This document shows positions 1-64,000 of a stretch of DNA of 64,000 nucleotides, piece after piece. The notes below the pieces were generated by a model. The model was not told the origin of the DNA, did not search any database, and saw only the letters and a list, made by a program, of their open reading frames with translations. Source of the stretch: Novosphingobium decolorationis (GTDB taxonomy: Bacteria > Pseudomonadota > Alphaproteobacteria > Sphingomonadales > Sphingomonadaceae). Position 1 is the stretch's first letter. Every line of letters starts with the position of its first letter. The stretch covers positions 1,891,001-1,955,000 of the forward strand of contig NZ_CP054856.1 of the NCBI RefSeq assembly GCF_018417475.1. Direction: 5' to 3'. Made by a program: the position numbers and the translations under genes.

Positions 1-224
1 AACCGGGCCGGGAAGCGCAGACCCACCTGCCACAGCGCGTGGGCCAGCCGGTGCCAGATGATCGCGTGAACGCCCGGATAGGTCAGCAGGACTTCCAGCG
101 CCCCGTTCGCCGCCGGATCGCGCGCGGCCACGCACCCCACGTCCTCGCGCAGGAGGACAAGGAGCGAGGGCCGCGCCCTGGAAGGCCGTGCGCCAAGCGT
201 ATCGAAGGGCGTGGCGACAGGCAT
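1..224 (-). CDS. cysE: serine O-acetyltransferase, partial (N-terminal part)
   Basis: The first 74 codons of a protein that runs off the window. Its residues 35-74 read [20 protein letters not shown] followed by [11 protein letters not shown], the typical N-terminal helical region of CysE. The enzyme makes O-acetylserine from serine and acetyl-CoA for cysteine synthesis; nif-linked copies (called nifP in some diazotrophs) supply cysteine for NifS. The ATG shares one base with the nifV stop (TGATG), so it looks translationally coupled and is the last visible gene of the iscA-nifUSV operon. The catalytic left-handed beta-helix lies outside the window, so the assignment rests on the N-terminus only. 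Confidence 0.85.
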
Positions 225-1378
225 CACAGCGCCCTTTCGACCATGCCGGTGCGGCAGTAGATCAGCGCGAGATCGGCCAGTTCCACGCCCTTCTTGGTGT
301 CGAGCGCCTTGGCGCGCACATCGGCCAGAATGCGCCCCAGCCGCTCCTGGTCGGCCTCGAGGCCAATCGAGCGCAGGCTGGAAGTGATCGCCGCACGCCC
401 CGAATGGCGCCCCAGCATGATCCGCCGCTCGCGCCCGAAACGCGCCGGGTCGAGCGCCTCGTAGGTCTCGGCATCGCGCAGGAGGCCCGAGACGTGGATG
501 CCGCTTTCATGGGTGAAGACCATCGAGCCGACGATGGGCTTGTTCTCCGGGATCGGACGCCCGGCGGCAAGCGCCACCGTTTCGGCAAGGCGGGCGAGCT
601 GGAGAAAGTCGATGCGCGTGGTGCGCCCGAGCGTTTCGCCCAGCGCCGTCACCACTTCTTCAAGGGGCGCGTTGCCTGCCCGCTCGCCCAGCCCCAGCAC
701 GCAGACCGAAACGTGGGTCGCGCCGCCGCGCACGGCGGCGAGCGTGTTCGCGGTGGCTAGGCCCAGGTCGTCGTGACCGTGGAATTCGAGCTCGATGTCA
801 GTCTCGCGCGCGAGGTCACGGAAGATTTCGTGGGTGCCGAACGGGTCGAGCACGCCCAGCGTGTCGGCGTAGCGGAAGCGGTGCCCGCCCGCCTCCTCGA
901 TGGCGACGACCACGCGCTTCAGGAAATCGAGGTCGGCGCGGCTGGCGTCCTCGCCGCCGATGGAGACGCGAAGGCCCCGGTCGAGCGCGTAGCCCACGAC
1001 TTCCTCGATGCGCGCGAGCACGTCGGCGCGGCCGGTGCCGAACTTGGCGCGGATCTGGCGGTCCGAAACAGGGACCGAGAGGTGCACGCGCTCCACCCCG
1101 GTGCGCGCGGCGGCGTCGACATCGCTGCGCGTGGCGCGGCACCAGGGGATGATCTGGGCTGTCCTGGCCTGCTGCACCATCGCGCGGATCGCGGCTTCGT
1201 CCTCCATGCCCATGGCCGGGGTGCCCGCCTCGATCTCGTCGACGCCAGCGGCTTCAAGTGCGGAGGCAATCGCCATCTTCTCGGCGAAGCTGAAGGCCAC
1301 GCCCGGAGACTGCTCACCATCGCGCAAGGTGCTGTCATTGACGACGACAGGCGGGAAATTGGGCAGGAAACCGGACAT
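224..1378 (-). CDS. nifV: homocitrate synthase NifV
   Basis: 384-residue DRE-TIM metallolyase that condenses acetyl-CoA and 2-oxoglutarate to R-homocitrate, the organic ligand of FeMo-co. Near the N-terminus it shows [17 protein letters not shown], the TLRDGEQ substrate and metal motif, and later [16 protein letters not shown] with the metal-binding HxH. The C-terminus retains [11 protein letters not shown]. An in-frame TTG lies three codons upstream, but the ATG at 1378 has GGAG nine bases before it and was chosen. It lies 34 bases after nifS and overlaps cysE by one base. Being inside a nif operon argues for NifV rather than 2-isopropylmalate synthase. Confidence 0.96.
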
Positions 1379-1412
1379 GGCAGTCAACTCCAGTAAGGGG
1401 GAATGGACAAGA

Positions 1413-2618
1413 TCAGGCGTAGGTCGGGTTGAAGGCCCCTTCCTTCTCGCGTTCGCGCCAGAAGGGGCTCATGTCGCGCAGGCGCACGATGATCTGGGGC
1501 ATCACCTCCAGCACACGATCGACATCGGCCTGGGTATTCTCGCGGCTGAAGGAAAAGCGGATCGCGCCATGGGCCGCGGTATAGGGCACGTTCATCGCGC
1601 GCAGCACGTGGCTGGGTTCGAGCGAACCAGACGTGCAGGCCGACCCCGAACTTGCCGCGATGCCTTCCCGGTTCATCAGGAGAAGGATCGCCTCGCCCTC
1701 AATGTACTCGAAGGCGACATTGGCGGTGTTGGGCAGGCGGTTTTCGACATCGCCCGTTGCAAAGGAATGGCTGATCGCGCCGAGCAGCCCCTCCTCCAGC
1801 CGATCGCGCAGCGCGGCGACGCGGGTCTGCTCCTCGGCCATGTATTCGCCCGCAAGCTCAGCCGCGCGGCCAAGGCCGATGATGCCCGGCGCATTCTCGG
1901 TCCCGGCACGCCGGCCGCGCTCCTGGTGGCCGCCGCGCACGAGCGGACGTAGCCGCACGCCCTTGCGCACGTAGAGCGCGCCCACGCCCTTGGGCCCGTG
2001 CAGCTTGTGACCCGAGAGCGAGAGCATGTCGATCTCGGTGGCCTTCAGGTCCATTGGGATCTTGCCGACCGCCTGCACCGCATCGGTGTGGAACAGCGCG
2101 CCAGCTTCGTGCGCCATCTCGGCGAGCTTGGCGACAGGGAAGATCGTGCCCGTCTCGTTGTTGGCCCACATGATCGAGACGATCGCGGTCCGGGGCCCCA
2201 GCGCCTTGCGGTAGGCCTCCATGTCGAGACGGCCCTTGGCATCGACCGGAATGATGTGGACCCTGGCCTGCCCGGTCTTTTCAAGATGCGCGACAAGGCT
2301 GAGGACCGCCGGGTGTTCGACCGCCGAGGTGATGACCTCGTCGCGCCCTTTTTGGGTTTCAAGCGCGGAGAGGATCGCCATGTTGTCCGCCTCGGTCCCG
2401 CCCGAGGTGTAGACGATCTCGTGGTCGAACTCGGCGCCGAGCAGGTCCTGGAGCTGCTTTCGGGCCTTGGCGAGCGCCCCGCCCACCTCCGAGCCGAAGG
2501 CGTGCATCGAGGAGGCGTTGCCGAACTGCTCGGAAAAGTAGGGCATCATCGCCTCGACCACGCGCGGATCGCAGCGGGTGGTGGCGTTGTTGTCGAGATA
2601 GACCGGGTCGTTGGCCAT
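1413..2618 (-). CDS. nifS: cysteine desulfurase NifS
   Basis: 401-residue PLP-dependent class V aminotransferase fold enzyme that takes sulfur from cysteine for nitrogenase Fe-S clusters. It starts MANDPVYLDNNATTR; the PLP lysine lies in LSLSGHKLHGPKGVGALYV and the mobile catalytic cysteine in SSGSACTSGSLEPSHVLRAM. Length is normal for NifS. The ATG at 2618 was preferred over an upstream in-frame start because AAGGAG lies eight bases before it. It sits directly downstream of its scaffold partner nifU with a 31-base gap. Group I NifS/IscS enzymes are similar; context gives the NifS call. Confidence 0.97.
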   Translation of the reverse strand: MANDPVYLDNNATTRCDPRVVEAMMPYFSEQFGNASSMHAFGSEVGGALAKARKQLQDLLGAEFDHEIVYTSGGTEADNMAILSALETQKGRDEVITSAVEHPAVLSLVAHLEKTGQARVHIIPVDAKGRLDMEAYRKALGPRTAIVSIMWANNETGTIFPVAKLAEMAHEAGALFHTDAVQAVGKIPMDLKATEIDMLSLSGHKLHGPKGVGALYVRKGVRLRPLVRGGHQERGRRAGTENAPGIIGLGRAAELAGEYMAEEQTRVAALRDRLEEGLLGAISHSFATGDVENRLPNTANVAFEYIEGEAILLLMNREGIAASSGSACTSGSLEPSHVLRAMNVPYTAAHGAIRFSFSRENTQADVDRVLEVMPQIIVRLRDMSPFWREREKEGAFNPTYA

Positions 2619-2649
2619 GGTGGGGGCTCCTTCGCGTCGGTTCGTGTGC

Positions 2650-3570
2650 TCAGTGGACGGGGGCGGCGGGGATGACGAGAAGCGGCACGCCAACGGCTTC
2701 GACCAGCCGTGCCTGCACGCCTTCGATGGTCGCCCCGGAGAGGTGGCAGCCCACGCACGCGCCCGTCAGCTTGACGATGACGCGGTTGCCCTCGACATCG
2801 ATGAGTTCGCAGTCCCCGCCATCGCGCTGGAGCGAGGGGCGGATCGCTTCGATGGTTTCCTCGATCAGCCGGATCTTCTGGAGCGTCGTCAGCGGCGCCT
2901 TGCTTTCCGTGGGCTTGACGACGACCTTCTTCGGCTTGGCGAGCACCGGCACGGCGCCGGGCACGAAGGCCTCCTGCGTGGCAAGGATGCCTTCCTCGAC
3001 CATCTGCGCGTTCACGCGTTCGAGTACCGCCTCAATACCTTCGGCGCAGGTTGCGCACGAGCCGCCCGCCTTGGTGAAGTTGGTGATCTCCTCGACTGCG
3101 GTCAGGGTGTTGGCGCGGATCGTGCGCTCGATCATGCCTTCATCGACGCCAAAGCACTTGCAGATGAGCGCGCCTTCCTCGTGGTCATCGACCCATTCCT
3201 CGCCGCGGTAATTGGCAACGGCCGCCTGCAGTGCCTCGTAGCCCATGACCGAGCAGTGCATCTTTTCGGGCGGCAGGCCGCCGAGGAAATCGGCGATGTC
3301 CTGGTTGGAGATCTGCATCGCCTGTTCGATGGTCTTGCCGATGATGAGCTCGGTCAGCGCCGAGGAGCTGGCAATCGCCGAGCCGCAGCCGAAGGTCTGG
3401 AACTTGGCCTCGGTGATGACCTGGCTGACGGGTTCGACCTTGATCATCAGGCGCAGCGCGTCCCCGCAGCTGATCGCGCCGACATCGCCCACGCCGTCCG
3501 CGTCCTCCAGAACCCCGCTGTTCTTGGGGTTGAAGAAGTAGTCTTTGACCTTCTCGCTGTATTCCCACAT
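2650..3570 (-). CDS. nifU: Fe-S cluster scaffold NifU
   Basis: 306-residue modular scaffold for assembling [Fe-S] clusters used by nitrogenase. Residues 1-125 are an IscU-like domain with the cluster cysteines in [14 protein letters not shown] and MHCSVMG contexts. The central part (about 130-200) is the NifU [2Fe-2S] domain ([22 protein letters not shown]). The last 75 residues form an Nfu domain ending in [15 protein letters not shown] with the CxxC. All three domains are intact and length is standard. It is encoded just after iscA(nif) and just before nifS, in the sigma-54-controlled operon. Confidence 0.97.
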
Positions 3571-3583
3571 GTGCCGGTCTCCC

Positions 3584-3904
3584 TCAGCCGAATGACTTGC
3601 CGCACGAGCAGCTGTTCGATGCGTTCGGATTTTCGAAGGTGAAGCCCGATCCCTCGAGCGCCACGACGAAGTCGATGGTGGTGCCTGCCAGGAGCGGCTG
3701 GCTGACGGGGTCGATGAAGACCTTGAGGTCCTCCTTCTCGACCACGGCGTCGTCGGCCTCGGGCTCGGCGACGAGCCCCATCATGTACTTGTAGCCCGCG
3801 CATCCCCCGGCCTCGACCTGGATCCTGAGGCCGGCCGGCGCGCTGTCGGCCTTGGCTATGGCGCAGCGCACGGCGTCCTGGGCACTGTCGGTGAGAACGA
3901 TCAC
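3584..3904 (-). CDS. iscA: nif-associated IscA/HesB A-type Fe-S carrier
   Basis: 106-residue A-type carrier protein of the HesB/IscA family. The three conserved cysteines are visible in [12 protein letters not shown] and in the C-terminal [10 protein letters not shown]. In nif operons this family (often called IscA-nif) is thought to move iron or [Fe-S] clusters between NifU and target proteins. It is the first gene of its operon: a -24/-12 promoter lies 37-51 bases upstream of its ATG and two NifA sites lie further out. The nif-specific assignment is from context; the fold alone would also fit ErpA or IscA of the housekeeping system. Confidence 0.93.
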
Positions 3905-3940
3905 AAGGCTTCTCCTCGCAGATGTTGCGAAGGACCATCA

Positions 3941-3955
3941 GCAAGGCGCGTGCCA
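3941..3955 (-). promoter_or_regulatory. sigma-54 promoter of iscA-nifUSV
   Basis: On the minus strand it reads TGGCACGCGCCTTGC, an exact match to the -24/-12 consensus TGGCAC-N5-TTGC. The predicted start would fall around 3930, about 25 bases before the iscA ATG. Confidence 0.92.
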
Positions 3956-4020
3956 GTTGCGCAAAAGCCCGCAATTGCAGGAAGGGCGGACACACGCAGG
4001 CGTCCTCAGGGGCCCGTTCC

Positions 4021-4036
4021 TGTCGGTTTCGTCACA
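4021..4036. promoter_or_regulatory. NifA upstream activating sequence
   Basis: TGT-CGGTTTCGTC-ACA, an exact TGT-N10-ACA. It lies about 66 bases from the iscA -24 element and about 70 bases from a weak -24-like element on the other strand. Confidence 0.8.
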
Positions 4037-4052
4037 TTCCGGACAGCGCCGG

Positions 4053-4068
4053 TGTTGCGTTGCACACA
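4053..4068. promoter_or_regulatory. second NifA upstream activating sequence
   Basis: TGT-TGCGTTGCAC-ACA, exact TGT-N10-ACA, 32 bases (about three helical turns) from the first site. Tandem sites on one helical face are typical of strongly NifA-dependent promoters. Confidence 0.82.
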
Positions 4069-4104
4069 AAGGGGGCCGGGCGCGCGCCTTCGCGCACACG
4101 AAAC

Positions 4105-4118
4105 GGCAAACGGCCCGC
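4105..4118 (+). promoter_or_regulatory. weak possible sigma-54 promoter
   Basis: GGCAAACGGCCCGC has GG-N10-GC spacing and GGCA at the -24 side, but the -12 side lacks the preferred TT. It lies 42 bases before the ATG of the 202-residue gene. Weak on its own; the two NifA sites next to it are what make it worth listing. Confidence 0.35.
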
Positions 4119-4159
4119 TTCGTGCATGACGCGAGCGCCCCCTTTCAAGGAGTGAAGTC

Positions 4160-4768
4160 ATGTCGACGCTTACGGCCCCCGCAATCAGCGATACCCCCTT
4201 CGGCGCGCTTGCCGCGCAGCACCGCCTCCACAACGCCGTCCTCAAGGAGCCGATGTCCGCTCTGGGCACTTTCGGCTTTCGTGGGGACATTGCCCTTGCC
4301 TTCCAGGACCAGGTCGCCGACGAGGCGCGTCCACCCGCCTATTCGCTCGAACAGGTGCTGGCGGTGGGCGATGCGGCCCGCGCGAAGATCCCGGTGCTGG
4401 CCGGCTACCTGCACAACTTCGCCTGGCTCAAGGACGCGGGCGAGGTGCTGGCTGACTATCTCATGCCCGAGGGCACCTACGTCTTCTTCGTCAACAACAT
4501 CGACTTCCTGAAGACCTACAGCGTGGCCCTGCCGGGCGGGGCCACCGCCAAGGTCCTGCCCCTCGACGAGTCGACGGTGTGGAAGGAAGTGCTGGAACTG
4601 GCCGGCGTCGAAAAGACCGACGTCAAGAAGATGAGCGGGCCGGAAAAGCTCGAATACGTGCTTGCCCAGCTGGCGGCCACGAAGATGGACTACCCCGCGA
4701 TTTCCTACGAGGACGGGGTCGCCGCGATGGAGCCGGTGCGCAACCGCAACGAGAACCGCCCCGTCTGA
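4160..4768 (+). CDS. unrecognised protein divergent from the iscA-nifUSV operon
   Basis: 202 residues that I do not recognise. It has no signal peptide, no convincing membrane segment and no cysteine at all, so it is probably a soluble cytoplasmic protein without Fe-S ligands. A central block (about residues 78-120) is hydrophobic and aromatic (LAGYLHNFAWLKDAGEVL, YVFFVNNIDFLKTYSV). An AAGGAG ribosome site precedes the ATG (CAAGGAGTGAAGTCATG). It is transcribed away from iscA-nifUSV and faces two exact NifA sites, so nitrogen-fixation-linked expression is plausible. A perfect 15-bp hairpin follows the gene. Function unknown. Confidence 0.8.
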   Translation: MSTLTAPAISDTPFGALAAQHRLHNAVLKEPMSALGTFGFRGDIALAFQDQVADEARPPAYSLEQVLAVGDAARAKIPVLAGYLHNFAWLKDAGEVLADYLMPEGTYVFFVNNIDFLKTYSVALPGGATAKVLPLDESTVWKEVLELAGVEKTDVKKMSGPEKLEYVLAQLAATKMDYPAISYEDGVAAMEPVRNRNENRPV

Positions 4769-4769
4769 C

Positions 4770-4791
4770 GCCCGCCCCGGAACGGGCGGGC
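4770..4791 (+). terminator. GC-rich hairpin after the 202-residue gene
   Basis: GCCCGCCC / GGGCGGGC arms (8 bp) with a 6-base loop, starting directly after the stop codon. No T tract follows. Confidence 0.5.
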
Positions 4792-4793
4792 CT

Positions 4794-4836
4794 CCCGGGC
4801 CGGATGCGGTGTCCCCCTTATCGCATCCGGCCCGGG
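4794..4836 (+). terminator. 15-bp perfect hairpin
   Basis: CCCGGGCCGGATGCG (4794-4808) pairs perfectly with CGCATCCGGCCCGGG (4822-4836) around a 13-base loop. It lies between the unknown gene and the hydrolase gene. The stem is very stable but has no T tract, so it may stabilise the upstream transcript or stop it with help from Rho. Confidence 0.6.
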
Positions 4837-4877
4837 TCGTGGTAGCCTAGAGGGGCGAATCGCAAGGGAGAGAGGCG

Positions 4878-5942
4878 ATGGCATCCACGGTGTCCCATCT
4901 TGTCACGGCCGAGCAGGCCGAACTGCAAAGCGCGCCCGCCAAGGCGCTGCGCGCGCCCATGACCGCCTCGCTCCTGGGACTGGAATGGCGCAACGCCGCG
5001 CTCGACGCGCTGTTCTACGACATCGAGGGCCTGGAGAGCGAGGACGTGGCCAGGCTCGCGGCCTGGGATGCGCCCGAGGGCGCGCTGCTGCTCGTACCAC
5101 CTGCGGGCAAGGGCGAGGTACAGGTCTTCAGCGAGCTTCAGGCCTTTCTCGACGCGGGCGGCGGCGAAGCCCGGGCGCTTGCTGTTGCGGGTGTGGGCAG
5201 TTCGGCCATCGGCTCGGCCGCCTTCGCGCGCGACATTGCCGAGGCTCTGGGCGGTTCGGTGGCGGCGGTCGTGTCGGGCTACGGCCTCTCCGATGCCCTG
5301 ACCGAGGCGCTGGGCGGCTTCTTCTGGTTCGGCGCGCTCAATTCGATGCGCCACGCCTTCGAAGGGCTCGACCGCGCGGCGCGCACGCTCTCGGACCGTT
5401 CGCCCTCGCTCACCTCGATCGAGGCGGACAGCTTTCTCAGGCTGTCGAAGGACACCGCGACGCTGATCGCACTTCTGGAAAGCCCACATTGCAAGATCCC
5501 CATGATGGTCGGCCACTCCAAGGGCAACCTCGTCCTGTCCGAAGCGCTCTACGCGCTGCGCAAGCAGGAGAAACTGGGGCCTGTCGCCAAGCGCACGCAG
5601 ATCGTCACGATCAGCGCCAAGGTCGGCATGCCGCGCGAATTCATCGGCAAGGTCTTTGACGTGATGGGCCAATTCGACAGCTTCGGCGCACTCAATTCGC
5701 GTCCCGACATCAAGGCCGACTACCTGGTCCCGGGTGCCTGGCATTCGACCAACCCGAACTTCCCGATGGGCATGGGGATCGACGTCACCAAGGTCCTCAA
5801 GACCGTCCTGCCGCTGCTGGATACGCCAAGACCGCCCACCAACACGAACGCGCAGGCCGCGACCGTGCTCGACCTGCCGCAATGGCTGACCGGCACCTTT
5901 GCGACCGCGCCCTGGATGCTGGCGCGGCCGATGACGCTGTAA
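4878..5942 (+). CDS. alpha/beta-hydrolase-like protein of unknown substrate
   Basis: 354 residues. A nucleophile-elbow motif is visible in MMVGHSKGNLVLSEALYAL (G-H-S-K-G), followed by segments compatible with the alpha/beta-hydrolase core (TQIVTISAKVGMP), and a late AWHSTNPNFPMGMG with a possible catalytic histidine. The N-terminal 60 residues are alanine-rich without a clear signal peptide. Lipase, esterase and thioesterase roles are all possible. It is plus-strand, 41 bases after a strong hairpin and only 16 bases from the convergent end of the nifH operon. GGGAGAGAGGCG is the ribosome site. No nif link is shown beyond position. Confidence 0.75.
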   Translation: MASTVSHLVTAEQAELQSAPAKALRAPMTASLLGLEWRNAALDALFYDIEGLESEDVARLAAWDAPEGALLLVPPAGKGEVQVFSELQAFLDAGGGEARALAVAGVGSSAIGSAAFARDIAEALGGSVAAVVSGYGLSDALTEALGGFFWFGALNSMRHAFEGLDRAARTLSDRSPSLTSIEADSFLRLSKDTATLIALLESPHCKIPMMVGHSKGNLVLSEALYALRKQEKLGPVAKRTQIVTISAKVGMPREFIGKVFDVMGQFDSFGALNSRPDIKADYLVPGAWHSTNPNFPMGMGIDVTKVLKTVLPLLDTPRPPTNTNAQAATVLDLPQWLTGTFATAPWMLARPMTL

Positions 5943-5958
5943 GGCGCGGCACGCGGCG

Positions 5959-6387
5959 CTATTCCAGACCCTCGCCGCTGTCGACATCGTCGTCCTCGAC
6001 AAGGCCCGGTGCGCGAAGACAAATGTCCTCGTCGGCATCGATCTCCACCTCGATGGCGGTGAGCCGCTCACCAAGACAGGGCCCCGCCACGCATTCGCCC
6101 GAGCCCAGGTCGAAGAGCGCGCCGTGCTTGCCGCACTGGATACGCGTGCCCTCAGCATCGAGAAACTCGCCCTCTTCCCAATCAAGGTTGGTGTTCTGGT
6201 GCGGGCAGCGGTTTTCAAAGGCGCGCACGTTGCGCCCCCAGCGCAGGACGAAGATCGGCCAGGGTCCGACCCGCCCGTCCTCCTCACGCCGGGCCAGCAC
6301 GAAAGGCACCGCGCGGCGGTTGGGAATGTCGGCAACCGCGCAGATTGCGAAAGGCGGCAGGGTCATCGTCTCGGCTCCGCCGCTCAT
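5959..6387 (-). CDS. Rieske-type [2Fe-2S] protein in the nif operon
   Basis: 142-residue small Rieske domain protein. The cluster ligands are visible as C-x-H in ENRCPHQNTNLDW and C-x2-H in RIQCGKHGALFDLGSG. It resembles NirD or bphF-type Rieske ferredoxins, with an acidic tail (VEDDDVDSGEGLE). ATG at 6387 overlaps the globin stop by four bases (ATGA), so the two should be made together. As the last gene of the nifHDKENX operon it could pass electrons to the globin or to a nitrogenase-related enzyme; that is inference. A later ATG at 6366 is possible but less well coupled. Confidence 0.9.
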   Translation of the reverse strand: MSGGAETMTLPPFAICAVADIPNRRAVPFVLARREEDGRVGPWPIFVLRWGRNVRAFENRCPHQNTNLDWEEGEFLDAEGTRIQCGKHGALFDLGSGECVAGPCLGERLTAIEVEIDADEDICLRAPGLVEDDDVDSGEGLE

Positions 6388-6806
6388 GGTGCACCTGCCG
6401 GCCGGGCGACGGGCTTGGGAAGTGGCAGCATGCCCATCTTGAAGCTCTGCGTCATATGCGCGGCGCGCTGCATGGCCGCCGCTGCCAGTTCCTCGGGAAG
6501 GCACTCCTCCACCGCACGGCCGAAAGCGGCCATCCAGCGCGTGAAGTCCTCTTCCTCGACCCTCAGCTTGAGGTGATGGCTGTAGGGTGTGCCGCGCTGG
6601 TAGCGGTCGGTGCCCAGCAGCGCGTGCGACCAGAAATCGCGCACGAAGCCATAGTGCTCGGGAAAGTCCGGGATCATCGCGGCAAACATCGGGCCCAGCC
6701 GGTCGTCCTGGTTGCACAGCGCATAGAAGCGGCGGACCATGGCATCGATCGCGATCTCCGCGCTCTCCCCCTTGGCGAGGGCAGGTCCGATATCGCACCC
6801 GCTCAT
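6384..6806 (-). CDS. truncated hemoglobin, group III-like
   Basis: 140 residues with the 2-on-2 globin pattern: RRFYALCNQDDRLGPMF, then DFPEHYGFVRDFWSHALLG, and the proximal histidine region YSHHLKLRVEEEDFTRWM. Such globins bind O2 or NO with heme. Here it is sandwiched by 4-base overlaps between nifQ and a Rieske ferredoxin, so it is part of the nif operon. A likely role is NO or O2 scavenging, or oxygen delivery to respiration near nitrogenase, with the Rieske protein as a possible reductant. Function is inferred; fold recognition is firm. Confidence 0.9.
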   Translation of the reverse strand: MSGCDIGPALAKGESAEIAIDAMVRRFYALCNQDDRLGPMFAAMIPDFPEHYGFVRDFWSHALLGTDRYQRGTPYSHHLKLRVEEEDFTRWMAAFGRAVEECLPEELAAAAMQRAAHMTQSFKMGMLPLPKPVARPAGAP

Positions 6807-7426
6807 GCGTGCCCCATCTGCTGGGGCGCCGTCTTGCCGTTGGCGATGCGCGCCAGCAGCGCCTCGCCGTCCTCCGGCCCGAAGCAGGCGTCGAAATCGT
6901 CGCACTCGGCACAGACCGGCACCGAGCAGAGCCGGAAGCCCTCCGACGAGCACATCATGCGGTAGAAGAACTTCTTCCACTTCATGTCGTTCGCGTTCTT
7001 CAGGGCAAGGCGCGGGAAGTGGAGCTGCATCAGCATCGAGAGTTCATCCCGGCTGGCAAAGCCCAGGTCCTGCCACAGGTGGTTGGGGCGCTGGCAGCGC
7101 CGCGCGACCAGGCGGGTGAGGAGCAGTTCGAAGACCGAAGCCTCGCCGCAGTTCATCCACAGGATGTCGCGCAGCGCCTGCTCCTCCTTGGCGACCACGG
7201 GCGTCCCCGCCTCGGGCAGCGTCACGTGGGGAAAGGCGATGCGGCACAGCTCGGCCAGTTCCTCGCCGTCGAGCCCGGTCGCCTCGGCCAGCGCCAAGCC
7301 GCCGCGTTCCGCCTCGAAGAAGGATAGGGCCAGGATCGAGGCGGCCAGGTGCACGTCCACCGGCGGCACGTCCGAGCGTGCGCCCTGCCAGAGCAGTTCG
7401 GCATAGATCTCTTCGCCACGTCCCAT
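6803..7426 (-). CDS. nifQ: NifQ, molybdenum donor for FeMo-co
   Basis: 207-residue NifQ. The C-terminal Fe-S/Mo-binding signature is intact: FFYRMMCSSEGFRLC, VPVCAECDDFDACFGPEDG, giving the C-x(7)-C-x4-C-x2-C-x5-C array. NifQ carries a Mo-Fe-S cluster and delivers molybdenum to NifEN/NifH. Start at 7426 has AAGGAG nine bases upstream; longer in-frame extensions lack one. It lies 86 bases after fdxB and overlaps the globin gene by four bases. It is the molybdenum link to the mod locus at 29-32 kb. Confidence 0.95.
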   Translation of the reverse strand: MGRGEEIYAELLWQGARSDVPPVDVHLAASILALSFFEAERGGLALAEATGLDGEELAELCRIAFPHVTLPEAGTPVVAKEEQALRDILWMNCGEASVFELLLTRLVARRCQRPNHLWQDLGFASRDELSMLMQLHFPRLALKNANDMKWKKFFYRMMCSSEGFRLCSVPVCAECDDFDACFGPEDGEALLARIANGKTAPQQMGHA

Positions 7427-7512
7427 CGTCTGTGTCTCCTTCTCGTCTGGTTGTCCGGTTCTGCTCCTGTTGTCGGCCCCCTCTCCCGGGGTGAATGAAC
7501 GCTGGCGTGCTC

Positions 7513-7803
7513 TCAGGCCGCCTTGGCGTGGGTCTGGCAATTGGTCGGGCATACGCGCGCGCAGGCGCCGCAGCCGATGCATGCGTCTTCATCGTTCATC
7601 GCCATGACGCGCTTCTCGATCTCGTCATCGTCCTCGTCGAGCTCGACCACATCGCCGTCCTCGTTGACGCCCTTCAGCGTCATCACGTTGCGCCCGCAGA
7701 CCTTGAAACAGCGTCCGCACCCGATGCACAGGTCCGGGTCGATGGAGAGCAGGTAATCGGGCACCCACGCGCGTCCACCACGGGTCAGGGCCGGGGCGCT
7801 CAC
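7513..7803 (-). CDS. fdxB: nif-specific ferredoxin III
   Basis: 96-residue ferredoxin with two [4Fe-4S] motifs: DPDLCIGCGRCFKVCGRNVM and EDACIGCGACARVCPTNC. The long acidic insert between the motifs (NEDGDVVELDEDDDEIEK) is characteristic of the FdxB (ferredoxin III) family of nif clusters. GTG at 7803 overlaps the stop of the small upstream gene by four bases (GTGA) and is the best start; a longer in-frame ATG lies inside that gene. Predicted role: electron carrier or assembly factor for nitrogenase. Confidence 0.93.
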   Translation of the reverse strand: MSAPALTRGGRAWVPDYLLSIDPDLCIGCGRCFKVCGRNVMTLKGVNEDGDVVELDEDDDEIEKRVMAMNDEDACIGCGACARVCPTNCQTHAKAA

Positions 7804-8003
7804 GAGGCGCTCTCCAGCGCCTTCATCTCGGCCTTCTTGGCGGCGAGCGCAGCGTAGCTCTCGCACACGCGGCTGGCCGTCGCCATGACGTTCTCCAGCC
7901 CCACAGGCAGCTCCTCGGACAGATCGTGCAGGTCCATCCTGGCCTGCATCGCGCGCGCCGAGAGCTTCTTCACCTCGGCCTTCATCGCTTCAAGATCGGA
8001 CAT
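7800..8003 (-). CDS. Rop-like DUF683 protein
   Basis: 67-residue protein, predicted to be nearly all helical (two antiparallel helices around ELPVGLENVMATA). It matches the small DUF683/Rop-like metalloprotein family (CCE_0567 type) that sits between the DUF269 gene and fdxB in many nif clusters. Exact role unknown; metal handling or protein-protein scaffolding has been proposed for the family. Overlaps fdxB by four bases and follows DUF269 by 17 bases. Confidence 0.9.
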   Translation of the reverse strand: MSDLEAMKAEVKKLSARAMQARMDLHDLSEELPVGLENVMATASRVCESYAALAAKKAEMKALESAS

Positions 8004-8020
8004 GGGCCCTGCGCTCCTCT

Positions 8021-8479
8021 TCAGTAGTCGGCGACTTCGGGAAACTTCCCGATCATGTCGCTCGCCTGCACGATCAGCTTTTCCGCCTCGGCGTTGAGCT
8101 TTTCGAGGCTGTCGAAGCCGAAGCGGTGCACGTCGCGCAGCGACTTGTTCACGACGACCAGACGTCCAGCGATGAGGACCATGCGCCCGAACCCTTCGTG
8201 GCTCATCTTCATCATCGGCTGGACCATGCGGCGGGTGCGCCGCTCGATCTCGAGACACAGCGCGCCGTAGTAGAGTTCGAGACGCCAGAGCGTATCCGGG
8301 TCGGGATCGCCGATGATCGGGATCGCGCGGCGCGCCTCCTTGTCGAGGATGTAGGGCGCGAGCAGTTCCACGTCCGACTTCTTCTCCCAGTGGCCGTGCG
8401 TGTCCTGCGCGCGCACCTGGCGCACCAGGGCGGGGGCAAAACCGTCGATTGCGGGGGCGTCGATCAGATCTTCAGGCAT
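8021..8479 (-). CDS. NifX-associated DUF269 protein
   Basis: 152 residues with the DUF269 hallmark stretch [20 protein letters not shown] and a C-terminal [16 protein letters not shown]. This family is almost always found directly downstream of nifX (only 3 bases away here) and is annotated as NifX-associated nitrogen fixation protein. Biochemical role not settled; a chaperone role for NifX or FeMo-co intermediates is inferred from gene order. Confidence 0.93.
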
Positions 8480-8482
8480 CGC

Positions 8483-8899
8483 TCAGGCCTCCTCTTCCTC
8501 GAAATCGTCTTCCAGATCGGCGACGCGCTCGCCGGTCTTCGCCATGACCTTGCGCAGCCAGGGCGGGGGCGTGCCCTTCAGCACCTCCTGCAGCCTGGCG
8601 AGCATGCCCTCGATCGGCTCGGGCTCGGCCACCTTCATGGGGTGGATGTTCTGCACCACGACCCGCGCCGCGCCCGACCCGCCGATGGCCGCGACGACCA
8701 GGATCGCGACGCCCTCGAGCGCCTTGAGCTTGGGTTCGAGCTTGTCCTCGTTGCCGTCCTCGTTGAGTTCGCCGGAAAATTCCTCGACCCGGTCAAGCGA
8801 CCAGCCTTCGGGCGTCAGGTCGTAGATCGCGATGTTGCGGGCCCAGCCGAAGTGCGCGTCGATGCGCACAAGGTCCTGCGTGGCGAAGGCGACTTTCAT
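8483..8899 (-). CDS. nifX: NifX, FeMo-co precursor carrier
   Basis: 138-residue member of the NifX/NifY/NifB-C-terminal cofactor-binding family: MKVAFATQDLVRIDAHFG, FGWARNIAIYDLTPEGW, then VAAIGGSGAARVVVQNIHPM. It transiently binds NifB-co or the VK cluster and passes it to NifEN. The tail is strongly acidic (LEDDFEEEEA). ATG overlaps the nifN stop by four bases. The same domain recurs at the C-terminus of NifB in this window. Confidence 0.95.
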   Translation of the reverse strand: MKVAFATQDLVRIDAHFGWARNIAIYDLTPEGWSLDRVEEFSGELNEDGNEDKLEPKLKALEGVAILVVAAIGGSGAARVVVQNIHPMKVAEPEPIEGMLARLQEVLKGTPPPWLRKVMAKTGERVADLEDDFEEEEA

Positions 8900-10281
8900 G
8901 GCACGAGCTCCTGTACGGTTTGATGGGAGGTAGCGGATGGTTCGGGCCAGGCATCGCGCCAGTCCTCGGGACCGGGTGCGTGGCTCTGGTGGTGGTGCAT
9001 CACCATGTTGCCGACCGCGAAGAGCAGGTCGCGCGTGCCGCGGTAGCCCACAGTCACAAGGTGCGCGGCGCCCAGCGTGTCGAACATGGGAATGCCGATG
9101 CGAAAGTGCGGGATGTGCAGCCGGGCCGACGCTTGCCGGCCGTGGCTGTGGGTGATGAGAATGTCGGCACCTTTTGCTCCGGCTTCCAGGTCTTCGAGGT
9201 CGCCCAGGAGGACCTCCTCGCACGGGACCTGCGCAAGGATGGCTGAGGTCGTGGTGGTAACCGCGCAGGCGACCTCGCCGCCCACTTCGCCCAGCGCCGA
9301 AACGAGCGCAAAGAGCAGGTCCGGTTCGGCCCCGATGGCCAGTTTGCGCCCGCCGATGTGGAAGTGCGCATCGAGCATCGCATCGACCAGCTGGCCACGC
9401 TGGCGGCGGTAGCGCACCGGCACCGGCTTGCCCGAAATCTGCGAGAGGAAGGCCATCAGTTCATCGCACGGCGCAAGTCCGGTGAGGCGTTGAAAAAGCC
9501 GGAACGGCACGCCCGCGCGCGCTTCCAGCGCCTCGGCAGCGCCGCGCATCTGTTCGCCGATGGCAAGGGTCCAGCCCGCGAGCGCCATTGCGCGCACCTC
9601 TTCGGGGCCCGTGCCGCCCAGCGTCGTGGGCGTGAAATCCTCGGGGATATGCCCGTCGAGCGAGCCCGAGAGGTCGGGCAGGAAGGTCGGGACAAGGCCG
9701 AAGTCCTCGAACAGGGCGCGCAACTCGTCGATGTCGCCCGGCGTCACATGGCAGACGGGCAGGACGTTGATGCGGCGCGGATCGCGGATCGCAGGCTCGG
9801 GCGAGACCACCATCTCCTCGATCATCGCGGTCACCGCCTTGGCCCAGCCGTCCTGAAACGCCCCTGCAAAGTCCGGGGTCGCGCACGGCACGATCTCGAC
9901 ACCGCCCAGTTCAGGATGGCGCGTGCGGATCTGTTGCACGAAGCCCTTGAGGTCATCGCCCTTCACTTCGGTGACGCCGGTCGAGCAGATGCCGATCAGT
10001 TCGGGCTTCGTCTTCTCGACAATGTTGAGCACCGCCTGCTCGACGTTCTCGAAGCCGCCCAGGACCGTCGCCACCTCGGACATGGCGGTCGTTTGCAAGG
10101 GGATCGCCTCGCGGAAGTGGCGCACGAAGAGGACAAGGCCAAAGCTGGTGCAGCCTTGCGAGCCATGAAGCAGCGGCATCGCGCCGCGCATCCCCATGAA
10201 GGCCAGCGCGCCGCCGATGGGCTGGCTCATCTTGAGCGGATTGACCGTGCAGGCCTTCTTCGACTTGATGAGCTGGGCCAT
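8896..10281 (-). CDS. nifN: FeMo-co scaffold subunit NifN
   Basis: 461-residue beta-type subunit of the NifEN scaffold, a NifK paralogue. N-terminal CTVNPLKMSQPIGGALAFMG and LLHGSQGCTSFG carry the conserved cysteines, and EVATVLGGFENVEQAVLNI follows as in NifK. Three bases separate it from nifE and four overlap nifX, so it is tightly coupled. Length is normal. NifN lacks the SxS P-cluster context of NifK, which with gene order separates the two. Confidence 0.97.
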   Translation of the reverse strand: MAQLIKSKKACTVNPLKMSQPIGGALAFMGMRGAMPLLHGSQGCTSFGLVLFVRHFREAIPLQTTAMSEVATVLGGFENVEQAVLNIVEKTKPELIGICSTGVTEVKGDDLKGFVQQIRTRHPELGGVEIVPCATPDFAGAFQDGWAKAVTAMIEEMVVSPEPAIRDPRRINVLPVCHVTPGDIDELRALFEDFGLVPTFLPDLSGSLDGHIPEDFTPTTLGGTGPEEVRAMALAGWTLAIGEQMRGAAEALEARAGVPFRLFQRLTGLAPCDELMAFLSQISGKPVPVRYRRQRGQLVDAMLDAHFHIGGRKLAIGAEPDLLFALVSALGEVGGEVACAVTTTTSAILAQVPCEEVLLGDLEDLEAGAKGADILITHSHGRQASARLHIPHFRIGIPMFDTLGAAHLVTVGYRGTRDLLFAVGNMVMHHHQSHAPGPEDWRDAWPEPSATSHQTVQELVP

Positions 10282-10283
10282 GG

Positions 10284-11702
10284 CTATGCGGCCTCCCGTC
10301 CGGCGTGCTGCGGCACCTCCACCTCGTCCCAGGGGGCGGGGCGACGCACCTCCTGCCAGACGGGGTTGGCCAGCGTGCGGTCGATCTCGGCCACCATCGC
10401 AACCATGCCGTGGTAGCCGGCAAAGGCGACGTGGCGCTCCTGGTTGATGTCCATCCAGGGCATCGAGGCCTTGAGCGCGATGAACTGCGAGCGTCCGCCC
10501 GAAAGCATGATGTCGGCCTCGGCCTCTTTCAGCTTGCGGTACATCTCGCGCGGGGCGAGGTTGTCGAACATGTGGGCTTCATCGCCCATCAGCTTCTTGA
10601 TCTTGTCCTTGTCCTCGCGGGTGGACTTCTTGACCGACGTGCCCACGATGCGAAGCCCAGCCTCCTGCAGCGCAGCGACGACCGACCAGCTTTTCACGCC
10701 GCCGGTGACAAGCAGCACTTTCTTGCCCGAAAGGCGCGCGCGGTAAGGTTCGATGGCGGCCCAGGCGCGCGCATCCTCGCGCGCGATGACCGCCTCGGTG
10801 CGCGCCATCAGTTCGGCATCAGCGCCTTGCTGGATCAGCAGCCGCGCAATCTCGCGCAGCGTGTCCGACATGTCCTCGATGCCGTAGAACGAGCCTTCAA
10901 AGAAGGGGATGCCATAGCGCTCCTCCATCTTGCGCGCGACGTTGATCATGGCTTTCGAGCAGACCATCATCGCCGCCTTCGCGCGGTGCGACCAGGCCAC
11001 TTCCTCGTAGCGCGCGTCGCCCGAGATGCACGAGAGGATGCGGATGCCCAGTTCATCCAGCAGCGGCCTGATCTGCCACAGCTCGCCCGAGAGGTTGTAT
11101 TCGCCGATCACGTTGATGTCGTAGGGCGTGGTGTATTCCGGCTCCTTCGTGCCGATGACGTGCTTGAGCATCGCCTCGCCCGCCAGCTTGTTGCCCAGGT
11201 TCTTGGGGCCCACGAAGCCGGGCGAGTGAATGGGGATGCAGGGTGTACCGAACTTCTCGGCGGCCTTCCTGCACACCGTGTCGATGTCATCGCCGATCAT
11301 CGCGGGCACGCAGGTCTCGTAGACGAAGACCGCGGGCGGGGCGTACTTCTCGACAATCTCGCGGATCGCCTTGAAGAGGTGCTTCTCGCCGCCGAAGACG
11401 ATGTCGTTCTCGGTCATGTCGGTGGTGAAGCCGGTGCGGTAGAGCGTGGAGCCCGAGGACGCCGCGCCGCGGTTGTCCCAGGAATTGCCCTCGCACGCGA
11501 TGGGCCCGTGAACCAGATGGGCCACATCGGTGATCGGCTGGAGCGCGATCTTGGCCCCGTCGAACGCGCAGCCGCCCGCCGCCCCGCCGGGCTGGAGCTG
11601 CTTGGTGCAGCCCTTCTTGCGCTCCTTCTCGGACTTGGCCTGGTTCTTCCCGCAGGCCGGCTCGTTGAACACGTCCTGGATCGTCTGGTTCAGGCTGGTC
11701 AT
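10284..11702 (-). CDS. nifE: FeMo-co scaffold subunit NifE
   Basis: 472-residue alpha-type subunit of NifEN, a NifD paralogue. It begins [18 protein letters not shown]; cluster-binding cysteines lie in [27 protein letters not shown] and [14 protein letters not shown]. The FeMo-co histidine region of NifD is changed, as expected. Start at 11702 has GGAG eight bases upstream; a longer in-frame extension would overlap nifK and lacks support. Separated from nifK by 82 bases that contain a terminator-like hairpin. Confidence 0.97.
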
Positions 11703-11732
11703 GGCAGGCACTCCGGCGGGTGGGGGATGGGG

Positions 11733-11772
11733 AAAAAGGGGGCTCCCCGCGACATGGCGCAGCGGCGGGGAG
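11733..11772 (-). terminator. attenuator-like hairpin between nifK and nifE
   Basis: On the minus strand CTCCCCGC pairs with GCGGGGAG (8 bp, 14-base loop), followed by CCCCCTTTTT, the only nif-operon hairpin seen here with a downstream T run. Since nifE has no promoter of its own that I can see, partial termination would set the nifHDK to nifENX ratio. Confidence 0.6.
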
Positions 11773-11784
11773 ACCAAGGGACCT

Positions 11785-13344
11785 TCAGCGAATGATGTCG
11801 TAGCTGTAGTCCGTCTTGCTGGGCACGTTGGTGGTCGCGTCCATGTGCTCGAAGATCCGGTCGAGGATCGTGACGAGGACATTGAGACCACCCTGGTAGC
11901 CCCACACCGGGTAGCGGTGCTTGTGGTGGCGATCGAAGATCGGGAAGCCGATGCGGATCAGCGGCACGCCGGTGTCGCGCTCCAGGTACTTGCCGTAGGT
12001 GTTGCCGATCAGGAAATCGGGCGCCTCGGTGAAAAGGAGCGAGCGCATGTGCCACAGGTCCTTGCCCGGATAGGCCTCGCAGTTGGCCCCGAAGGGCGAG
12101 CTGTCGAAGAGCTCCTGCATCTTGGCCGCCCAGGCCTTGCCCCCGTTGGTCGAGAGCACGACCACCGGCTCACCGCCCAGTTCCATCACGAACTTGGCGA
12201 GGCCATAGGCAAGGTCGGGATCGCCGTAGATCGCGAACTTCTTGCCGTGGATGTGGGCGTTGGAATCGGCGATGGCATCGACCAGGCGGCCGCGCTCCTT
12301 CGCCAGTTCGTCGGGGATCTCTACGCCTGCCATGCGCGCCACTTCCATCACGAAGCTGTCGGTCGCCTCGATGCCGATAGGGTGGTTGAAGGCGGCGGTT
12401 TCCTGCCCGTGCACAGCGATGAAGGGCAGCGTCTTTTCGGTGCAGTATTCCTGCATCGAGATCGTCCCCTTGGCGTGGATGGCATTGGCCGCATCTTCCA
12501 GCGTCGTGCCGCCATCGTACATGCGGAAGGTGCCGTCCGTCGGCGTGTCCCACACGTCCGACTGGTCGCCCAGGATCGTGTACTCGACCTGCATCATGTC
12601 GAAGATGCGCTTCACCTCGCGCAGGTTGCCGACCGCGTAGCCATCGAACCCGTTGAGGAAGTTGATCGAGCCGTTGGGGACACGCTCCAGCTTGGGCGCG
12701 GTCTTGGCCTTGCCGTCCCAGAAGTGCTCCAGGATGCCCTTCATGGCGTTGTCGTAGCCGGTGATGTGGCTGCCCACGAAAGCCGGAGTGTGCGCGAAGG
12801 GAACGTCGAATTCCGCGGGCAGCGATTCCTTTTCCTTCGCCGTCTTGATGAAGGCGTTGAGGTCATCGCCGATCACTTCGGCCATGCAGGTGGTCGCAAC
12901 CGCGATCATCTTGGGCTTGTACATGGAGTAGGCGTTGGCAAGCCCGTCGACCATGTTGGTGAGCCCGCCGAACACCGCCGCATCCTCGGTCATCGAGGAG
13001 GAGACGCACGAGGTCGGCTCCTTGAAGTGGCGCGAGAAGTGCGAGCGGTAGTAGGCCACACACCCTTGCGAGCCGTGCACGAAAGGCAACGTCGCTTCAA
13101 AGCCGACCGCAGCGAAGACCGCGCCCAGGGGCTGGCAGGCCTTGGCCGGATTGATCGTCAGCGCCTCGCGCGAGAAGTTGAGGTCCTTGTATTCCTCGGT
13201 CTTGGCCCATTCCTTGACGCGCTCGATCTCGGCGTCGGGATGGGGGTTCTCGAACTCGGACCGCTTCCTGGCGAGCATGTCCTTGTACTCGTCACCGCGG
13301 AACAGCTCGAAGTGGTCTTTTACCTGGTCTGCGTCCTGGGGCAT
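11785..13344 (-). CDS. nifK: nitrogenase MoFe protein beta subunit
   Basis: 519-residue NifK. P-cluster ligands are visible in [32 protein letters not shown] and [18 protein letters not shown], including the conserved [16 protein letters not shown] that contains the P-cluster serine. [16 protein letters not shown] follows. With NifD it forms the alpha2beta2 MoFe protein. GGGAGG precedes the ATG. It lies 42 bases after nifD with no hairpin between them, consistent with equal production. Confidence 0.98.
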
Positions 13345-13386
13345 GGGTGCCTCCCTTGAACTGGATGGGGTTGGAAAAAGCCGCGG

Positions 13387-14889
13387 TTATTCCGCCGCGA
13401 TGGCCATGGTGTCGCTCTCGCCGGCCTTCCACGGCGTGGGCGCCATCGACCAGACCGGCGAGTTGATCGCCATGTCCATGTCGCGCGCGAAGATCGCGAA
13501 GCCATCATAGCCGTGGTAGGGGCCCGAGTAGTCCCAGCTGTGCATCTGGCGGAAGGGCACGCCCATCTTCTGGAAGACGTACTTTTCCTTGATGCCCGAG
13601 CCGACGAGATCGGGCTGGATCTTGTCGACGAACTTCTCAAACTCGTAGCCGGTGACATCGTCGTAGATAAGCGTGCCGTCCTTGACGTAGTGCTGGGCGG
13701 TGCGCTGGTAGTCGTCGTTGTGGCCGAACTCGTAGCCGGTGCCGACCACTTCCATGCCCAGGTCCTCGTAGGCGCCGATGACGTGGCGCGGACGCAGGCC
13801 GCCGACATAGAGCATGACCGTCTTGCCCTGAAGGCGCGGCTTGTACTTGGCGATGACGGCGTCGGTCAGCGCGCGGTACCTGGCGATCACCTTTTCGGCG
13901 TTTTCCTGGATGGACTCGTCGAAGTAGCTGGCGATCTTGCGCAGGGATTCCTCGATCTTGGAGGGCCCGAAGAAGTTGTATTCCACCCAGGGAATGCCGT
14001 ACTTCTCTTCCATGTGGCGCGAGATGTAGTTCATCGAGCGGTAGCAGTGGAGGACGTTGAGCTTGGCCTTGGGCGTCGCTTCGAGCTCGGCGATCGAGCC
14101 GTCGCCCGACCACTGCGCGATGACGCGAAGGCCCATTTCTTCCAGCAGGATGCGGCTCGACCAGGCATCGCCTCCGATGTTGTAGTCGCCGATGATCGCG
14201 ACGTCATAGGGCGAAGGCTCGAAGGTCGGTTCCTTGTCGCCCACCTTGTCGAAGACCCAGTCGCGCACCGCATCGTTGGCGATGTGGTGGCCAAGCGACT
14301 GCGAGACCCCGCGAAAGCCCTCGCAGCGCACGGGCACGATGGTCTTGCCGCCGTATTCCTTGCTCTTGGACTTGGAGACCGCCTCGATGTCATCGCCGAT
14401 AAGGCCGATCGGGCATTCGGACTGGACCGTGATGCCCTTGTTCAGCGGGAACAGCATCTCGATCTCGTCCATGATCTTGGCGAGCTTCTTGTCGCCGCCA
14501 AAGACGATGTCCTTCTCCTGGAAATCGGAGGTGAACTGCATGGTCACGAAGGTGTCGATGCCGGTCGTGCCGATGTAGTAGTTGCGGCGCGCGGCCCAGG
14601 AATACTGGCCGCAGCCGACCGGCCCGTGGCTGATGTGGATCATGTCCTTGATCGGGCCCCAGACCACGCCCTTGGAGCCTGCGTAGGCGCAGCCGCGGAT
14701 GGTCATGACACCGGGGATCGACTTGATGTTGGATTTGACGCCGCAGTCGCTCTTGCCCTCTTCGGAAACGTTGAGGTGCTTGGCGCGGCGCTTGGCGGAT
14801 TTCGCCGGATAGACTTCAAGGACTTCCTGGATCAACGCCCGGTTGCGTTCCTTGACTTGTGCGATGTCGGTAGGGGTTGAGACGCTCAT
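13387..14889 (-). CDS. nifD: nitrogenase MoFe protein alpha subunit
   Basis: 500-residue NifD. P-cluster cysteines lie in [34 protein letters not shown] and [13 protein letters not shown]. The FeMo-co ligand cysteine is in [20 protein letters not shown] and the ligand histidine in [15 protein letters not shown]. These identify a molybdenum nitrogenase; no small delta-subunit gene (anfG/vnfG) is adjacent. A 165-base gap with a 12-bp hairpin separates it from nifH. Confidence 0.98.
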
Positions 14890-14972
14890 TTGGATGCACT
14901 CCTGGTTGATCCGTCCCTACTCAGATTGAAATGGACTCAGATCAGTGGGCTCAGATCGAACTGGGACCGGTT

Positions 14973-15026
14973 GTCCGGTCCTCCCCCGCTTCGCATGCCA
15001 ACAAGAGGCGCGTAGGAGGACCGGAC
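14973..15026 (-). other. nifH-nifD intergenic stem-loop
   Basis: GTCCGGTCCTCC (14973-14984) and GGAGGACCGGAC (15015-15026) form a perfect 12-bp stem with a 30-base loop. No T tract. Stem-loops here commonly protect nifH mRNA from 3'-end decay or cause partial termination, giving more NifH than NifDK. Confidence 0.65.
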
Positions 15027-15054
15027 GTTCGGGGGACTGGCGCGAAGGCTCAGG

Positions 15055-15951
<897 letters not shown>

Positions 15952-16065
15952 TTAAAGCCGTGTGCACCGGATCGGACAGGGGGTCGGCCCGGACCGGTTC
16001 TCTCCCCGACGCGTCCTCTCTCGTTGCGGCGGGCCAGCAGGATGTGCCCGCTGTGCCGACCTCTT

Positions 16066-16081
16066 TGCACGGGGCGTGCCA
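16066..16081 (-). promoter_or_regulatory. sigma-54 promoter of nifHDK
   Basis: Reads TGGCACGCCCCGTGCA on the minus strand: TGGCACG-N4-(T)TGCA consensus with GG-N10-GC spacing. It is about 133-148 bases before the nifH ATG, giving a long leader. Confidence 0.9.
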
Positions 16082-16151
16082 AACGTGGCGCAACCACATA
16101 AAATCGCATTAAATAGGTGACTTGGTGCGAATGTCGGAGCCCGCACGGGCA

Positions 16152-16167
16152 TGTGGCAAAGCGAACA
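16152..16167. promoter_or_regulatory. NifA upstream activating sequence
   Basis: TGT-GGCAAAGCGA-ACA, exact consensus, 71 bases beyond the nifH -24 element and 84 bases from the divergent -24 element at 16251. Confidence 0.87.
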
Positions 16168-16180
16168 ATGGGGCGTTGCA

Positions 16181-16196
16181 TGTCGCAAAGGACACA
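16181..16196. promoter_or_regulatory. second NifA upstream activating sequence
   Basis: TGT-CGCAAAGGAC-ACA, exact consensus, 29 bases from the first. The spacer is nearly the same as in the first site (GCAAAG in both). It can serve nifH and the divergent promoter. Confidence 0.87.
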
Positions 16197-16250
16197 CGTT
16201 CGCCCGGCCCCGCCGGCGGCATGTCCGCGCATTTGCGTGCTAGATCGGGA

Positions 16251-16266
16251 TGGAACGCTTCTTGCG
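16251..16266 (+). promoter_or_regulatory. sigma-54 promoter of the receiver-like gene
   Basis: TGGAACGCTTCTTGCG matches TGGCACG-N4-TTGCA except two bases and keeps GG-N10-GC. It lies 36-51 bases before the ATG at 16302 and 55-99 bases from the two NifA sites. Confidence 0.82.
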
Positions 16267-16301
16267 TGGGAGGGATGAGTTCCCATGCACAGGAGAAGCC
16301 C

Positions 16302-16733
16302 ATGCAGATCGGTGTCGAAACCGCCAAGGCCGTCGACCAGCGCCGCATCTTCGTTGTCGACGAGGACGAGATCACCCGCGCCGCCTTGCAGTTCATGCTG
16401 CACGACGAGATCGAAACCCACGAACTGGCGAGCCTGGAGGAAGCCTACGCCAAGGGGCAGGACTGGCTGCGGCCTGATGTACTGATCCTGGGTCTTTCGA
16501 TCCTGCGCGCGCACGGGCTGGAGGTGCTGGCCGAGATCGCCGCGCGCTACCCGGCCGCGCGCGTGCTCATCGTCGCCAGCCCGGAGGAAGAGGAACTGGG
16601 CATCGCCGCGCTGAAAGCGGGCGCCCACGGCGCGCTCATCAAGCCGCTGCGCATGGAGGCGGTGCGCCAGAAGGTCGACACGATCCTCGGGCGCGCGGGC
16701 GGCGCGGCGCTGATACAGCTGGGAGGGTTATAG
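16302..16733 (+). CDS. degenerate response-regulator receiver, divergent from nifH
   Basis: 143-residue CheY-like domain with no output domain. Strand 1 ends in IFVVDEDEITR (acidic pair D20/E21-D22 kept), Ser93 in LIVASPEE stands at the Thr/Ser switch position, and Lys114 in ALIKPLRMEAV is kept. At the end of strand 3 the phosphorylated Asp is replaced: RPDVLILGLSI has Gly64 where PDLVLLD would have Asp. It therefore probably cannot be phosphorylated and may act as a binding module. ATG at 16302 has AGGAGA just upstream. The promoter context (sigma-54 plus shared NifA sites) says it is co-expressed with nitrogenase. Partner unknown. Confidence 0.88.
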   Translation: MQIGVETAKAVDQRRIFVVDEDEITRAALQFMLHDEIETHELASLEEAYAKGQDWLRPDVLILGLSILRAHGLEVLAEIAARYPAARVLIVASPEEEELGIAALKAGAHGALIKPLRMEAVRQKVDTILGRAGGAALIQLGGL

Positions 16734-16747
16734 GAAAGAGGAGTGTT

Positions 16748-16860
16748 CCGAGGGCCATTGCCCTCGGGCTCCCCGAACTGTCGACCTCACCTTACGCCCG
16801 CTGCCCTGGCTGAGACTGGTGAGGTCGCCCATTTTGGGGTCAAGGGGCAATGGCCCCTTG
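16748..16860. terminator. three inverted repeats between convergent genes
   Basis: Contains CCGAGGGC-catt-GCCCTCGG (16748-16767), GACCTCACC/GGTGAGGTC (16783-16791 and 16818-16826) and CAAGGGGC-aatg-GCCCCTTG (16841-16860). The first and last are related elements in opposite orientation (core GGGCCATTGCCC), each close to the 3' end of one of the two converging genes. Probably a bidirectional terminator region, or a small dispersed palindromic repeat. Confidence 0.55.
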
Positions 16861-16882
16861 AAAAAAGACTTAACTTCTTCCC

Positions 16883-17644
16883 TCAGGCAGCCGTCGCCTC
16901 GGCGTCCTCGCGCTTGACCACCTTGTGGCTTTCCTCGTCGAGGCCCTGCTTCCAATAGCTGGAGATGTAGAGTTCGGCGGGCGTCAGCGCCTTTTCCTCG
17001 CGCAGGTAGGTGCGCATAAGGCGCATGGCCGAGAATTCGCTCGCCGCCCAGGCGTAGACCCGGCCTTCGGGCCAGCCGTAGGCGCGCAGCGCCTCGACCA
17101 GCCACTGGGGCTGCTGGCCGGGTTCGGGGTTCACGACCCAGCGGATCTCCACGCCTTCGGGCGCGTCGATCTCCACGCGGTCGTCCTCCTGCTGGATCTC
17201 GATCACCGCGTAGCCCTTGGCCTCGCGATCCAGGGCTTCGAGGTTCACCGAGATGGCGGGAATCGCGGTCATGTCCCCGGCCACGAGATAGAAGTCGAAG
17301 CCTTCGGGCAGCGGCTTGGCCGCCCCCGGCCCGCCGACCTCGATGGTCGAGCCGATCTCGGCGCTGACCGCCCAGTTGGTCGCCGGGCCCGAGACGCCGT
17401 TTTCCACGCCATGGAGCGCGAAATCGACATCGATCTCGCCGGCACGCTGGGCGCGGATGGTGTAGGTGCGCAAGGTCGGCTTGGCCTTGCCTTCCGCTGG
17501 CGGAAACATCAGCTTCACATAGCCGCCTTCCTGCCCGTGCGGGAAGTCGGCGAGCCCTTCGCCGCCCAGCGTCAGGCGGATCATCGAGGGCGAGACCTGC
17601 TGGCGGGCGAGGACGGTCAGCGTGCGCGACTGGGGCTTGGCCAT
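16883..17644 (-). CDS. siderophore-interacting protein / ferric-chelate reductase
   Basis: 253-residue SIP/ViuB-family flavoprotein. The FAD-binding half has TLRTYTIRAQRAGEIDVDF (the RxYTxR motif) and GPATNWAV. The NAD(P)H half has GFDFYLVAGDMTAIPAISVN and GRVYAWAASEFSAMRLMR, and it ends with the family's YISSYWKQGLDEESH. It reduces ferric-siderophore in the cytoplasm to release iron. AAGGAAG precedes the ATG at 17644. It lies 108 bases downstream of the last nifB-operon gene, behind a hairpin, so it may have its own promoter. Iron supply for nitrogenase is a reasonable but unproven link. Confidence 0.9.
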   Translation of the reverse strand: MAKPQSRTLTVLARQQVSPSMIRLTLGGEGLADFPHGQEGGYVKLMFPPAEGKAKPTLRTYTIRAQRAGEIDVDFALHGVENGVSGPATNWAVSAEIGSTIEVGGPGAAKPLPEGFDFYLVAGDMTAIPAISVNLEALDREAKGYAVIEIQQEDDRVEIDAPEGVEIRWVVNPEPGQQPQWLVEALRAYGWPEGRVYAWAASEFSAMRLMRTYLREEKALTPAELYISSYWKQGLDEESHKVVKREDAEATAA

Positions 17645-17729
17645 GGCGGGGGCTTCCTTATTGCGATAAACTTGCAAGAAGGAATGTAGGCGCCCTGTCA
17701 CCGATTGCAATGGGGCATACCTATCACAG

Positions 17730-17751
17730 GTGCCCTGGCCCATCCGGGCAC
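17730..17751 (-). terminator. hairpin after the nifB operon
   Basis: GTGCCC/GGGCAC arms around a 10-base loop, starting one base after the stop of the TOBE protein gene. No T tract; possible operon end. Confidence 0.45.
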
Positions 17752-17752
17752 G

Positions 17753-18256
17753 TTACCCGTCGAGCGCGCAGACGATGATGTGCGAGGCCTTGAAGCTGGC
17801 GAGGATCTGGCGCCCGGCCTCCAGTTCCAGCGCCCGCGCGCTGTGGCTGGTCACCAGCACCGTCAGCTCGCGCCCCTCGCCGATGTCGAGCACGCATTCG
17901 GCCTCGACCGGCCCTGTCAGCACGTTGACGACGGTGCCCCCGATGAGGTTGCGCGCCGAAAGCGCCAGCCCCGGGACATCGTCGATCAGGGTGATGAAGC
18001 TGGGCTTGATGAGCGCAACCGCGCGCCCTCCCGGTTTCAGCCCCAGCGCGGCGACAGTGGAGTTGGGCACCAGCGCATCGATCACGATCCGCTCGTTGAC
18101 GAGCAGGCCGACTTCGGCGCTCACCGCGCCGTGGACGATGGCGGTCACGATGCCTTCCAGCATGTTGCGCTCGCTCGCGCGCAGGCGGCGCCCGCCCGGC
18201 GGTACGAAAGGAACGATGGCGGCTCCGGCCGCTCCCGTCGCGGAGGCCATGCTCAT
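17753..18256 (-). CDS. molybdate-binding double TOBE (ModG/Mop-like) protein
   Basis: 167 residues with two TOBE/Mop repeats. Repeat 1 (about 30-95) starts [20 protein letters not shown] and has [20 protein letters not shown]. Repeat 2 (about 100-165) starts [20 protein letters not shown] and has [16 protein letters not shown], ending [11 protein letters not shown]. Such molbindins store molybdate in the cytoplasm. There is no HTH or ATPase domain. ATG overlaps the glutaredoxin stop by four bases, so it is the last gene of the nifB operon. It may compensate for the TOBE domains missing from ModC and ModE here. Confidence 0.9.
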
Positions 18257-18567
18257 GCGCTTTGCCCGGCGAGGAGCGCCTGAAGCTCACCTGCCGCGTA
18301 CATGTCGCGCACGATGTCGCAGCCACCGATGAACTCGCCGCGCACGTAGACCTGGGGCAGCGTGGGCCAGTCGGAATATTCCTTGATGCCTTCGCGCAGG
18401 AACGGATCGTCGAGTACGTTGACCCCGACATAGGGCCGCCCGATAGCGTCCAGCACCTTCACCACGCCTGCGGAAAAGCCGCATTGCGGGGCGGCGGGCA
18501 CGCCCTTCATGAAGACGACGATCTCGTTGTCGGTGACAAGCGCGCGGATACGGTCGGACGTGGCCAT
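18253..18567 (-). CDS. grxD: monothiol glutaredoxin (Grx4/GrxD type)
   Basis: 104 residues with the CGFS active site ([19 protein letters not shown]) and glutathione-binding [20 protein letters not shown]. Monothiol Grx proteins bind a [2Fe-2S] cluster with glutathione and pair with BolA proteins, and a bolA gene lies just upstream. The ATG at 18567 is preferred over one six bases earlier because GAGGAG is seven bases before it. Function here: probably Fe-S delivery during nitrogenase maturation. Four-base overlap with the TOBE gene. Confidence 0.93.
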
Positions 18568-18578
18568 GGCCATTCTCC

Positions 18579-18836
18579 TCAGGTTGCAGGGGTGGTGGGG
18601 GGGACGGCAGGAACGAACGTCTGGAGCGCCAGCGCGTGGAGTTCATGCCCCATGTCCGCGCCGATCGCGGCGTAGACCATCTTGTGCTGGACGATCCGGC
18701 TCTTGCCCGCAAAGGCGGCGCAGGTGACGCGCGCGGCCCAGTGGTCGCCGTCCCCGGCCATATCGACCATCAGCACGTCCGCGTCGGGAAAGGCCGCGGT
18801 GATGCGGCGTTCGATCTCGGTGGCATCCATGGGCAT
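18579..18836 (-). CDS. BolA family protein
   Basis: 85 residues with the BolA signature: [39 protein letters not shown], and [23 protein letters not shown]. The conserved histidine of the HKMVY motif, a cluster ligand in BolA-Grx complexes, is present. AAGGAG precedes the start. Encoded 11 bases before grxD, which supports a BolA-Grx [2Fe-2S] complex. BolA genes inside nif operons are uncommon but known. Confidence 0.93.
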
Positions 18837-18860
18837 AGGCTGTCTCTCCTTGGCACGTCG

Positions 18861-19160
18861 TCAGACGAAGCTCAGAACCTCGACGGTCACGTCCTCGGTG
18901 CCGGTCAGCGTTGCCTGGCAGGCAAGGCGCGACTTGGAACCGACGCCGACGATGGTGTCGAGAATGTCGTTCTCCGCGCGGCTGATGCGCGAGAGGCCCT
19001 TGCGCCCCTCGATCACGAAGAGGTGGCACTGGCCGCAGGAGGCTTCCCCGTCGCACTTGTGGGCGACCGGTGCCCCGCTGGCGAGCATGGCGGCGAGCAG
19101 GCTGTCCCCCTCGGCAACGGCGATGGAGGTGGCGGACGGCAGGATGGTGAGCGTAGTCAT
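18861..19160 (-). CDS. [2Fe-2S] ferredoxin in the nifB operon
   Basis: 99-residue ferredoxin of the adrenodoxin/IscFdx or plant-like type. Cluster ligands: VAHKCDGEASCGQCHLFV (C-x5-C-x2-C) and SRLACQATL. It lies between the DegT-like gene and bolA. It could reduce an Fe-S assembly enzyme or the NifB radical SAM reaction; both are inference. Gap of 24 bases to bolA. Confidence 0.93.
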   Translation of the reverse strand: MTTLTILPSATSIAVAEGDSLLAAMLASGAPVAHKCDGEASCGQCHLFVIEGRKGLSRISRAENDILDTIVGVGSKSRLACQATLTGTEDVTVEVLSFV

Positions 19161-19188
19161 GGCGTTCTTTCTGGGTCTCTTTCGGTGG

Positions 19189-20367
19189 TCAGTAGATGGC
19201 GGCCCCAGCGCCTGCGTTGATCGAGGCGTCCTTGAGACGCGCGACCATGAAGGCGATCTGTTCGGGCGTGAGGTGGGCGTGAAAGGGCAGCACGACCGCG
19301 CGGTCGGCGACCTTCTCGGTCACGAAGAGGTCACCGCGCGTCCAGCCCAGCGCCCGGTAGGCGCGCTGGAGGTGGAGCGGGCTGGAATAGGCGTGGGCCT
19401 CGACGCCCTCGGTGCGCATGTCCTCCAGGATCGCGTCGCGCGACCCCTTGGTGAAGCGCGTGCCCAGATGCACGGTATAGAGGAACCAGTGGACCTCCTC
19501 GACATCGGGCGAGATGTAGGGCGGCTTGATCCCCTCGAAGCTCTGCATGAAGCCATCGTACATGGCCTGCACCCCGCGGCGGCGTTCCAGGAGCACGTCG
19601 AGGCGGCGCAGCTGCGCGAGCGCAAGCGCGGCCACCATCGCGCCCATCGCGGCCCCGAAGGGCGCATCCACCCCGGCCGAGACCGAAGTGCGGTCCGAGA
19701 GGCTGCGGCTGCGCAGGCGCCGCAGGGCCATGGCCAGCTGCGTATCGTCGGTGAGCGCGATGCCCCCCTCCCCGCAGGCGATGACGCCGGGCTGGGCGAA
19801 ATCGAAAAGCGCGACATCGCCGAAGCTGCCGACCACGCCCGCCTTGTGGCGCGAGCCGATCGCCTCGCTCGAATCCTCGATCAGGAAGAGGCCGTGCGCA
19901 TCGGCCAGCGCGCGCAGGCCCGGCCAGTCGGCGGGGTGCCCGCAGGTGTTGCCCGCCAGGATCGCGCGGGTCCGGCTCGTCACCTTGTCCGCGCTCTTCG
20001 TCGCCGAAAGACAACCCGACCAGTAGTCGATGTCGGCAAAGACCGGGGTCGCCCCGCAGCGCAGGACCGCGTGGCCCAGCTCGTGGAAGGAGTGGGCCGA
20101 GAGGATCACCTCGTCGCCCGGCCCCATCCCCTTTGCCGTCAGCACCATGACCAGCGCCATCGCCGCGCTGGAGGCCGCAACCCCGCGCGCACGGCCGCAC
20201 TGGGCGGCGAAGGCCTGCTCCAGTTCCTCGACCAGCGCGCCCTGCCCCAGCTGCGCGCCGCGCAAGACCTGCTCGACCGCGACCACGTCCTCCAGCGTCA
20301 GGTCGGGGTCGCTCATCGGGATCTGCAGCACCTCGCCCGTGGCGATCGAGACGACCTGCCCGCTCAT
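19189..20367 (-). CDS. DegT/DnrJ-type PLP enzyme homologue lacking the catalytic lysine
   Basis: 392 residues with the DegT/DnrJ/EryC1 fold: SSAAMALVMVLTAKGMGPGD, then FLIEDSSEAIGSRHKAG with the Asp that holds the PLP ring nitrogen (D165), and GEGGIALTDD. The Schiff-base lysine normally five residues before GEGG is Gly194 (AQPGVIACGEGG instead of xxxKxxxxGEGG). Transamination therefore looks impossible; it may be a pseudo-enzyme, use another residue, or bind an effector. ATG overlaps the upstream small gene by four bases. Nothing else in the operon suggests sugar biosynthesis, so a nif-specific role is likely but unknown. Confidence 0.88.
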   Translation of the reverse strand: MSGQVVSIATGEVLQIPMSDPDLTLEDVVAVEQVLRGAQLGQGALVEELEQAFAAQCGRARGVAASSAAMALVMVLTAKGMGPGDEVILSAHSFHELGHAVLRCGATPVFADIDYWSGCLSATKSADKVTSRTRAILAGNTCGHPADWPGLRALADAHGLFLIEDSSEAIGSRHKAGVVGSFGDVALFDFAQPGVIACGEGGIALTDDTQLAMALRRLRSRSLSDRTSVSAGVDAPFGAAMGAMVAALALAQLRRLDVLLERRRGVQAMYDGFMQSFEGIKPPYISPDVEEVHWFLYTVHLGTRFTKGSRDAILEDMRTEGVEAHAYSSPLHLQRAYRALGWTRGDLFVTEKVADRAVVLPFHAHLTPEQIAFMVARLKDASINAGAGAAIY

Positions 20368-20639
20368 GCCGGAGCCCTCCCTGCAACCAGAAGCCCGCTC
20401 GCCTCAGCCGGATCGCCGGTGACGCGGATGCAGTGGGCGGAAACGTCGAGCAGATGCAGGTCGCAGGCACCCGCCGAGCGGTAGGGTTCCTCCAGCACGT
20501 CGCCCGCATCGCACTGGCGCAGGGCGAGATTTGGGACGAGACGCCGCAGCGCGACGCCCAGGGTCTCCGGGAGCGCACTGTCGCCCAGCGCCTGTACCAG
20601 CGCGTCGATGCGCGCGAGATCGATTTCGCTGAGCGGCAT
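20364..20639 (-). CDS. small nif-operon protein, unknown function
   Basis: 91 residues, no recognised domain. Two cysteines occur in LRQCDAGDV and GACDLHLLDV and another in SAHCIRVTGD. It begins MPLSEIDLARIDALVQALG, similar in style to the start of the neighbouring DUF3024 protein (FDLARIERLLV). AAGGAG ten bases upstream of the ATG; four-base overlap with the DegT-like gene. Small proteins with LARIDALV starts are found in other nif clusters, but I cannot name the family with certainty. Confidence 0.8.
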   Translation of the reverse strand: MPLSEIDLARIDALVQALGDSALPETLGVALRRLVPNLALRQCDAGDVLEEPYRSAGACDLHLLDVSAHCIRVTGDPAEASGLLVAGRAPA

Positions 20640-20658
20640 GGGCCTTCGTCTCCTTCCT

Positions 20659-21030
20659 CTATTGCCAGAAAACGCGGGCAGGATCGGCGTTGAGCCAGCC
20701 CATGAGCTCACCAAGGCGCGCGAACGGGCCGTCCTCGATCCAGCTGTGCGTGCCATGATCGCGCCGGTAGAGCCTCCATTCGCGCGCGCGCTCGTCCCAG
20801 AGGAGGCGCGCGATGTCGATTTCCCCGCCTTCGGGATCGACGGTGCGTGAACAGCAGGGCGCGCGCACGAGGTAACCGTCCTCGATGGGCACGACCACGG
20901 GCTCGACGTAGCGGTAGCGCCGCCGCCGAACGAGCAGGCGCTCGATCCGCGCCAGGTCGAACTCGTTGGGCTGGCGGGCGAGAAGCGCCCGCGACGCGGG
21001 GGCCTGGGCGGAGGCAGCGGCAAGGCTCAT
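20659..21030 (-). CDS. DUF3024-like nif-operon protein
   Basis: 123 residues. It matches the DUF3024 pattern: FDLARIERLLVRRRRYRYVE, GYLVRAPCCSRTVDPEGGEI, then LLWDERAREWRLYRRDHGTH. A CC pair sits in the middle. Function unknown; basic N-terminal region. ATG overlaps the NifZ-like gene stop by four bases. Member of the nifB operon by spacing. Confidence 0.8.
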   Translation of the reverse strand: MSLAAASAQAPASRALLARQPNEFDLARIERLLVRRRRYRYVEPVVVPIEDGYLVRAPCCSRTVDPEGGEIDIARLLWDERAREWRLYRRDHGTHSWIEDGPFARLGELMGWLNADPARVFWQ

Positions 21031-21305
21031 GGCAACGTCCCTCCCGCTTCGGCGCGTTCGATCTCCTCTTCGAGGCACCCGACGACACGCGGGGACCCGG
21101 CCCCCTCGCCGCGCGCAAACTCGACGAGGTAGACCGGCTGGTTGCTCTCCTCGTGGTGGCCCACGTTGACGATTTCGCCGCGCGTCCCGCGCGGGGCCAG
21201 GATCGCTTCGGGCGGGGCGCCCGGAAACGAACCGTCGTTGACAAGGTCCACCACGGCGCGCACGGCCTCGCCCCAGCCGTAGACGGGCTCGCGAATGTCC
21301 ATCAT
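21027..21305 (-). CDS. nifZ: NifZ-domain protein (first copy)
   Basis: 92 residues with the NifZ pattern: YGWGEAVRAVVDLVNDGSFP, RGTRGEIVNVGHHEE, VYLVEFARGEG and VGCLEEEIERAE. NifZ helps mature the second P-cluster of the MoFe protein. A second NifZ-like gene is directly upstream and the two overlap by four bases. This copy keeps the VGC-EEE ending of classical NifZ; it may be the functional one. Confidence 0.88.
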   Translation of the reverse strand: MMDIREPVYGWGEAVRAVVDLVNDGSFPGAPPEAILAPRGTRGEIVNVGHHEESNQPVYLVEFARGEGAGSPRVVGCLEEEIERAEAGGTLP

Positions 21306-21652
21306 GGCGCCGCACTCGGAAGGGGCGATGCAGGGCGCGGCGCACGCGCGACAGGCAGTTCGTCCTCGTCCTCCTCGCTTGCCCAGACCGGGTCGAGCTC
21401 GCGCCGCTTCATGCCCACGCGGTGGCCGCTCTCGAAGAACTCGATGCCATAGATGTAGAACTGCTGGAGGAAGGTGCCAATCGAGACGACGACGCCCTCT
21501 TCGCCCTTCTTGACCAGCAGTTCGCCGATCTCCTTGCCCGCGTAGGTGCCGTCGTTGCGCACAAGACGCCGCGCGCGCACGCGTTCTCCATAGCGGAAGG
21601 CGGGCGGGCCATTGAGTTCAACGACCTCGCTGTCACGAACGATGTTCGCCAT
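21302..21652 (-). CDS. nifZ: NifZ-domain protein (second copy)
   Basis: 116 residues: YGERVRARRLVRNDGTYAG, LLVKKGEEGVVVSIGTFLQQ, YIYGIEFFESGHRVGMKRREL. The NDGT and GTFLQ-YxYxIEF pattern identifies NifZ. A C-terminal Pro/Ala-rich extension (VARAPRPASPLPS) follows. ATG at 21652 has GGAGG nearby and lies within the end of the TPR gene (20-base overlap). Tandem nifZ genes suggest duplication or two maturation factors with different roles. Confidence 0.88.
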   Translation of the reverse strand: MANIVRDSEVVELNGPPAFRYGERVRARRLVRNDGTYAGKEIGELLVKKGEEGVVVSIGTFLQQFYIYGIEFFESGHRVGMKRRELDPVWASEEDEDELPVARAPRPASPLPSAAP

Positions 21653-22208
21653 CGGCCTCCTCCTCATCCTCCATGCGGTTCAGGACATCGATGAGAACCT
21701 GCGCCCCGATGCGGTCGCGCGGGTCGAGTTCGAGCAGTTTCTCGGCCGCCTCCCGGCCCGCTTCGAGATGGCCGGTGCGCAGCGAGAGGTAGGCGTAGCC
21801 CTTGAGGCTAAAGAGGAAAAAGCGCGGCAACAGCGCCTCCCACTCCCCGAAGGCGGCATCGCCCGGCTGCACCCGCCGCCAGTCCTCGCCCAGGACGTTG
21901 AGGCGCAGGGCCTTGGCAACGCAGGCGCGCGCCACGTCCAGCGCTTCGTTCAGCCGCCCCTTGTAGAAATAGAAGCGGTAGAGCGCGATCAGGACGGCGG
22001 CATGGTCGGGCGCGATCTTCTCGGCTTCGAACAGGTGCGTCTCGGCCACATCGGTCAGGTGATAGCGCGTGGCCGCACGTTCGAGGTGAGCGCGCGCCTC
22101 CTCGGGCAGGCCCCCTCCCAGGAGGGGGCTGGCGAGGATCGAACGCTCGAACGCATCCGATGCCCCGCCAAAGCCCTCGAACGGCAGCGTTTCACGCGCC
22201 CCGCTCAT
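21633..22208 (-). CDS. TPR-like protein of the nifB operon
   Basis: 191 residues, helical, with tetratricopeptide-like repeats: [20 protein letters not shown], then [20 protein letters not shown], then [20 protein letters not shown] and [12 protein letters not shown]. Likely a protein-protein adaptor for nitrogenase assembly; TPR proteins occur at this position in other nif clusters. Overlaps fdxN upstream by four bases and nifZ downstream by 20. Confidence 0.85.
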
Positions 22209-22426
22209 GCCGGCTGGTACCGCGGCACGCTGGCGTCGAGCACGCAGGTGTCATCGACCGGGCAGATCGCGACGCACTGCGGGTCCTCGAAGTGGCCGAT
22301 GCACTCGGTGCAGAGCGCCGGGTCGATGACGAAGGTGCCCTTCGCCTCCGAGATCGCCATGTTGGGACACAGCGCCTCGCAGGCCGTGCAGTTGGTGCAC
22401 TGGCTGGCGACGATCTTGTAGGCCAT
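22205..22426 (-). CDS. fdxN: 2[4Fe-4S] ferredoxin FdxN
   Basis: 73 residues with [18 protein letters not shown] and [20 protein letters not shown]; the 8-residue insert in the second motif is typical of FdxN/VnfA-type ferredoxins. Six bases after nifB. FdxN donates electrons to NifB for NifB-co synthesis or to NifH. Its paralogue at 27393 has the same architecture. Confidence 0.94.
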
Positions 22427-22432
22427 CGCCGC

Positions 22433-24016
22433 TCACCCCGCCTGGCTGAGCAGCGCACCCTGGCGGATGGCCGCATCGCCGCGCTGCTGGTGGACGATCT
22501 CGCCGCTCGCGATACGTTCAAGGTAGTCCTTGAACCAGACCAGCGCGGACTGTTCGATGTACTCGTGGGCGTACTGGTCGACCGGCTCGACGCCCGCTGC
22601 CTGGAGGTCGGCCTTGGGACAGCCGCCGATCTTGGCGACGAAGACCGCGTGGCAGTCGTTGATCGCCGCGATCACGGTGTCGAGCGCATCCTCCTCGCCA
22701 TAGCCGCCTTGGCAGTAGAGGTCGACGCGGCGGTGGCCGACGAACTTGGCGCCCTTGGCGTTCAGTTCATAGACCTGGAACTCCTTGGCGTGGCCGAAGT
22801 GCTCGTTGATGATCCCGTGGCCCTTGGTGGCAACCGCGACCAGGACCGAGATATCGCCCGCCTTTTCAAGGCCATCCAGTTCGCTCGCCTTGGCGGCCAC
22901 CTTGGCCTGGCGCTCGCCTTCGACCGCCTGCTGGTAGGCCTTGCGGCCTTCGGCGTCGTATTCGATGTCCATCGCCATGATCTTCTCGGTGGTAAACTCG
23001 GCCGAACGATCTTCGCCGAGCAGCCCGACCGCGTCGGCGCGGCACTGGCGGCAGTGGCGCATCATGTTCATGTCGCCCTCGCACGCGTCCTGAAGCGCCT
23101 TGAGCTCCTGCGCGGAAGGGCCGCGCTGGCCGTTGAGACCGAACACGGTGCCATGCTCGGGCGCGGAAATGAGCGGCATGATGTTGTGCAGGAACGCGCC
23201 CCGGCTCTTCACCGCCTTGTTCACCTCGACGAGGTGCGCATCGTTGATGCCCGGGATCATCACCGAGTTGATCTTGGCAAGGATGCCCCGCTCGGTGAGC
23301 ATCTCGAGGCCCAGCATCTGCCGCTCGGTCAGGATCTTGGCGGCTTCATAGCCCTGCAGGCGCTTGTTCTCCCAGAAGATCCAGGGGTAGATGTGCTGGC
23401 CCACTTCGGGGTCCACCATGTTGATGGTGATGGTGACGTGGTCGACCTTGTACTTGGCGATCTCGTCGACCCAGTCGGGCAGCGCGAGGCCATTGGTCGA
23501 GAGGCACAGCTTGATGTCGGGGGCGACCTCGCTGATGAGGCGGAAGGTCTCGAAGGTCTTGGCCGGATTGGCGAGCGGGTCGCCCGGTCCGGCAATGCCC
23601 AGCACGGTCATCTGCGGAATGGTCGAGGCCACCGCAAGCACCTTCTTCGACGCCTGCTCGGGCGTCAGGCGTTCGGAAACGACACCCGGACGGCTCTCGT
23701 TCGCGCAGTCGTACTTGCGGTTACAGTAGTTGCACTGGATGTTGCAGGCGGGCGCGACGGCCACGTGCATGCGTGCGTAGTGGTGGTGGGCTTCTTCGGA
23801 ATAGCACGGGTGGTTCTTCACCTTCTCCCAGATCTCGGGCGGCATGTCGGCCGGCCCTGCGCTCGATCCGCAGCTCGCCTTGCCCGAACCGCCTTCGGTC
23901 CCGCAGCCCTTGTGTTCGGCCACCTTCTGCATGACGTCGGAAATGTCGACGACGCCGTCTGCGGAACTGGCCTCGCGTGTGCTGTCCGGATCCTGGCTGA
24001 AAAGGGTGTCGGTCAT
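22433..24016 (-). CDS. nifB: NifB, radical SAM FeMo-co core synthase
   Basis: 527 residues. N-terminal cysteines in [16 protein letters not shown], then the radical SAM motif [18 protein letters not shown] (CxxxCxxC) and [17 protein letters not shown]. Residues about 380-500 form a NifX-like domain ([37 protein letters not shown]). NifB makes the [8Fe-9S-C] NifB-co precursor. First gene of a 12-gene operon with a consensus -24/-12 promoter 68 bases upstream. Length is normal for the two-domain form. Confidence 0.98.
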
Positions 24017-24083
24017 GGAAAACTCCCCAAGTCGCAGCCGGCGGAGGGGGCACCACCGGCTTTCTGCTGATGGGAGAGGCTCA

Positions 24084-24098
24084 GCAACCTGCGTGCCA
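24084..24098 (-). promoter_or_regulatory. sigma-54 promoter of the nifB operon
   Basis: Reads TGGCACGCAGGTTGC on the minus strand, exact TGGCAC-N5-TTGC. Confidence 0.92.
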
Positions 24099-24165
24099 GA
24101 TATCGGAAACTACCGATTTTCGGCCACTTCATGCCGCATCGCAGCACAGGGTGCCCGAAGGCCCC

Positions 24166-24213
24166 TGTCGCGATTGTCACGCTTGGTACGCCCGCTTTGT
24201 CCGGCTCGCGACA
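24166..24213. promoter_or_regulatory. NifA sites upstream of nifB
   Basis: TGT-CCGGCTCGCG-ACA at 24198-24213 is an exact TGT-N10-ACA, 100 bases from the -24 element. TGT-CGCGATTGTC-ACG at 24166-24181, 32 bases away, is a one-mismatch second site, repeating the tandem spacing seen upstream of iscA. Confidence 0.8.
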
Positions 24214-24318
24214 CGACAAGGTGCAGTTCGTGCACGATCAGGCACCTAGGCAAGGCGGAGAATCCCCGTTACCAGAACGGGTTCGCGCACACTCGCGCAA
24301 CGGAGTACGAATAGCCGC

Positions 24319-25413
24319 ATGGCCTTGCTGGTCTTCTATGTCGCCCTGGCGCTGTGCGTCTCGTTCCTGTGTTCGCTGCTCGAATCCTCGATGCTGACGC
24401 TCACGCCCTCGCAGGTGCGCACCTTCGAGCAGCGCGGCACGCCCTGGGCGCGCAAGCTCAAGCGGCTGAAGGACGATGTCGACCGCCCGCTGGCCGCGAT
24501 CCTCACCCTCAACACGATTGCCCACACGATGGGCGCGGCAGGTGCGGGCGCGCAGTACGCCAAGCTCTACGGCAGTGGCAGCGAAGCGGTGTTTGCCGCG
24601 CTGCTGACGGTCGCGATCCTGATCCTCACCGAAATCATCCCCAAGACCATCGGCGCGCGCTACGCGACGGGGATTGCCCCGTTCTGCGCCTGGATCCTGC
24701 CGCCGATGATGGTTGTGCTCGCCCCGCTGGTGTGGTTTTCGCGCCAGATCACCAAGCTTATCGCGCTGGGGCGCACCGCGGAGACACCGCGCCACCGCGA
24801 GGAACTCCTTGCCGTCACCAGCCTGGGCCAGGCCTCGGGCCAGATCGACACGGCCGAAGCCCGCTTCCTCAATAACCTGCTCCAGCTCGACCGGATCAAG
24901 ACGGCCGACGTGATGACCCCGCGCACGGTGGTCTTCAGCCTGTCGCAGGACATCGCGCTGGACGAGTTGACCGAGAAGGTGCGCAAGTCCCCCTTCACCC
25001 GCATTCCCGTCTCGGGCGAGGGTGTCGATGAAATCCGCGGCTTCGTCATCAAGCACGACGTGCTCGACCTGCTCATGGACGAGGACTGTGACGAGCAGGG
25101 CTTTGCCGAACTGATCCGCCCGCTGCCCAGCGTGCTCGACCAGCTGAGCGTTGACCGCCTGTTCCACCGCTTCATCTCCGAGCACCACCACATCCTCATG
25201 GTGGTCGACGAATACGGCAGCTTCCTGGGCCTGGTAACACTGGAGGACGTGCTGGAGACGATCTTCGGCTTCGAGATCGTGGACGAACTCGACGCGGTCG
25301 ACGATCTGCAGGAATACGCCCGCGAACTCTCGCGCCGACGCGCCGAGGCCGCCACGCGGATGAAGACCCCCGCGCCTGCCGCCGCGCCCGAACGCCGCGC
25401 CGCGCGCGACTGA
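24319..25413 (+). CDS. CNNM-domain (DUF21) CBS-pair transporter-like protein
   Basis: 364 residues. Three to four membrane segments (LLVFYVALALCVSFLCSLL; AVFAALLTVAILILTEIIP; APFCAWILPPMMVVLAPLVW) form a DUF21/CNNM domain with the TEIIPKTIGARYA motif. Two CBS domains follow (MTPRTVVFSLSQDIALDEL; MVVDEYGSFLGLVTLEDVLE). The CorC/HlyC C-terminal domain is missing, so this is the short form. Family members are linked to Mg/Co efflux. It runs away from nifB and I see no sigma-54 signal for it; probably a host gene flanked by nif operons. Confidence 0.92.
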   Translation: MALLVFYVALALCVSFLCSLLESSMLTLTPSQVRTFEQRGTPWARKLKRLKDDVDRPLAAILTLNTIAHTMGAAGAGAQYAKLYGSGSEAVFAALLTVAILILTEIIPKTIGARYATGIAPFCAWILPPMMVVLAPLVWFSRQITKLIALGRTAETPRHREELLAVTSLGQASGQIDTAEARFLNNLLQLDRIKTADVMTPRTVVFSLSQDIALDELTEKVRKSPFTRIPVSGEGVDEIRGFVIKHDVLDLLMDEDCDEQGFAELIRPLPSVLDQLSVDRLFHRFISEHHHILMVVDEYGSFLGLVTLEDVLETIFGFEIVDELDAVDDLQEYARELSRRRAEAATRMKTPAPAAAPERRAARD

Positions 25414-25427
25414 GAGCCTCTGCGTCT

Positions 25428-26276
25428 TCAGCCCATCAACTGACCCAGCGCCTCGCCCAGAGGCTTGGCGATGGGAGAGATGTTCTGTTCCTCCAGGAAG
25501 CGTCGCTCGTTGCGGGTGAGCGTTTCCACGTCGAGCACGGCATAGTGCCGCGCGGACGAGCGCTTCATGATCTGGCGGGCATAGGTGCGCAGGAGCTGGT
25601 CGTCGAAGCGGCAGCCCAGAAACACGAAGCCAAGACCTGTCCGGCGATGCCGGACCTCCTCGGGGATCGGGGTCTGGATGTCGATTTCGGTGAGGACCTC
25701 GACGTAGTCCGCATCGGTGATGAGGAAATTCGCATCGGGCGCGATGCCGCCATGGGGGGTGTAGAGCAGCGTCGTCGCGGCCTCGGCATCGTGCGCCTTC
25801 GCCGGATCGCCACCGGGCGTGTAGAAGCGGAACCAGCGGTCCTCACCAATGTGCGCGCGGGTGATCCCCTGCACTTCGGCCCAGTCCTCGCGGCCTGCGG
25901 CAAGAAGCGCGGTACGCATCTCGCCTGCATACCAGGCATCGACGACAAGCGGCAGCGGCAGGCCCGCCAGCCAGCGGTGGAAGGCCGAGGGCAGCACGCC
26001 CTGCGCAAAAGCCTCCTTCATCCAGGCCGTCACGGTATCGCGAAAGCGCGTGCTCTCGATGTACTGCGCGGCAGCCCAGCAATTGCCCTTCGCGCGGCGT
26101 GGCAGGGTGGTCTTCGTCGCGAAGAAGTCGGCCAGTGCGCCGGTCGAGAGCGGCACCGCATGCGCGCCCAGCGCCGAGATACCCGGCCCCACGAAAGGCA
26201 CCAGTTGCCCGGCCCGCAGCCCCTCGCCCACTTCATCAAGCAGCACCTCGGGATTTTCCAGAACATGTGTCGCCAT
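25428..26276 (-). CDS. SIR2-like domain protein of a nif operon
   Basis: 282 residues. The N-terminus GLRAGQLVPFVGPGISALGA carries the GxG nucleotide-binding start of SIR2-like (SIR2_2 type) domains. ERNERRFLEEQ-type C-terminus and FVFLGCRFDDQLLRTYARQI (the GxSxxD-like element) fit. The zinc-binding cysteines of true sirtuins are absent. Similar genes follow nifT in other nif clusters. Role unknown; NAD+ sensing or hydrolysis is possible. Start lies five bases after nifT. Because SIR2-like domains also serve in phage defence, the nif context decides. Confidence 0.85.
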   Translation of the reverse strand: MATHVLENPEVLLDEVGEGLRAGQLVPFVGPGISALGAHAVPLSTGALADFFATKTTLPRRAKGNCWAAAQYIESTRFRDTVTAWMKEAFAQGVLPSAFHRWLAGLPLPLVVDAWYAGEMRTALLAAGREDWAEVQGITRAHIGEDRWFRFYTPGGDPAKAHDAEAATTLLYTPHGGIAPDANFLITDADYVEVLTEIDIQTPIPEEVRHRRTGLGFVFLGCRFDDQLLRTYARQIMKRSSARHYAVLDVETLTRNERRFLEEQNISPIAKPLGEALGQLMG

Positions 26277-26281
26277 CACGC

Positions 26282-26500
26282 TCAGTCCTCTTCCACGGTG
26301 GCGCGCTTCTTCGCCTCGACAGTGATCGGCAAGCGCGTGTCCTCGGCCAGCCAGGGCAGTTCGAGCACCCATCCGTTGGCAAGGCGCACCCAGCCGCCCC
26401 ACAGGCTTTCCTTCTCGACCTCCACGATCGGCTCCTCCAGGTCTTTCTTGGGCACGTAGGCCGAGAGCTGTCCCTCGGCGCGGCGGATCATGACTTTCAC
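26282..26500 (-). CDS. nifT: NifT/FixU protein
   Basis: 72 residues with the NifT pattern: MKVMIRRAEGQLSAYVPKKD, LWGGWVRLANGWVLELP, then LPITVEAKKR. NifT is a small conserved protein of nif operons; its loss has mild effects elsewhere and its role is unknown. Three bases after the LRV gene. Usually it follows nifDK; here it is in a separate four-gene operon. Confidence 0.93.
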   Translation of the reverse strand: MKVMIRRAEGQLSAYVPKKDLEEPIVEVEKESLWGGWVRLANGWVLELPWLAEDTRLPITVEAKKRATVEED

Positions 26501-26503
26501 AGG

Positions 26504-27376
26504 CTAGGTCTCCTTTCCGGGATCATGGGGCGCGGGAAAAGCCACCACGGCGGCACCGTCATGCCCGGTATGGTCCGCGAGCCGGCCCGCCAGTTCGGGC
26601 ACGGCCTCGATGCGCGTGCGCGCCAGCTCACGAATGGCGGGTTCCTCGTCATCGAGCAGCGCAAAGAGATCCTCCTCGGCCAGCCGCTCGGCCACGGTGA
26701 AGCGCACGCGCATGTCGCTGTCCTCGACCAGCAGGCGCAGCGGATCGGGCGGCAACCGCCCGGCAACCTCGCGGCGCACCAGCGGGTCGGGGTCGAACGC
26801 CATGTCGGGCAGCGCGCGCACATCGATGCGCCGGGCGACCCAGGCGCGCACCTCGGGGTCCGGGTCGTGGCGTACCAGTGGCAGCATCTCGACCGGCATG
26901 CGCCGCACCGCGGTGATGCGCACCATGTAGGCCTCGTCGCGGATTGCAGGCACCAGGTCCGCCCCGGTCAGGCGCGAGGCCGCCGCGATGCGCACGTCGA
27001 TGTCCTCGTCGTGGATCATGTCGCGGATCCTTTCTGCAGGCAGGCGCAGCGTCGCCATCGCGCGGACTTCGGGTTCGGGATCGTCCAGCAGGGGAGCGAG
27101 CCGGAACACCGTGGCGTGGCGCGCGGCGCCTGCGCGCACCTCGAAATAGGGATGGTCAAGGTACTGGTCGGCAAGTTCGGGATTGGCGCGCAGGAACGTT
27201 TCCACCCGGCGCGCGCGGCGGTCGCGGATGCAGGCGCGCCCCTTGGCGCACAGGCCCATCGCGTTGATCGCCTGGTGGTCGCACTCGCGGCAGCGCACCG
27301 GGCGCCCCTTCCAGTCGAGCGCGGCACCCAGGTTGTCCTCGAAGGCGTTGTCCTCGAAGGCCACGGCCCGTCCCAT
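26504..27376 (-). CDS. LRV protein with N-terminal Fe-S domain
   Basis: 290 residues. N-terminal cysteine array VRCRECDHQAINAMGLCAKG with a further cysteine in RACIRDRR is the 4Fe-4S LRV domain. About eight leucine-rich variant repeats follow (for example LAPLLDDPEPEVRAMATLRL; MLPLVRHDPDPEVRAWVARR; LRLLVEDSDMRVRFTVAERL). This protein family was first described from an Azotobacter nif region. Probable redox or iron-sensing protein-binding scaffold; unproven. Encoded 16 bases after a ferredoxin gene. Confidence 0.9.
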   Translation of the reverse strand: MGRAVAFEDNAFEDNLGAALDWKGRPVRCRECDHQAINAMGLCAKGRACIRDRRARRVETFLRANPELADQYLDHPYFEVRAGAARHATVFRLAPLLDDPEPEVRAMATLRLPAERIRDMIHDEDIDVRIAAASRLTGADLVPAIRDEAYMVRITAVRRMPVEMLPLVRHDPDPEVRAWVARRIDVRALPDMAFDPDPLVRREVAGRLPPDPLRLLVEDSDMRVRFTVAERLAEEDLFALLDDEEPAIRELARTRIEAVPELAGRLADHTGHDGAAVVAFPAPHDPGKET

Positions 27377-27392
27377 GCCCCTTGCGCGCCGG

Positions 27393-27587
27393 TCAGGCCG
27401 GCACGCAGGTCTTGGGGACGGGGCAGACGGTGTCGCACTGCGGATGGTCGTACTCGCCCGCGCACTCGGTGCACTTGGCGGGATCGATGATGAAGGTATC
27501 GCCCTTCATCGAGATCGCCGCGTTGGGGCATTCGAATTCGCACGCGCTGCACCCGGTGCACTGCGAGGCGATGATCTTGTAGGCCAT
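27393..27587 (-). CDS. 2[4Fe-4S] ferredoxin, FdxN paralogue
   Basis: 64 residues: [20 protein letters not shown] and [20 protein letters not shown]. Same layout as the FdxN at 22205 (both start MAYKI-ASQCT-C-ACE). First gene of the ferredoxin-LRV-nifT-SIR2 operon, with a -24/-12 promoter 35-49 bases upstream. Likely electron donor for nitrogenase-related reactions. AGGAGGAC-type ribosome site precedes the ATG. Confidence 0.94.
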
Positions 27588-27621
27588 GGTAGTCCTCCTG
27601 CCTGTGTCCGCTCGAGTGAAA

Positions 27622-27636
27622 GCAGGAAGCGTGCCA
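27622..27636 (-). promoter_or_regulatory. sigma-54 promoter of the ferredoxin-nifT operon
   Basis: Reads TGGCACGCTTCCTGC on the minus strand: TGGCAC-N5-(C)TGC, one change from consensus, correct GG-N10-GC spacing. Confidence 0.85.
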
Positions 27637-27680
27637 GCCAGAAAGGTCAGGACTTATAGTACGTTAGGATTACAGCGTGT

Positions 27681-27696
27681 TGTCCGGGACCCGACA
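27681..27696. promoter_or_regulatory. NifA upstream activating sequence
   Basis: TGT-CCGGGACCCG-ACA, exact TGT-N10-ACA, 45 bases from the -24 element: closer than at the other nif promoters. Confidence 0.7.
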
Positions 27697-27731
27697 AACG
27701 TGTCCGTTTTCGTCCATCGTTCCGGCGCGTG

Positions 27732-29168
27732 TCAGAAGTGGACGGTCGCGCTGGTATAGCCATAGAGCGTATCGCCCCAGCCGTTGGCGCCGCTTGCATT
27801 CTTCAGGAAATCGCCGCGAAACAGCACCGCCCCGCCGGTGTCGATTTCCAGCACCCTGGGCACCAGCCAATAGCCCGCGCGTGCCTCCAGCTGGTAGCCC
27901 GCGAAACGGCCCGCGTTCCCTTCGGCGTCCGAAACACCGGTCGCGGAAAAACTGTCCTCAAGACTGTCCGCCCAGTTCGCCCGGCCCATCGCCGCCAGAG
28001 AAAGGCGCTTGGCCGGGCTGGCCTGGACCAGCGCCCCCACCGAGCGGATATTGGCACGGCCCAGCGCTCCGTAGAGCGAGGTCGGTCCGAACTCGAAGCG
28101 GCGCGCGCCGAACAGCGTGTCGAAGCGGTTGTAGGAACCTCCCCCGTTCTCACCCGGTTTGTCGCCCGAGACGAGATCAAGCTCCAGCGCCACGCGCGGG
28201 CTCCAGCCGCCGGCAAAACGGTAGCCCACCTCGGCGTGCGCAAAGTAGGCCGAGACGTCGCGCTTCAGCGCGCCCGGTGCCGTCGAATTGCGGATATTGC
28301 CGAACTGGTAGGCCCCCTCGACGTCGAAATCCAGGCGCCCCGCCGTACTCTTGCGCGACAGCCGCGCCCCGGCCGTGCGCAGATGCCGGTTGCGCGTGGC
28401 ACGCGAGGGCGTGTCATCCTCGTCGAGGGCGTAGAAATAACCCTCCAGCGCTGCCCCGCGAAGGCCGATGGGCGTGCGCGCAAAAGCGCCCCAGAAGGTC
28501 TCGTCGAAACCCTGGCTATCGGCGTGGACGTGGTTGTCCAGGATGCCATCCCGGTCGCCGGGCAGACGCCGCACCGGCATCGTGTAGAAGGCCGAGACGG
28601 ACTCTCCGCCCTTACCCGTCCAATCCGCCCGAAAGCCGGTGAAGGCGTTGATTGTGTTGCGAAAGCGATTGCGCGCGACAAGGCGGCGCGAGCCCATGTC
28701 CATGGTGAAGCGCCCGGCCTGGAGCCGCGCGGACGTGCCCTCGCCCAGCGCCGTGCCGAAATCGAAGGCCAGATAGGCCTGCGTCACCGCCAGCGCGTTG
28801 ACCTCGGTGGTGCCGAGCGAACTGCCCTCACCCCCACCATAGGCACGCGAGTCGGTGATCTCGCCGCCCACCTGCACCGGCCCTGCGTCATAGGTCACCT
28901 GCAGGTCGCTGCGCAAAAGAAGCGCATCGCTGCTGCGCGCACGGCCGGGACGAAACTGGTTGTCGATCGCCTCGTAGCGCGCCCGCACATGGCCCTCGAC
29001 CGTCAGCCCCTCGGGATTTCCCAGAGCCTTCTGAAGTGTGGGGGCATCCCCCTCCCCGGCATGGGCCACTCCTGGAAGAAGGGGCAGGACGGGCAGCATG
29101 GGCAAGACCAGCGCGCGCAACACGCCCGCGCCACGGGCGCGCACGGCGCCCTGCAATATCGTCGTCAT
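27732..29168 (-). CDS. outer-membrane porin, alginate-export family
   Basis: 478 residues with a signal peptide (VLRALVLPMLPVLPLLPGVAHA, cut near residue 34) and many amphipathic beta strands, ending in ATVHF with the C-terminal aromatic of outer-membrane proteins. Motifs such as RYEAIDNQFRPGRARSSDAL, LQAGRFTMDMGSRRLVARNR and FWGAFARTP fit the alginate export (AlgE-like) porin domain. GGGAG precedes the ATG at 29168. It is divergent from modA and shares the ModE-like motif, so molybdate or another oxyanion is a better substrate guess than alginate. Substrate unproven. Confidence 0.88.
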   Translation of the reverse strand: MTTILQGAVRARGAGVLRALVLPMLPVLPLLPGVAHAGEGDAPTLQKALGNPEGLTVEGHVRARYEAIDNQFRPGRARSSDALLLRSDLQVTYDAGPVQVGGEITDSRAYGGGEGSSLGTTEVNALAVTQAYLAFDFGTALGEGTSARLQAGRFTMDMGSRRLVARNRFRNTINAFTGFRADWTGKGGESVSAFYTMPVRRLPGDRDGILDNHVHADSQGFDETFWGAFARTPIGLRGAALEGYFYALDEDDTPSRATRNRHLRTAGARLSRKSTAGRLDFDVEGAYQFGNIRNSTAPGALKRDVSAYFAHAEVGYRFAGGWSPRVALELDLVSGDKPGENGGGSYNRFDTLFGARRFEFGPTSLYGALGRANIRSVGALVQASPAKRLSLAAMGRANWADSLEDSFSATGVSDAEGNAGRFAGYQLEARAGYWLVPRVLEIDTGGAVLFRGDFLKNASGANGWGDTLYGYTSATVHF

Positions 29169-29242
29169 GGGAACTCCCTGGAGCATGCGCACGACCTGTC
29201 CCTGTGCCTGGCACGGGACAAACGTTGGGGTCGCGGCACCGT

Positions 29243-29266
29243 TTTCTATATCCAAGTGTATATTAA
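29243..29266. promoter_or_regulatory. ModE-like operator, porin side
   Basis: Core CTATATCCAAGTGTATATT, a TATAT-N7-TATAT pseudo-palindrome resembling molybdate boxes. It lies 75-98 bases before the porin ATG. The reverse complement of the other site is almost the same. Confidence 0.7.
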
Positions 29267-29462
29267 TGTTGCTGAGAGTCCAGACCACGCCCCACGCGCT
29301 CTTGCGAAAAATATTCTTCACTCGCAATAAGCAGCTTGAGGAACACGCCTATTTCTCGTGACTTAGAGACAGATCGCCCGCCAGAATCGGATGATGCAAC
29401 GCATCATGACGCCCGCTGCACCGCAGCAAATTCCTGTTTCACATCTTTTCCGCACAGCCATT

Positions 29463-29486
29463 TCAATATACAGATGGATATAGCAA
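29463..29486. promoter_or_regulatory. ModE-like operator, modA side
   Basis: Core AATATACAGATGGATATAG; its reverse complement CTATATCCATCTGTATATT differs from the porin-side core at only two central bases. It ends 14 bases before the modA ATG, so binding would block transcription or initiation. Confidence 0.72.
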
Positions 29487-29500
29487 TTTCCGGAGGGATC

Positions 29501-30274
29501 ATGTTGAACCGAATCGGCCGCGGGTGCGCGGCCCTCGCGCTGCTGCTGGCCATCGGCCTTTCCGGCCCGGCCGCATGGGCGGCAGGCCCTACCGTGCTCG
29601 CGGCGGCAAGCCTGCGCGAATCGATGAATTCGGCGGCCGATGCCTGGGCCGCGAAGGGCCATGATCGCCCGGTCATCTCCTTCGCCGGTTCCTCCGCGCT
29701 CGCCCGCCAGATCGAGGCCGGGGCACCCGCCGACATCTTTGTCTCGGCCGACGAGAAGTGGATGGACTATCTCCAGACCCGCAAGCTGATCCGCACGTCC
29801 ACGCGCCGCTCCTTCCTTGCCAACGACATCGTTCTCATCGCCCCCAAGTCCAGTGCTCTGAAACTGACGATCAAGCCGGGCTTCCCGCTCGCGCGCACGC
29901 TCGGCAACCGCCGTCTCGCCATGGCCGACACCAACGCCGTGCCCGCCGGACGCTACGGCAAGGAAGCTCTGCAGAAGCTGGGCGTGTGGAACAGCGTTTC
30001 GGGCAAGGTTGCCAGCGCCGAGAACGTGCGCGTCGCGCTCGCCTTCGTCAGCCGGGGCGAGACCCCGCTGGGGATCGTCTATGCCACCGATGCCAAGGCC
30101 GATCCGGGCGTGCGCGTCGTCGGCACCTTCCCGCGCTCCAGCCACACCCCGATCAGCTATCCCGTCGCGCTGACCGCAAAGGCCGCCAACCGGGAGGCCG
30201 AGGCGTTCCGAAAGTTCCTGATTTCCAGCCAGGGCAAGGCCGTCTTCGCCCGCTTCGGGTTCCGCACGAACTGA
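29501..30274 (+). CDS. modA: molybdate ABC transporter, periplasmic binding protein
   Basis: 257 residues with a signal peptide (CAALALLLAIGLSGPAAWA). ModA motifs: TVLAAASLRESMNSAADAW, SFAGSSALARQIEAGAPADI, FVSADEKWMDYL and VPAGRYGKEALQKLGVW. It captures molybdate or tungstate in the periplasm. GGAGGG precedes the ATG at 29501. First of modABC; two bases separate it from modB. Supplies the molybdenum needed by NifQ and FeMo-co. Confidence 0.95.
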   Translation: MLNRIGRGCAALALLLAIGLSGPAAWAAGPTVLAAASLRESMNSAADAWAAKGHDRPVISFAGSSALARQIEAGAPADIFVSADEKWMDYLQTRKLIRTSTRRSFLANDIVLIAPKSSALKLTIKPGFPLARTLGNRRLAMADTNAVPAGRYGKEALQKLGVWNSVSGKVASAENVRVALAFVSRGETPLGIVYATDAKADPGVRVVGTFPRSSHTPISYPVALTAKAANREAEAFRKFLISSQGKAVFARFGFRTN

Positions 30275-30276
30275 GC

Positions 30277-30981
30277 ATGGCGGGCCTCCTCTCCCCCGAG
30301 GAATGGCAGGTCGTCGTCCTCTCGCTCAAGGTGAGCGGCGTGGCGATCCTGATCGACCTGCCACTGGCCTTTGCGCTGGCCTGGCTACTCGCGCGCGGGC
30401 GCTTCCCCGGCAAGGTGCTGCTGGATGCCATCGTCCACCTCCCGCTCGTCCTGCCGCCGGTGGTGACGGGCTGGATGCTGCTGCTCGCCTTTGGCAGCAA
30501 CGGGCCGGTCGGGCGCTTCCTGCTCGATACCTTCGGGCTCGGTCTCATCTTCCGCTGGACCGGCGCAGCGCTTGCGGCGGCGATCATGGCCTTGCCGCTG
30601 ATGGTGCGCGCGATCCGGCTCTCGCTCGAGGAAGTCGACCGCCGCCTGGAAAGCGCCGCGCGCACGCTGGGCGCAGGGCCCTGGCGCACCTTTGCCAGCG
30701 TCACGCTGCCCCTCGCGCTTCCCGGCGTGATGGCCGCGCTTGTCCTGGGCTTTGCGCGGTCCATCGGCGAATTTGGCGCGACGATCACCTTTGCCTCGAA
30801 CATTCCGGGCGAGACCCGCACGCTGCCGCTCGCGATCTATACCGCGCTGCAGATCCCGGGCAGCGAGGGCGACGTGGCGCGCCTCGCGATCATTTCGGTG
30901 CTGCTCTCGCTCGCCGCGCTGGTGATCTCCGAGACACTGACCCGGCGCTCCGGACAGAGGAAGGCCGGCCATGCCCTTTGA
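30277..30981 (+). CDS. modB: molybdate ABC transporter permease
   Basis: 234 residues, about five membrane helices (VVVLSLKVSGVAILIDLPLA; IVHLPLVLPPVVTGWMLLL; ALAAAIMALPLMVRAI; GVMAALVLGFARSIGEFGAT; LAIISVLLSLAALVI). The EAA-type loop that contacts ModC is SAARTLGAGPWRTFASVTLP. Standard length for ModB. Starts two bases after modA and overlaps modC by 11 bases. Confidence 0.96.
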   Translation: MAGLLSPEEWQVVVLSLKVSGVAILIDLPLAFALAWLLARGRFPGKVLLDAIVHLPLVLPPVVTGWMLLLAFGSNGPVGRFLLDTFGLGLIFRWTGAALAAAIMALPLMVRAIRLSLEEVDRRLESAARTLGAGPWRTFASVTLPLALPGVMAALVLGFARSIGEFGATITFASNIPGETRTLPLAIYTALQIPGSEGDVARLAIISVLLSLAALVISETLTRRSGQRKAGHAL

Positions 30982-31693
30982 CGTCGACATCGCCCTCCAG
31001 CGCGGCAGCGCGCACATCGCGGCCCGTTTCCGCGTCGGGCCGGGCCTCACCGCCCTGTTCGGCACCTCGGGGGCGGGCAAGACGAGCGTGCTCAACGCCG
31101 TCGCCGGGCTGATCCGCCCGCAGAGCGGCCGCATCGCGGTGGGCGAGGAGGTGCTCTACGATGGCACTACGCGCCTGCACCTCGCGCCCGAGAAGCGCGC
31201 CTGCGGCTACGTCTTCCAGGACAGCCGCCTGTTCCCCCACAAGACCGTGCGCGACAACCTGCTGTTCGGCTGGAAGCTCGCGCCCGCCGCCCGGCGCTGG
31301 ATGGCGCTGGAGGAAGCGAGCGAATTCCTGGGCATCGCGCATCTTCTGAAGCGCATGCCGCGCACGCTGTCGGGGGGCGAAATGCAGCGTGTCGCGATCG
31401 GCCGCGCGCTCCTTTCCGGGCCCCGCTTCCTGCTCATGGACGAGCCGCTCTCCTCGCTCGACGAGGAACGGCGCGGCGGGGTGATGCAGGTGATCGAACG
31501 CATCCGCGACGAACTGGCCCTGCCCATCCTCTACGTCAGCCATGACCGGCGCGAGGTGGACCGGCTTGCCGATCATGTCGTGACGCTGAGCCCCGACGGC
31601 ACCGGGGTGACGCCCGGGATCAGGACTTCTGATGCGCCAGCGGCGCGTCGCGCAGCGCTGCGCCCAGTTCCGTCCACTCCGCACAATCCCTGA
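30971..31693 (+). CDS. modC: molybdate ABC transporter ATPase without TOBE domain
   Basis: 240 residues. Walker A GTSGAGKTSVLN, Q-loop YVFQDSRLFPHKTVRDNL, signature LSGGEMQRVAIGRALL, Walker B FLLMDEPLSSLDE and the H-loop histidine in YVSHDRREVD are all intact. Typical ModC is about 350 residues with a C-terminal TOBE (Mop) domain; here the protein ends soon after the ATPase core with a Pro/Arg-rich tail. Its last 74 bases overlap the convergent modE gene, a sign of truncation or compaction. ATPase should work but lacks the molybdate trans-inhibition domain. Confidence 0.93.
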   Translation: MPFDVDIALQRGSAHIAARFRVGPGLTALFGTSGAGKTSVLNAVAGLIRPQSGRIAVGEEVLYDGTTRLHLAPEKRACGYVFQDSRLFPHKTVRDNLLFGWKLAPAARRWMALEEASEFLGIAHLLKRMPRTLSGGEMQRVAIGRALLSGPRFLLMDEPLSSLDEERRGGVMQVIERIRDELALPILYVSHDRREVDRLADHVVTLSPDGTGVTPGIRTSDAPAARRAALRPVPSTPHNP

Positions 31694-32003
31694 GATCGCG
31701 GCTCTCCTCCTGGAGGCTGCGGTAGAGCTGGAGTATGCCCCGTCCATAGGGGGTCATCCGCGCACCGCCGCGCGCCGAACCACCCGGCGCGGTTTCCACC
31801 AGCGGTTCGTGCCAGCAGCGGTTCATCGTATCGACCAGGAGCCAGGCCCGGCGGTAACTCATGCCGATCTTGCGCGCCGCGGCCGAGATCGAACCTTCCT
31901 CGCCGATGGCATCGAGCAGGTCCGCCTTGCCCGGCCCCATGGCGATCTCATCCCCTGAATAGATCTGCAACTTGATCTTCAAGACTGGTGCGCTCTGGCT
32001 CAT
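31620..32003 (-). CDS. modE: ModE-type regulator, DNA-binding domain only
   Basis: 127 residues: winged helix-turn-helix of the ModE N-terminal (LysR-like) type, DLLDAIGEEGSISAAARKIG, MSYRRAWLLVDTMNRCW, then TPYGRGILQLYRSLQEE. Full ModE has two TOBE domains behind this; none is present. In such short forms molybdate sensing needs another protein or another site. Convergent with and overlapping modC. The start is uncertain: 32003 was chosen, with in-frame ATGs at 32027 and 32066 possible; none has a strong ribosome site. Likely binds the two operators in the porin-modA region. Confidence 0.87.
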   Translation of the reverse strand: MSQSAPVLKIKLQIYSGDEIAMGPGKADLLDAIGEEGSISAAARKIGMSYRRAWLLVDTMNRCWHEPLVETAPGGSARGGARMTPYGRGILQLYRSLQEESRDLRDCAEWTELGAALRDAPLAHQKS

Positions 32004-32198
32004 CTGCCCGTCTTGGCCCGGATCCATTCGCGTGGCAAGCCATGGCCGCAAAGCGCGTTGGAACACTTGTCTGTACCACTAAGAGACACTCTGGCGCGCA
32101 ACGAATGGCCACTTGCCTAGCGTTGAATCGATTGCAATATAACGCTGGGGCCTTTGGGCGCGATACGAAACAGAACAAGAAGAAGCGGGACCATAAAA

Positions 32199-32849
32199 AT
32201 GAACACTCGTCCGACGGAGACGCCGCAGCCCGGGGCACAGAGGCCACGTCGCACCATCAAGCGCCAGCAACCCGGCGTGCGGCGGCAGGATCTGCTCCAG
32301 GTGACCCTCGAATGCCTTTCCAGGTTGGGGCCACGGGGCACCACGGGGCGCGAAATCTGCCGACAGGCCGGGGTCTCGCATGGCCTGTTGCGCCACTACT
32401 TCACCAACCCGCAGAACCTGTTGCTCGAAACCTACGAAGAGCTCTGCAACCAGGTCATCACGGGCCTCGCCGCCGAACTCACGGTGCCCGACCGCGACGC
32501 CTGGGTCTCGCTTGACGCCTTCTTCGACAAGCTGTTCTCCGACGAATGGGCCAACACCCAAAGCCTGGGCGCCTGGCTGGCGTTCTGGTCGCTGGTGCGC
32601 AGCGACCCCGAATTCGCGGCGCGCAACGATGCCCTCAACAATGAAGTCCGGCGCCTGCTGGCCGATGCGATGTCGCGCCTTTCCGAGCGCCCGCAGGCCT
32701 CGTCGATGGACGATGCCGTCGCCATCATGGCCGCGACCATGGACGGCCTGTGGTTCGAGTTCTGCCTCTCGCCCAACCGCCTCTCGCGCGAGCGGGGCAT
32801 GGAATTGTGCAAGCGCACCTTGCGCATCCTGATCCCCGAAGCGGCCTGA
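32199..32849 (+). CDS. TetR/BetI-like transcriptional regulator
   Basis: 216 residues. HTH near residues 40-75: TLECLSRLGPRGTTGREICR, QAGVSHGLLRHYFTNPQNLL. The C-terminal ligand domain includes WLAFWSLVRSDPEFAARND and MDGLWFEFCLSPNRLSRERG, close to the BetI_C type. The 195 bases before it show no gene. Ligand unknown; no choline genes adjacent. Start at 32199 has only a weak ribosome site. Confidence 0.9.
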   Translation: MNTRPTETPQPGAQRPRRTIKRQQPGVRRQDLLQVTLECLSRLGPRGTTGREICRQAGVSHGLLRHYFTNPQNLLLETYEELCNQVITGLAAELTVPDRDAWVSLDAFFDKLFSDEWANTQSLGAWLAFWSLVRSDPEFAARNDALNNEVRRLLADAMSRLSERPQASSMDDAVAIMAATMDGLWFEFCLSPNRLSRERGMELCKRTLRILIPEAA

Positions 32850-32868
32850 CACGGAGGACCGAAGCGCC

Positions 32869-33789
32869 TCAATCGGCTGTCGGCGCGTCGGCCTCGTCGC
32901 GCACCCAGGCCACGAACCGGCCGAGCGGCGATCCTCCCTCGGGGTCGCCGCGCCAGACGAGATGGTAGGCATCGCGGGTCGACAGCGCGGTCTCGAAAGG
33001 AACCACCAGGCTGCCCGCGGCCAGTTCGGGTTCGATCAGGAAGCTTGGGATGAGCGCCACACCCGCGCCCGCCGCCGCGGCCTGCGCCAGCATCAGGAAG
33101 TGGCCGATGCGGGGCCCCTCGCAAGGACGCGCCAGTTCCACGCCGCACGCCGCGAACCACTGGTCCCAGGCCCTGGGGCGCGAGGACTGGAAGAGCAGCG
33201 GCTTGTCCGCCAGGTCAGCCGGGCGTTCCAGCGGGTTCGCCTCCAGCCAGGTGGGCGCGCAGACCGGGACCGCTTCCTCCTGAAACAGGAAGGCATGGTT
33301 CATCCCCGGCCAGGGCGGCTGCCCGAAATCGAAGGCGGCATCGAACTCGCCCGCCTCCTCGTCCTCGCCGAAAGGCCAGCTGCGCGCCGCGATATTGATG
33401 ACAAGCTCGGGGTGCCGGGCCGAGAGCCGGGGCAGGCGCGGCGCCAGCCAGCGCATGCCCAGGCTGGGCAGGCAGGCAATCGTGAGGCTGTTGTCCCCGC
33501 GCTGTTCGCCCAGCCGCGCGCTGGCCCGCGCGATCTGCGCGAGCGCAGGCTCCACCGCCTCGGCATAAGCGCGCCCGGCCGCGTTCAGCTCCACACGCCG
33601 CCCGGCCCGCACGAACAAGGGAACACCCAGCCGCGCCTCGAGTTGGGATATCTGACGGCTGATCGCGCTCTGGGTCAGCCCGACCGCGCGCCCGGCCTCG
33701 GAAAAGCTGCCATGGCGGGCCGCGGCCAGGAAGCTGCGCAAGGATTGCGAGGAAGGCAGATGCACGCCGGCGAGGTCATTCCATTTCAT
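32869..33789 (-). CDS. LysR-family regulator divergent from hglS
   Basis: 306 residues, GcvA-like LysR. HTH: SLRSFLAAARHGSFSEAGRA, VGLTQSAISRQISQLEARLG. Effector domain: LTIACLPSLGMRWLAPRLPR and FQSSRPRAWDQWFAACGVE. It is divergent from the hglS-D2HGDH-astD genes with only 75 bases between starts, so it probably controls them. Two adjacent ATG codons allow a start at 33792 or 33789; neither has a clear ribosome site. Confidence 0.92.
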   Translation of the reverse strand: MKWNDLAGVHLPSSQSLRSFLAAARHGSFSEAGRAVGLTQSAISRQISQLEARLGVPLFVRAGRRVELNAAGRAYAEAVEPALAQIARASARLGEQRGDNSLTIACLPSLGMRWLAPRLPRLSARHPELVINIAARSWPFGEDEEAGEFDAAFDFGQPPWPGMNHAFLFQEEAVPVCAPTWLEANPLERPADLADKPLLFQSSRPRAWDQWFAACGVELARPCEGPRIGHFLMLAQAAAAGAGVALIPSFLIEPELAAGSLVVPFETALSTRDAYHLVWRGDPEGGSPLGRFVAWVRDEADAPTAD

Positions 33790-33864
33790 CATGCATTGAT
33801 GATAGCTTGTCGTTTGCAGGGCAAGAATTTCGCGTGGTAAGCGCAAGGGCAGAGGAGACAATCG

Positions 33865-34890
33865 ATGCAGGATCTGCACACATCGACCGTTGCACGCCTG
33901 GTTCGCGCGCACCTGGGTGACGAAATCGGCGCCGTCACGCTTGCCGCACTTAATATGACGCCTGCGCTGCTGAGCGACGAGGGCGAGCGCGTCTCGCGCG
34001 CGAGCATGGCTACCGCACTTGGCGCGGCCCTGTTCCGCACCGTTCTCGACGGCGTGCCGAGCGCGGCGGGCTATGTCGGCGAGCGCCTGGAAATCGACAC
34101 ACGCATCACGCTCGACCACGGCGCGCTGCGCACGATCCTCTTTCCCGATGGCCCCACCGGTGCCCTTCCCGGCGGGCAGGAGGCCTTCGCGCGCATCCTG
34201 CGCCCGCTCGGCTATGTCGAGGCCGCGCAGTATCCGTTGCCGCGCCTCCGGATGACCGGCCACGCCTGGTGCCACCTCGACCATCCCGAGGACATCCTCC
34301 AGTACTTCGTCAGCGAGCTTCATGTCGACCAGTTCGACGCCGAGTTTGCCGCCGCCGCGCACCGTGTCTTCGACACGTCACTCGATCCGCTGAGCGCACA
34401 GGCCAAGGCCGTGCTCGACCGTTTCGCGGCCGAGGGCAGCGTGCCCTTTGCCGAGGCCGAGGCGCTTCTCCCCGTCCTCGTCTCCGCCTTCGACCGCGCG
34501 CATGAACCCGCCTTCGAAGACGACTACGAAACGCTGCTCGCCCAGTCGAAGGAAGCGGCCTGGATCGCCACCGAGGGCAACGCCTTCAACCACGCGACCG
34601 ACCGCGTAGCCGATGTGGGCGCGCTTGCCGACGCCCTGCGCGCGGCGGGCAAGCCGATCAAGGACAAGGTCGAGCACTCCGCCTCGGGCCGCGTCCACCA
34701 GACCGCCTTTCGCGCCGACATGGTCGAGCGTCCCTTGCGCCGCGCCGACGGCGCGCCGGTCACTCGCACGGTGCCCGGCTCCTTCTTCGAATTCATCACC
34801 CGCGACACCCTGCCCGGCAGCGAGGCCCTCGACCTCGGTTTCGACAGCGGCAATGCCACGGGCATCTTTGCCATGACACGGACCCCATGA
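33865..34890 (+). CDS. hglS: 2-oxoadipate dioxygenase/decarboxylase (DUF1338)
   Basis: 341 residues with the DUF1338/VOC-like fold of HglS (YdcJ): TGHAWCHLDHPEDILQYFVS, ATEGNAFNHATDRVADVGAL, KDKVEHSASGRVHQTAFRAD. Histidines in these motifs are the likely Fe ligands. The family converts 2-oxoadipate with O2 to D-2-hydroxyglutarate in lysine catabolism. The next gene, overlapping by four bases, is an FAD-linked D-2-hydroxyglutarate dehydrogenase, which matches that pathway. GAGGAG precedes the ATG. Confidence 0.88.
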   Translation: MQDLHTSTVARLVRAHLGDEIGAVTLAALNMTPALLSDEGERVSRASMATALGAALFRTVLDGVPSAAGYVGERLEIDTRITLDHGALRTILFPDGPTGALPGGQEAFARILRPLGYVEAAQYPLPRLRMTGHAWCHLDHPEDILQYFVSELHVDQFDAEFAAAAHRVFDTSLDPLSAQAKAVLDRFAAEGSVPFAEAEALLPVLVSAFDRAHEPAFEDDYETLLAQSKEAAWIATEGNAFNHATDRVADVGALADALRAAGKPIKDKVEHSASGRVHQTAFRADMVERPLRRADGAPVTRTVPGSFFEFITRDTLPGSEALDLGFDSGNATGIFAMTRTP

Positions 34891-36302
34891 CCCTTTCCAG
34901 CGACGCCCGGATTGCCCTTGAGACGATTGTCGGCGAGGCCAATGTCCTCAGCACCGAAACCGACATCGACGCCTACGCCGAAGATGGACGCGGCACGCGC
35001 GGCGCGGCGGCCTGCGTGGTGCGCCCCGCCAGCGCCGGCGAGGTACGTCAGGTCCTGGAAGCGGCCCATGCCCATCGCGTGACCGTCATTGCGCAAGGCG
35101 CGCGCACCGGCCTCGCCGCCGCCGGGCTTGCCGCCAGCGCGGAGGACCAGATCGTGCTCAGCCTCGAGCGGCTGAAGGGCGAGATCGCCATCGATCCGGT
35201 CAACCGCTCGGCGCGGGTGGGCGCAGGCGTACTCCTCTCCGAGCTCAACGCGGCGGCCGAGGAACATGGCCTGTTCTTCCCCATCGACCTCGGCGCGGAC
35301 CCTTCCATCGGCGGCATGGTTGCGGCCAACACCGGCGGGGCTCGGCTCTTGCGCTATGGCGATGTGCGCCAGAACCTGATGGGCCTCGAACTCGTCACCT
35401 CCGAGGACGCCCCCCGCATCCTCTCGCTCGGCTCCGAGCTCTGGAAGAACAACAGCGCGCTCGCGCTTCAGGACCTTGTCGCGGGCAGTTCGGGGACGCT
35501 GGGCGTGGTGACAGGCGCGACGCTCGCGCTGAGCCCGAAGCCGGTCAACACCGTGACCGCGCTGCTCGCACTTCCCCATCCCGAGGCCGCGCTCGATGTC
35601 CTGGCGCGCATGGAAAGCGCCTTTGGCACGCTGCTCACCGCCTTCGAGGGGATCTCCAAGCCCGCGCTGACCGCAGCCATCACCCATGTCTCCTCGCTGC
35701 GCGATCCCTTCGCGGGCGAGATCCCGGGCTATTGCGTGCTGCTCGAGCTTTCGGGCGGCGCCGCGATCGAAGCCGAATGGCTGGAGGAAAAGCTCGCCGA
35801 AACGCTCGAGCCCCTGTTCGAGGACGGCACCATCGCCGACACCCGCATCGACCGCGGCACGGCGCTATGGGCCGTGCGCCACGCGGTGCCCGAAGGCCTG
35901 CGCAAGTCGGGCAAGGTCGTCGCCTGCGACATCGCGATGAAGCGCGGCGATGTCATGCGCTTTCGCACCGATATTGCCGCGCGTCTTGCCAAGGTCGCCC
36001 CGCAGCTTGAACTGTGCGACTTCGGCCACATCGGCGATGGAGGCCTGCACTGCAACAGCGTCTGGCCCGAGAGCGCAGGCGCGTTCGATCCCGCCATTGC
36101 GGACGCCGCGCGCGAAACCATCTTCGCCGCCGTCGTCGAGGATTACCACGGCAGCTTCAGCGCCGAACACGGCGTGGGGCCTGCCAACGCGGACTGGTAC
36201 GCGCGCTTCATTCCCGAAGACGTGCGCGCGCTGTCCGGACAGATCCAGGACCTGATCGCCCCGCGCCCGATGGGCCGGGTGCGCTTTGGCCCCACGCGCT
36301 GA
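34887..36302 (+). CDS. FAD-linked D-2-hydroxyglutarate dehydrogenase-like oxidoreductase
   Basis: 471 residues. FAD-binding PCMH domain: VTVIAQGARTGLAAAGLAAS, DLGADPSIGGMVAANTGGAR and VAGSSGTLGVVTGATLAL. C-terminal FAD-oxidase domain with FGHIGDGGLHCNSVWPE and SAEHGVGPANADWYAR (metal-binding His pair). It should oxidise D-2-hydroxyglutarate to 2-oxoglutarate. ATG overlaps hglS by four bases. D-lactate dehydrogenases have a similar fold; the hglS pairing decides the call. Confidence 0.87.
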   Translation: MTLSSDARIALETIVGEANVLSTETDIDAYAEDGRGTRGAAACVVRPASAGEVRQVLEAAHAHRVTVIAQGARTGLAAAGLAASAEDQIVLSLERLKGEIAIDPVNRSARVGAGVLLSELNAAAEEHGLFFPIDLGADPSIGGMVAANTGGARLLRYGDVRQNLMGLELVTSEDAPRILSLGSELWKNNSALALQDLVAGSSGTLGVVTGATLALSPKPVNTVTALLALPHPEAALDVLARMESAFGTLLTAFEGISKPALTAAITHVSSLRDPFAGEIPGYCVLLELSGGAAIEAEWLEEKLAETLEPLFEDGTIADTRIDRGTALWAVRHAVPEGLRKSGKVVACDIAMKRGDVMRFRTDIAARLAKVAPQLELCDFGHIGDGGLHCNSVWPESAGAFDPAIADAARETIFAAVVEDYHGSFSAEHGVGPANADWYARFIPEDVRALSGQIQDLIAPRPMGRVRFGPTR

Positions 36303-36321
36303 ATTTTCCGGGAGAGAAAAC

Positions 36322-37746
36322 ATGACAACGCCCCACAACGGCCCCACCTTCACCTCGCTCGATCCGGCCACCGGGGAGGTGGTCTGGGAGGGCGCAAGCG
36401 CCACGCCCGCCGATTGCGAGGCCGCCATCGCCAAGGCGCGCAAGGCCCTTGGCGCCTGGCGCGCTGCGCCGCTCAGCGAACGGATCGCCGCCGTGGAGCG
36501 TTTCGCCGCCGCCATCGCCGAAGACGAGGAGGGCCTTGCCGAAACGATCTCGCGCGAGACCGGCAAGCTCCTGTGGGAGACCCGCACCGAGGCCAAGGGC
36601 ATGGTCGGCAAGGTCGCCGTCTCCATCCGCGCGCAGGCCGAACGGGCGGGCGAGCGGCGCCAGGACATGCCCTTTGGCGAAGCCGTACTGCGCCATCGTG
36701 GCCACGGCGTGATGGCGGTCTTGGGCCCCTACAACTTCCCCGGGCACCTCCCTAACGGCCACATCGTGCCCGCCCTGCTTGCGGGCAACACGGTGGTCTT
36801 CAAGCCCAGCGAGATCGCGCCCACGACCGGCGCGCGCATGGCTGCGGCCTGGGACAAGGCCGGGCTTCCCGAAGGCGTCTTCAACCTGGTTCAGGGCGGT
36901 CGCGAGACCGGCGAGGCGCTGGTGGCGGGCGACATCGATGGCCTGCTCTTCACAGGCTCGGCCCACGCGGGCCGCGCGCTCAGGCACGCCACCATTGACC
37001 GCCCCCACCTGATCCTTGCGCTGGAACTGGGCGGCAACAACCCGCTGATCGCCTGGGACAGCCCCGAGGAAGCCGCCTCGATCATCGTCCAGTCCGCCTT
37101 TGTCACCTCGGGCCAGCGCTGCTCGTGCGCGCGGCGCCTGATCGTGCCGGAAGGCGCGATGGGCACGGCCATCATCGAGGCGCTCGACGCGCTGACCGGG
37201 AAGCTCGGCATCGCCGCCTGGAACGAGGAACCCACGCAAGCGGCCTTCATGGGCCCGCTCGCCTCCACCGCGGCCGCGCAGCAGGCCCACCGTCAGGTCG
37301 GCGCGCTGATCGACCATGGCGCCACCTCGATCCGCGCCTTTCACGGCATCGAGGGCCGCGCGCCCGCCTTCGTCGCGCCCGCGATCCTCGATGTCACCGG
37401 GATCGAGGTCCCCGACGAGGAAATTTTCGCGCCGGTCCTGCAGGTGCGCCGCGTGCCCGACTTCGACGCGGCACTGGCCGAGGCCAACGCCACGCGCTTT
37501 GGACTGTCCGCCGGGCTTGTCAGCGCCGATGCAGCGCTGTGGCAACGCTTCGTGGAGGAGAGCCGCGCTGGCGTCGTCAACCGCAACCGCCCGACCACGG
37601 GCGCGGCCGCCAACATGCCCTTCGGAGGCCTTGGCGATTCGGGCAACCACCGCCCCAGCGCCTACTACGCCGCCGATTACTGCGCCTATCCGATTGCCAG
37701 CTTCGAGGCCGAAACGCCCGGTGCGGTCGCGATCCCCGGGCTGTAA
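36322..37746 (+). CDS. astD: AstD-like aldehyde dehydrogenase
   Basis: 474 residues. Catalytic cysteine in SAFVTSGQRCSCARRLIV, general-base glutamate in LILALELGGNNPLIAWDS, cofactor loop LLFTGSAHAGRALRH. The ending SGNHRPSAYYAADYCAYPIA is characteristic of succinylglutamic semialdehyde dehydrogenase. No other arginine succinyltransferase (ast) genes are here; next to hglS it may instead oxidise a lysine-derived semialdehyde. Good GGGAGAG ribosome site. Convergent with the LysR gene; the two stop codons touch. Confidence 0.88.
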   Translation: MTTPHNGPTFTSLDPATGEVVWEGASATPADCEAAIAKARKALGAWRAAPLSERIAAVERFAAAIAEDEEGLAETISRETGKLLWETRTEAKGMVGKVAVSIRAQAERAGERRQDMPFGEAVLRHRGHGVMAVLGPYNFPGHLPNGHIVPALLAGNTVVFKPSEIAPTTGARMAAAWDKAGLPEGVFNLVQGGRETGEALVAGDIDGLLFTGSAHAGRALRHATIDRPHLILALELGGNNPLIAWDSPEEAASIIVQSAFVTSGQRCSCARRLIVPEGAMGTAIIEALDALTGKLGIAAWNEEPTQAAFMGPLASTAAAQQAHRQVGALIDHGATSIRAFHGIEGRAPAFVAPAILDVTGIEVPDEEIFAPVLQVRRVPDFDAALAEANATRFGLSAGLVSADAALWQRFVEESRAGVVNRNRPTTGAAANMPFGGLGDSGNHRPSAYYAADYCAYPIASFEAETPGAVAIPGL

Positions 37747-38631
37747 TCAAGCTTCGCGCAGCGCCGCGACCAGCGCGTGTTCGGAAGGGGACAACCGTCC
37801 TTCGGGCCGGGTGAAGAGGCCGGTCGGGCGCTCGTAGCGGGAGAGGCCGAGGTCGAGCGAGACCAACTGGCCCGAGGCGATCTCGGCGGCGAAGCTGCTG
37901 CGGTCGCCGAGCGACACGAAGGGCCCTTCAAGCAGGCAGCCCTTGACCACATGGAGCGAGGAGGTGCGCAGCGCGATGGGCGGCTCGGTCAGTTCGGAGC
38001 GCGCGAACATCTCGCGCCAGCCTGCAACCAGCGCCGGGTGGTCGGGCACGATCCAGCGCTCCTGCGCAAGGTCGGCGAGCCCCACCTGCGCGCGTGCCGC
38101 CAGCGGATGGTCGGCGCGCATGATGACGCCTGCGCTTTCCATGGCGAGAGTCTCGAACGCCAGGCCTTCCAGATCGACATAGGGCCCGCGCGCGCCGAAG
38201 ACGAGCCGCACCGCCCCTTCGCGCAAGGCGTCGAGCAGCGCGCCGAGCGGCCCCTCGCGCACCTGCACCTGGACCCGAGGATGGCTACGCGCGAGCGCGG
38301 CAAGCGCGCGCGGCAGGCGCTGCATGGCAAAGGCGGCGTCCGTGCCGACATGCAAGGTCTCGCGGCCTTGGCCTGCCGCGGCCCGCACCGCTTCTACCGC
38401 CCGGTCCCGCTCGGCGAGGATCAGCCGCGCGCGCGGTAGGAGTTCGATGCCGTGCGGTGTCAGCTCCACACCGCGTGGCCCCCGCGTGAAGAGGGCTGCG
38501 CCAAGGCTCTCCTCCAGCATCTGCAGGCTGCGCGAGAGCGAGGGCTGCGACACACTGAGAGCGTCCGCCGCGCGGTTGACGCTGCCCAAGCTCGCGACTT
38601 CCACGAAGCGTTCGAGTTGCCGGATATCCAT
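37747..38631 (-). CDS. LysR-family regulator
   Basis: 294 residues: MDIRQLERFVEVASLGSVNR, AADALSVSQPSLSRSLQML, effector domain starting LHVGTDAAFAMQRLPRALAA. Convergent with the AstD-like gene, directly adjacent. It lies between the lysine-type unit and the benzoate operon. It reads towards astD, so its target is not clear from position. Effector unknown. Confidence 0.92.
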   Translation of the reverse strand: MDIRQLERFVEVASLGSVNRAADALSVSQPSLSRSLQMLEESLGAALFTRGPRGVELTPHGIELLPRARLILAERDRAVEAVRAAAGQGRETLHVGTDAAFAMQRLPRALAALARSHPRVQVQVREGPLGALLDALREGAVRLVFGARGPYVDLEGLAFETLAMESAGVIMRADHPLAARAQVGLADLAQERWIVPDHPALVAGWREMFARSELTEPPIALRTSSLHVVKGCLLEGPFVSLGDRSSFAAEIASGQLVSLDLGLSRYERPTGLFTRPEGRLSPSEHALVAALREA

Positions 38632-38713
38632 CGCGCCTGCGCTCCTCCCGAATGATCGAGAGAAACTATAGCAGGCACACGCTGATCGCCATCTTTTCGA
38701 TAGCTCTGTCCGA

Positions 38714-39949
38714 TCAGGCGGGCAGCAGTTCCTTCAGGGGCTTTGCGGGATCGGCGAGGAATTGCGCCGGAACCTGGGCGCCGGCCTCGACCAGCTTGCG
38801 CCCCTGCACGAAGTCCTTCGCGTTGTTCACGCAATCGACCGCAACGACCTTGCCTTCGCGCAAGTACACGACCGAGAACTTGCGGGTTTCCGGATCGCCG
38901 CGCAGCACGGTTTCGTCGTAGCCCGCGTTGATCCCCGCCGTCTGCAGGCGAAGGTCATACTGGTTCGACCAGAACCAGGGGAAGGCCTTGTAGGGGGCGG
39001 GATTGCCGCAGATGGCCTTGGCGACGCAGGTCGCCATGTCGGTCGCGTTCTGGACCGATTCCACGCGCATATCCGCGCCGCCCGCATAGGCACAGGCGAA
39101 CTGCGCGCAGTCGCCGATGGCGTAGACGCCGGGCAGGTTTGTCTGGCAGTGGTCATCGACCGCAACCCCGTTCGCGCCCTCGGCGCCCGCGCTCAGGAGC
39201 GGCGCGACGGCGGGCACGATGCCGATGCCCACGATCACCGCGTCGGCGGGCAGGACCGCGCCATCGGCGAGGCGCACGCCCGTCACCTTGTGCCCATCGC
39301 CTTCAAGGCACTCGACCAGGGTTCCGGTGCGCAGGTCCACGCCGTGGGCGCGGTGCTCGGCCTCGTAGAAGGCGGACAGTTCCTCGCCCGCAACACGCGC
39401 GAGCACCCTGTCCTGCGCTTCGAGCAGCGTAACTTCAAGGTCGAGCTTGGAGAGGACAGCGGCGGCCTCCAGACCGATGTAGCCGCCGCCGATCACGACC
39501 ACGCGGCGGATCCCTGCGTCGACTTCGGACATGAGACGGTCGCAGTCCTCACGGGTGCGCACCGCATGAACGCCCGCCAGGTCCGCGCCCGCACAGGTCA
39601 GGCGGCGCGGATCGCCGCCCGTCGCCCAGACGAGGTACGTGTAGTCCAGCGTCCCGCCATCCGAGAGCGCCACCGTCTTCGCCTCCGGGTCGACCCCGGT
39701 GACTTCGGTGGAGAGGCGGAAGGTCACGTCCTTTTCGGCCCAGAAGGTTTCGGGGCGAATGTAGAGCCGGTCGAAGGTCTTCTCGCGCGCGAAGTACTCC
39801 TTGGAAAGCGGCGGGCGCTCATAGGGGAGTTCGGGTTCGCGGCCGATGACGGTGATCGCGCCTTCAAAACCGTTCTGCCGCAGCGCAATGGCGCACTGCG
39901 CGCCCCCGTGTCCGGCTCCGACGATAACGACAGACGACTGATCCGTCAT
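38714..39949 (-). CDS. FAD-dependent ferredoxin reductase (RedA2 type) of the benzoate operon
   Basis: 411 residues. FAD motif [22 protein letters not shown] motif [20 protein letters not shown], second FAD motif [18 protein letters not shown]; ends in the reductase C-terminal domain ([14 protein letters not shown]). It passes NADH electrons to a [2Fe-2S] ferredoxin serving a ring-hydroxylating oxygenase. It is the last gene of the cat-ben-pca operon and probably replaces BenC, which is absent. No ferredoxin gene is in this operon. A paralogue sits at 54968. Confidence 0.92.
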
Positions 39950-39995
39950 GCGACCTCTCCTTCTTGTTTTCGCGTGGTTTTCGGGTGGGCGGCGC

Positions 39996-41201
39996 TCAGA
40001 CGCGCTCGAGCAGGACCGCCAGGCCCTGCCCGACGCCGATGCACAGGAAGACGAGCGCGTAGGTGCCGCCCGTCACATGCAGTTCCTCCACCGCGCTCAT
40101 CGCGATGCGCGCGCCCGACATGCCGAGCGGATGGCCCAGCGCAATGGCGCCGCCGTTGCGGTTGACGCGCGGGTCGGTGAGCGGGTCGATGTCGAGCGCG
40201 CGCAGCGTGGCGATGGCCTGGCTGGCAAACGCCTCGTTGAGTTCGATCACGTCGACCTGGTCCATGGTCATGCCCTGACGCGCGAGAACACGGCGCGCGG
40301 CCTCGATGGGGCCAACGCCCATGACGCGCGGCGCGATGCCCGCGGCCGACATGCCCAGAACGCGCGCGCGCGGGGTCAGGCCGTGGATCTTCGCGGCCTC
40401 TTCGGAGGCGACCAGCATGGCCGCCGCGCCGTCGTTGAGGCCCGACGCGTTGCCCGCCGTCACCGTGCCGCCCGGCTTCACCACGCTCTTGAGCTTGGCA
40501 AGCACGTCAAGACTGGAGCGGCGGGGATGCTCGTCGGTGTCGAAGACGATCGGGTCGGCCTTGCGCTGCGGGATCGTGACCGGGACGATCTCCTTCGCCA
40601 GTCGCCCGCTCGCCTGCGCGGCGGCGGCCTTTTCCTGGCTGTTGAAGGCGAAGAGGTCCTGGTCCTCGCGGGTGACGTTGTAGTCCTCGGCCACGTTCTC
40701 GCCGGTCTGCGGCATCGATTCGACGCCGTAGAGTTCCTTCATCTTCGGGTTGACGAAGCGCCAGCCGAGCGTCGTGTCCTCGATCTTCTGGTCGCGCCCG
40801 AACGCGCTGCCCGCCTTGCCCAGAACGTAGGGGCTACGGGTCATGTGCTCGACCCCACCCGCGATCATCAGGTCCGCATCGCCCGCCTTGATCGCCTGCG
40901 CGGCCATGCCCAGCGCGTTGAGACCGGACGCGCACAGGCGGTTGACGGTGACGCCCGGCACGTTCTCGGGCAAGCCTGCCAGCAGCGCCCCCATGCGCGC
41001 GACATTGCGGTTGTCCTCGCCCGCCTGGTTCGCACAGCCCAGGATCACGTCATCGACGCGCGCCCAGTCCACGTCCGGGTTGCGCTCAACCAGAGCGGCC
41101 AGCGGCACGGCGGCCAGATCGTCGGCGCGGATGCCCGAGAGCGAGCCGCCGAGCTTGCCGACGGGGGTACGGATGGCATCGCAGATGAAGGCTTGGGTCA
41201 C
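39996..41201 (-). CDS. pcaF: 3-oxoadipyl-CoA thiolase
   Basis: 401-residue thiolase. Nucleophilic cysteine in [20 protein letters not shown], histidine in [17 protein letters not shown], second cysteine in [17 protein letters not shown]. Last step of the 3-oxoadipate pathway: 3-oxoadipyl-CoA + CoA to succinyl-CoA + acetyl-CoA. Fourteen bases after pcaD. Context separates it from acetoacetyl-CoA thiolases. Confidence 0.93.
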
Positions 41202-41215
41202 GTCAGGTCTCGGTT

Positions 41216-41995
41216 TCAGTTCGTAAGGAAGGACGTCATGCCCGCGGCCAGCGCCTCGGGCGCTTCGAGGGGCGCAAGGTGCGCGGCCTCAAGCGCGAGA
41301 TGCTGCGCGCCAGGGATCGTCTGCAGCAGGGTTTCACCGTGGCCCTCCAGCGGGGTCGAGGTGTCGCGCGTGCCGGTGACGACCAGCGTCGGGCAGGCAA
41401 TGGCGGAAATACGGCCCGCCAGGTCCATGTCGCGGATTGCTGCGCCGCAGCCCGCGTAGCCTTGCGCATTGGTCGCGATCAGCTGGCGCAGCACGGCGTC
41501 ATAGACGGCAGGCTCTTCGGCGCGGAATTCGGGCGAGAGGAAGCGGCCCATCGCCATCTCGGCAATGGCGACCATGCCCTTTTCGCGCACCGTCGCAATG
41601 CGCTGGGCCCACGAGGCCGCGTCCATGGTGGCCGAGGTGCAGACCAGCACCAGCTTCTCCAGCACGCCGGGGTGGGAGAGGGCGATCTCCATGCCGATCA
41701 TGCCGCCCAGCGACACGCCCGCAAGCGCAAAGCTCTCGACACCCGCCTCCTTCGCGACCGCGAGGATGTCCTCGGCCAGAAGCGAGAGCGTATAGTCGCC
41801 CGGCTCGGCCTGCGAGGCGCCGTGGCCGCGCGTGTCGATGCGCAGCAGGCGGAACTGATCGCGCAGATGCGCCAGCGCGGGGTCCCACAGGTCCATGTCC
41901 GAACCGATGGAGTTCAAAAGGACGAGGACCGGCGCACCTTCGCGCCCATCCATCTTCCAGTAGATCTGCGCGCCCGAAACCTGGGTAAAGGGCAT
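41216..41995 (-). CDS. pcaD: 3-oxoadipate enol-lactonase
   Basis: 259-residue alpha/beta hydrolase. Oxyanion region LVLLNSIGSDMDLWDPAL, RIDTRGHGASQAEPGDY, nucleophile elbow LAGVSLGGMIGMEIAL, Asp in VVTGTRDTSTPLEG, His in LEAAHLAPLEAPEALA. Converts 3-oxoadipate enol-lactone to 3-oxoadipate. ATG shares one base with the pcaJ stop (TGATG). No fused decarboxylase (PcaC) domain. Confidence 0.94.
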   Translation of the reverse strand: MPFTQVSGAQIYWKMDGREGAPVLVLLNSIGSDMDLWDPALAHLRDQFRLLRIDTRGHGASQAEPGDYTLSLLAEDILAVAKEAGVESFALAGVSLGGMIGMEIALSHPGVLEKLVLVCTSATMDAASWAQRIATVREKGMVAIAEMAMGRFLSPEFRAEEPAVYDAVLRQLIATNAQGYAGCGAAIRDMDLAGRISAIACPTLVVTGTRDTSTPLEGHGETLLQTIPGAQHLALEAAHLAPLEAPEALAAGMTSFLTN

Positions 41996-42651
41996 CAGGC
42001 CACCTCTTCCAGCGCGGAGGTATCGAAGGGCACGGCGGTCTTTTCGCGCACTTCGTCGAGGGTGACGCCCGGTGCCAGTTCCACGAGGCTGAGGCCACCC
42101 TTTGCGCGGTCGACGGCAAAGACGCACAGGTCGGTGATGATCATGTCGACCACGGCCTTGCCGGTCAGCGGCAGGGTGCACTCGGGCAGGATCTTGGATT
42201 CGCCCTTCTTGGTGCAGTGATCCATGACCACGACGATCTTCTTGACGCCCGCGACAAGGTCCATCGCGCCGCCCATGCCCTTGACCATCTTGCCCGGGAT
42301 CATCCAGTTGGCCAAATCGCCGTTCGCGCTCACTTCCATCGCGCCCAGCACGGCCATGTCGATGTGGCCGCCACGGATCATGGAGAAGCTGTCGGCGCTG
42401 GAGAAGAAGCTGGACGTCGGCAGCGCGGTGACGGTCTGCTTGCCCGCGTTGATGAGGTCCGGGTCTTCCTCGCCGTCATAGGGAAACGGCCCGATGCCCA
42501 GCATCCCGTTCTCGGACTGGAGCGTCACCTTCATGCCCTTGGGCACGTAGTTGGCGACGAGCGTCGGGATCCCGATGCCCAGGTTCACGTAGAAACCGTC
42601 CTTGAGTTCCTTGGCCGCGCGCGCGGCCATCTGGTTGCGGTCCCAGGTCAT
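41995..42651 (-). CDS. pcaJ: 3-oxoadipate CoA-transferase subunit B
   Basis: 218 residues. The CoA-transferase glutamate lies in [20 protein letters not shown]. Other motifs: [20 protein letters not shown] and [20 protein letters not shown]. With subunit A it moves CoA from succinyl-CoA to 3-oxoadipate. It starts right where subunit A stops (no gap). Succinyl-CoA:acetoacetate transferases are close relatives; the operon decides. Confidence 0.93.
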
Positions 42652-43359
42652 TTAGACGGCCTCCCTTTCGCGCACGGTCTTCTTCTCGATGCGCTTCTCG
42701 TTGATGGTGGAGAGCACCACGCGGTCGACGTAGATGCCGGGCGTGTGGATGCAGTCGGGATCGAAGGTACCCTCGGGCACGATCTCTTCCACCTCGACGA
42801 CGGTCACCTTGCCCGCGGTCGCCATGTTCGGGTTGAAGTTGCGCGCGGTCTTGCGGAACATGAGGTTGCCCTCCGGGTCCGCGCGCCAGGCCTTGATGAT
42901 CGAAAGGTCGCTGCGCAGCCAGGTCTCGCGCACGTAGTCTTCGCCCTCGAAGGTTTCGACCGGCTTGCCTTCGGCGACCACGGTGCCCACGCCCGTCTTG
43001 GTGTAGAAAGCGGGAATGCCTGCCCCACCGGCACGGATGCGCTCGGCAAGCGTCCCCTGCGGGTTCAGTTCCAGTTCCAGCTCGCCCGAAAGGTACTGGC
43101 TTTCGAAGAGCTTGTTCTCGCCCACGTAGGAGGAGATCATCTTCTTCACCTGGCGGCTTTCCAGGAGCATCCAGAGGCCAAAGCCGTCGGCGCCCGCGTT
43201 GTTCGAGACGACGGTGAGGTCTTTCACGCCCGATTTGCGGATCTCGGGGATCAGGCTCTCCGGGTTGCCCGAAAGGCCAAAGCCTCCCGACATGATCGTC
43301 ATCCCGTCGAACAGCACGCCGTCCAGCGCGGCTGCGGGGCTCTCGTAAATCTTGCTCAT
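42652..43359 (-). CDS. pcaI: 3-oxoadipate CoA-transferase subunit A
   Basis: 235 residues with the class I CoA-transferase alpha signature GMTIMSGGFGLSGNPESLIP. Other motifs: DLTVVSNNAGADGFGLWMLL, GGAGIPAFYTKTGVGTVVAE. Partner of pcaJ. Eight bases separate it from benD upstream. Length normal. Confidence 0.93.
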   Translation of the reverse strand: MSKIYESPAAALDGVLFDGMTIMSGGFGLSGNPESLIPEIRKSGVKDLTVVSNNAGADGFGLWMLLESRQVKKMISSYVGENKLFESQYLSGELELELNPQGTLAERIRAGGAGIPAFYTKTGVGTVVAEGKPVETFEGEDYVRETWLRSDLSIIKAWRADPEGNLMFRKTARNFNPNMATAGKVTVVEVEEIVPEGTFDPDCIHTPGIYVDRVVLSTINEKRIEKKTVREREAV

Positions 43360-43367
43360 GGTCTTCC

Positions 43368-44153
43368 TTATCCCAGGTCGCCGCCCGCAACGGGCAGGAC
43401 GGAGCCGGTCATGTAGCTGGCCTCGTCGGAGGCCAGGAACAGGATCGGGGCGATCTGCTCATCCAGCGTGCCGTAGCGTTTCACGAAGGTCGAGGTGGTC
43501 ACCTGTTCGACCGCCTCGGCCGTCCAGGCCTGCTCCTGCGCGGTGTCGCCAGACGCGTTGCGCGGCACCTTGCGCGGCGGCGCGGACGTGCCGCCCGGCG
43601 CTGTGGCGACGACGCGGATGCCCTGTTCGCCATATTCCATGGCGAGGCTCATGGTGAGGCCGTTGACCCCGCCCTTGGCCGCCGAATAGGGCACCCGGCG
43701 AATGCCGCGCGTCGCATTGGACGAGACATTGACGATGGTGCCCGCGCCCTGCTCCAGCATCGCGGGCAGGACCGCGTGGCAGCCATAGAGCGTGGGCATG
43801 AGCGAGCGGCGGATTTCCGCGTCGATCTGCTCGGGCTCGAACTCGGCGTAAGGCCGCATGCGGATCGCGCCGCCCACGTTGTTGACGAGGATATCGATGC
43901 GGCCGAACGCGGCCACCGCGGCCTCGGCCGCCGAACGTGCGCCCTCGTAGGTTTCAAGGTCGCACACGACCGAGATCGCGGTGCCGCCCGCCTGCGTGAT
44001 TTCCGCCTCGACGTCCGCGACGAACTCGGCGCGGTCGACAAGCACCACGCGCGCGCCTTCGGCCGCGGCGCGGGTGGCGACACCCGCTCCGATACCCTGC
44101 GCCGCCCCGGTCACGATCATGACCTTATCGGCAAAACGTCCTTCGAAAATCAC
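43368..44153 (-). CDS. benD: benzoate cis-dihydrodiol dehydrogenase
   Basis: 261-residue short-chain dehydrogenase. NAD motif VTGAAQGIGAGVATRAAAEG, NNVGG, catalytic VPYSAAKGGVNGLTMSLA (YxxxK). BenD oxidises 1,6-dihydroxycyclohexa-2,4-diene-1-carboxylate to catechol with loss of CO2. The RMRPYAEFEPEQIDAEIRRS stretch is typical of BenD/XylL. It follows benB by 11 bases; between dioxygenase and catechol genes this is the expected step. Confidence 0.93.
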   Translation of the reverse strand: MIFEGRFADKVMIVTGAAQGIGAGVATRAAAEGARVVLVDRAEFVADVEAEITQAGGTAISVVCDLETYEGARSAAEAAVAAFGRIDILVNNVGGAIRMRPYAEFEPEQIDAEIRRSLMPTLYGCHAVLPAMLEQGAGTIVNVSSNATRGIRRVPYSAAKGGVNGLTMSLAMEYGEQGIRVVATAPGGTSAPPRKVPRNASGDTAQEQAWTAEAVEQVTTSTFVKRYGTLDEQIAPILFLASDEASYMTGSVLPVAGGDLG

Positions 44154-44164
44154 GGGGAGCCTCC

Positions 44165-44680
44165 TCAGACGTGGTAGATGTCGATGATCTGGTGAATGTA
44201 ATCGTCCTTGAGAACGATCTTCTTCTTCACGATCTTCGGGGTCTCACCCGAGACATCGAGGGTGAGGAAGGTGGTGCCGAAGAACTGCAGCGTGGTCTTC
44301 GAACGGTGGCTGAGCGTGTGCCAGTTGTAGCGCAGGTCAATCTCGCCCTCGCGCGTTTCCAGCTCCTCCACATTGTTCACCGAATGGGCCGTGCGCGGCT
44401 GGGGCATCGAGGCCGAGGAGCGCTCGGTGCGGATGCGGTAGACGCGATCTTCCAGACCATTGCGGTTGGGGTAGTAGATCAGCGAGATCTGCGTCTGGGG
44501 ATCGGTGCACAGTTCGTCATCGTCGGTCCAGGCCGGCATCCAGTACTCGACATCGGGCGAATAGCATTCGAGCCATTTCTCGTACTCGCGATCATCGAGC
44601 AGGCGCGCCTCGCGGTAGAGGAACGCGCAGATGTCCTGGTAGGAAAGCGTGGCGGTGTCCTTTTCGAGCGTCATGGTCAT
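44165..44680 (-). CDS. benB: benzoate 1,2-dioxygenase small subunit
   Basis: 171-residue beta subunit of a Rieske ring-hydroxylating dioxygenase: FLYREARLLDDREYEKWLEC, DVEYWMPAWTDDDELCTDP, NWHTLSHRSKTTLQFFGTTF. Structural partner of benA with no cofactor of its own. ATG overlaps the benA stop by four bases. Anthranilate dioxygenase small subunit is the nearest alternative. Confidence 0.93.
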   Translation of the reverse strand: MTMTLEKDTATLSYQDICAFLYREARLLDDREYEKWLECYSPDVEYWMPAWTDDDELCTDPQTQISLIYYPNRNGLEDRVYRIRTERSSASMPQPRTAHSVNNVEELETREGEIDLRYNWHTLSHRSKTTLQFFGTTFLTLDVSGETPKIVKKKIVLKDDYIHQIIDIYHV

Positions 44681-46032
44681 TCTGCCGCCTCCATCATTTC
44701 TGCGGGCGTTGCATCCTTCTCGATCCCGTCCAGCATGATCTGGGCCCAGAACTCGTGCTGGCGCACGAAGAGACCTTCGTCTTCCGAACGTTCGCTGGAA
44801 AGGAGCGGGTTCATGCCCATGGCCTTGGCGTTCGCGTCGGGACCTTCGATCCAGCGGGTCGCGCCGCGGCTGAGGTCGTTCCAGAGCGAACCGGCGCCTT
44901 CGTAGGCGTGCTGGCAGCTGCGGAATTCTTCGAGGTCATCGGGCGTTCCCATCCCCGAGACGTTGAAGAAGTCCTCGTACTGGCGGATGCGGTGTGCACG
45001 GTCCTGTGCGCTCTCGCCCTTCGGAGCGTAGCAGTAAATCGTCACCTCGGTGGTGTGCACGTCGAGCGGGCGCACGACGCGGATCTGGGTCGAGAACTGG
45101 TCCATCAGGAAGACATTGGGATAGAGCGCAAGATTGCGCGTCTGCTCCATGATGAACTTGGCCTTCTGTTCACCAAGCCGGGCTTCCAGATCGTCCTTGC
45201 GGTTCCAGATCGGGCGCACTTCGGGGTTCATCACCTGCGTCCAGAGCAGGATGTGGCCATGCTCGAAACCGTAGACACCGCTTGCCGGGGCCTTGGACCA
45301 GCCATTGGCGTCGACCGCCTTGGTGCCGCCTTCAGCGCGGCGGCCCATGGTCGACTGGTAGTTCTCGTGGACCGAGCTGACGTGGTAGCCGTCGCACCCG
45401 TTTTCCATCTGCATCTTCCAGTTGCCATCGAAGGTGTAGCTGGAATTGCCGACGAGGACTTCCAGGCCTTCGGGCGCCTGGTCGACCATCTGGTCGATGA
45501 TGACCTTGGCCTCGCCCAGGTGCTCCTCAAGCGGGAGCACGTCGTGGTTGAGCGAGCCGAAGATGAAGCCACGGTAGCTTTCGATCTTCACGCGCGTCAG
45601 GTCGTGCGAGCCATCGAGGTTGAAGCTTTCGGGATAGGCGCCGGTGCTGGCGTCCTTGGCGCGCAGCAGCGAACCGTCGTTCTTGAAGCTCCAGCCGTGG
45701 AAGGGGCACACGAAGAGCGGCTGGTTGCCGCGCTTCTTGCGGCACAGCTGGGCACCACGGTGGGCACAGGCGTTGACGACGCAGTGGAGCGCGTCCTCCT
45801 TGCCCCGGGTCAGAATCACGGGCACGCGGCCGATGAAGGTCGTGAAGTAGTCGTTCTTCTTTTCGACCTGGCTTTCATGGGCGAGATAGACCCAGTTGCT
45901 CTCGAAGATGTACTTCATCTCCAGTTCGAACAGTTCCGGGTCGGTGAAGACGTCCCGGCGGCAGCGAAACTCGCCGGTCTCCGGGTTGTCGACGACGGCG
46001 GTCGCCACCTTCTCTTTCAAACGATGCGTCAT
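44677..46032 (-). CDS. benA: benzoate 1,2-dioxygenase large subunit
   Basis: 451 residues. Rieske ligands in VVNACAHRGAQLCRKKRGNQ and FVCPFHGWSFKNDG. Mononuclear iron site in NGCDGYHVSSVHENYQSTMG (D-x2-H-x4-H). Close to BenA/XylX. GGGAG precedes the ATG at 46032; an upstream in-frame extension enters catA and was dropped. Electrons should come from an unlinked ferredoxin plus the reductase at 38714, since benC is not present. Confidence 0.93.
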   Translation of the reverse strand: MTHRLKEKVATAVVDNPETGEFRCRRDVFTDPELFELEMKYIFESNWVYLAHESQVEKKNDYFTTFIGRVPVILTRGKEDALHCVVNACAHRGAQLCRKKRGNQPLFVCPFHGWSFKNDGSLLRAKDASTGAYPESFNLDGSHDLTRVKIESYRGFIFGSLNHDVLPLEEHLGEAKVIIDQMVDQAPEGLEVLVGNSSYTFDGNWKMQMENGCDGYHVSSVHENYQSTMGRRAEGGTKAVDANGWSKAPASGVYGFEHGHILLWTQVMNPEVRPIWNRKDDLEARLGEQKAKFIMEQTRNLALYPNVFLMDQFSTQIRVVRPLDVHTTEVTIYCYAPKGESAQDRAHRIRQYEDFFNVSGMGTPDDLEEFRSCQHAYEGAGSLWNDLSRGATRWIEGPDANAKAMGMNPLLSSERSEDEGLFVRQHEFWAQIMLDGIEKDATPAEMMEAAE

Positions 46033-46075
46033 GATCCTGTCTCCCGTGATCGTGGTGCCCGTGTGCGGGCTATTC

Positions 46076-46990
46076 TCAGGCGGCTTCGGTTTCCGCCTCG
46101 GCGCTGGCGCGGCGGCGGGTCGAGAGCTGCTCGTCGTCCTGCGAAGTTGCCTTCTGCAGCTGGAAGTCGAACGCGAGGTCGACACGGTCGCCCTGGCGGC
46201 TCGGCACCGGCAGCAGGCCTTCGCGGGTCCCGAAGGCAAAGTCGTCCTTGGCGAAAGGATCATCGCCAAAGTTGATCTGCGTGGTCAGCGTGCGGTAGCC
46301 CGGCGCTTCCACGAAGAAGTGGACGTGCGCGGGACGGCTGCCGTGGCGGCCCAGCGCAAACATGAGCGTTTCGGTCGCGCCGCCCGGGGGGCACGAGTAG
46401 CCGCTCGGCATCTTCGAGTGGAAGACGTAGGTGCCATCCTCGCCCAGCTTGATGCGGCGGCGGTTGTTGAACGGCGTCTGCTCGGTGGTGGGGTCGAAGT
46501 GCGAGTACCACCCCTGCGAGTTGGCGTGCCAGACATGGACGATGGCGTCCTTGACGGGCTCGCCGTCCGGGCCGGTAATGGCGCCCGTCATGGTGAGGTT
46601 GTCCGCTTCGGGATCGGGGTCGCTGGTGAGGTTCGCGCCGTTCTCGACGAGCGGGGCTCCCGAGACGTAGAGCGGGCCCTCGATGGTGCGCGGCGTGCCG
46701 CCCGAAAGGCCCGCTTCGGCGTCCTTGGCGTCCATGTAGAGGTCCATGAAGTGCTCGAGGCCCGAGCCCGGAGCAATCAGGCCGAGTTCACCCGCGCCAT
46801 CGGCGAAGAACTTGATGGCGCCCCAGAATTCGTCTTCCGAGATGTCGTGCTTGACGATCACTTCCATGATCGACTCGGTCAGGTCGCGCACGATGCCCTT
46901 GAGGCGCGTGTCGCCGCCCTCCTGGCCGATGCCCGCCGCGGTATCGAGCAGCTTCTGAATTTCCGGTGTTCTTACAAAGGTCACATCCAT
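46076..46990 (-). CDS. catA: catechol 1,2-dioxygenase
   Basis: 304-residue intradiol dioxygenase. Ferric ligands: Tyr in IEGPLYVSGAPLVENGA, Tyr in NSQGWYSHFDPTT, two His in RPAHVHFFVEAPGYRTL. N-terminal helical dimer domain (FVRTPEIQKLLDTAAGI). Produces cis,cis-muconate. A C-terminal Ala/Glu-rich tail (RRRASAEAETEAA) extends past the core. Benzoate and catechol steps are thus in one operon. Confidence 0.96.
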   Translation of the reverse strand: MDVTFVRTPEIQKLLDTAAGIGQEGGDTRLKGIVRDLTESIMEVIVKHDISEDEFWGAIKFFADGAGELGLIAPGSGLEHFMDLYMDAKDAEAGLSGGTPRTIEGPLYVSGAPLVENGANLTSDPDPEADNLTMTGAITGPDGEPVKDAIVHVWHANSQGWYSHFDPTTEQTPFNNRRRIKLGEDGTYVFHSKMPSGYSCPPGGATETLMFALGRHGSRPAHVHFFVEAPGYRTLTTQINFGDDPFAKDDFAFGTREGLLPVPSRQGDRVDLAFDFQLQKATSQDDEQLSTRRRASAEAETEAA

Positions 46991-47035
46991 GGTGAACTCT
47001 CCCGATTATAGAAATTGGTTGGGCTTTGGGCGCCC

Positions 47036-47326
47036 TCAGGTGTCGTCGTCGCGAATGGCCGAGGGGTGGCGGTTGAGCGGCGTCACCTTCATCACCATGA
47101 AGGGGTAGAGCGGCAGCGCCATGAGCACGTCGTGAAGCGCCTCGTTGCTCGCGACATCGAAGATGCTGACGTTCGAATAGAGCCCGGTCTTGCGCCAGAT
47201 GTGGCGCCAGGTGCCATCGGCCTGCAGCTTCTGCGAGTAGGCCTTCTCCTCGGCCTTGAGGCGCGCGGCTTCCTCGGCGTCGAAGTCGAGGGGGATGTTG
47301 ACGTCCATTTCAACCATGAAAAGCAT
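47036..47326 (-). CDS. catC: muconolactone delta-isomerase
   Basis: 96 residues: MVEMDVNIPLDFDAEEAARL, WRHIWRKTGLYSNVSIFDV and LMALPLYPFMVMKVTPLNRH, the CatC signature. Converts muconolactone to 3-oxoadipate enol-lactone. Start at 47326 has AGGAG 11 bases upstream inside the end of catB; a second ATG nine bases later is possible. Confidence 0.96.
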   Translation of the reverse strand: MLFMVEMDVNIPLDFDAEEAARLKAEEKAYSQKLQADGTWRHIWRKTGLYSNVSIFDVASNEALHDVLMALPLYPFMVMKVTPLNRHPSAIRDDDT

Positions 47327-47332
47327 GGGGGA

Positions 47333-48490
47333 TCAGGCTCCTGTAGTGACGGCGTGGAGGCGCGGACCATCGCGGTCGCGCCGGAAATAGGCGATCTTGT
47401 CCTCGTCGAGCGCGATACCCAGGCCAGGGCCGGTCGGCACGCTCAGCGCGAAGTCGGCATAGTGCAGCGGCTCGGCCAGAATCTCGTCGGTCTGGAGAAG
47501 CGGGCCGAACAGTTCGGTACCCCAGTCGAGCTGCGGCAGGGTCGCAAAGACATGGGCCGAGGCGGCCGTGCCGACGCTGCCCTCCAGCATCGTGCCACCG
47601 TAAAGGCCAAGGCCCGCAGCCTCTGCGATCGCGGCGACTTGCGCGGTCGCAAAGAGACCGCCCGACTGCTCGATCTTGAGCGCGAAGACCGACGCGGCGC
47701 CCGCCTCGGCAATGCGCAGCGCCGAACGCGGCCCGTGCAGCGCCTCGTCGGCCATGAGCGGAATGGTCTGCCCCTGCGAGAGACGCGCCATCGCCGCGAT
47801 GTCATCGCCCGCGGTGGGCTGCTCGACGAGGTCACAGCCCACATCGTGCAGCATCGCCATGCCAAGCCGCGCCTGGGGCTCGCTCCAGTTCTGGTTGACG
47901 TCGACACGGATGCTCGCGCGGTCGCCCAGCGCCTTGCAGATCGCGCCGACATGGGCGACGTCATCGCGCACGGCGCGCTTGCCGATCTTGAGCTTGAAGA
48001 TGTTGTGACGGCGCTCGGCCAGCATCTGCTCGCCCTCGGCGATGTCACGGGCGGTGTCGCCGCTCGCCAACGTCCAGGCCACGGGCAGCGTGTCGCGCAC
48101 GCGCCCGCCGCCGATCAGCTCGGAGACGGGAACGCCCAGGCGCTTGCCCGCCATGTCGAGGAGCGCGCTTTCCACGGCGCACTTGGCAAAATGGTTGCCG
48201 CGCACGCAGGCGTTGATCCGCGCCATCGTCTCGCCCACGCGGGAGATGTCGCTCGCTTCCAGCACGGGCAGGATGTAAGTGTCGATCGCGGACTTGATGC
48301 TCTCGGGGCTCTCCTCGCCGTAGCTGAGACCACCGATGGTGGTGCCTTCCCCGAGGCCCTCCACGCCATCACCGTCAACCAGGCGCACGATCGTCATCGC
48401 CTGCGAATGCATGGTGGCCATGGCCAGAACATGCGGGCGAATTGTCGGCACATCGACAATGAAGGTATCAGCGCGATCCAACGCAGCCAT
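47333..48490 (-). CDS. catB: muconate cycloisomerase
   Basis: 385-residue enolase-superfamily enzyme. Catalytic lysine in HNIFKLKIGKRAVRDD (KxK), metal ligands in IRVDVNQNWSEPQ (Asp), DLVEQPTAG (Glu) and PLMADEALHGPRSAL (Asp), second lysine in VFALKIEQSGG. First gene of the operon, divergent from catR, with GGGAGAG before the ATG. Forms muconolactone from cis,cis-muconate. Confidence 0.96.
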   Translation of the reverse strand: MAALDRADTFIVDVPTIRPHVLAMATMHSQAMTIVRLVDGDGVEGLGEGTTIGGLSYGEESPESIKSAIDTYILPVLEASDISRVGETMARINACVRGNHFAKCAVESALLDMAGKRLGVPVSELIGGGRVRDTLPVAWTLASGDTARDIAEGEQMLAERRHNIFKLKIGKRAVRDDVAHVGAICKALGDRASIRVDVNQNWSEPQARLGMAMLHDVGCDLVEQPTAGDDIAAMARLSQGQTIPLMADEALHGPRSALRIAEAGAASVFALKIEQSGGLFATAQVAAIAEAAGLGLYGGTMLEGSVGTAASAHVFATLPQLDWGTELFGPLLQTDEILAEPLHYADFALSVPTGPGLGIALDEDKIAYFRRDRDGPRLHAVTTGA

Positions 48491-48577
48491 TGCAGCCTCT
48501 CTCCCGTGTGATTACGTTTCGAGGGAAATTTAGTACTCCCCGTGCCCGCATTCAAAGATCAATCGGGTCATGGGATT

Positions 48578-48592
48578 ATACCTGAGAGGTAT
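48578..48592. promoter_or_regulatory. CatR/BenM-type operator
   Basis: ATACCTGAGAGGTAT = ATAC-N7-GTAT, the consensus of BenM/CatM-type LysR regulators. It ends five bases before the catR ATG, so it may autoregulate catR, and it is 88 bases from catB. Confidence 0.85.
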
Positions 48593-48597
48593 CTTGA

Positions 48598-49539
48598 ATG
48601 GACCTGCGCCTCCTTCGCTACTTCGTCGCAGTCGCCGACGAAGGCAATTTCAACCGCGCGGCCGAGCGGCTGCACATCGCCCAGCCGCCCCTTTCCCGCG
48701 CGATCCAGCAACTTGAGGCGCATGTCGGGGCAACCCTGCTCGACCGTTCGAGCCGCCCCCTCCAGCTGACCAAGGTCGGCCGCCTGCTCCATTCGCAGGC
48801 GCTCCAGGTGCTCGCGCGGATCGAGGACGTGGAAGCGATGGTGCGCGCGGCCGCGACCAGCGAGCGGCGGCGCCTTGTCATCGGCTTCGTCGCCTCCACC
48901 ATCTATGCGCGCCTGCCCGAGCTCATCCGCGAATTCCGCAAGGTCGCCAAGAACGTCGAACTGGTCATGGTCGAGAGCACCACGCTCGACCAGCTGGCCG
49001 CGCTTAAGGACGGGCGCATCGATGTGGGCTTCGGGCGCATCCGTTTCGATGATCCGGCGGTGCAGCGCGTGATCCTGCGCCACGAGAAGCTTGTCGCCGC
49101 CTTCTCGCCCGACCACCCCATGGCGAGCGGGTCCGGGCCGGTGTCGCTGAGCGACCTCGCGCAGGAGCCGCAGATCATCTACCCGCGCCAGCCCCGCCCC
49201 AGCTATGCCGACCAGGTCCTCTCGCTCTGGCGCGACTACGGGATCGAGCCAAGGATCGCGCACGAGGCGCGCGAACTGCAGATCGCCATCGGCCTTGTCG
49301 CGGCCGAGGAAGGCATCGCCATCGTGCCCGAATCGGTGCGCCGCGCGCGCAGCCACGACGTCGTCTACCGCGAGCTTGCCGAGACCGCGACTTCGCCCAT
49401 CATCATGAGCCACCGCCCCGGCGACCACTCGCCCGAACTGGCGCTGATGATTGCCACGATCGCGCGCAAATACCGCGACTGGGGCTACGACGTTCCCACC
49501 GCGCTCGACGCGCACGAGGCCGCAATCGCGAGCGGTTAA
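48598..49539 (+). CDS. catR: LysR regulator of catechol/benzoate genes
   Basis: 313 residues, CatR/CatM/BenM type: MDLRLLRYFVAVADEGNFNR, AAERLHIAQPPLSRAIQQLE, AHVGATLLDRSSRPLQLT. Effector domain VIGFVASTIYARLPELIREF. Such regulators respond to cis,cis-muconate and, in BenM, benzoate. Divergent from catB. Two ATAC-N7-GTAT sites, one on each side of this gene, suggest it also controlled the disrupted transporter gene downstream. Confidence 0.94.
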   Translation: MDLRLLRYFVAVADEGNFNRAAERLHIAQPPLSRAIQQLEAHVGATLLDRSSRPLQLTKVGRLLHSQALQVLARIEDVEAMVRAAATSERRRLVIGFVASTIYARLPELIREFRKVAKNVELVMVESTTLDQLAALKDGRIDVGFGRIRFDDPAVQRVILRHEKLVAAFSPDHPMASGSGPVSLSDLAQEPQIIYPRQPRPSYADQVLSLWRDYGIEPRIAHEARELQIAIGLVAAEEGIAIVPESVRRARSHDVVYRELAETATSPIIMSHRPGDHSPELALMIATIARKYRDWGYDVPTALDAHEAAIASG

Positions 49540-49571
49540 CCCCCTGAGCGCCTTGCGCAAATTCCACCCGA

Positions 49572-49586
49572 ATACTCCCAGCGTAT
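49572..49586. promoter_or_regulatory. second CatR/BenM-type operator
   Basis: ATAC-TCCCAGC-GTAT, exact ATAC-N7-GTAT, 91 bases upstream of the benK remnant ATG. A lone GTAT half-site (ATCGGTATT) lies about 20 bases further on. Confidence 0.78.
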
Positions 49587-49676
49587 CGACCTGGCACTCA
49601 ATCGGTATTTGGCACCCCCTACTAAATCACTCAGTCTCCTGAAAAATACAAAATCACAAACCGGGAGAGTATCGAT

Positions 49677-49765
49677 ATGCAAGGTATCGATGTCGGCCGC
49701 CTGATCGAGCAGGCGCCTCTGAGTTCACTGCACAAGAAGATCATTGTCGCCTGCGCCATCCTGCT
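49677..49765 (+). pseudogene. benK: benK-type benzoate transporter, 5' remnant cut by IS6100
   Basis: ATG with GGGAGAG seven bases upstream opens MQGIDVGRLIEQAPLSSLHK followed by KIIVACAILLAL, the start of an aromatic acid:H+ symporter (MFS, BenK/PcaK type). IS6100 begins in codon 30; the frame then reads seven IS-encoded codons to a TGA at 49785-49787. The rest of the gene is not found on the other side of the element. An operator of the CatR type precedes it. The gene is not functional. Confidence 0.82.
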
Positions 49766-50645
49766 GGCTCTGTTGCAAAAATCGTGAAGCTTGAGCATGC
49801 TTGGCGGAGATTGGACGGACGGAACGATGACGGATTTCAAGTGGCGCCATTTCCAGGGTGATGTGATCCTGTGGGCGGTGCGCTGGTATTGTCGCTATCC
49901 GATCAGCTATCGCGACCTTGAGGAAATGCTGGCGGAACGCGGCATTTCGGTCGACCATACGACGATCTATCGCTGGGTCCAGTGCTACGCCCCGGAGATG
50001 GAGAAGCGGCTGCGCTGGTTCTGGCGGCGTGGCTTTGATCCGAGCTGGCGCCTGGATGAAACCTACGTCAAGGTGCGGGGCAAGTGGACCTACCTGTACC
50101 GGGCAGTCGACAAGCGGGGCGACACGATCGATTTCTACCTGTCGCCGACCCGCAGCGCCAAGGCAGCGAAGCGGTTCCTGGACAAGGCCCTGCGAGGCCT
50201 GAAGCACTGGGAAAAGCCTGCCACGCTCAATACCGACAAAGCGCCGAGCTATGGTGCAGCGATCACCGAATTGAAGCGCGAAGGAAAGCTGGACCGGGAG
50301 ACGGCCCACCGGCAGGTGAAGTATCTCAATAACGTGATCGAGGCCGATCACGGAAAGCTCAAGATACTGATCAAGCCGGTGCGCGGTTTCAAATCGATCC
50401 CCACGGCCTATGCCACGATCAAGGGATTCGAAGTCATGCGAGCCCTGCGCAAAGGACAGGCTCGCCCCTGGTGCCTGCAGCCCGGCATCAGGGGCGAGGT
50501 GCGCCTTGTGGAGAGAGCTTTTGGCATTGGGCCCTCGGCGCTGACGGAGGCCATGGGCATGCTCAACCACCATTTCGCAGCAGCCGCCTGATCGGCGCAG
50601 AGCGACAGCCTACCTCTGACTGCCGCCAATCTTTGCAACAGAGCC
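49766..50645 (+). mobile_element. IS6100, complete (IS6 family)
   Basis: Exactly 880 bp between inverted ends GGCTCTGTTGCAAA (left, 49766) and TTTGCAACAGAGCC (right, to 50645), with one transposase gene. Flanking 8-mers are ATCCTGCT and CTTTTCTG: no target duplication. This fits IS6-type adjacent deletion or cointegrate recombination rather than simple insertion. Confidence 0.95.
49827..50591 (+). CDS. tnpA: IS6100 transposase
   Basis: 254-residue DDE transposase of the IS6 family: MTDFKWRHFQGDVILWAVRW, zinc/HTH-like N-terminus with ISVDHTTIYRWVQCYAPEME. Catalytic residues in WRLDETYVKVRGKWTYLYRA (D), LNTDKAPSYGAAI (D) and NNVIEADHGKLKILIKPV (E). Matches IS6100 transposase as I know it. Start at 49827; an in-frame upstream extension lies in the IS end. 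Intact and probably active. Confidence 0.95.
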   Translation: MTDFKWRHFQGDVILWAVRWYCRYPISYRDLEEMLAERGISVDHTTIYRWVQCYAPEMEKRLRWFWRRGFDPSWRLDETYVKVRGKWTYLYRAVDKRGDTIDFYLSPTRSAKAAKRFLDKALRGLKHWEKPATLNTDKAPSYGAAITELKREGKLDRETAHRQVKYLNNVIEADHGKLKILIKPVRGFKSIPTAYATIKGFEVMRALRKGQARPWCLQPGIRGEVRLVERAFGIGPSALTEAMGMLNHHFAAAA

Positions 50646-50695
50646 CTTTTCTGCTATGATTGTCTTCCCCATCCGAACGGCATTGGGGGATCGAT

Positions 50696-50725
50696 ATGAC
50701 ATCTCTTGCCAAGTTAGGGGCGTAA
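50696..50725 (+). other. possible 9-codon leader peptide
   Basis: ATGACATCTCTTGCCAAG opens a frame MTSLAKLGA with stop TAA at 50723-50725, three bases before the GTG of the HTH gene. TTGGGGGAT lies upstream. It may couple translation to the GTG gene or be chance. Confidence 0.35.
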
Positions 50726-50728
50726 GTT

Positions 50729-51223
50729 GTGGAGCTCGCCCAAGGCGACGAGCTGCAGAGGGACTATGTGCCTCTGATCCTGCGGGCGATGGCTTGCAAG
50801 AAAGCAACTCAACGCAAACTCGCCCACCTGACCGGTATCAGCAAATCGAGGCTGGGCGTTTTGCTGCACAGCAAGCCCGAAAAACGCGTCACCATGACGC
50901 TTCCTGAATTTGAAACAATATTGCACGCGCTCGGCATGAATCTAGTGCACGCATATGTGTGCCTGAAAACCTTCAAAGGTCTCGATGAATATTATCAGAA
51001 ATGTTATTCGACGGCTGTCTTCATGCTCTGCGACATATGCGTGCGCGCGCCTGAGCGAATGATTGATGTGCTCGAGGAATTGGGTGGCTTCGATGGAACC
51101 GAGATCAGGCTGGCCTGGAGCCCGTCGCTCCAAAACGCATTGATCAAGAAGGTGACCGAGGAGGTCCAAGCTATTCATGAGCGCAGAAATCGCCTCACCC
51201 ATGGCGACGATTTCGACCTCTAG
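50729..51223 (+). CDS. HTH-domain protein of an accessory region
   Basis: 164 residues. A Cro/C1-type HTH spans about residues 20-60: KKATQRKLAHLTGISKSRLG, VLLHSKPEKRVTMTLPEFET, ILHALGMNLVHAY. The C-terminal half is helical and charged without a known domain (EVQAIHERRNRLTHGDD). GTG start; AGGGG eight bases before. No paired toxin gene is evident. Lower GC than the nif genes, immediately right of IS6100. Could be a regulator of a plasmid or TA-like unit. Confidence 0.7.
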   Translation: MELAQGDELQRDYVPLILRAMACKKATQRKLAHLTGISKSRLGVLLHSKPEKRVTMTLPEFETILHALGMNLVHAYVCLKTFKGLDEYYQKCYSTAVFMLCDICVRAPERMIDVLEELGGFDGTEIRLAWSPSLQNALIKKVTEEVQAIHERRNRLTHGDDFDL

Positions 51224-51261
51224 CCGAACTGTTCGTGGACATGGATCAGCAAACCATGCGG

Positions 51262-52227
51262 CTAGAATGTCGAGACGGACGCCTTCCTTCCGATTGTTGG
51301 GCGCAGCTGCGTGTTAGGGCCGGCTGTCGTCGAAATGATTGTCGCCTGGCGCCCGATCCCGCTCAATCGCGACCAGTTGAGCAGAACATTGTCCACATAG
51401 GCTTGCGTTTCAGGGATCTGCGGGACCAGGCCATTCCGAATCCGCCCCGGTCCTGCATTGTAGGCGGCGAGCGCGAGATGATAGTGGCCGAAACGGTCGA
51501 GCTGCTGGCGCAGATATTTCGCGCCCCCGCGCAGGTTCTCATTGATGCTGTAACGGTTGACGCCCAGTGCAACTGCCGTGTCGGGCATCAACTGTGTGAG
51601 CCCGAATGCGTTCTTGCGCGAGAAAGCGTCGGGCCGATACCGGCTTTCCCGGATGATCATGGCATCGAACAGGCCAACCGGAATGCCATATTGGCATGCG
51701 ATGTTGCTCATCATGTCGTAGTAACTAGCCCGGCGCATCTCGGCATCGGACGTCAGAAATCCGGTCGGCCGGTAACCCGGCGAAGAGCAGCCAGGCACAT
51801 AATGATAAGCCGCCGACGCGAACATGGCGCCGCCTCGCATCCAGAGCGGGACAGGCACGCTGGATGCAGGCGGGAGCTGTGCTTCGACCGCCATCGCGCC
51901 CAACTGCGCGACGCCCACATGGGCGAACGGATCTTCGGCATCGGCAGGCGCCGACCGGGGATTTGTGTCCATGAAATTGTTCGCCATCTGGAATTCCACC
52001 CATTGCCGACTGAGGTCATGCACCCGAAAGTCCCCAACCGGCGGCAACAGTGTCGCATCTGGCAGATCCCGAACTGGCGCAGCCGGCGCCGCGACGTCTT
52101 GCTTCACCGGGGCGCCCATCGCGATGAGCTGGACGCTTCGGACCGCGTGTTCAGGCCTCGAGACGGCGGGCGCTTCGACGGAACAGATCAGGCCGACGGT
52201 GGCGACACCCAAGAAAAAAGCACGCAT
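51262..52227 (-). CDS. lytic transglycosylase (SLT domain)
   Basis: 321 residues with a signal peptide (RAFFLGVATVGLICSVEAPA). C-terminal SLT domain: catalytic Glu in DAMIIRESRYRPDAFSRKNA, FGLTQLMPDTAVALGVNRYS, LALAAYNAGPGRIRNGLVPQ. It cuts peptidoglycan; such enzymes often belong to conjugation systems (VirB1-like), and the neighbours look plasmid-derived, but no other T4SS gene is here. GGGGAGG precedes the ATG. Confidence 0.88.
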   Translation of the reverse strand: MRAFFLGVATVGLICSVEAPAVSRPEHAVRSVQLIAMGAPVKQDVAAPAAPVRDLPDATLLPPVGDFRVHDLSRQWVEFQMANNFMDTNPRSAPADAEDPFAHVGVAQLGAMAVEAQLPPASSVPVPLWMRGGAMFASAAYHYVPGCSSPGYRPTGFLTSDAEMRRASYYDMMSNIACQYGIPVGLFDAMIIRESRYRPDAFSRKNAFGLTQLMPDTAVALGVNRYSINENLRGGAKYLRQQLDRFGHYHLALAAYNAGPGRIRNGLVPQIPETQAYVDNVLLNWSRLSGIGRQATIISTTAGPNTQLRPTIGRKASVSTF

Positions 52228-52337
52228 GACGACCTCCCCATTCTTGAACCGAGGAAAATGGACGCCAGCCGAGTCCATCTTGTCAATCCGCCCCGAGACA
52301 CTCTGACGGCCGGCCGCACAGCTCTTGCGAGAGCGAA

Positions 52338-53633
52338 ATGTGGCTGATCGCGCGATACAGCAATGGCTGCGGAAAGGGCCGAATTCCTCTTCCAGAGGCC
52401 GTTCGGAATGCCCTGGTTCGCTGGTACATCGGCCAAGGTGCCCGGGCCGATGAAGAAGCGGGGATCATGCTCGTCCAGCAAGCGCGCATCGGCGAAAAGT
52501 GGATCGCCTGTGACTGCTTGCCGCCAGGTGAACCGCCGCCCATCCTGACTCCCGCCTTCCTCTCGGAAGCTGAAACCTACTACCTGCGGCGTCTTACGAG
52601 CACTGATCGGCCCGAGCATCAACCCGATTGCCCGTTTTTCCGCGAACAGGCAACAAACCGCATCACCGAAGTGTGGACACAGGAAAGCCCTGCGGAACCG
52701 CCCGCCGGCTATTTCGAGGTTCTGCGCCCCGCGCCCGAGAAGCTTGCCCAACGTCCCGAGGAGGACAGCACCGATGATCGTACCCGTCAGGCATCGATCC
52801 CGCGCCTGGCGCGGTTGCTTTGGCGGCTTCTTGCTCTTTCCGGCTTGAATCGTTGCCTGCCTCCATCGTTCGATACGGCCGAGCGTTCCATCAAAACCGA
52901 ATTCCGCGTGCTCTCCGTTGCGGCCGGAAAAGTCGAAATCGCGCCAGGCATTGAACTGGGTCGCGCGTTCTGGACGCATGCTCAGGCGCTACACAGCCGA
53001 CGCATGTACGCGCGTCTGCGTGAACTTGCCCGAGGCTGGCCCCGCGGCCATGCTCCGCAGGCGTTCCTGGCCCTATTTGCTCAGGATGTCCGCGGCTCCA
53101 CCATATATGTGCCGGGAAGCGATCCGGTTGTCCTCGCCAATCGCGTCCAATCGCCGTCGATCCGTGGAAACCAGATCAAGGGGCCTTACCTGACGATCGT
53201 CGTTGCTGGGGAATATCCTGAAGCCCATGGGTATGCGCCGCTCCGTGCCTACGCCCAGCCTATTTTCTCAGGGAAACGCTTCGTTCCGGTAGATTCCGAA
53301 TTTGAACGCGCAGTGCTCCGCGAATTGATCAAACTCCAATGGACGTTCGATCGCATCGGAATCGACCTCACCATTGAGAAACCGGTTTTCGACACACTTA
53401 CGCCGATCGGCGCCTGCCGGCCTGACTTCATCCTGGAACTGCGCTCTCGCGAAACCGGCGAGATCAGGTCGATCATCGTGGAAGCCATGGGATCAACTGA
53501 TGAGACGTATCTAGCCGCAAAAGCTGTCACTCATCCGCGCATGGCGCAAATTGGTCCACTCGTGTGTGTATCACCGGCGGATGTGGAAACGGGCCGCATC
53601 GGCGCTATCGTCCGTCGCGCGGCGGGCGCCTAG
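52338..53633 (+). CDS. DUF1173 family protein
   Basis: 431 residues. N-terminal cysteines EKWIACDCLPPGEPPPIL and EHQPDCPFFREQ resemble a zinc site; the middle is LWRLLALSGLNRCLPPSF; the C-terminal half has DSEFERAVLRELIKLQWTF and FDTLTPIGACRPDFILELRS, a nuclease-like core (PDFIL followed by SIIVEAMG). DUF1173 proteins are common on proteobacterial plasmids and integrative elements. Function unknown; DNA processing is possible from the PD-(D/E)xK-like spacing. Its stop overlaps the convergent small gene. Confidence 0.82.
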   Translation: MWLIARYSNGCGKGRIPLPEAVRNALVRWYIGQGARADEEAGIMLVQQARIGEKWIACDCLPPGEPPPILTPAFLSEAETYYLRRLTSTDRPEHQPDCPFFREQATNRITEVWTQESPAEPPAGYFEVLRPAPEKLAQRPEEDSTDDRTRQASIPRLARLLWRLLALSGLNRCLPPSFDTAERSIKTEFRVLSVAAGKVEIAPGIELGRAFWTHAQALHSRRMYARLRELARGWPRGHAPQAFLALFAQDVRGSTIYVPGSDPVVLANRVQSPSIRGNQIKGPYLTIVVAGEYPEAHGYAPLRAYAQPIFSGKRFVPVDSEFERAVLRELIKLQWTFDRIGIDLTIEKPVFDTLTPIGACRPDFILELRSRETGEIRSIIVEAMGSTDETYLAAKAVTHPRMAQIGPLVCVSPADVETGRIGAIVRRAAGA

Positions 53634-53899
53634 CTCCAGCGCATCGATGTGGCGAAGAGAATGACGATGCCGAGCGTCACAGGCATGGAAGTCAGGTACA
53701 GCTTTTGCCAGCGCCACCATATTTTCGGGACAAACAGGATGGCGGACCGAAGGGAATTGACGCTGGACCAGCCGCGCTCGCGAACCACTTCCACCATTGT
53801 CGTCGCGCAGGAGAGCGCCATGGCGATCACGCAGCACGAACCGGCAGCGACATAAAGCGCCATCCAGTTCGCCAGTTCGATCGCCGTCAGATATCGCAT
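53630..53899 (-). CDS. small membrane protein, unknown
   Basis: 89 residues with two hydrophobic segments (IELANWMALYVAAGSCCVIA; LYLTSMPVTLGIVILFATSM) separated by a basic loop. No domain recognised. Convergent with the DUF1173 gene, sharing its last bases. Probably inner-membrane; plasmid-type hypothetical. Confidence 0.6.
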   Translation of the reverse strand: MRYLTAIELANWMALYVAAGSCCVIAMALSCATTMVEVVRERGWSSVNSLRSAILFVPKIWWRWQKLYLTSMPVTLGIVILFATSMRWS

Positions 53900-54038
53900 C
53901 TCAGCAACCTGTATAGCCGATAATCGTGCACAAAGGCTAATCGGAGTATCAGGTACCGCAAAATTGGAACTTGCCTCATCTGAGATGCACAGATGCCAAA
54001 GGTCGGCGTTGCAACGCGATGCAGAAGATGCGTGCGCG

Positions 54039-54473
54039 TCAGTCCGGGTCCGACCGCAGTAGTACCCGCGCTACGAGGTCGTAGCGCGTCGGGTGTATCC
54101 GATCCCGCGTCGGAAAGCGCAGCAGATCGATCGTCTCATCAGCATAGGTCGCAGCGACCGAGTTCACAATGTAGGCATGTTGACGACTGTAAGGAAGAAG
54201 CCAAATGACCCGATGGCAGATGGTCCGGATACGGATACTCGTCAGCCTGGCGGCGAGATCAGACCTTGCATCGTCGTTGGATCCGACCGAAAAGACGCAT
54301 GCGCCGTACTTCTTCGTTGGGAAACGCCATCCAAGTATCTGATGTGCATGCACACGCTCGGCCGCTAGCACATCGCACTGGGGGGCATATTTCGCGTTGA
54401 TGGCGCGTGCGGTCCCCAGCCCGATGCTGTCGCCCAATATGAGGCACTCAAATACGGACCTGCTCCCCGGCAT
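54039..54473 (-). CDS. small SGNH/GDSL-type hydrolase-like protein
   Basis: 144 residues. SGNH blocks: FECLILGDSIGLGTARAINA (GDS), CVFSVGSNDDARSDLAARL (GxND), and DRIHPTRYDLVARVLL (D-x-x-H). Short for the family. No signal peptide. Overlaps the gene upstream by 26 bases, so they are likely co-transcribed. Substrate unknown; cell-wall or exopolysaccharide deacylation is typical. The 139 bases below it show nothing. Confidence 0.75.
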   Translation of the reverse strand: MPGSRSVFECLILGDSIGLGTARAINAKYAPQCDVLAAERVHAHQILGWRFPTKKYGACVFSVGSNDDARSDLAARLTSIRIRTICHRVIWLLPYSRQHAYIVNSVAATYADETIDLLRFPTRDRIHPTRYDLVARVLLRSDPD

Positions 54474-54744
54474 CGGGAACGTTGCTGTCTTGGTCTTCGA
54501 TTTGTTGCCGGATTTCCGATACGTCCACCTTGCCGATCAGGTAATCCCCCTCATCCTTGAAAAACGCCTCAATCCGCTTCGTTTCGTCCAGAGGTGGCAA
54601 AAGCGAACCGAAGCGGGCCTGCCATTGCTGCTCTACAAAACCCAGGAGTGCCTTCCAGGAAGCCGCCTCGCTTGCGTGGACCTGGAGCATCTTATGACCC
54701 TCATGCAGGATGATAAGGACGGAGGCGTGCATGATGCTATCCAT
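54448..54744 (-). CDS. hypothetical protein
   Basis: 98 residues from the ATG chosen (MDSIMHASVLIILHEGHKML); starts at 54813 or 54732 are possible. No domain recognised. The C-terminus is acidic (DVSEIRQQIEDQDSNVPDA). It lies upstream of the SGNH gene and overlaps it. Weak evidence beyond a sustained reading frame. Confidence 0.5.
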   Translation of the reverse strand: MDSIMHASVLIILHEGHKMLQVHASEAASWKALLGFVEQQWQARFGSLLPPLDETKRIEAFFKDEGDYLIGKVDVSEIRQQIEDQDSNVPDAGEQVRI

Positions 54745-54813
54745 CGTAAGCGGCAAATCAGTACGGGCAGGCACGACCTGCCTTTTCGTCGCAAAACATG
54801 CAATTCCGGCCAC

Positions 54814-54967
54814 CCGAAATCAAAAATACATATCAACTATGTCTATGTACTGCCAAACTGATTCTAGAAAATACAAGAAAAACCTTCACATGTGTAAAGA
54901 GAAAGTTTCAGTTAATTTTGTATATACTCAGAAATTTATCAGAATTGTTATTATAACAACAGTTCTA
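54814..54967. other. AT-rich gene-free spacer
   Basis: About 150 bases with much higher A+T than the rest (runs such as AATTTTGTATATACTC and TTGTTATTATAACAACAG). Contains TTGTTATTATAACAA, a near-perfect 15-base palindrome at 54945-54959. No gene seen. It sits at the join between plasmid-type genes and the phthalate genes. Confidence 0.6.
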
Positions 54968-56200
54968 TCAACTCACCAAAAGTGACTTGATAGGAATCTC
55001 AGGGTTTGCAAGTACAGATTTATCAGGAGTGGCCTGCGTGATAACGAGTGCCTTACCCTGAACATAGTCCTTCACAGAGTTGACGCAGTCAAGGGCCAGC
55101 ACCTTACCCTTGCTAAGATATACGAGCGTGAAGCTGCGCGCTGCGCTCTGGCCCCGCACGACGACTTCATCGTATCCCAAGCTAAGCCCGATAGTCTGGA
55201 GCTTGAGATCATATTGGTTCGACCAGAACCAGGGAACGGCGTGGTACGGCGCGGCGTCACCAGCAATATGCCTGGCGGCCGTTATGGCCTGGTCATTGGC
55301 GTTCTGAACTGACTCCAACCGGATCCGCTGACCGCCAGCAAAGGGGTTGGCATGGATCGCGCAATCGCCGATCGCGTAAATGTTCGGCAACGAAGTCTGA
55401 CAGAATTCATCGACTTCTACCCCGTTCCCGCTTGCCGCACCCGCCGCGATCAATGGCTCTACGGCCGGAACGATCCCGATGCCGACGACAACCATGTCTG
55501 CGGGTAAGACCGAGCCGTCAGACATCCGGACACCCGTTACCCATCCATCATGTCCAATCAGGCAATCCATTTTGGCGTTCAAATGGATCTCAACGCCATG
55601 CGCCCGATGTTCAGCCTCATAAAAACGAGAAAGCGGTTCACCAGCGACCCTTGCCAGCACACGATCCATCGCTTCCAGCACCGTCACTTGCTTGCCGAGC
55701 TTGGCGAGTACCGCAGCCGCCTCGAGGCCGATATACCCGCCACCGATCACCACGACATTCTGCACTTTCGGCGTCTCGGCCAGCATGCGGTCAGCGTCAG
55801 CACGAGTGCGGACGTTGTGGACACCCATGAGATCGCTTCCCGAACAGCTCAAGCGACGAGGCGCACCGCCAGTTGCCCAGATCAGCTTGCCATAGCCAAT
55901 GCGGCTTCCGTCGGAGAGCACAACATTTTGCTCCGCCGGATCGACGGCCACAACCCGTCGCAGGAGCTGCAACTCGATATCGCGCTCGGCCCAGATTGCC
56001 TGAGGTCGAATGAGAATTCTTTCGAAGCTCTTTTCGCCTGAGAAATATTCCTTGGAGAGCGGCGGGCGTTCATATGGCGGATCTGGCTCATCTCCCAGCA
56101 GTGCCACACTTCCCGCATATTTATGCTGGCGCAGCGCGAGCGCGGCTTGAGCTCCCCCATGCCCGGCCCCAACAATAAGAACATCGTACCGCTCGCTCAT
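54968..56200 (-). CDS. ferredoxin reductase of the phthalate dioxygenase system
   Basis: 410 residues, same family as the reductase at 38714: [59 protein letters not shown], and the shared [16 protein letters not shown]. Closest functional type is RedA2 of dioxin dioxygenase. NADH:ferredoxin oxidoreductase with FAD. Encoded 106 bases after a [2Fe-2S] ferredoxin gene; together they should feed the oxygenase at 57565. Lower GC than the first copy, so acquired separately. Confidence 0.9.
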
Positions 56201-56306
56201 GGGATAGATAGCTTCCTTACAGGATTACATAAGCCGTGCTTTGCTTGTCACGCCGTCGGTTAACGGCAAGAGCCTGATTGAGCTCTCTTTGCGAACTCAA
56301 GTGCCC

Positions 56307-56621
56307 TCAATCTTCCGGCGCAATCGTGATGCAAAGTCCGTCCAGAGCATCAGAGATAGTCAACTGACAGGATAACCGAGATCTTGAGCAACGGTGCTCG
56401 GACGAGTCCAGAAGATCGTCCTCATCCGTACTCATGGGTGGCAAGCGATCGAGAAACGCTTCATCGACCTGGATATGGCAGGTTGCGCAGGAGCAACACC
56501 CTCCGCACAATGCAAGCAACTCGTCGATGCCTGCGTCGCGGATCGCTTCCAGTAACGTGGTTGCGCCATTCGGTGTGACGGTCACGCGCTCGCCAGTGCG
56601 CGTTGTAACGGTAATCTCCAT
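56307..56621 (-). CDS. [2Fe-2S] ferredoxin of the phthalate dioxygenase
   Basis: 104 residues, adrenodoxin-type: [20 protein letters not shown] (C-x5-C-x2-C) and [17 protein letters not shown] at 56621 has GAGGAC just before it; a longer frame starts with an ATG at 56705 that overlaps the nadC stop, adding 28 residues not found in the family. Partner of the reductase at 54968. Confidence 0.88.
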
Positions 56622-56701
56622 TAGTCCTCTAATTTCCAAATATGCTTTTTGGCAGTCTGCTATCGACTGAAAAACCTCCACGCCGCCTTGGCGCGCAAGG
56701 C

Positions 56702-57565
56702 TCATGGGGAAAGCGCGTAGTCCAATCCGATATCGGCCGCGGGAGCACTTTGGGTGATGCGCCCGACTGATACAAAATCGACGCCAGTCGACGCGATTTC
56801 CCTAATCGTATCGAGCCGCACGCCGCCTGACGCTTCGATGGGGACGCGGCCGCCGACAAGGGCGACGGCCTCTTTGAGCTTGGCAGGAGACATGTTGTCG
56901 CAAAGCAGACGATCCGCCCCCGCCATCAGCGCAGGCTCGATTTGTTCGATCCCGTCAACCTCGACCTGGACTTCCAGCCCGGTATTGGCGGCTTTCGCAG
57001 CCTTGACCGCTTCGACAATGCTGCCAGCGGCGGCGATGTGGTTGTCCTTGATCAGGATACCGTCATCCAGACGCATGCGATGATTCCGCGCCCCGCCCAC
57101 CTTGGCGGCATATTTCTCGATCGCCCGAAGACCGGGAATTGTCTTGCGCGTATCGAGAAGGACGCAATCCGTACCGGCGATCGCTTCGGCATAAGATCGC
57201 GTCACCGTCGCGATGCCGGTCAGGTGCTGGAGCGTATTGAGAGCGGACCTCTCGGCCGCGAGCATGAGCTGCGCGCTTCCCGCAATTCGCATGAGGGGCT
57301 GCCCAGCGGCAACATTGTCCCCATCCTGCACCAGGAATTCGATAGCGACCTCGGGGTCGAGCTTACCGAAAAACGCGGCTGCCAGCTGGAGCCCGGCAAC
57401 CACTATCGGTTGCCGGGCAGCCAGAACGGCGGAAAAGCGCGCGCTGGCGGGGACTGACACACGGCTCGTGACGTCTCCGCTCCCCAGATCCTCACTCAGA
57501 ACATAATCGACGAAGTTGTCGAGTTGTTGCTGATCCAGGCCCGCGATCAAATCCGACTCACGCAT
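56702..57565 (-). CDS. nadC: NadC-type quinolinate phosphoribosyltransferase, catabolic-operon copy
   Basis: 287 residues. [20 protein letters not shown], substrate-binding [40 protein letters not shown] and [20 protein letters not shown], all typical of the decarboxylating QPRTase; key Arg/Lys residues present. The enzyme makes nicotinate mononucleotide from quinolinate. It lies between the phthalate oxygenase gene (one-base overlap) and ferredoxin gene, not with nadA/nadB. Since phthalate is a quinolinate analogue and QPRT inhibitor, a phthalate-tolerant spare copy is the likely purpose. Confidence 0.92.
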
Positions 57566-58899
57566 CAGGAAACCGCGTCCGCCAGATCTTCAACTTCTTC
57601 CTTGTCGGCGAAGACGCCGGTCAAGCGCCTCTCCTCCTCGGAGACGTTGATCAGCCGCCAGTCATCGCCCTTGGGGACCATGCCCTCGAACGACATGAGC
57701 TTCGCCAGTGGCACGCGCGGTTCTACAGCACCCAGTGCCGGCTCGCCTTTCTGAACAGCCTGGGCGGCGCGATACATCTGGGTGCGGAAGGTGAAGATCG
57801 CCTTGTCGCTCGAGCCGAGCAGATCCTCGCTGCGGTCGGCGATCGGCCCCATCGATTCCCACATCGCCATGTCCTGACAGGGAATGCCGTAGATGCCGGT
57901 AAAGTCGCCGGCTTTCATCAGGGCCCGGTCCTGCAGATAGTTGTTTTCGGCGTTGCGCCGCTTTTTGAAGGTAACGGGCTCGACGTCCTTGCCAATCTCC
58001 GCCCCGCAGAACTTGCGCCAGGCATCCTGACTGATGCCCTTCGTCGGATGCCAGGCGATCCAATAGAACATGGTGTTCACATCGTCGATCGGAACCAGCA
58101 TCTGTGACAGATGATATTGGTCGTTGGACGGGATGTGCACCGTGAACGGAGCCTGGAACAGAGTCATGCGTACATAGTCCTGCTTGTCCGCATCGATGAT
58201 CGGCTTGCGGATAGCAGCATAACGAAAGCCGAACGGCGTTTTCTGCACTTCAATCTTGGGCGCCTTGTCGGCCGACGGGCGAAGCCACGCGGTGTCCGTA
58301 GCCGTCGAGCCGCTTACTTCGGTGGCCGTCGGCATGTTCGATGAATGCAGGCTCGAACTGTGCGCCGAATCGATCGACCCTTCGAGAACCTGCGCCCAGT
58401 TGCAGCCGCCATGCATTTTCACGATGCTGATCTTCTCAGCCGGCGCGGCCGACCAGTTCGGCGGGCTGAAAGGGATGACATTTTCCGGGTCACCCATCCA
58501 CACCCAGACGAAACCAGCAGATTCTACCACCGGATATGCCTTGGTCTTCATCGTGCCGCGTAGCTTTGCATCGACCGGCTCGGAAGACATGTCGACGGCA
58601 TTGCCGTCCACATCGAATTTCCAGCCATGATAAAGGCAACGCAGGCCGCATTCCTCGTTGCGACCGAAGGCAAGGGAAGCGCGCCGGTGCGGGCACAGCT
58701 CGTCGAGCGCACCGATGCGCCCCTCCGTATTGCGGAACACGACCATGTTCTCACCCAGCAAGCGAACACGCAACGGCGTGCCGTCTGGCTCGGCGACGTC
58801 CTCGATCATGCAGGCGGGCAACCAGTGCTGCCGCATCAGCTTCCCCATTGGGGCCTCGCCCTCCACACGGCAAAGCAGATCATTTTGTTCCGGAGTCAT
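57565..58899 (-). CDS. pht3: phthalate 4,5-dioxygenase, oxygenase component
   Basis: 444 residues. Rieske motif DELCPHRRASLAFGRNEECG with CLYHGWKFDVDGN, and mononuclear iron site EGSIDSAHSSSLHSSN (D-x2-H-x4-H). Resembles phthalate 4,5-dioxygenase oxygenase (Pht3/OphA2), a type IA-like enzyme without a beta subunit, which fits the single gene. The neighbouring dihydrodiol dehydrogenase and decarboxylase support phthalate as substrate. Related enzymes act on other aromatic acids (for example phenoxybenzoate), so activity is not proven. Confidence 0.85.
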   Translation of the reverse strand: MTPEQNDLLCRVEGEAPMGKLMRQHWLPACMIEDVAEPDGTPLRVRLLGENMVVFRNTEGRIGALDELCPHRRASLAFGRNEECGLRCLYHGWKFDVDGNAVDMSSEPVDAKLRGTMKTKAYPVVESAGFVWVWMGDPENVIPFSPPNWSAAPAEKISIVKMHGGCNWAQVLEGSIDSAHSSSLHSSNMPTATEVSGSTATDTAWLRPSADKAPKIEVQKTPFGFRYAAIRKPIIDADKQDYVRMTLFQAPFTVHIPSNDQYHLSQMLVPIDDVNTMFYWIAWHPTKGISQDAWRKFCGAEIGKDVEPVTFKKRRNAENNYLQDRALMKAGDFTGIYGIPCQDMAMWESMGPIADRSEDLLGSSDKAIFTFRTQMYRAAQAVQKGEPALGAVEPRVPLAKLMSFEGMVPKGDDWRLINVSEEERRLTGVFADKEEVEDLADAVS

Positions 58900-58961
58900 T
58901 AGCTACCCTCCTCATTTTGGCTTGGCACGAAGACGAATCACCCTCAGGATGCGCCCTTGAA

Positions 58962-58983
58962 ATTACTTCTATATCGTAGTAAT
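58962..58983. promoter_or_regulatory. palindromic operator candidate of the phthalate genes
   Basis: ATTACT-N10-AGTAAT; over 22 bases, 9 of 11 arm positions are symmetric. It lies between the divergent oxygenase and dehydrogenase genes and suits a MarR-type dimer, such as the one at 61390. Confidence 0.6.
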
Positions 58984-59031
58984 GGCTTTTTCAAGCCTGA
59001 TTTTCGGGTTGAAGGGAGCGGCAGGCAAAGA

Positions 59032-60219
59032 ATGGCAAATGCGTTGCGACTAGGAATCATTGGGCTCGGCCGGGGTTTCATGCTCACTCTGCCCGCGCTG
59101 AAGGCCGATTCTCGCGTAGCGCTTGCCGGGGCTTTCGACCTGCGCCGCGAAGCTCGGGAACGCTTCGCGGACGAATTCGGCGCGCCGGCGTTCGATACGC
59201 TCGACGCGCTCTTGTATTCGCCGGTTATCGATGCGGTTTATATAGCCACCCCGCATGAGTTGCATGCCGAGCAGGCCATCGCCGCTCTGCGGGCTGGAAA
59301 GCATGTGCTGGTCGAAAAGCCGATGGCGACAACGCTTGCAGATTGCGCGCGTATAGAGCGCGCCGCCGCCGATGCCGGCAAGGTGCTCGTGGTCGGACCC
59401 AGCCACGGCTTCGATGCACCCGTACAGGCTGCCGCGCAATTGGTTGCCTCAGGCAGGTTCGGTGCCGTGCGGATGGTCACGGCGCTCAACTTCACCGATT
59501 TCATGTTCCGGCCCAGGCGTCCGGAAGAACTGGATAGCGCCCGTGGCGGCGGCGTCGTCTACAGCCAAGCGGCGCACCAGATCGATGTCGTGCGCCGCCT
59601 TGTCGGGCAGCCCGTTTCATCTGTTCGCGCCGTCGCCGCCAACTGGGATAGCAGCCGCCCGAGCGAAGGCGCCTATACGGCGCTGGTGACATTTGAAGCC
59701 GGTGCTGCAGCGTCGCTGACCTATAGCGGATATGCGCATTATGACAGCGACGAACTGGTGGGGTGGATAGCGGAGCTTGGCTATGACAAGGACCCGGATC
59801 GCTACGGCGAGGCGCGTAAGAGGCTTGCGACGCTATCATCGCAGGATGAAATCGAAGCCAAACTGAAGCGCACATACGGCGTCCCGGCTGTCGCTGCCGA
59901 CACGCCAGCGCCGCATCATGAGCATTTCGGTTTCATCATCGTCAGCTGCGACCGCGCGGACCTGAAACTGTCGCCCAAGGGGCTCTCAATTTATGGGGAC
60001 ACCGAACGCGATTTCCAGCCGATCGAGCCCCCTGCCCTGCCGCGCAAGGAAGTCATCGACGAGTTTGTCGGCGGTTGCCTAGGCATTCGCCGCCCGATCC
60101 ATGACGGGCGCTGGGGACTTGATACCATGGCCTGTTGCGTCGCGCTCCTCGAATCGAGCCGACGCAATACGGACGTAGCGCCCAACCAACTTCTCGACAC
60201 TCTATCGGAGAAACCGTGA
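59032..60219 (+). CDS. pht4: phthalate 4,5-cis-dihydrodiol dehydrogenase
   Basis: 395-residue Gfo/Idh/MocA-family oxidoreductase. NAD motif LRLGIIGLGRGFMLTLPAL, EKPMATTLADCARIERAA (EKP), and GGGVVYSQAAHQIDVVRRLV with the conserved H. Pht4/OphB enzymes are in this family and aromatise the dihydrodiol to 4,5-dihydroxyphthalate. Start at 59032 rather than an upstream frame that crosses the operator. Two bases separate it from the decarboxylase gene. Confidence 0.86.
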   Translation: MANALRLGIIGLGRGFMLTLPALKADSRVALAGAFDLRREARERFADEFGAPAFDTLDALLYSPVIDAVYIATPHELHAEQAIAALRAGKHVLVEKPMATTLADCARIERAAADAGKVLVVGPSHGFDAPVQAAAQLVASGRFGAVRMVTALNFTDFMFRPRRPEELDSARGGGVVYSQAAHQIDVVRRLVGQPVSSVRAVAANWDSSRPSEGAYTALVTFEAGAAASLTYSGYAHYDSDELVGWIAELGYDKDPDRYGEARKRLATLSSQDEIEAKLKRTYGVPAVAADTPAPHHEHFGFIIVSCDRADLKLSPKGLSIYGDTERDFQPIEPPALPRKEVIDEFVGGCLGIRRPIHDGRWGLDTMACCVALLESSRRNTDVAPNQLLDTLSEKP

Positions 60220-60221
60220 CA

Positions 60222-61214
60222 ATGACCAGACTGAGCCTTTCCCTCGCCTGTTGGGGCTATGACCGCACCGAAGCCCTCCAGACGGGCGCGGTCCGGCCCG
60301 ACGGCATCGACCTCAACTTTCAGGTTCTGGATGTCGAGGAAACCTTCTTCCGCATGCTGCGCAATCGAGAATTCGATGTCGCTGAACTGTCGATGTCGTC
60401 CTATTGCGTGACCCTGGGCCGCGAGAATCCTGGCTTCATCGCCATTCCCGTCTTTCCTTCGCGCTTCTTCCGCCACTCCTGCATTTTCGTCTCCGCCAAA
60501 AGCGGCATCGAAAAGCCCGAGGATCTCGTCGGCAAGCGGATCGGCGTGCCTGAATATCAGATGACGGCTCCGGTCTGGATCCGCGGCATCCTGCAGGACG
60601 AGTATGGCATTGATCCTGCGTCGGTCACCTACGTCACGGGTGGTGAAGAGGAGCCGGGGCGCGAGGAGAAGCTGAAGCTCAATCTACCCGACAAGTTCAA
60701 GGTCGAGCCGATCGGACCCACCCAGACCTTGAAGCGCATGCTGGCGGATGGAGAGATCGATGCGCTGCATACTGCGCGGGCGCCGTCGACCTTCTATTCG
60801 GAGCCGGGCAAGGTTCGGCGCCTCTTCCCCAATTTTGTGGACGTTGAAAAAGCCTATTTCGCGAAGACAGGAATCTTCCCGATCATGCATGTCGTGGCCA
60901 TCCGGCGAGACGTGTATGAGAAGAATCGATGGATTGCTCAGGCGCTTTACAAGGCATTCGTAGAAGCCCAGCGGTTGAGCTATGAACAATTGTTGGTGTC
61001 GGCATCGCTGAAAACGATGTTGCCATGGCAGATCGCCGCAGTGGAGGACACTATTGCTACGATGGGCAGGGAATGGTGGCCCTATGGCATCGAAAAGAAC
61101 CGCCACGTCATCGAGACATTCACGCGTTACCATCACGAGCAGGGCCTGTCGCCCCGCCAGCTCACCATAGAAGAGATGTTCGCGCCCGAGACTTTCGCCG
61201 AGTTCCGCATCTAA
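60222..61214 (+). CDS. pht5: 4,5-dihydroxyphthalate decarboxylase
   Basis: 330 residues. Periplasmic-binding-protein-like fold without a signal peptide: LACWGYDRTEALQTGAVRPD, FDVAELSMSSYCVTLGRENP, FPSRFFRHSCIFVSAKSGI and ADGEIDALHTARAPSTFY. This pattern is that of Pht5/OphC, which releases CO2 to give protocatechuate. Protocatechuate genes are not in the window, although pcaD, pcaI/J and pcaF could serve its lower pathway. CGGAG before the ATG. Confidence 0.88.
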   Translation: MTRLSLSLACWGYDRTEALQTGAVRPDGIDLNFQVLDVEETFFRMLRNREFDVAELSMSSYCVTLGRENPGFIAIPVFPSRFFRHSCIFVSAKSGIEKPEDLVGKRIGVPEYQMTAPVWIRGILQDEYGIDPASVTYVTGGEEEPGREEKLKLNLPDKFKVEPIGPTQTLKRMLADGEIDALHTARAPSTFYSEPGKVRRLFPNFVDVEKAYFAKTGIFPIMHVVAIRRDVYEKNRWIAQALYKAFVEAQRLSYEQLLVSASLKTMLPWQIAAVEDTIATMGREWWPYGIEKNRHVIETFTRYHHEQGLSPRQLTIEEMFAPETFAEFRI

Positions 61215-61249
61215 GAAACCATCCTGCACGAGGCCAGTCTACTGCTCAC

Positions 61250-61292
61250 ATGATGGTCCTCGGGACACGTTTAATATCCCGAGGACCATCAT
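61250..61292. terminator. 16-bp perfect hairpin after the decarboxylase gene
   Basis: ATGATGGTCCTCGGGA pairs with TCCCGAGGACCATCAT around an 11-base loop. It starts 35 bases after the stop codon. No T tract. Could be a terminator or a transposon-end remnant. Confidence 0.6.
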
Positions 61293-61389
61293 AGGAATAT
61301 GGGTTTCGGGTGCCGGGTACGGTTTTGCGATGCGTTCGTGCGGCGTCTGTGCGAGTGGAGGATCGGTTGAACCCGTCAGGAGTGAACAG

Positions 61390-61872
61390 ATGTCGAAGCA
61401 CGCCCCCAAACTCGATCCGGAACTGAGTTTGGGCTATCAGGTTCGGCGCTGCCACCGACGGTTCGATCGGCTCTTGAGTGCCTATTTGGCCAAGCACGAA
61501 CTCAAAACCGGTTTCTGGTACTATCTTCGTGTCCTATGGCTCAGGGACGGGGTGACCCAAAAATATCTGAGCGACATGACTAACGTCACCGAAAATACGA
61601 CGGTCGCCATGATAAACGCCATGCTTCGGCAAGGGCTGGTGCAACGCGCCAAGGACAAGGATGATCGTCGAAAATTGCGGATTACTCTTACAGATCATGG
61701 CCGTGCGCTCGAAAAGGAGCTGATGCAATACGCGATCGACATCAACAAGGTCGCTGTTGCTGGCATCGAGCCGCGCGAAGTTGAAATCTGTCGATCGGTC
61801 CTCGAGCGCATATCAGCCAATCTCGCTGCCGAATTTGATAGGCTGCCTGCGAAGCCTGCTGACGAAGGATGA
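61390..61872 (+). CDS. MarR-family regulator
   Basis: 160 residues. Winged HTH: LWLRDGVTQKYLSDMTNVTE, NTTVAMINAMLRQGLVQRAK, wing DKDDRRKLRITLTDHGRALE (the DxRxxxxxLT motif). AGGAG precedes the ATG at 61390. Adjacent to the phthalate genes, and a MarR-like operator lies at 58962, so it may sense phthalate or protocatechuate. Inference. Confidence 0.88.
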   Translation: MSKHAPKLDPELSLGYQVRRCHRRFDRLLSAYLAKHELKTGFWYYLRVLWLRDGVTQKYLSDMTNVTENTTVAMINAMLRQGLVQRAKDKDDRRKLRITLTDHGRALEKELMQYAIDINKVAVAGIEPREVEICRSVLERISANLAAEFDRLPAKPADEG

Positions 61873-61934
61873 CTCCTCCACATCATCCCTGGATCAGGGG
61901 CAACAGGCCATGAACAGGGAGGGACGTGTGCGCC

Positions 61935-62975
61935 ATGGCTGAACGGGAAGGCCTCACGGCCACTCCAACTCCCGATAGAGGGAAGCCTTGGCGCAGCCTG
62001 ACCGACCGTTTCGGCCGAACGATCACTTATGTCCGCCTGTCCGTCACCGATCGGTGCGACCTGCGCTGCCGTTATTGCATGGCCGAGCGCATGGAGTTCC
62101 TGCCGCGCCAGGACCTCCTCACCCTGGAGGAACTGGCGGAACTGGCCGATGCCCTGATCGCGCGAGGTGTGCGACGCATCCGCCTGACCGGTGGCGAGCC
62201 TCTGGTCCGTCGCGGCATCGTCGGGTTGGTGGAGGCGATCGGCCAACACATCGGCAACGGCCTTGATGAGCTGACGATGACAACCAACGCTACCCAGCTC
62301 GCCACAGTCGCGCGCGACCTCCATCGATATGGCATTCGCAGACTCAACATCAGCCTCGACAGCCTCGACCACGAGCGCTTCCGGGCGATCACCCGGCGCG
62401 GCGACCTGGACCAGGTGTTGGCCGGGATCGCCGCCGCGCAAGACGCGGGCCTCGCCGTGAAGATCAACATGGTTGCGCTCAAGGCGCTCAACGAAGATGA
62501 AATCGGAACAATGGTTGGCTGGTGCGGCGAACGGGGATTCGATCTCTCGCTGATCGAGACGATGCCGTTGGGTGCGGTGGAAGAAGACCGGACCAATCAT
62601 TATCTGCCCCTCGACCTCGTGAAACGTCGGCTGGCGCGCGAATATGTCCTGATTCCGTCGCTCCACCGAACCGGCGGACCGGCGCGCTATTATGACGTTG
62701 CCGAAACCAGTCGGCGGATAGGCTTCATTACGCCCCTCACCGACAATTTCTGCGCCGGCTGCAACCGCATCCGCATATCGGCTACTGGCACCATTTTTGG
62801 TTGTCTCGGCCGCGACCAGCGCATCGAACTGCGCGATGCGATGCGTGTTGGTGGCCGGGATGCGATCGACGCGGCGCTGGATGCCGTAATGACCGCCAAG
62901 CCACTCCGCCACGAGTTCGACATTGCGCGATCACAGCCGGCTGTCGAACGCCATATGAACGTCACTGGCGGTTGA
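61935..62975 (+). CDS. moaA: GTP 3',8-cyclase MoaA
   Basis: 346 residues. Radical SAM motif VTDRCDLRCRYCMAE (CxxxCxxC), GGEPLVRRG, C-terminal cluster DNFCAGCNRIRISATGTIF with GCLG. Makes the first molybdopterin intermediate. A GTG three codons upstream is the alternative start; the AGGGAGGG site is at awkward spacing for both. No other moa genes here, so this is an isolated copy; the dehydrogenase remnant and IS fragment beside it suggest a patchwork region. Confidence 0.9.
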   Translation: MAEREGLTATPTPDRGKPWRSLTDRFGRTITYVRLSVTDRCDLRCRYCMAERMEFLPRQDLLTLEELAELADALIARGVRRIRLTGGEPLVRRGIVGLVEAIGQHIGNGLDELTMTTNATQLATVARDLHRYGIRRLNISLDSLDHERFRAITRRGDLDQVLAGIAAAQDAGLAVKINMVALKALNEDEIGTMVGWCGERGFDLSLIETMPLGAVEEDRTNHYLPLDLVKRRLAREYVLIPSLHRTGGPARYYDVAETSRRIGFITPLTDNFCAGCNRIRISATGTIFGCLGRDQRIELRDAMRVGGRDAIDAALDAVMTAKPLRHEFDIARSQPAVERHMNVTGG

Positions 62976-63111
62976 GCGCCTCCATGATCTTTTGTTCGCC
63001 GACGCAGTATGGCCGTTACTTTTTGCGCGGCTGGTCGATTGATTTTCATAAAATTGGTCTGCCTTGAGAAAATTGGTCCATTTCTGAAGAGAGCCCGAGC
63101 GGGCGAAAGGA

Positions 63112-63360
63112 ATGGAGAAATATATGGGACGTCAGCGATTTACGCCGGAACAGATCATCGCGAAGCTGCGTGAGGTTGATGTGATTGTCGGGCGAGGCGG
63201 GACCACCGACGAGGCCTGTCGTCAGATCGGGATTGCCGAACAGACGCTATATAGGTGGCGTAAGGCGACAGCCGCTGCTTCATATTCGTTGATAATGTCG
63301 GTCTTCTTCGCCATGATAAGCTCGTACGCACTACGTTGTTCGACTGTCGCACGAGCTTAA
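63112..63360 (+). pseudogene. IS3-family transposase orfA remnant
   Basis: MGRQRFTPEQIIAKLREVDV, GRGGTTDEACRQIGIAEQTL, YRWRK is the HTH part of IS3-group OrfA. After YRWRK the frame leaves the family (KATAAASYSLIMS) and stops at 63360; no orfB follows. So the element was cut about 150 bases into orfA and joined to other sequence. Confidence 0.82.
63317..63359. repeat. 9-bp inverted repeat at the IS remnant join
   Basis: TAAGCTCGT (63317-63325) and ACGAGCTTA (63351-63359) with a 25-base loop. The rest of 63361-63478 shows no gene. Confidence 0.45.
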
Positions 63361-63478
63361 TCGCGCGGTCGATTCAGCTACCGTAGTAACGGCCTGTCAT
63401 CAACAGCCAGCGCGTTCGTTTTTTGCCGTTTCTCTTTGACAATCCAGTTCTAAAGAAACGCTTGGAATCGGATGCGTC

Positions 63479-64000
63479 CTAACCGATCTGATGACAGACG
63501 AATTTCAAATTGAGATACTCATCGATCCCATATCGTGATCCTTCCCGCCCGAGACCGGATTCCTTCACCCCACCGAAAGGCGCGACCTCCGTCGAAATCA
63601 GGCCGGTGTTGAGCCCAACCATCCCATATTCAAGAGCCTCACTCACCTTCCAACTGCGCTCAAGGGATTGCGTGTATACATAAGCCGCCAAGCCGCTGTC
63701 CGTGGCATTCGCCAAATTGATCGCCTCATCCTCTGTCTGGAAACGGACGAGGCCGGCAAGGGGGCCAAAGGTTTCCTCCCGACATAGGAGAGCATCCGGC
63801 GAAACATCTACGAGAACGGTCGGCTCGAAGAAATGGCCTGCCCCGGGCACTCGTCGCCCTCCGGTCAATATCCTGGCACCATGTTTGACGCCGTCTTCGA
63901 TATGGCTTTCGACCTTTGCAACGGCACGTTCATCGATCAATGGCCCCTGATCCGCGCCGGTCGAAAGACCCGGCCCGACGGCAAGCGCGCGAACACGTGC
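63479..64000 (-). CDS. gabD: succinate-semialdehyde dehydrogenase (GabD type), partial
   Basis: The last 173 residues of an aldehyde dehydrogenase; the start lies beyond the window. Seen: VRALAVGPGLSTGADQGPLI, DERAVAKVESHIEDGVKHGA, EETFGPLAGLVRFQTEDEAI and EVAPFGGVKESGLGREGSRY, all as in NAD(P)-dependent succinate-semialdehyde dehydrogenase. The catalytic cysteine is outside. Frame is open to the last base. Related dehydrogenases for glutarate semialdehyde are possible. Confidence 0.85.
   Translation of the reverse strand, partial: ARVRALAVGPGLSTGADQGPLIDERAVAKVESHIEDGVKHGARILTGGRRVPGAGHFFEPTVLVDVSPDALLCREETFGPLAGLVRFQTEDEAINLANATDSGLAAYVYTQSLERSWKVSEALEYGMVGLNTGLISTEVAPFGGVKESGLGREGSRYGIDEYLNLKFVCHQIG

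What the first reader, a model, noticed from the sequence alone, without database searches (positions are those of the whole stretch)
16066..16733. A phosphorylation-dead receiver protein under NifA/sigma-54 control, divergent from nifH
The 143-residue CheY-like protein keeps the acidic pair, Ser93 and Lys114 but has Gly64 in place of the phospho-acceptor Asp. It has its own -24/-12 promoter (TGGAACGCTTCTTGCG) and shares two exact NifA sites with nifH. A stand-alone pseudo-receiver expressed together with nitrogenase suggests a protein-protein switch or dosage sensor. I do not know a named nif gene of this kind.
Basis: partly seen in the sequence, partly recalled or inferred. Interest (0 to 1): 0.82.

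Follow-up and report, generated by a model that had tools for sequence, protein, structure and literature searches.

The report
Overlooked nitrogenase-linked pseudo-receiver protein family
Next to the gene for nitrogenase's iron protein, and probably switched on with it, lies a small signalling-type protein that has lost its on/off phosphate site; the same altered protein sits in the same place in many bacteria with nitrogen-fixation genes, so it looks like an unnamed part of that kit.

Summary
Window 16302-16733 (+) encodes a 143-aa stand-alone receiver-fold protein, divergent from nifH, with Gly64 where the phospho-acceptor Asp belongs. Seven other receivers of the genome that I checked all have Asp there. 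Gly is fixed: 357 of 361 listed family proteins, none with Asp. In 73 of 80 related loci nifH lies divergently 350-592 bp away; the other 7 hold at most 442 bases upstream. The arrangement recurs in one gammaproteobacterium. In the window's genus the gene and nifH occur in the same 19 of 195 genomes. Both sides carry sigma-54-like sites, and 73 of 74 intergenic regions carry TGT-N10-ACA. One detail is wrong: Ser93 is not the switch residue; that is position 92, Ala here. Conservation sits in a predicted-disordered N-terminal tail (QIGV) and the alpha1-beta2 region. I read it as a phosphorylation-independent docking protein made with nitrogenase, most likely acting on nitrogenase supply or protection; a NifA feedback role is the main rival. 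Partner and expression are unknown. Nothing found here names it.

The parts
16302..16733 (+). 143-aa stand-alone pseudo-receiver gene (Gly64 at the phospho-acceptor position)
16251..16266 (+). sigma-54-like -24/-12 promoter TGGAACGCTTCTTGCG for the pseudo-receiver
   Evidence: best sites upstream of orthologues match 8-10 of 11 consensus letters
16152..16167 (.). NifA-type upstream site TGT-N10-ACA, first of two
16181..16196 (.). NifA-type upstream site TGT-N10-ACA, second, 29 bp from the first; the 29-bp spacing recurs in many orthologous regions and in the gamma locus
16066..16081 (-). sigma-54-like promoter of nifH, TGGCACGCCCCGTGCA
15055..15933 (-). nifH, nitrogenase iron protein, divergent neighbour
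13387..14889 (-). nifD
   Evidence: TIGR01282
11785..13344 (-). nifK
   Evidence: TIGR01286

Best explanation
It is a member of an unnamed, nitrogenase-associated family of stand-alone pseudo-receivers. Shown by computation: receiver fold (predicted); the acceptor Asp replaced by an essentially fixed Gly; no output domain; location divergent from nifH; conserved NifA/sigma-54-type promoter elements; purifying selection; presence of nifH in the carrier genomes that were searched for it. Inferred: NifA switches it on together with the iron protein, so it is made when nitrogenase is made. It does not relay phosphate through the usual site. It acts as a permanently competent docking protein, using its invariant N-terminal tail (QIGV) and the conserved alpha1/beta2 region. 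Inferred, most likely target: the nitrogenase side, meaning the iron protein or its Fe-S supply and oxygen protection. This matters mainly for nitrogen fixation by free-living cells.
For: Gly fixed, Asp not seen: 357 of 361 listed proteins in three search sets, and 80 of 80 contextual loci. Divergent from nifH in 73 of 80 loci, the other 7 being contig ends, also in gamma Methylococcus and in the four carriers, one of them the window's own genome, of a 299-genome sample. Same 19 of 195 genomes in the genus. In BTAi1 and two other Bradyrhizobium genomes a paralogue again sits opposite a further nifH copy, with paired sites. dN/dS 0.06-0.20 against the window for the 12 close relatives I chose; pseudo-receiver and NifH distances correlate, Mantel r 0.76 over 56 loci, 0 of 2000 permutations as high. 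Lowest mean entropy: residues 34-36, alpha1, beta2, the KP motif and tail 1-11; highest in alpha3 and alpha4. The tail is predicted disordered, pLDDT below 50 for residues 1-9. Neighbours in other taxa: ArsC-like, nitroreductase, ankyrin, SufE, ferredoxin-like, glutaredoxin-like, globin. Free-living link: in Bradyrhizobium DOA9 the gene accompanies only one of two nifH copies, the one on the chromosome contig; the abstract of PMC6066989 says the chromosomal NifA is essential for free-living fixation.
Against: No partner, expression or mutant data were available. Many nif-bearing genomes lack it: only 4 of the 36 with nifH over the cut-off in the phylum sample had it, so it is not essential for catalysis. 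In the window it stands alone: the next gene is on the other strand (SIP family), so neighbourhood evidence comes from other taxa. Three Methylocystis paralogues lie beside a globin and a NifA-like gene, with no nifH in the fetched stretch, which favours the NifA rival, and a NifA-like gene lies about 21 kb from the gene in the window's own genome. The distance correlation was not corrected for species phylogeny.
Confidence: 0.45

Rival explanations
1. Feedback regulator of NifA: the NifA-induced pseudo-receiver binds NifA (or its GAF/AAA+ part) and tunes or shuts off nif transcription, as a stand-in for the receiver domains that govern related sigma-54 activators.
For: Likely NifA-driven own promoter. 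Methylocystis paralogues lie in the order pseudo-receiver, globin, NifA-like gene in 3 of 3 such loci. A NifA-like gene is in the same region: about 21 kb away in the own genome, 6.3 kb from the BTAi1 paralogue, and AZC_1049 against nifH AZC_1041 in Azorhizobium. Fold matches include receivers of the sigma-54 activators NtrX, NtrC1 and NtrC4, though these are only general receiver matches.
Against: The main gene is tied to nifH: no NifA-like match over 150 bits lies in the fetched flanks of L028-L108. Paralogues lie opposite nifH in 3 of 7 cases. A transcription feedback protein would not need nifH-level expression (inference).
Confidence: 0.27
2. Decoy or sink for a histidine kinase: the conserved alpha1 region, which in ordinary response regulators takes part in kinase docking (recalled), lets it sequester a kinase such as NtrB/NtrY or FixL without accepting phosphate.
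For: Conservation is high in alpha1 (0.36 bits) and intermediate in alpha5 (0.97) while alpha4 is variable (1.87).
Against: The invariant QIGV tail and the beta2 residues are not explained by kinase docking. Kinase genes among the neighbours were not searched for.
Confidence: 0.12
3. Phosphorylated or ligand-responsive at another residue, so that it still switches (for example through the retained D22/K114 pocket).
For: D22 and K114 are nearly invariant.
Against: The second acidic position (21) is mostly lost in the gamma and paralogue sets, and position 92 varies T/A/C in the alpha set and is mostly Ala elsewhere.
Confidence: 0.1
4. A decaying response regulator of no consequence.
For: Loss of the acceptor Asp alone.
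Against: Low dN/dS and a fixed Gly across alpha and gamma lineages.
Confidence: 0.01

Closest known systems
Canonical single-domain response regulators (CheY, Spo0F, DivK; Pfam PF00072)
   Different: No acceptor Asp, no Ser/Thr at position 92, invariant N-terminal tail, nif-linked with its own NifA/sigma-54-type promoter
Pseudo-receivers / atypical receivers as a class (KaiA, CikA, FrzS and similar; recalled, none tested)
   Same: Receiver fold without the acceptor Asp, expected to work by protein contacts
   Different: Stand-alone, family-wide fixed Gly, tied to nifH; no sequence comparison with those proteins was made
DraT/DraG nitrogenase switch-off system
   Same: In one sampled genome without this family (G043) draT lies divergently beside nifH, i.e. 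in the same slot; PMC3169532 (passages read) also puts draTG upstream of nifH in A. brasilense
   Different: No DRAT match in this protein; DraT found in only 3 of 33 searched locus genomes carrying the family
FixJ / NtrX / NtrC receivers
   Same: High-ranking fold matches
   Different: Those keep Asp and carry DNA-binding or AAA+ outputs (recalled); only 18-25% identity in the rows seen

Membership tests
Receiver-domain superfamily (PF00072) | Profile match over the curated cut-off and receiver fold | tested here: met
   56.8 bits against cut-off 30.2; model mean pLDDT 84.1 and receivers as best folds
Phospho-responsive response regulator | Acceptor Asp at the end of beta3 | tested here: not met
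   Gly64; 0 Asp in 361 listed family proteins; Asp in 7 of 7 other receivers of the genome that were checked
Phospho-responsive response regulator | Switch Ser/Thr at the end of beta4 | tested here: not met
   Ala92 here; in the family T86 A29 C6 of 121 in the alpha set, mostly Ala in the other two sets
Phospho-responsive response regulator | Acidic pair and conserved Lys | tested here: met
   D20/E21 and K114 here; the second acid is mostly lost in the gamma and paralogue sets
Pseudo-receiver | Receiver fold with acceptor Asp lost and stably so | tested here: met
NifA/sigma-54 regulon member | TGT-N10-ACA plus -24/-12 site upstream, NifA-like gene and RpoN in the genome | tested here: met
NifA/sigma-54 regulon member | NifA-dependent transcription | not testable with these tools
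   needs expression data
DraT family | PF07357 match | tested here: not met
   Pfam gives only Response_reg and a sub-cut-off repeat match; no DraT in the window's genome
Any named NCBIfam family | Match over a curated cut-off | tested here: not met
   None of the best 25 (of 62) matches reaches its cut-off; the top is 40.3 bits against 250

The most novel reading that the evidence does not exclude
The protein is a stoichiometric accessory or regulatory partner of the nitrogenase iron protein. It is a receiver fold converted into a permanent docking module that keeps nitrogenase safe or in check in free-living diazotrophs, an overlooked nif gene found in both alpha- and gammaproteobacteria and missing beside the second nifH of some strains.
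Probability: 0.3. Interest if true: 0.87.

Novelty: new variant of a known kind. Interest (0 to 1): 0.68.

Why it matters
The gene beside nifH in a wide set of diazotrophs is filed as 'response regulator', 'CheY' or hypothetical protein (source names). If it guards or tunes nitrogenase it is a missing part for efforts to move nitrogen fixation into new hosts, and a clear case of a receiver turned into a phosphate-independent adaptor. It is testable by one deletion.

Tried and rejected
Own-genome paralogues: the other ten receiver matches are 22-29% identical, so there is no recent duplicate. Broad samples: the family is rare, 2 of 289 genomes in a class sample and 2 of 199 in a family sample, the window's genome being one of the two each time. 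Plasmid collection: of 34 records hit, only Methylococcus sp. EFPC2 (55.6%) is a family member; the rest are at most 36% identical, i.e. ordinary receivers by my reading. DraT replacement idea: 3 of 33 searched family-carrying locus genomes have DraT (one listed locus, L051, was not held), but only 1 of 5 sampled same-class nifH genomes without the family has it, so exclusion is not shown; only the shared slot is noted. Co-transcribed partner in the window: none seen, the next gene is on the minus strand. Literature: ten paper searches; two gave no paper, one search listed 30 of 4,888, and no listed title or abstract start names such a gene. Seen: PMC4999443 (abstract, passages, section 21: not among the NifA targets named there), PMC3169532 (passages: three unnamed conserved hypothetical genes shared with BTAi1, figure not held, so it may be one of them), PMC12903952 (passages), PMC2443382 (passages with table 2: no entry between nifH AZC_1041 and nifA AZC_1049), PMC3927601 (one passage), PMC6066989 (abstract and one passage). 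Supplements were not available and most subscription papers are not held. Gamma context rests on one locus. Homologue counts use the best 120 rows of each search (of 1585, 1281 and 232 hits). The weaker, unlisted hits probably include ordinary receivers with Asp (inference). Foldseek and VIA-align show only general receivers. The shuffles keep base composition only, and on the pseudo-receiver side scores of 8 are common in shuffles.

Full report
What is there. Window 16302-16733 (+) encodes 143 residues that match the receiver family at 56.8 bits and are predicted to fold as a receiver over residues 12-129. nifH (15055-15933, minus), nifD, nifK, nifE and nifN follow leftwards. The position that accepts phosphate in response regulators is Gly64. 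As a control, seven other receivers of the same genome (of ten matches, those that came with a locus) all carry Asp at the aligned position. Ser93 is not: the switch Thr/Ser position is 92 and is Ala here, while the seven controls have Thr or Ser.

Is the Gly an accident? No. In 321 proteins from two searches plus loci, Gly is found in 121 of 121, 80 of 80 and 118 of 120 of the three sets. Adding the set of a paralogue search and leaving out the loci, 357 of 361 have Gly, with 2 Ser, 1 Glu, 1 Ala and no Asp. These are the best 120 rows of each of three searches plus the window's protein. After thinning the 321 to below 85% identity, 119 of 120 have Gly. Three Methylocystis paralogues fetched by place, outside that count, read LMLAEG or LVLAEG, i.e. 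Ala, there; the other four fetched paralogues have Gly.

Where it lives. A scan of one genome per species gave 126 relatives, of which the best 80 were returned. In 73 of the 80, nifH lies divergently 350-592 bp away (in some only its first part is on the contig). The other 7 (L055, L058, L059, L062, L076, L094, L101) hold only 172-442 bases upstream of the gene. Genera in the record titles include Novosphingobium, Sphingomonas, Sphingobium, Alteraurantiacibacter, Bradyrhizobium, Azorhizobium, Xanthobacter, Aquabacter, Methylocystis, Methylocapsa, Rhodoblastus, Nitrospirillum and Azospirillum. The gammaproteobacterium Methylococcus sp. EFPC2 has the same divergent pair on a plasmid with its nif cluster; it is the only gamma locus I saw. 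In the window's genus, 19 of 195 genomes have the protein and the same 19 have nifH. In broader samples it is rare: 2 of 289 (class), 2 of 199 (family) and 4 of 299 (phylum), the window's genome being one each time. All four of the last lie next to nifH, while 36 of the 299 have nifH over the cut-off. So there the protein implies nifH, but not the reverse.

Control region. Of 74 intergenic regions (73 loci and the window), 73 have at least one TGT-N10-ACA site against about 0.05 per shuffled region (mononucleotide shuffles). The nifH side matches 9-11 and the other side 8-10 of 11 sigma-54 consensus letters. In shuffled sequence the best score is mostly 7 or 8 (9 or more in 46 of 1480), so the pseudo-receiver side is not above chance where it scores 8. 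The gamma region has two sites 29 bp apart, as in the window, and promoter-like sites of 10 and 11 letters. A NifA-like gene and rpoN exist in the genome. NifA control is therefore well supported but not shown by expression.

Paralogues. Of 33 locus genomes searched, 7 have a second, more divergent copy. I fetched the seven regions. In three (L117 of BTAi1, L121, L122) the copy again lies opposite a nifH (in L122 only 20 residues of it are on the contig) with paired sites. In the three Methylocystis ones (L118, L119, L123) it is followed by a bacterial globin and then a NifA-like gene (domains from Pfam in L118; the other two by similarity), with no nifH in the stretch. In L120 no nifH was found in the stretch; a SufE-like gene follows. 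A globin also directly follows the main gene in Methylococcus and in G840. Elsewhere an ArsC-like match begins on the same strand within 300 nt in 42 of 80 loci (my count), often with nitroreductase, ankyrin, SufE, ferredoxin-like or glutaredoxin-like genes nearby (the last two names come from the sequences' look, not from a Pfam match: the ferredoxin-like one had none and the glutaredoxin-like one was not scanned).

Free-living link. Of 20 family-carrying genomes searched for nifH, 8 have two nifH matches. In 5 of these 8 only one pseudo-receiver was found: G953, G954, G958, G962, G976. In DOA9 (G954) the nifH on the chromosome contig has it and the copy on the second contig does not; the abstract of PMC6066989 reports nif genes on chromosome and plasmid and that the chromosomal NifA is the one essential for free-living fixation. 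In G702, a genus mate of the carrier G853, the gene divergent from nifH looks ArsC-like by eye and the pseudo-receiver was not found. That this reflects lifestyle is inference.

Constraint and surface. Against 12 close relatives dN/dS is 0.06-0.20 (dS up to 1.15). Pairwise distances follow NifH (Mantel r 0.76, 56 loci, 0 of 2000 permutations as high), though shared ancestry alone could give this. Mean column entropy is lowest in residues 34-36 (0.06 bits), alpha1 and beta2 (0.36), the KP motif (0.51) and the N-terminal tail (0.53), and highest in alpha3 (2.06) and alpha4 (1.87). QIGV at positions 2-5 is invariant in all 321 proteins yet predicted disordered, as expected of a docking peptide (inference). 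In the paralogue set the tail differs (mostly MPIDL).

Reading. I take it as a phosphate-independent docking protein co-produced with nitrogenase. The nitrogenase side is preferred as target because of the link to nifH, a paralogue opposite a further nifH in three genomes, and redox/Fe-S neighbours. A NifA-directed feedback is the main rival because of the Methylocystis paralogues and because a NifA-like gene lies in the wider region: about 21 kb away in the own genome.

What is known. No NCBIfam model among the best 25 matches claims it, and no title or abstract start listed by ten paper searches names it. A regulon reconstruction of 50 alphaproteobacteria (PMC4999443, section 21) does not name it among NifA targets; its supplements were not seen. 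The Azorhizobium genome paper's table lists nifH AZC_1041 and nifA AZC_1049 with nothing between. Subscription literature was not searchable.

Noticed in passing
window 3941-3955 (-) with TGT-N10-ACA at 4021 and 4053: Another sigma-54-like promoter with two NifA-type sites just behind it, reading left; the gene it serves was not identified.
   Followed up: no
window 24084-24098 (-) with a TGT-N10-ACA site at 24198: Likely NifA/sigma-54 promoter of nifB (22433-24016, minus; TIGR01290).
   Followed up: partly
window 27622-27636 (-) with a TGT-N10-ACA site at 27681: Sigma-54-like promoter reading towards a minus-strand ORF 26504-27376 with no NCBIfam match at E 1e-8.
   Followed up: partly
window 6420-6776 (-): A globin-like stretch related to the one beside the Methylocystis paralogue lies within the nif region; related stretches occur in many of the Novosphingobium loci.
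   Followed up: partly
L118 7222-10999; also L119 and L123: Methylocystis pseudo-receiver paralogue, globin and NifA-like gene in a row, with Ala at the acceptor position.
   Followed up: partly
L108 4711-6680 and 2179-4596: Methylococcus plasmid region with the nif cluster carries annotated clpX, clpP and lon genes.
   Followed up: no
L126 2669-4679: In a nifH genome without this family, draT occupies the slot divergent from nifH.
   Followed up: partly
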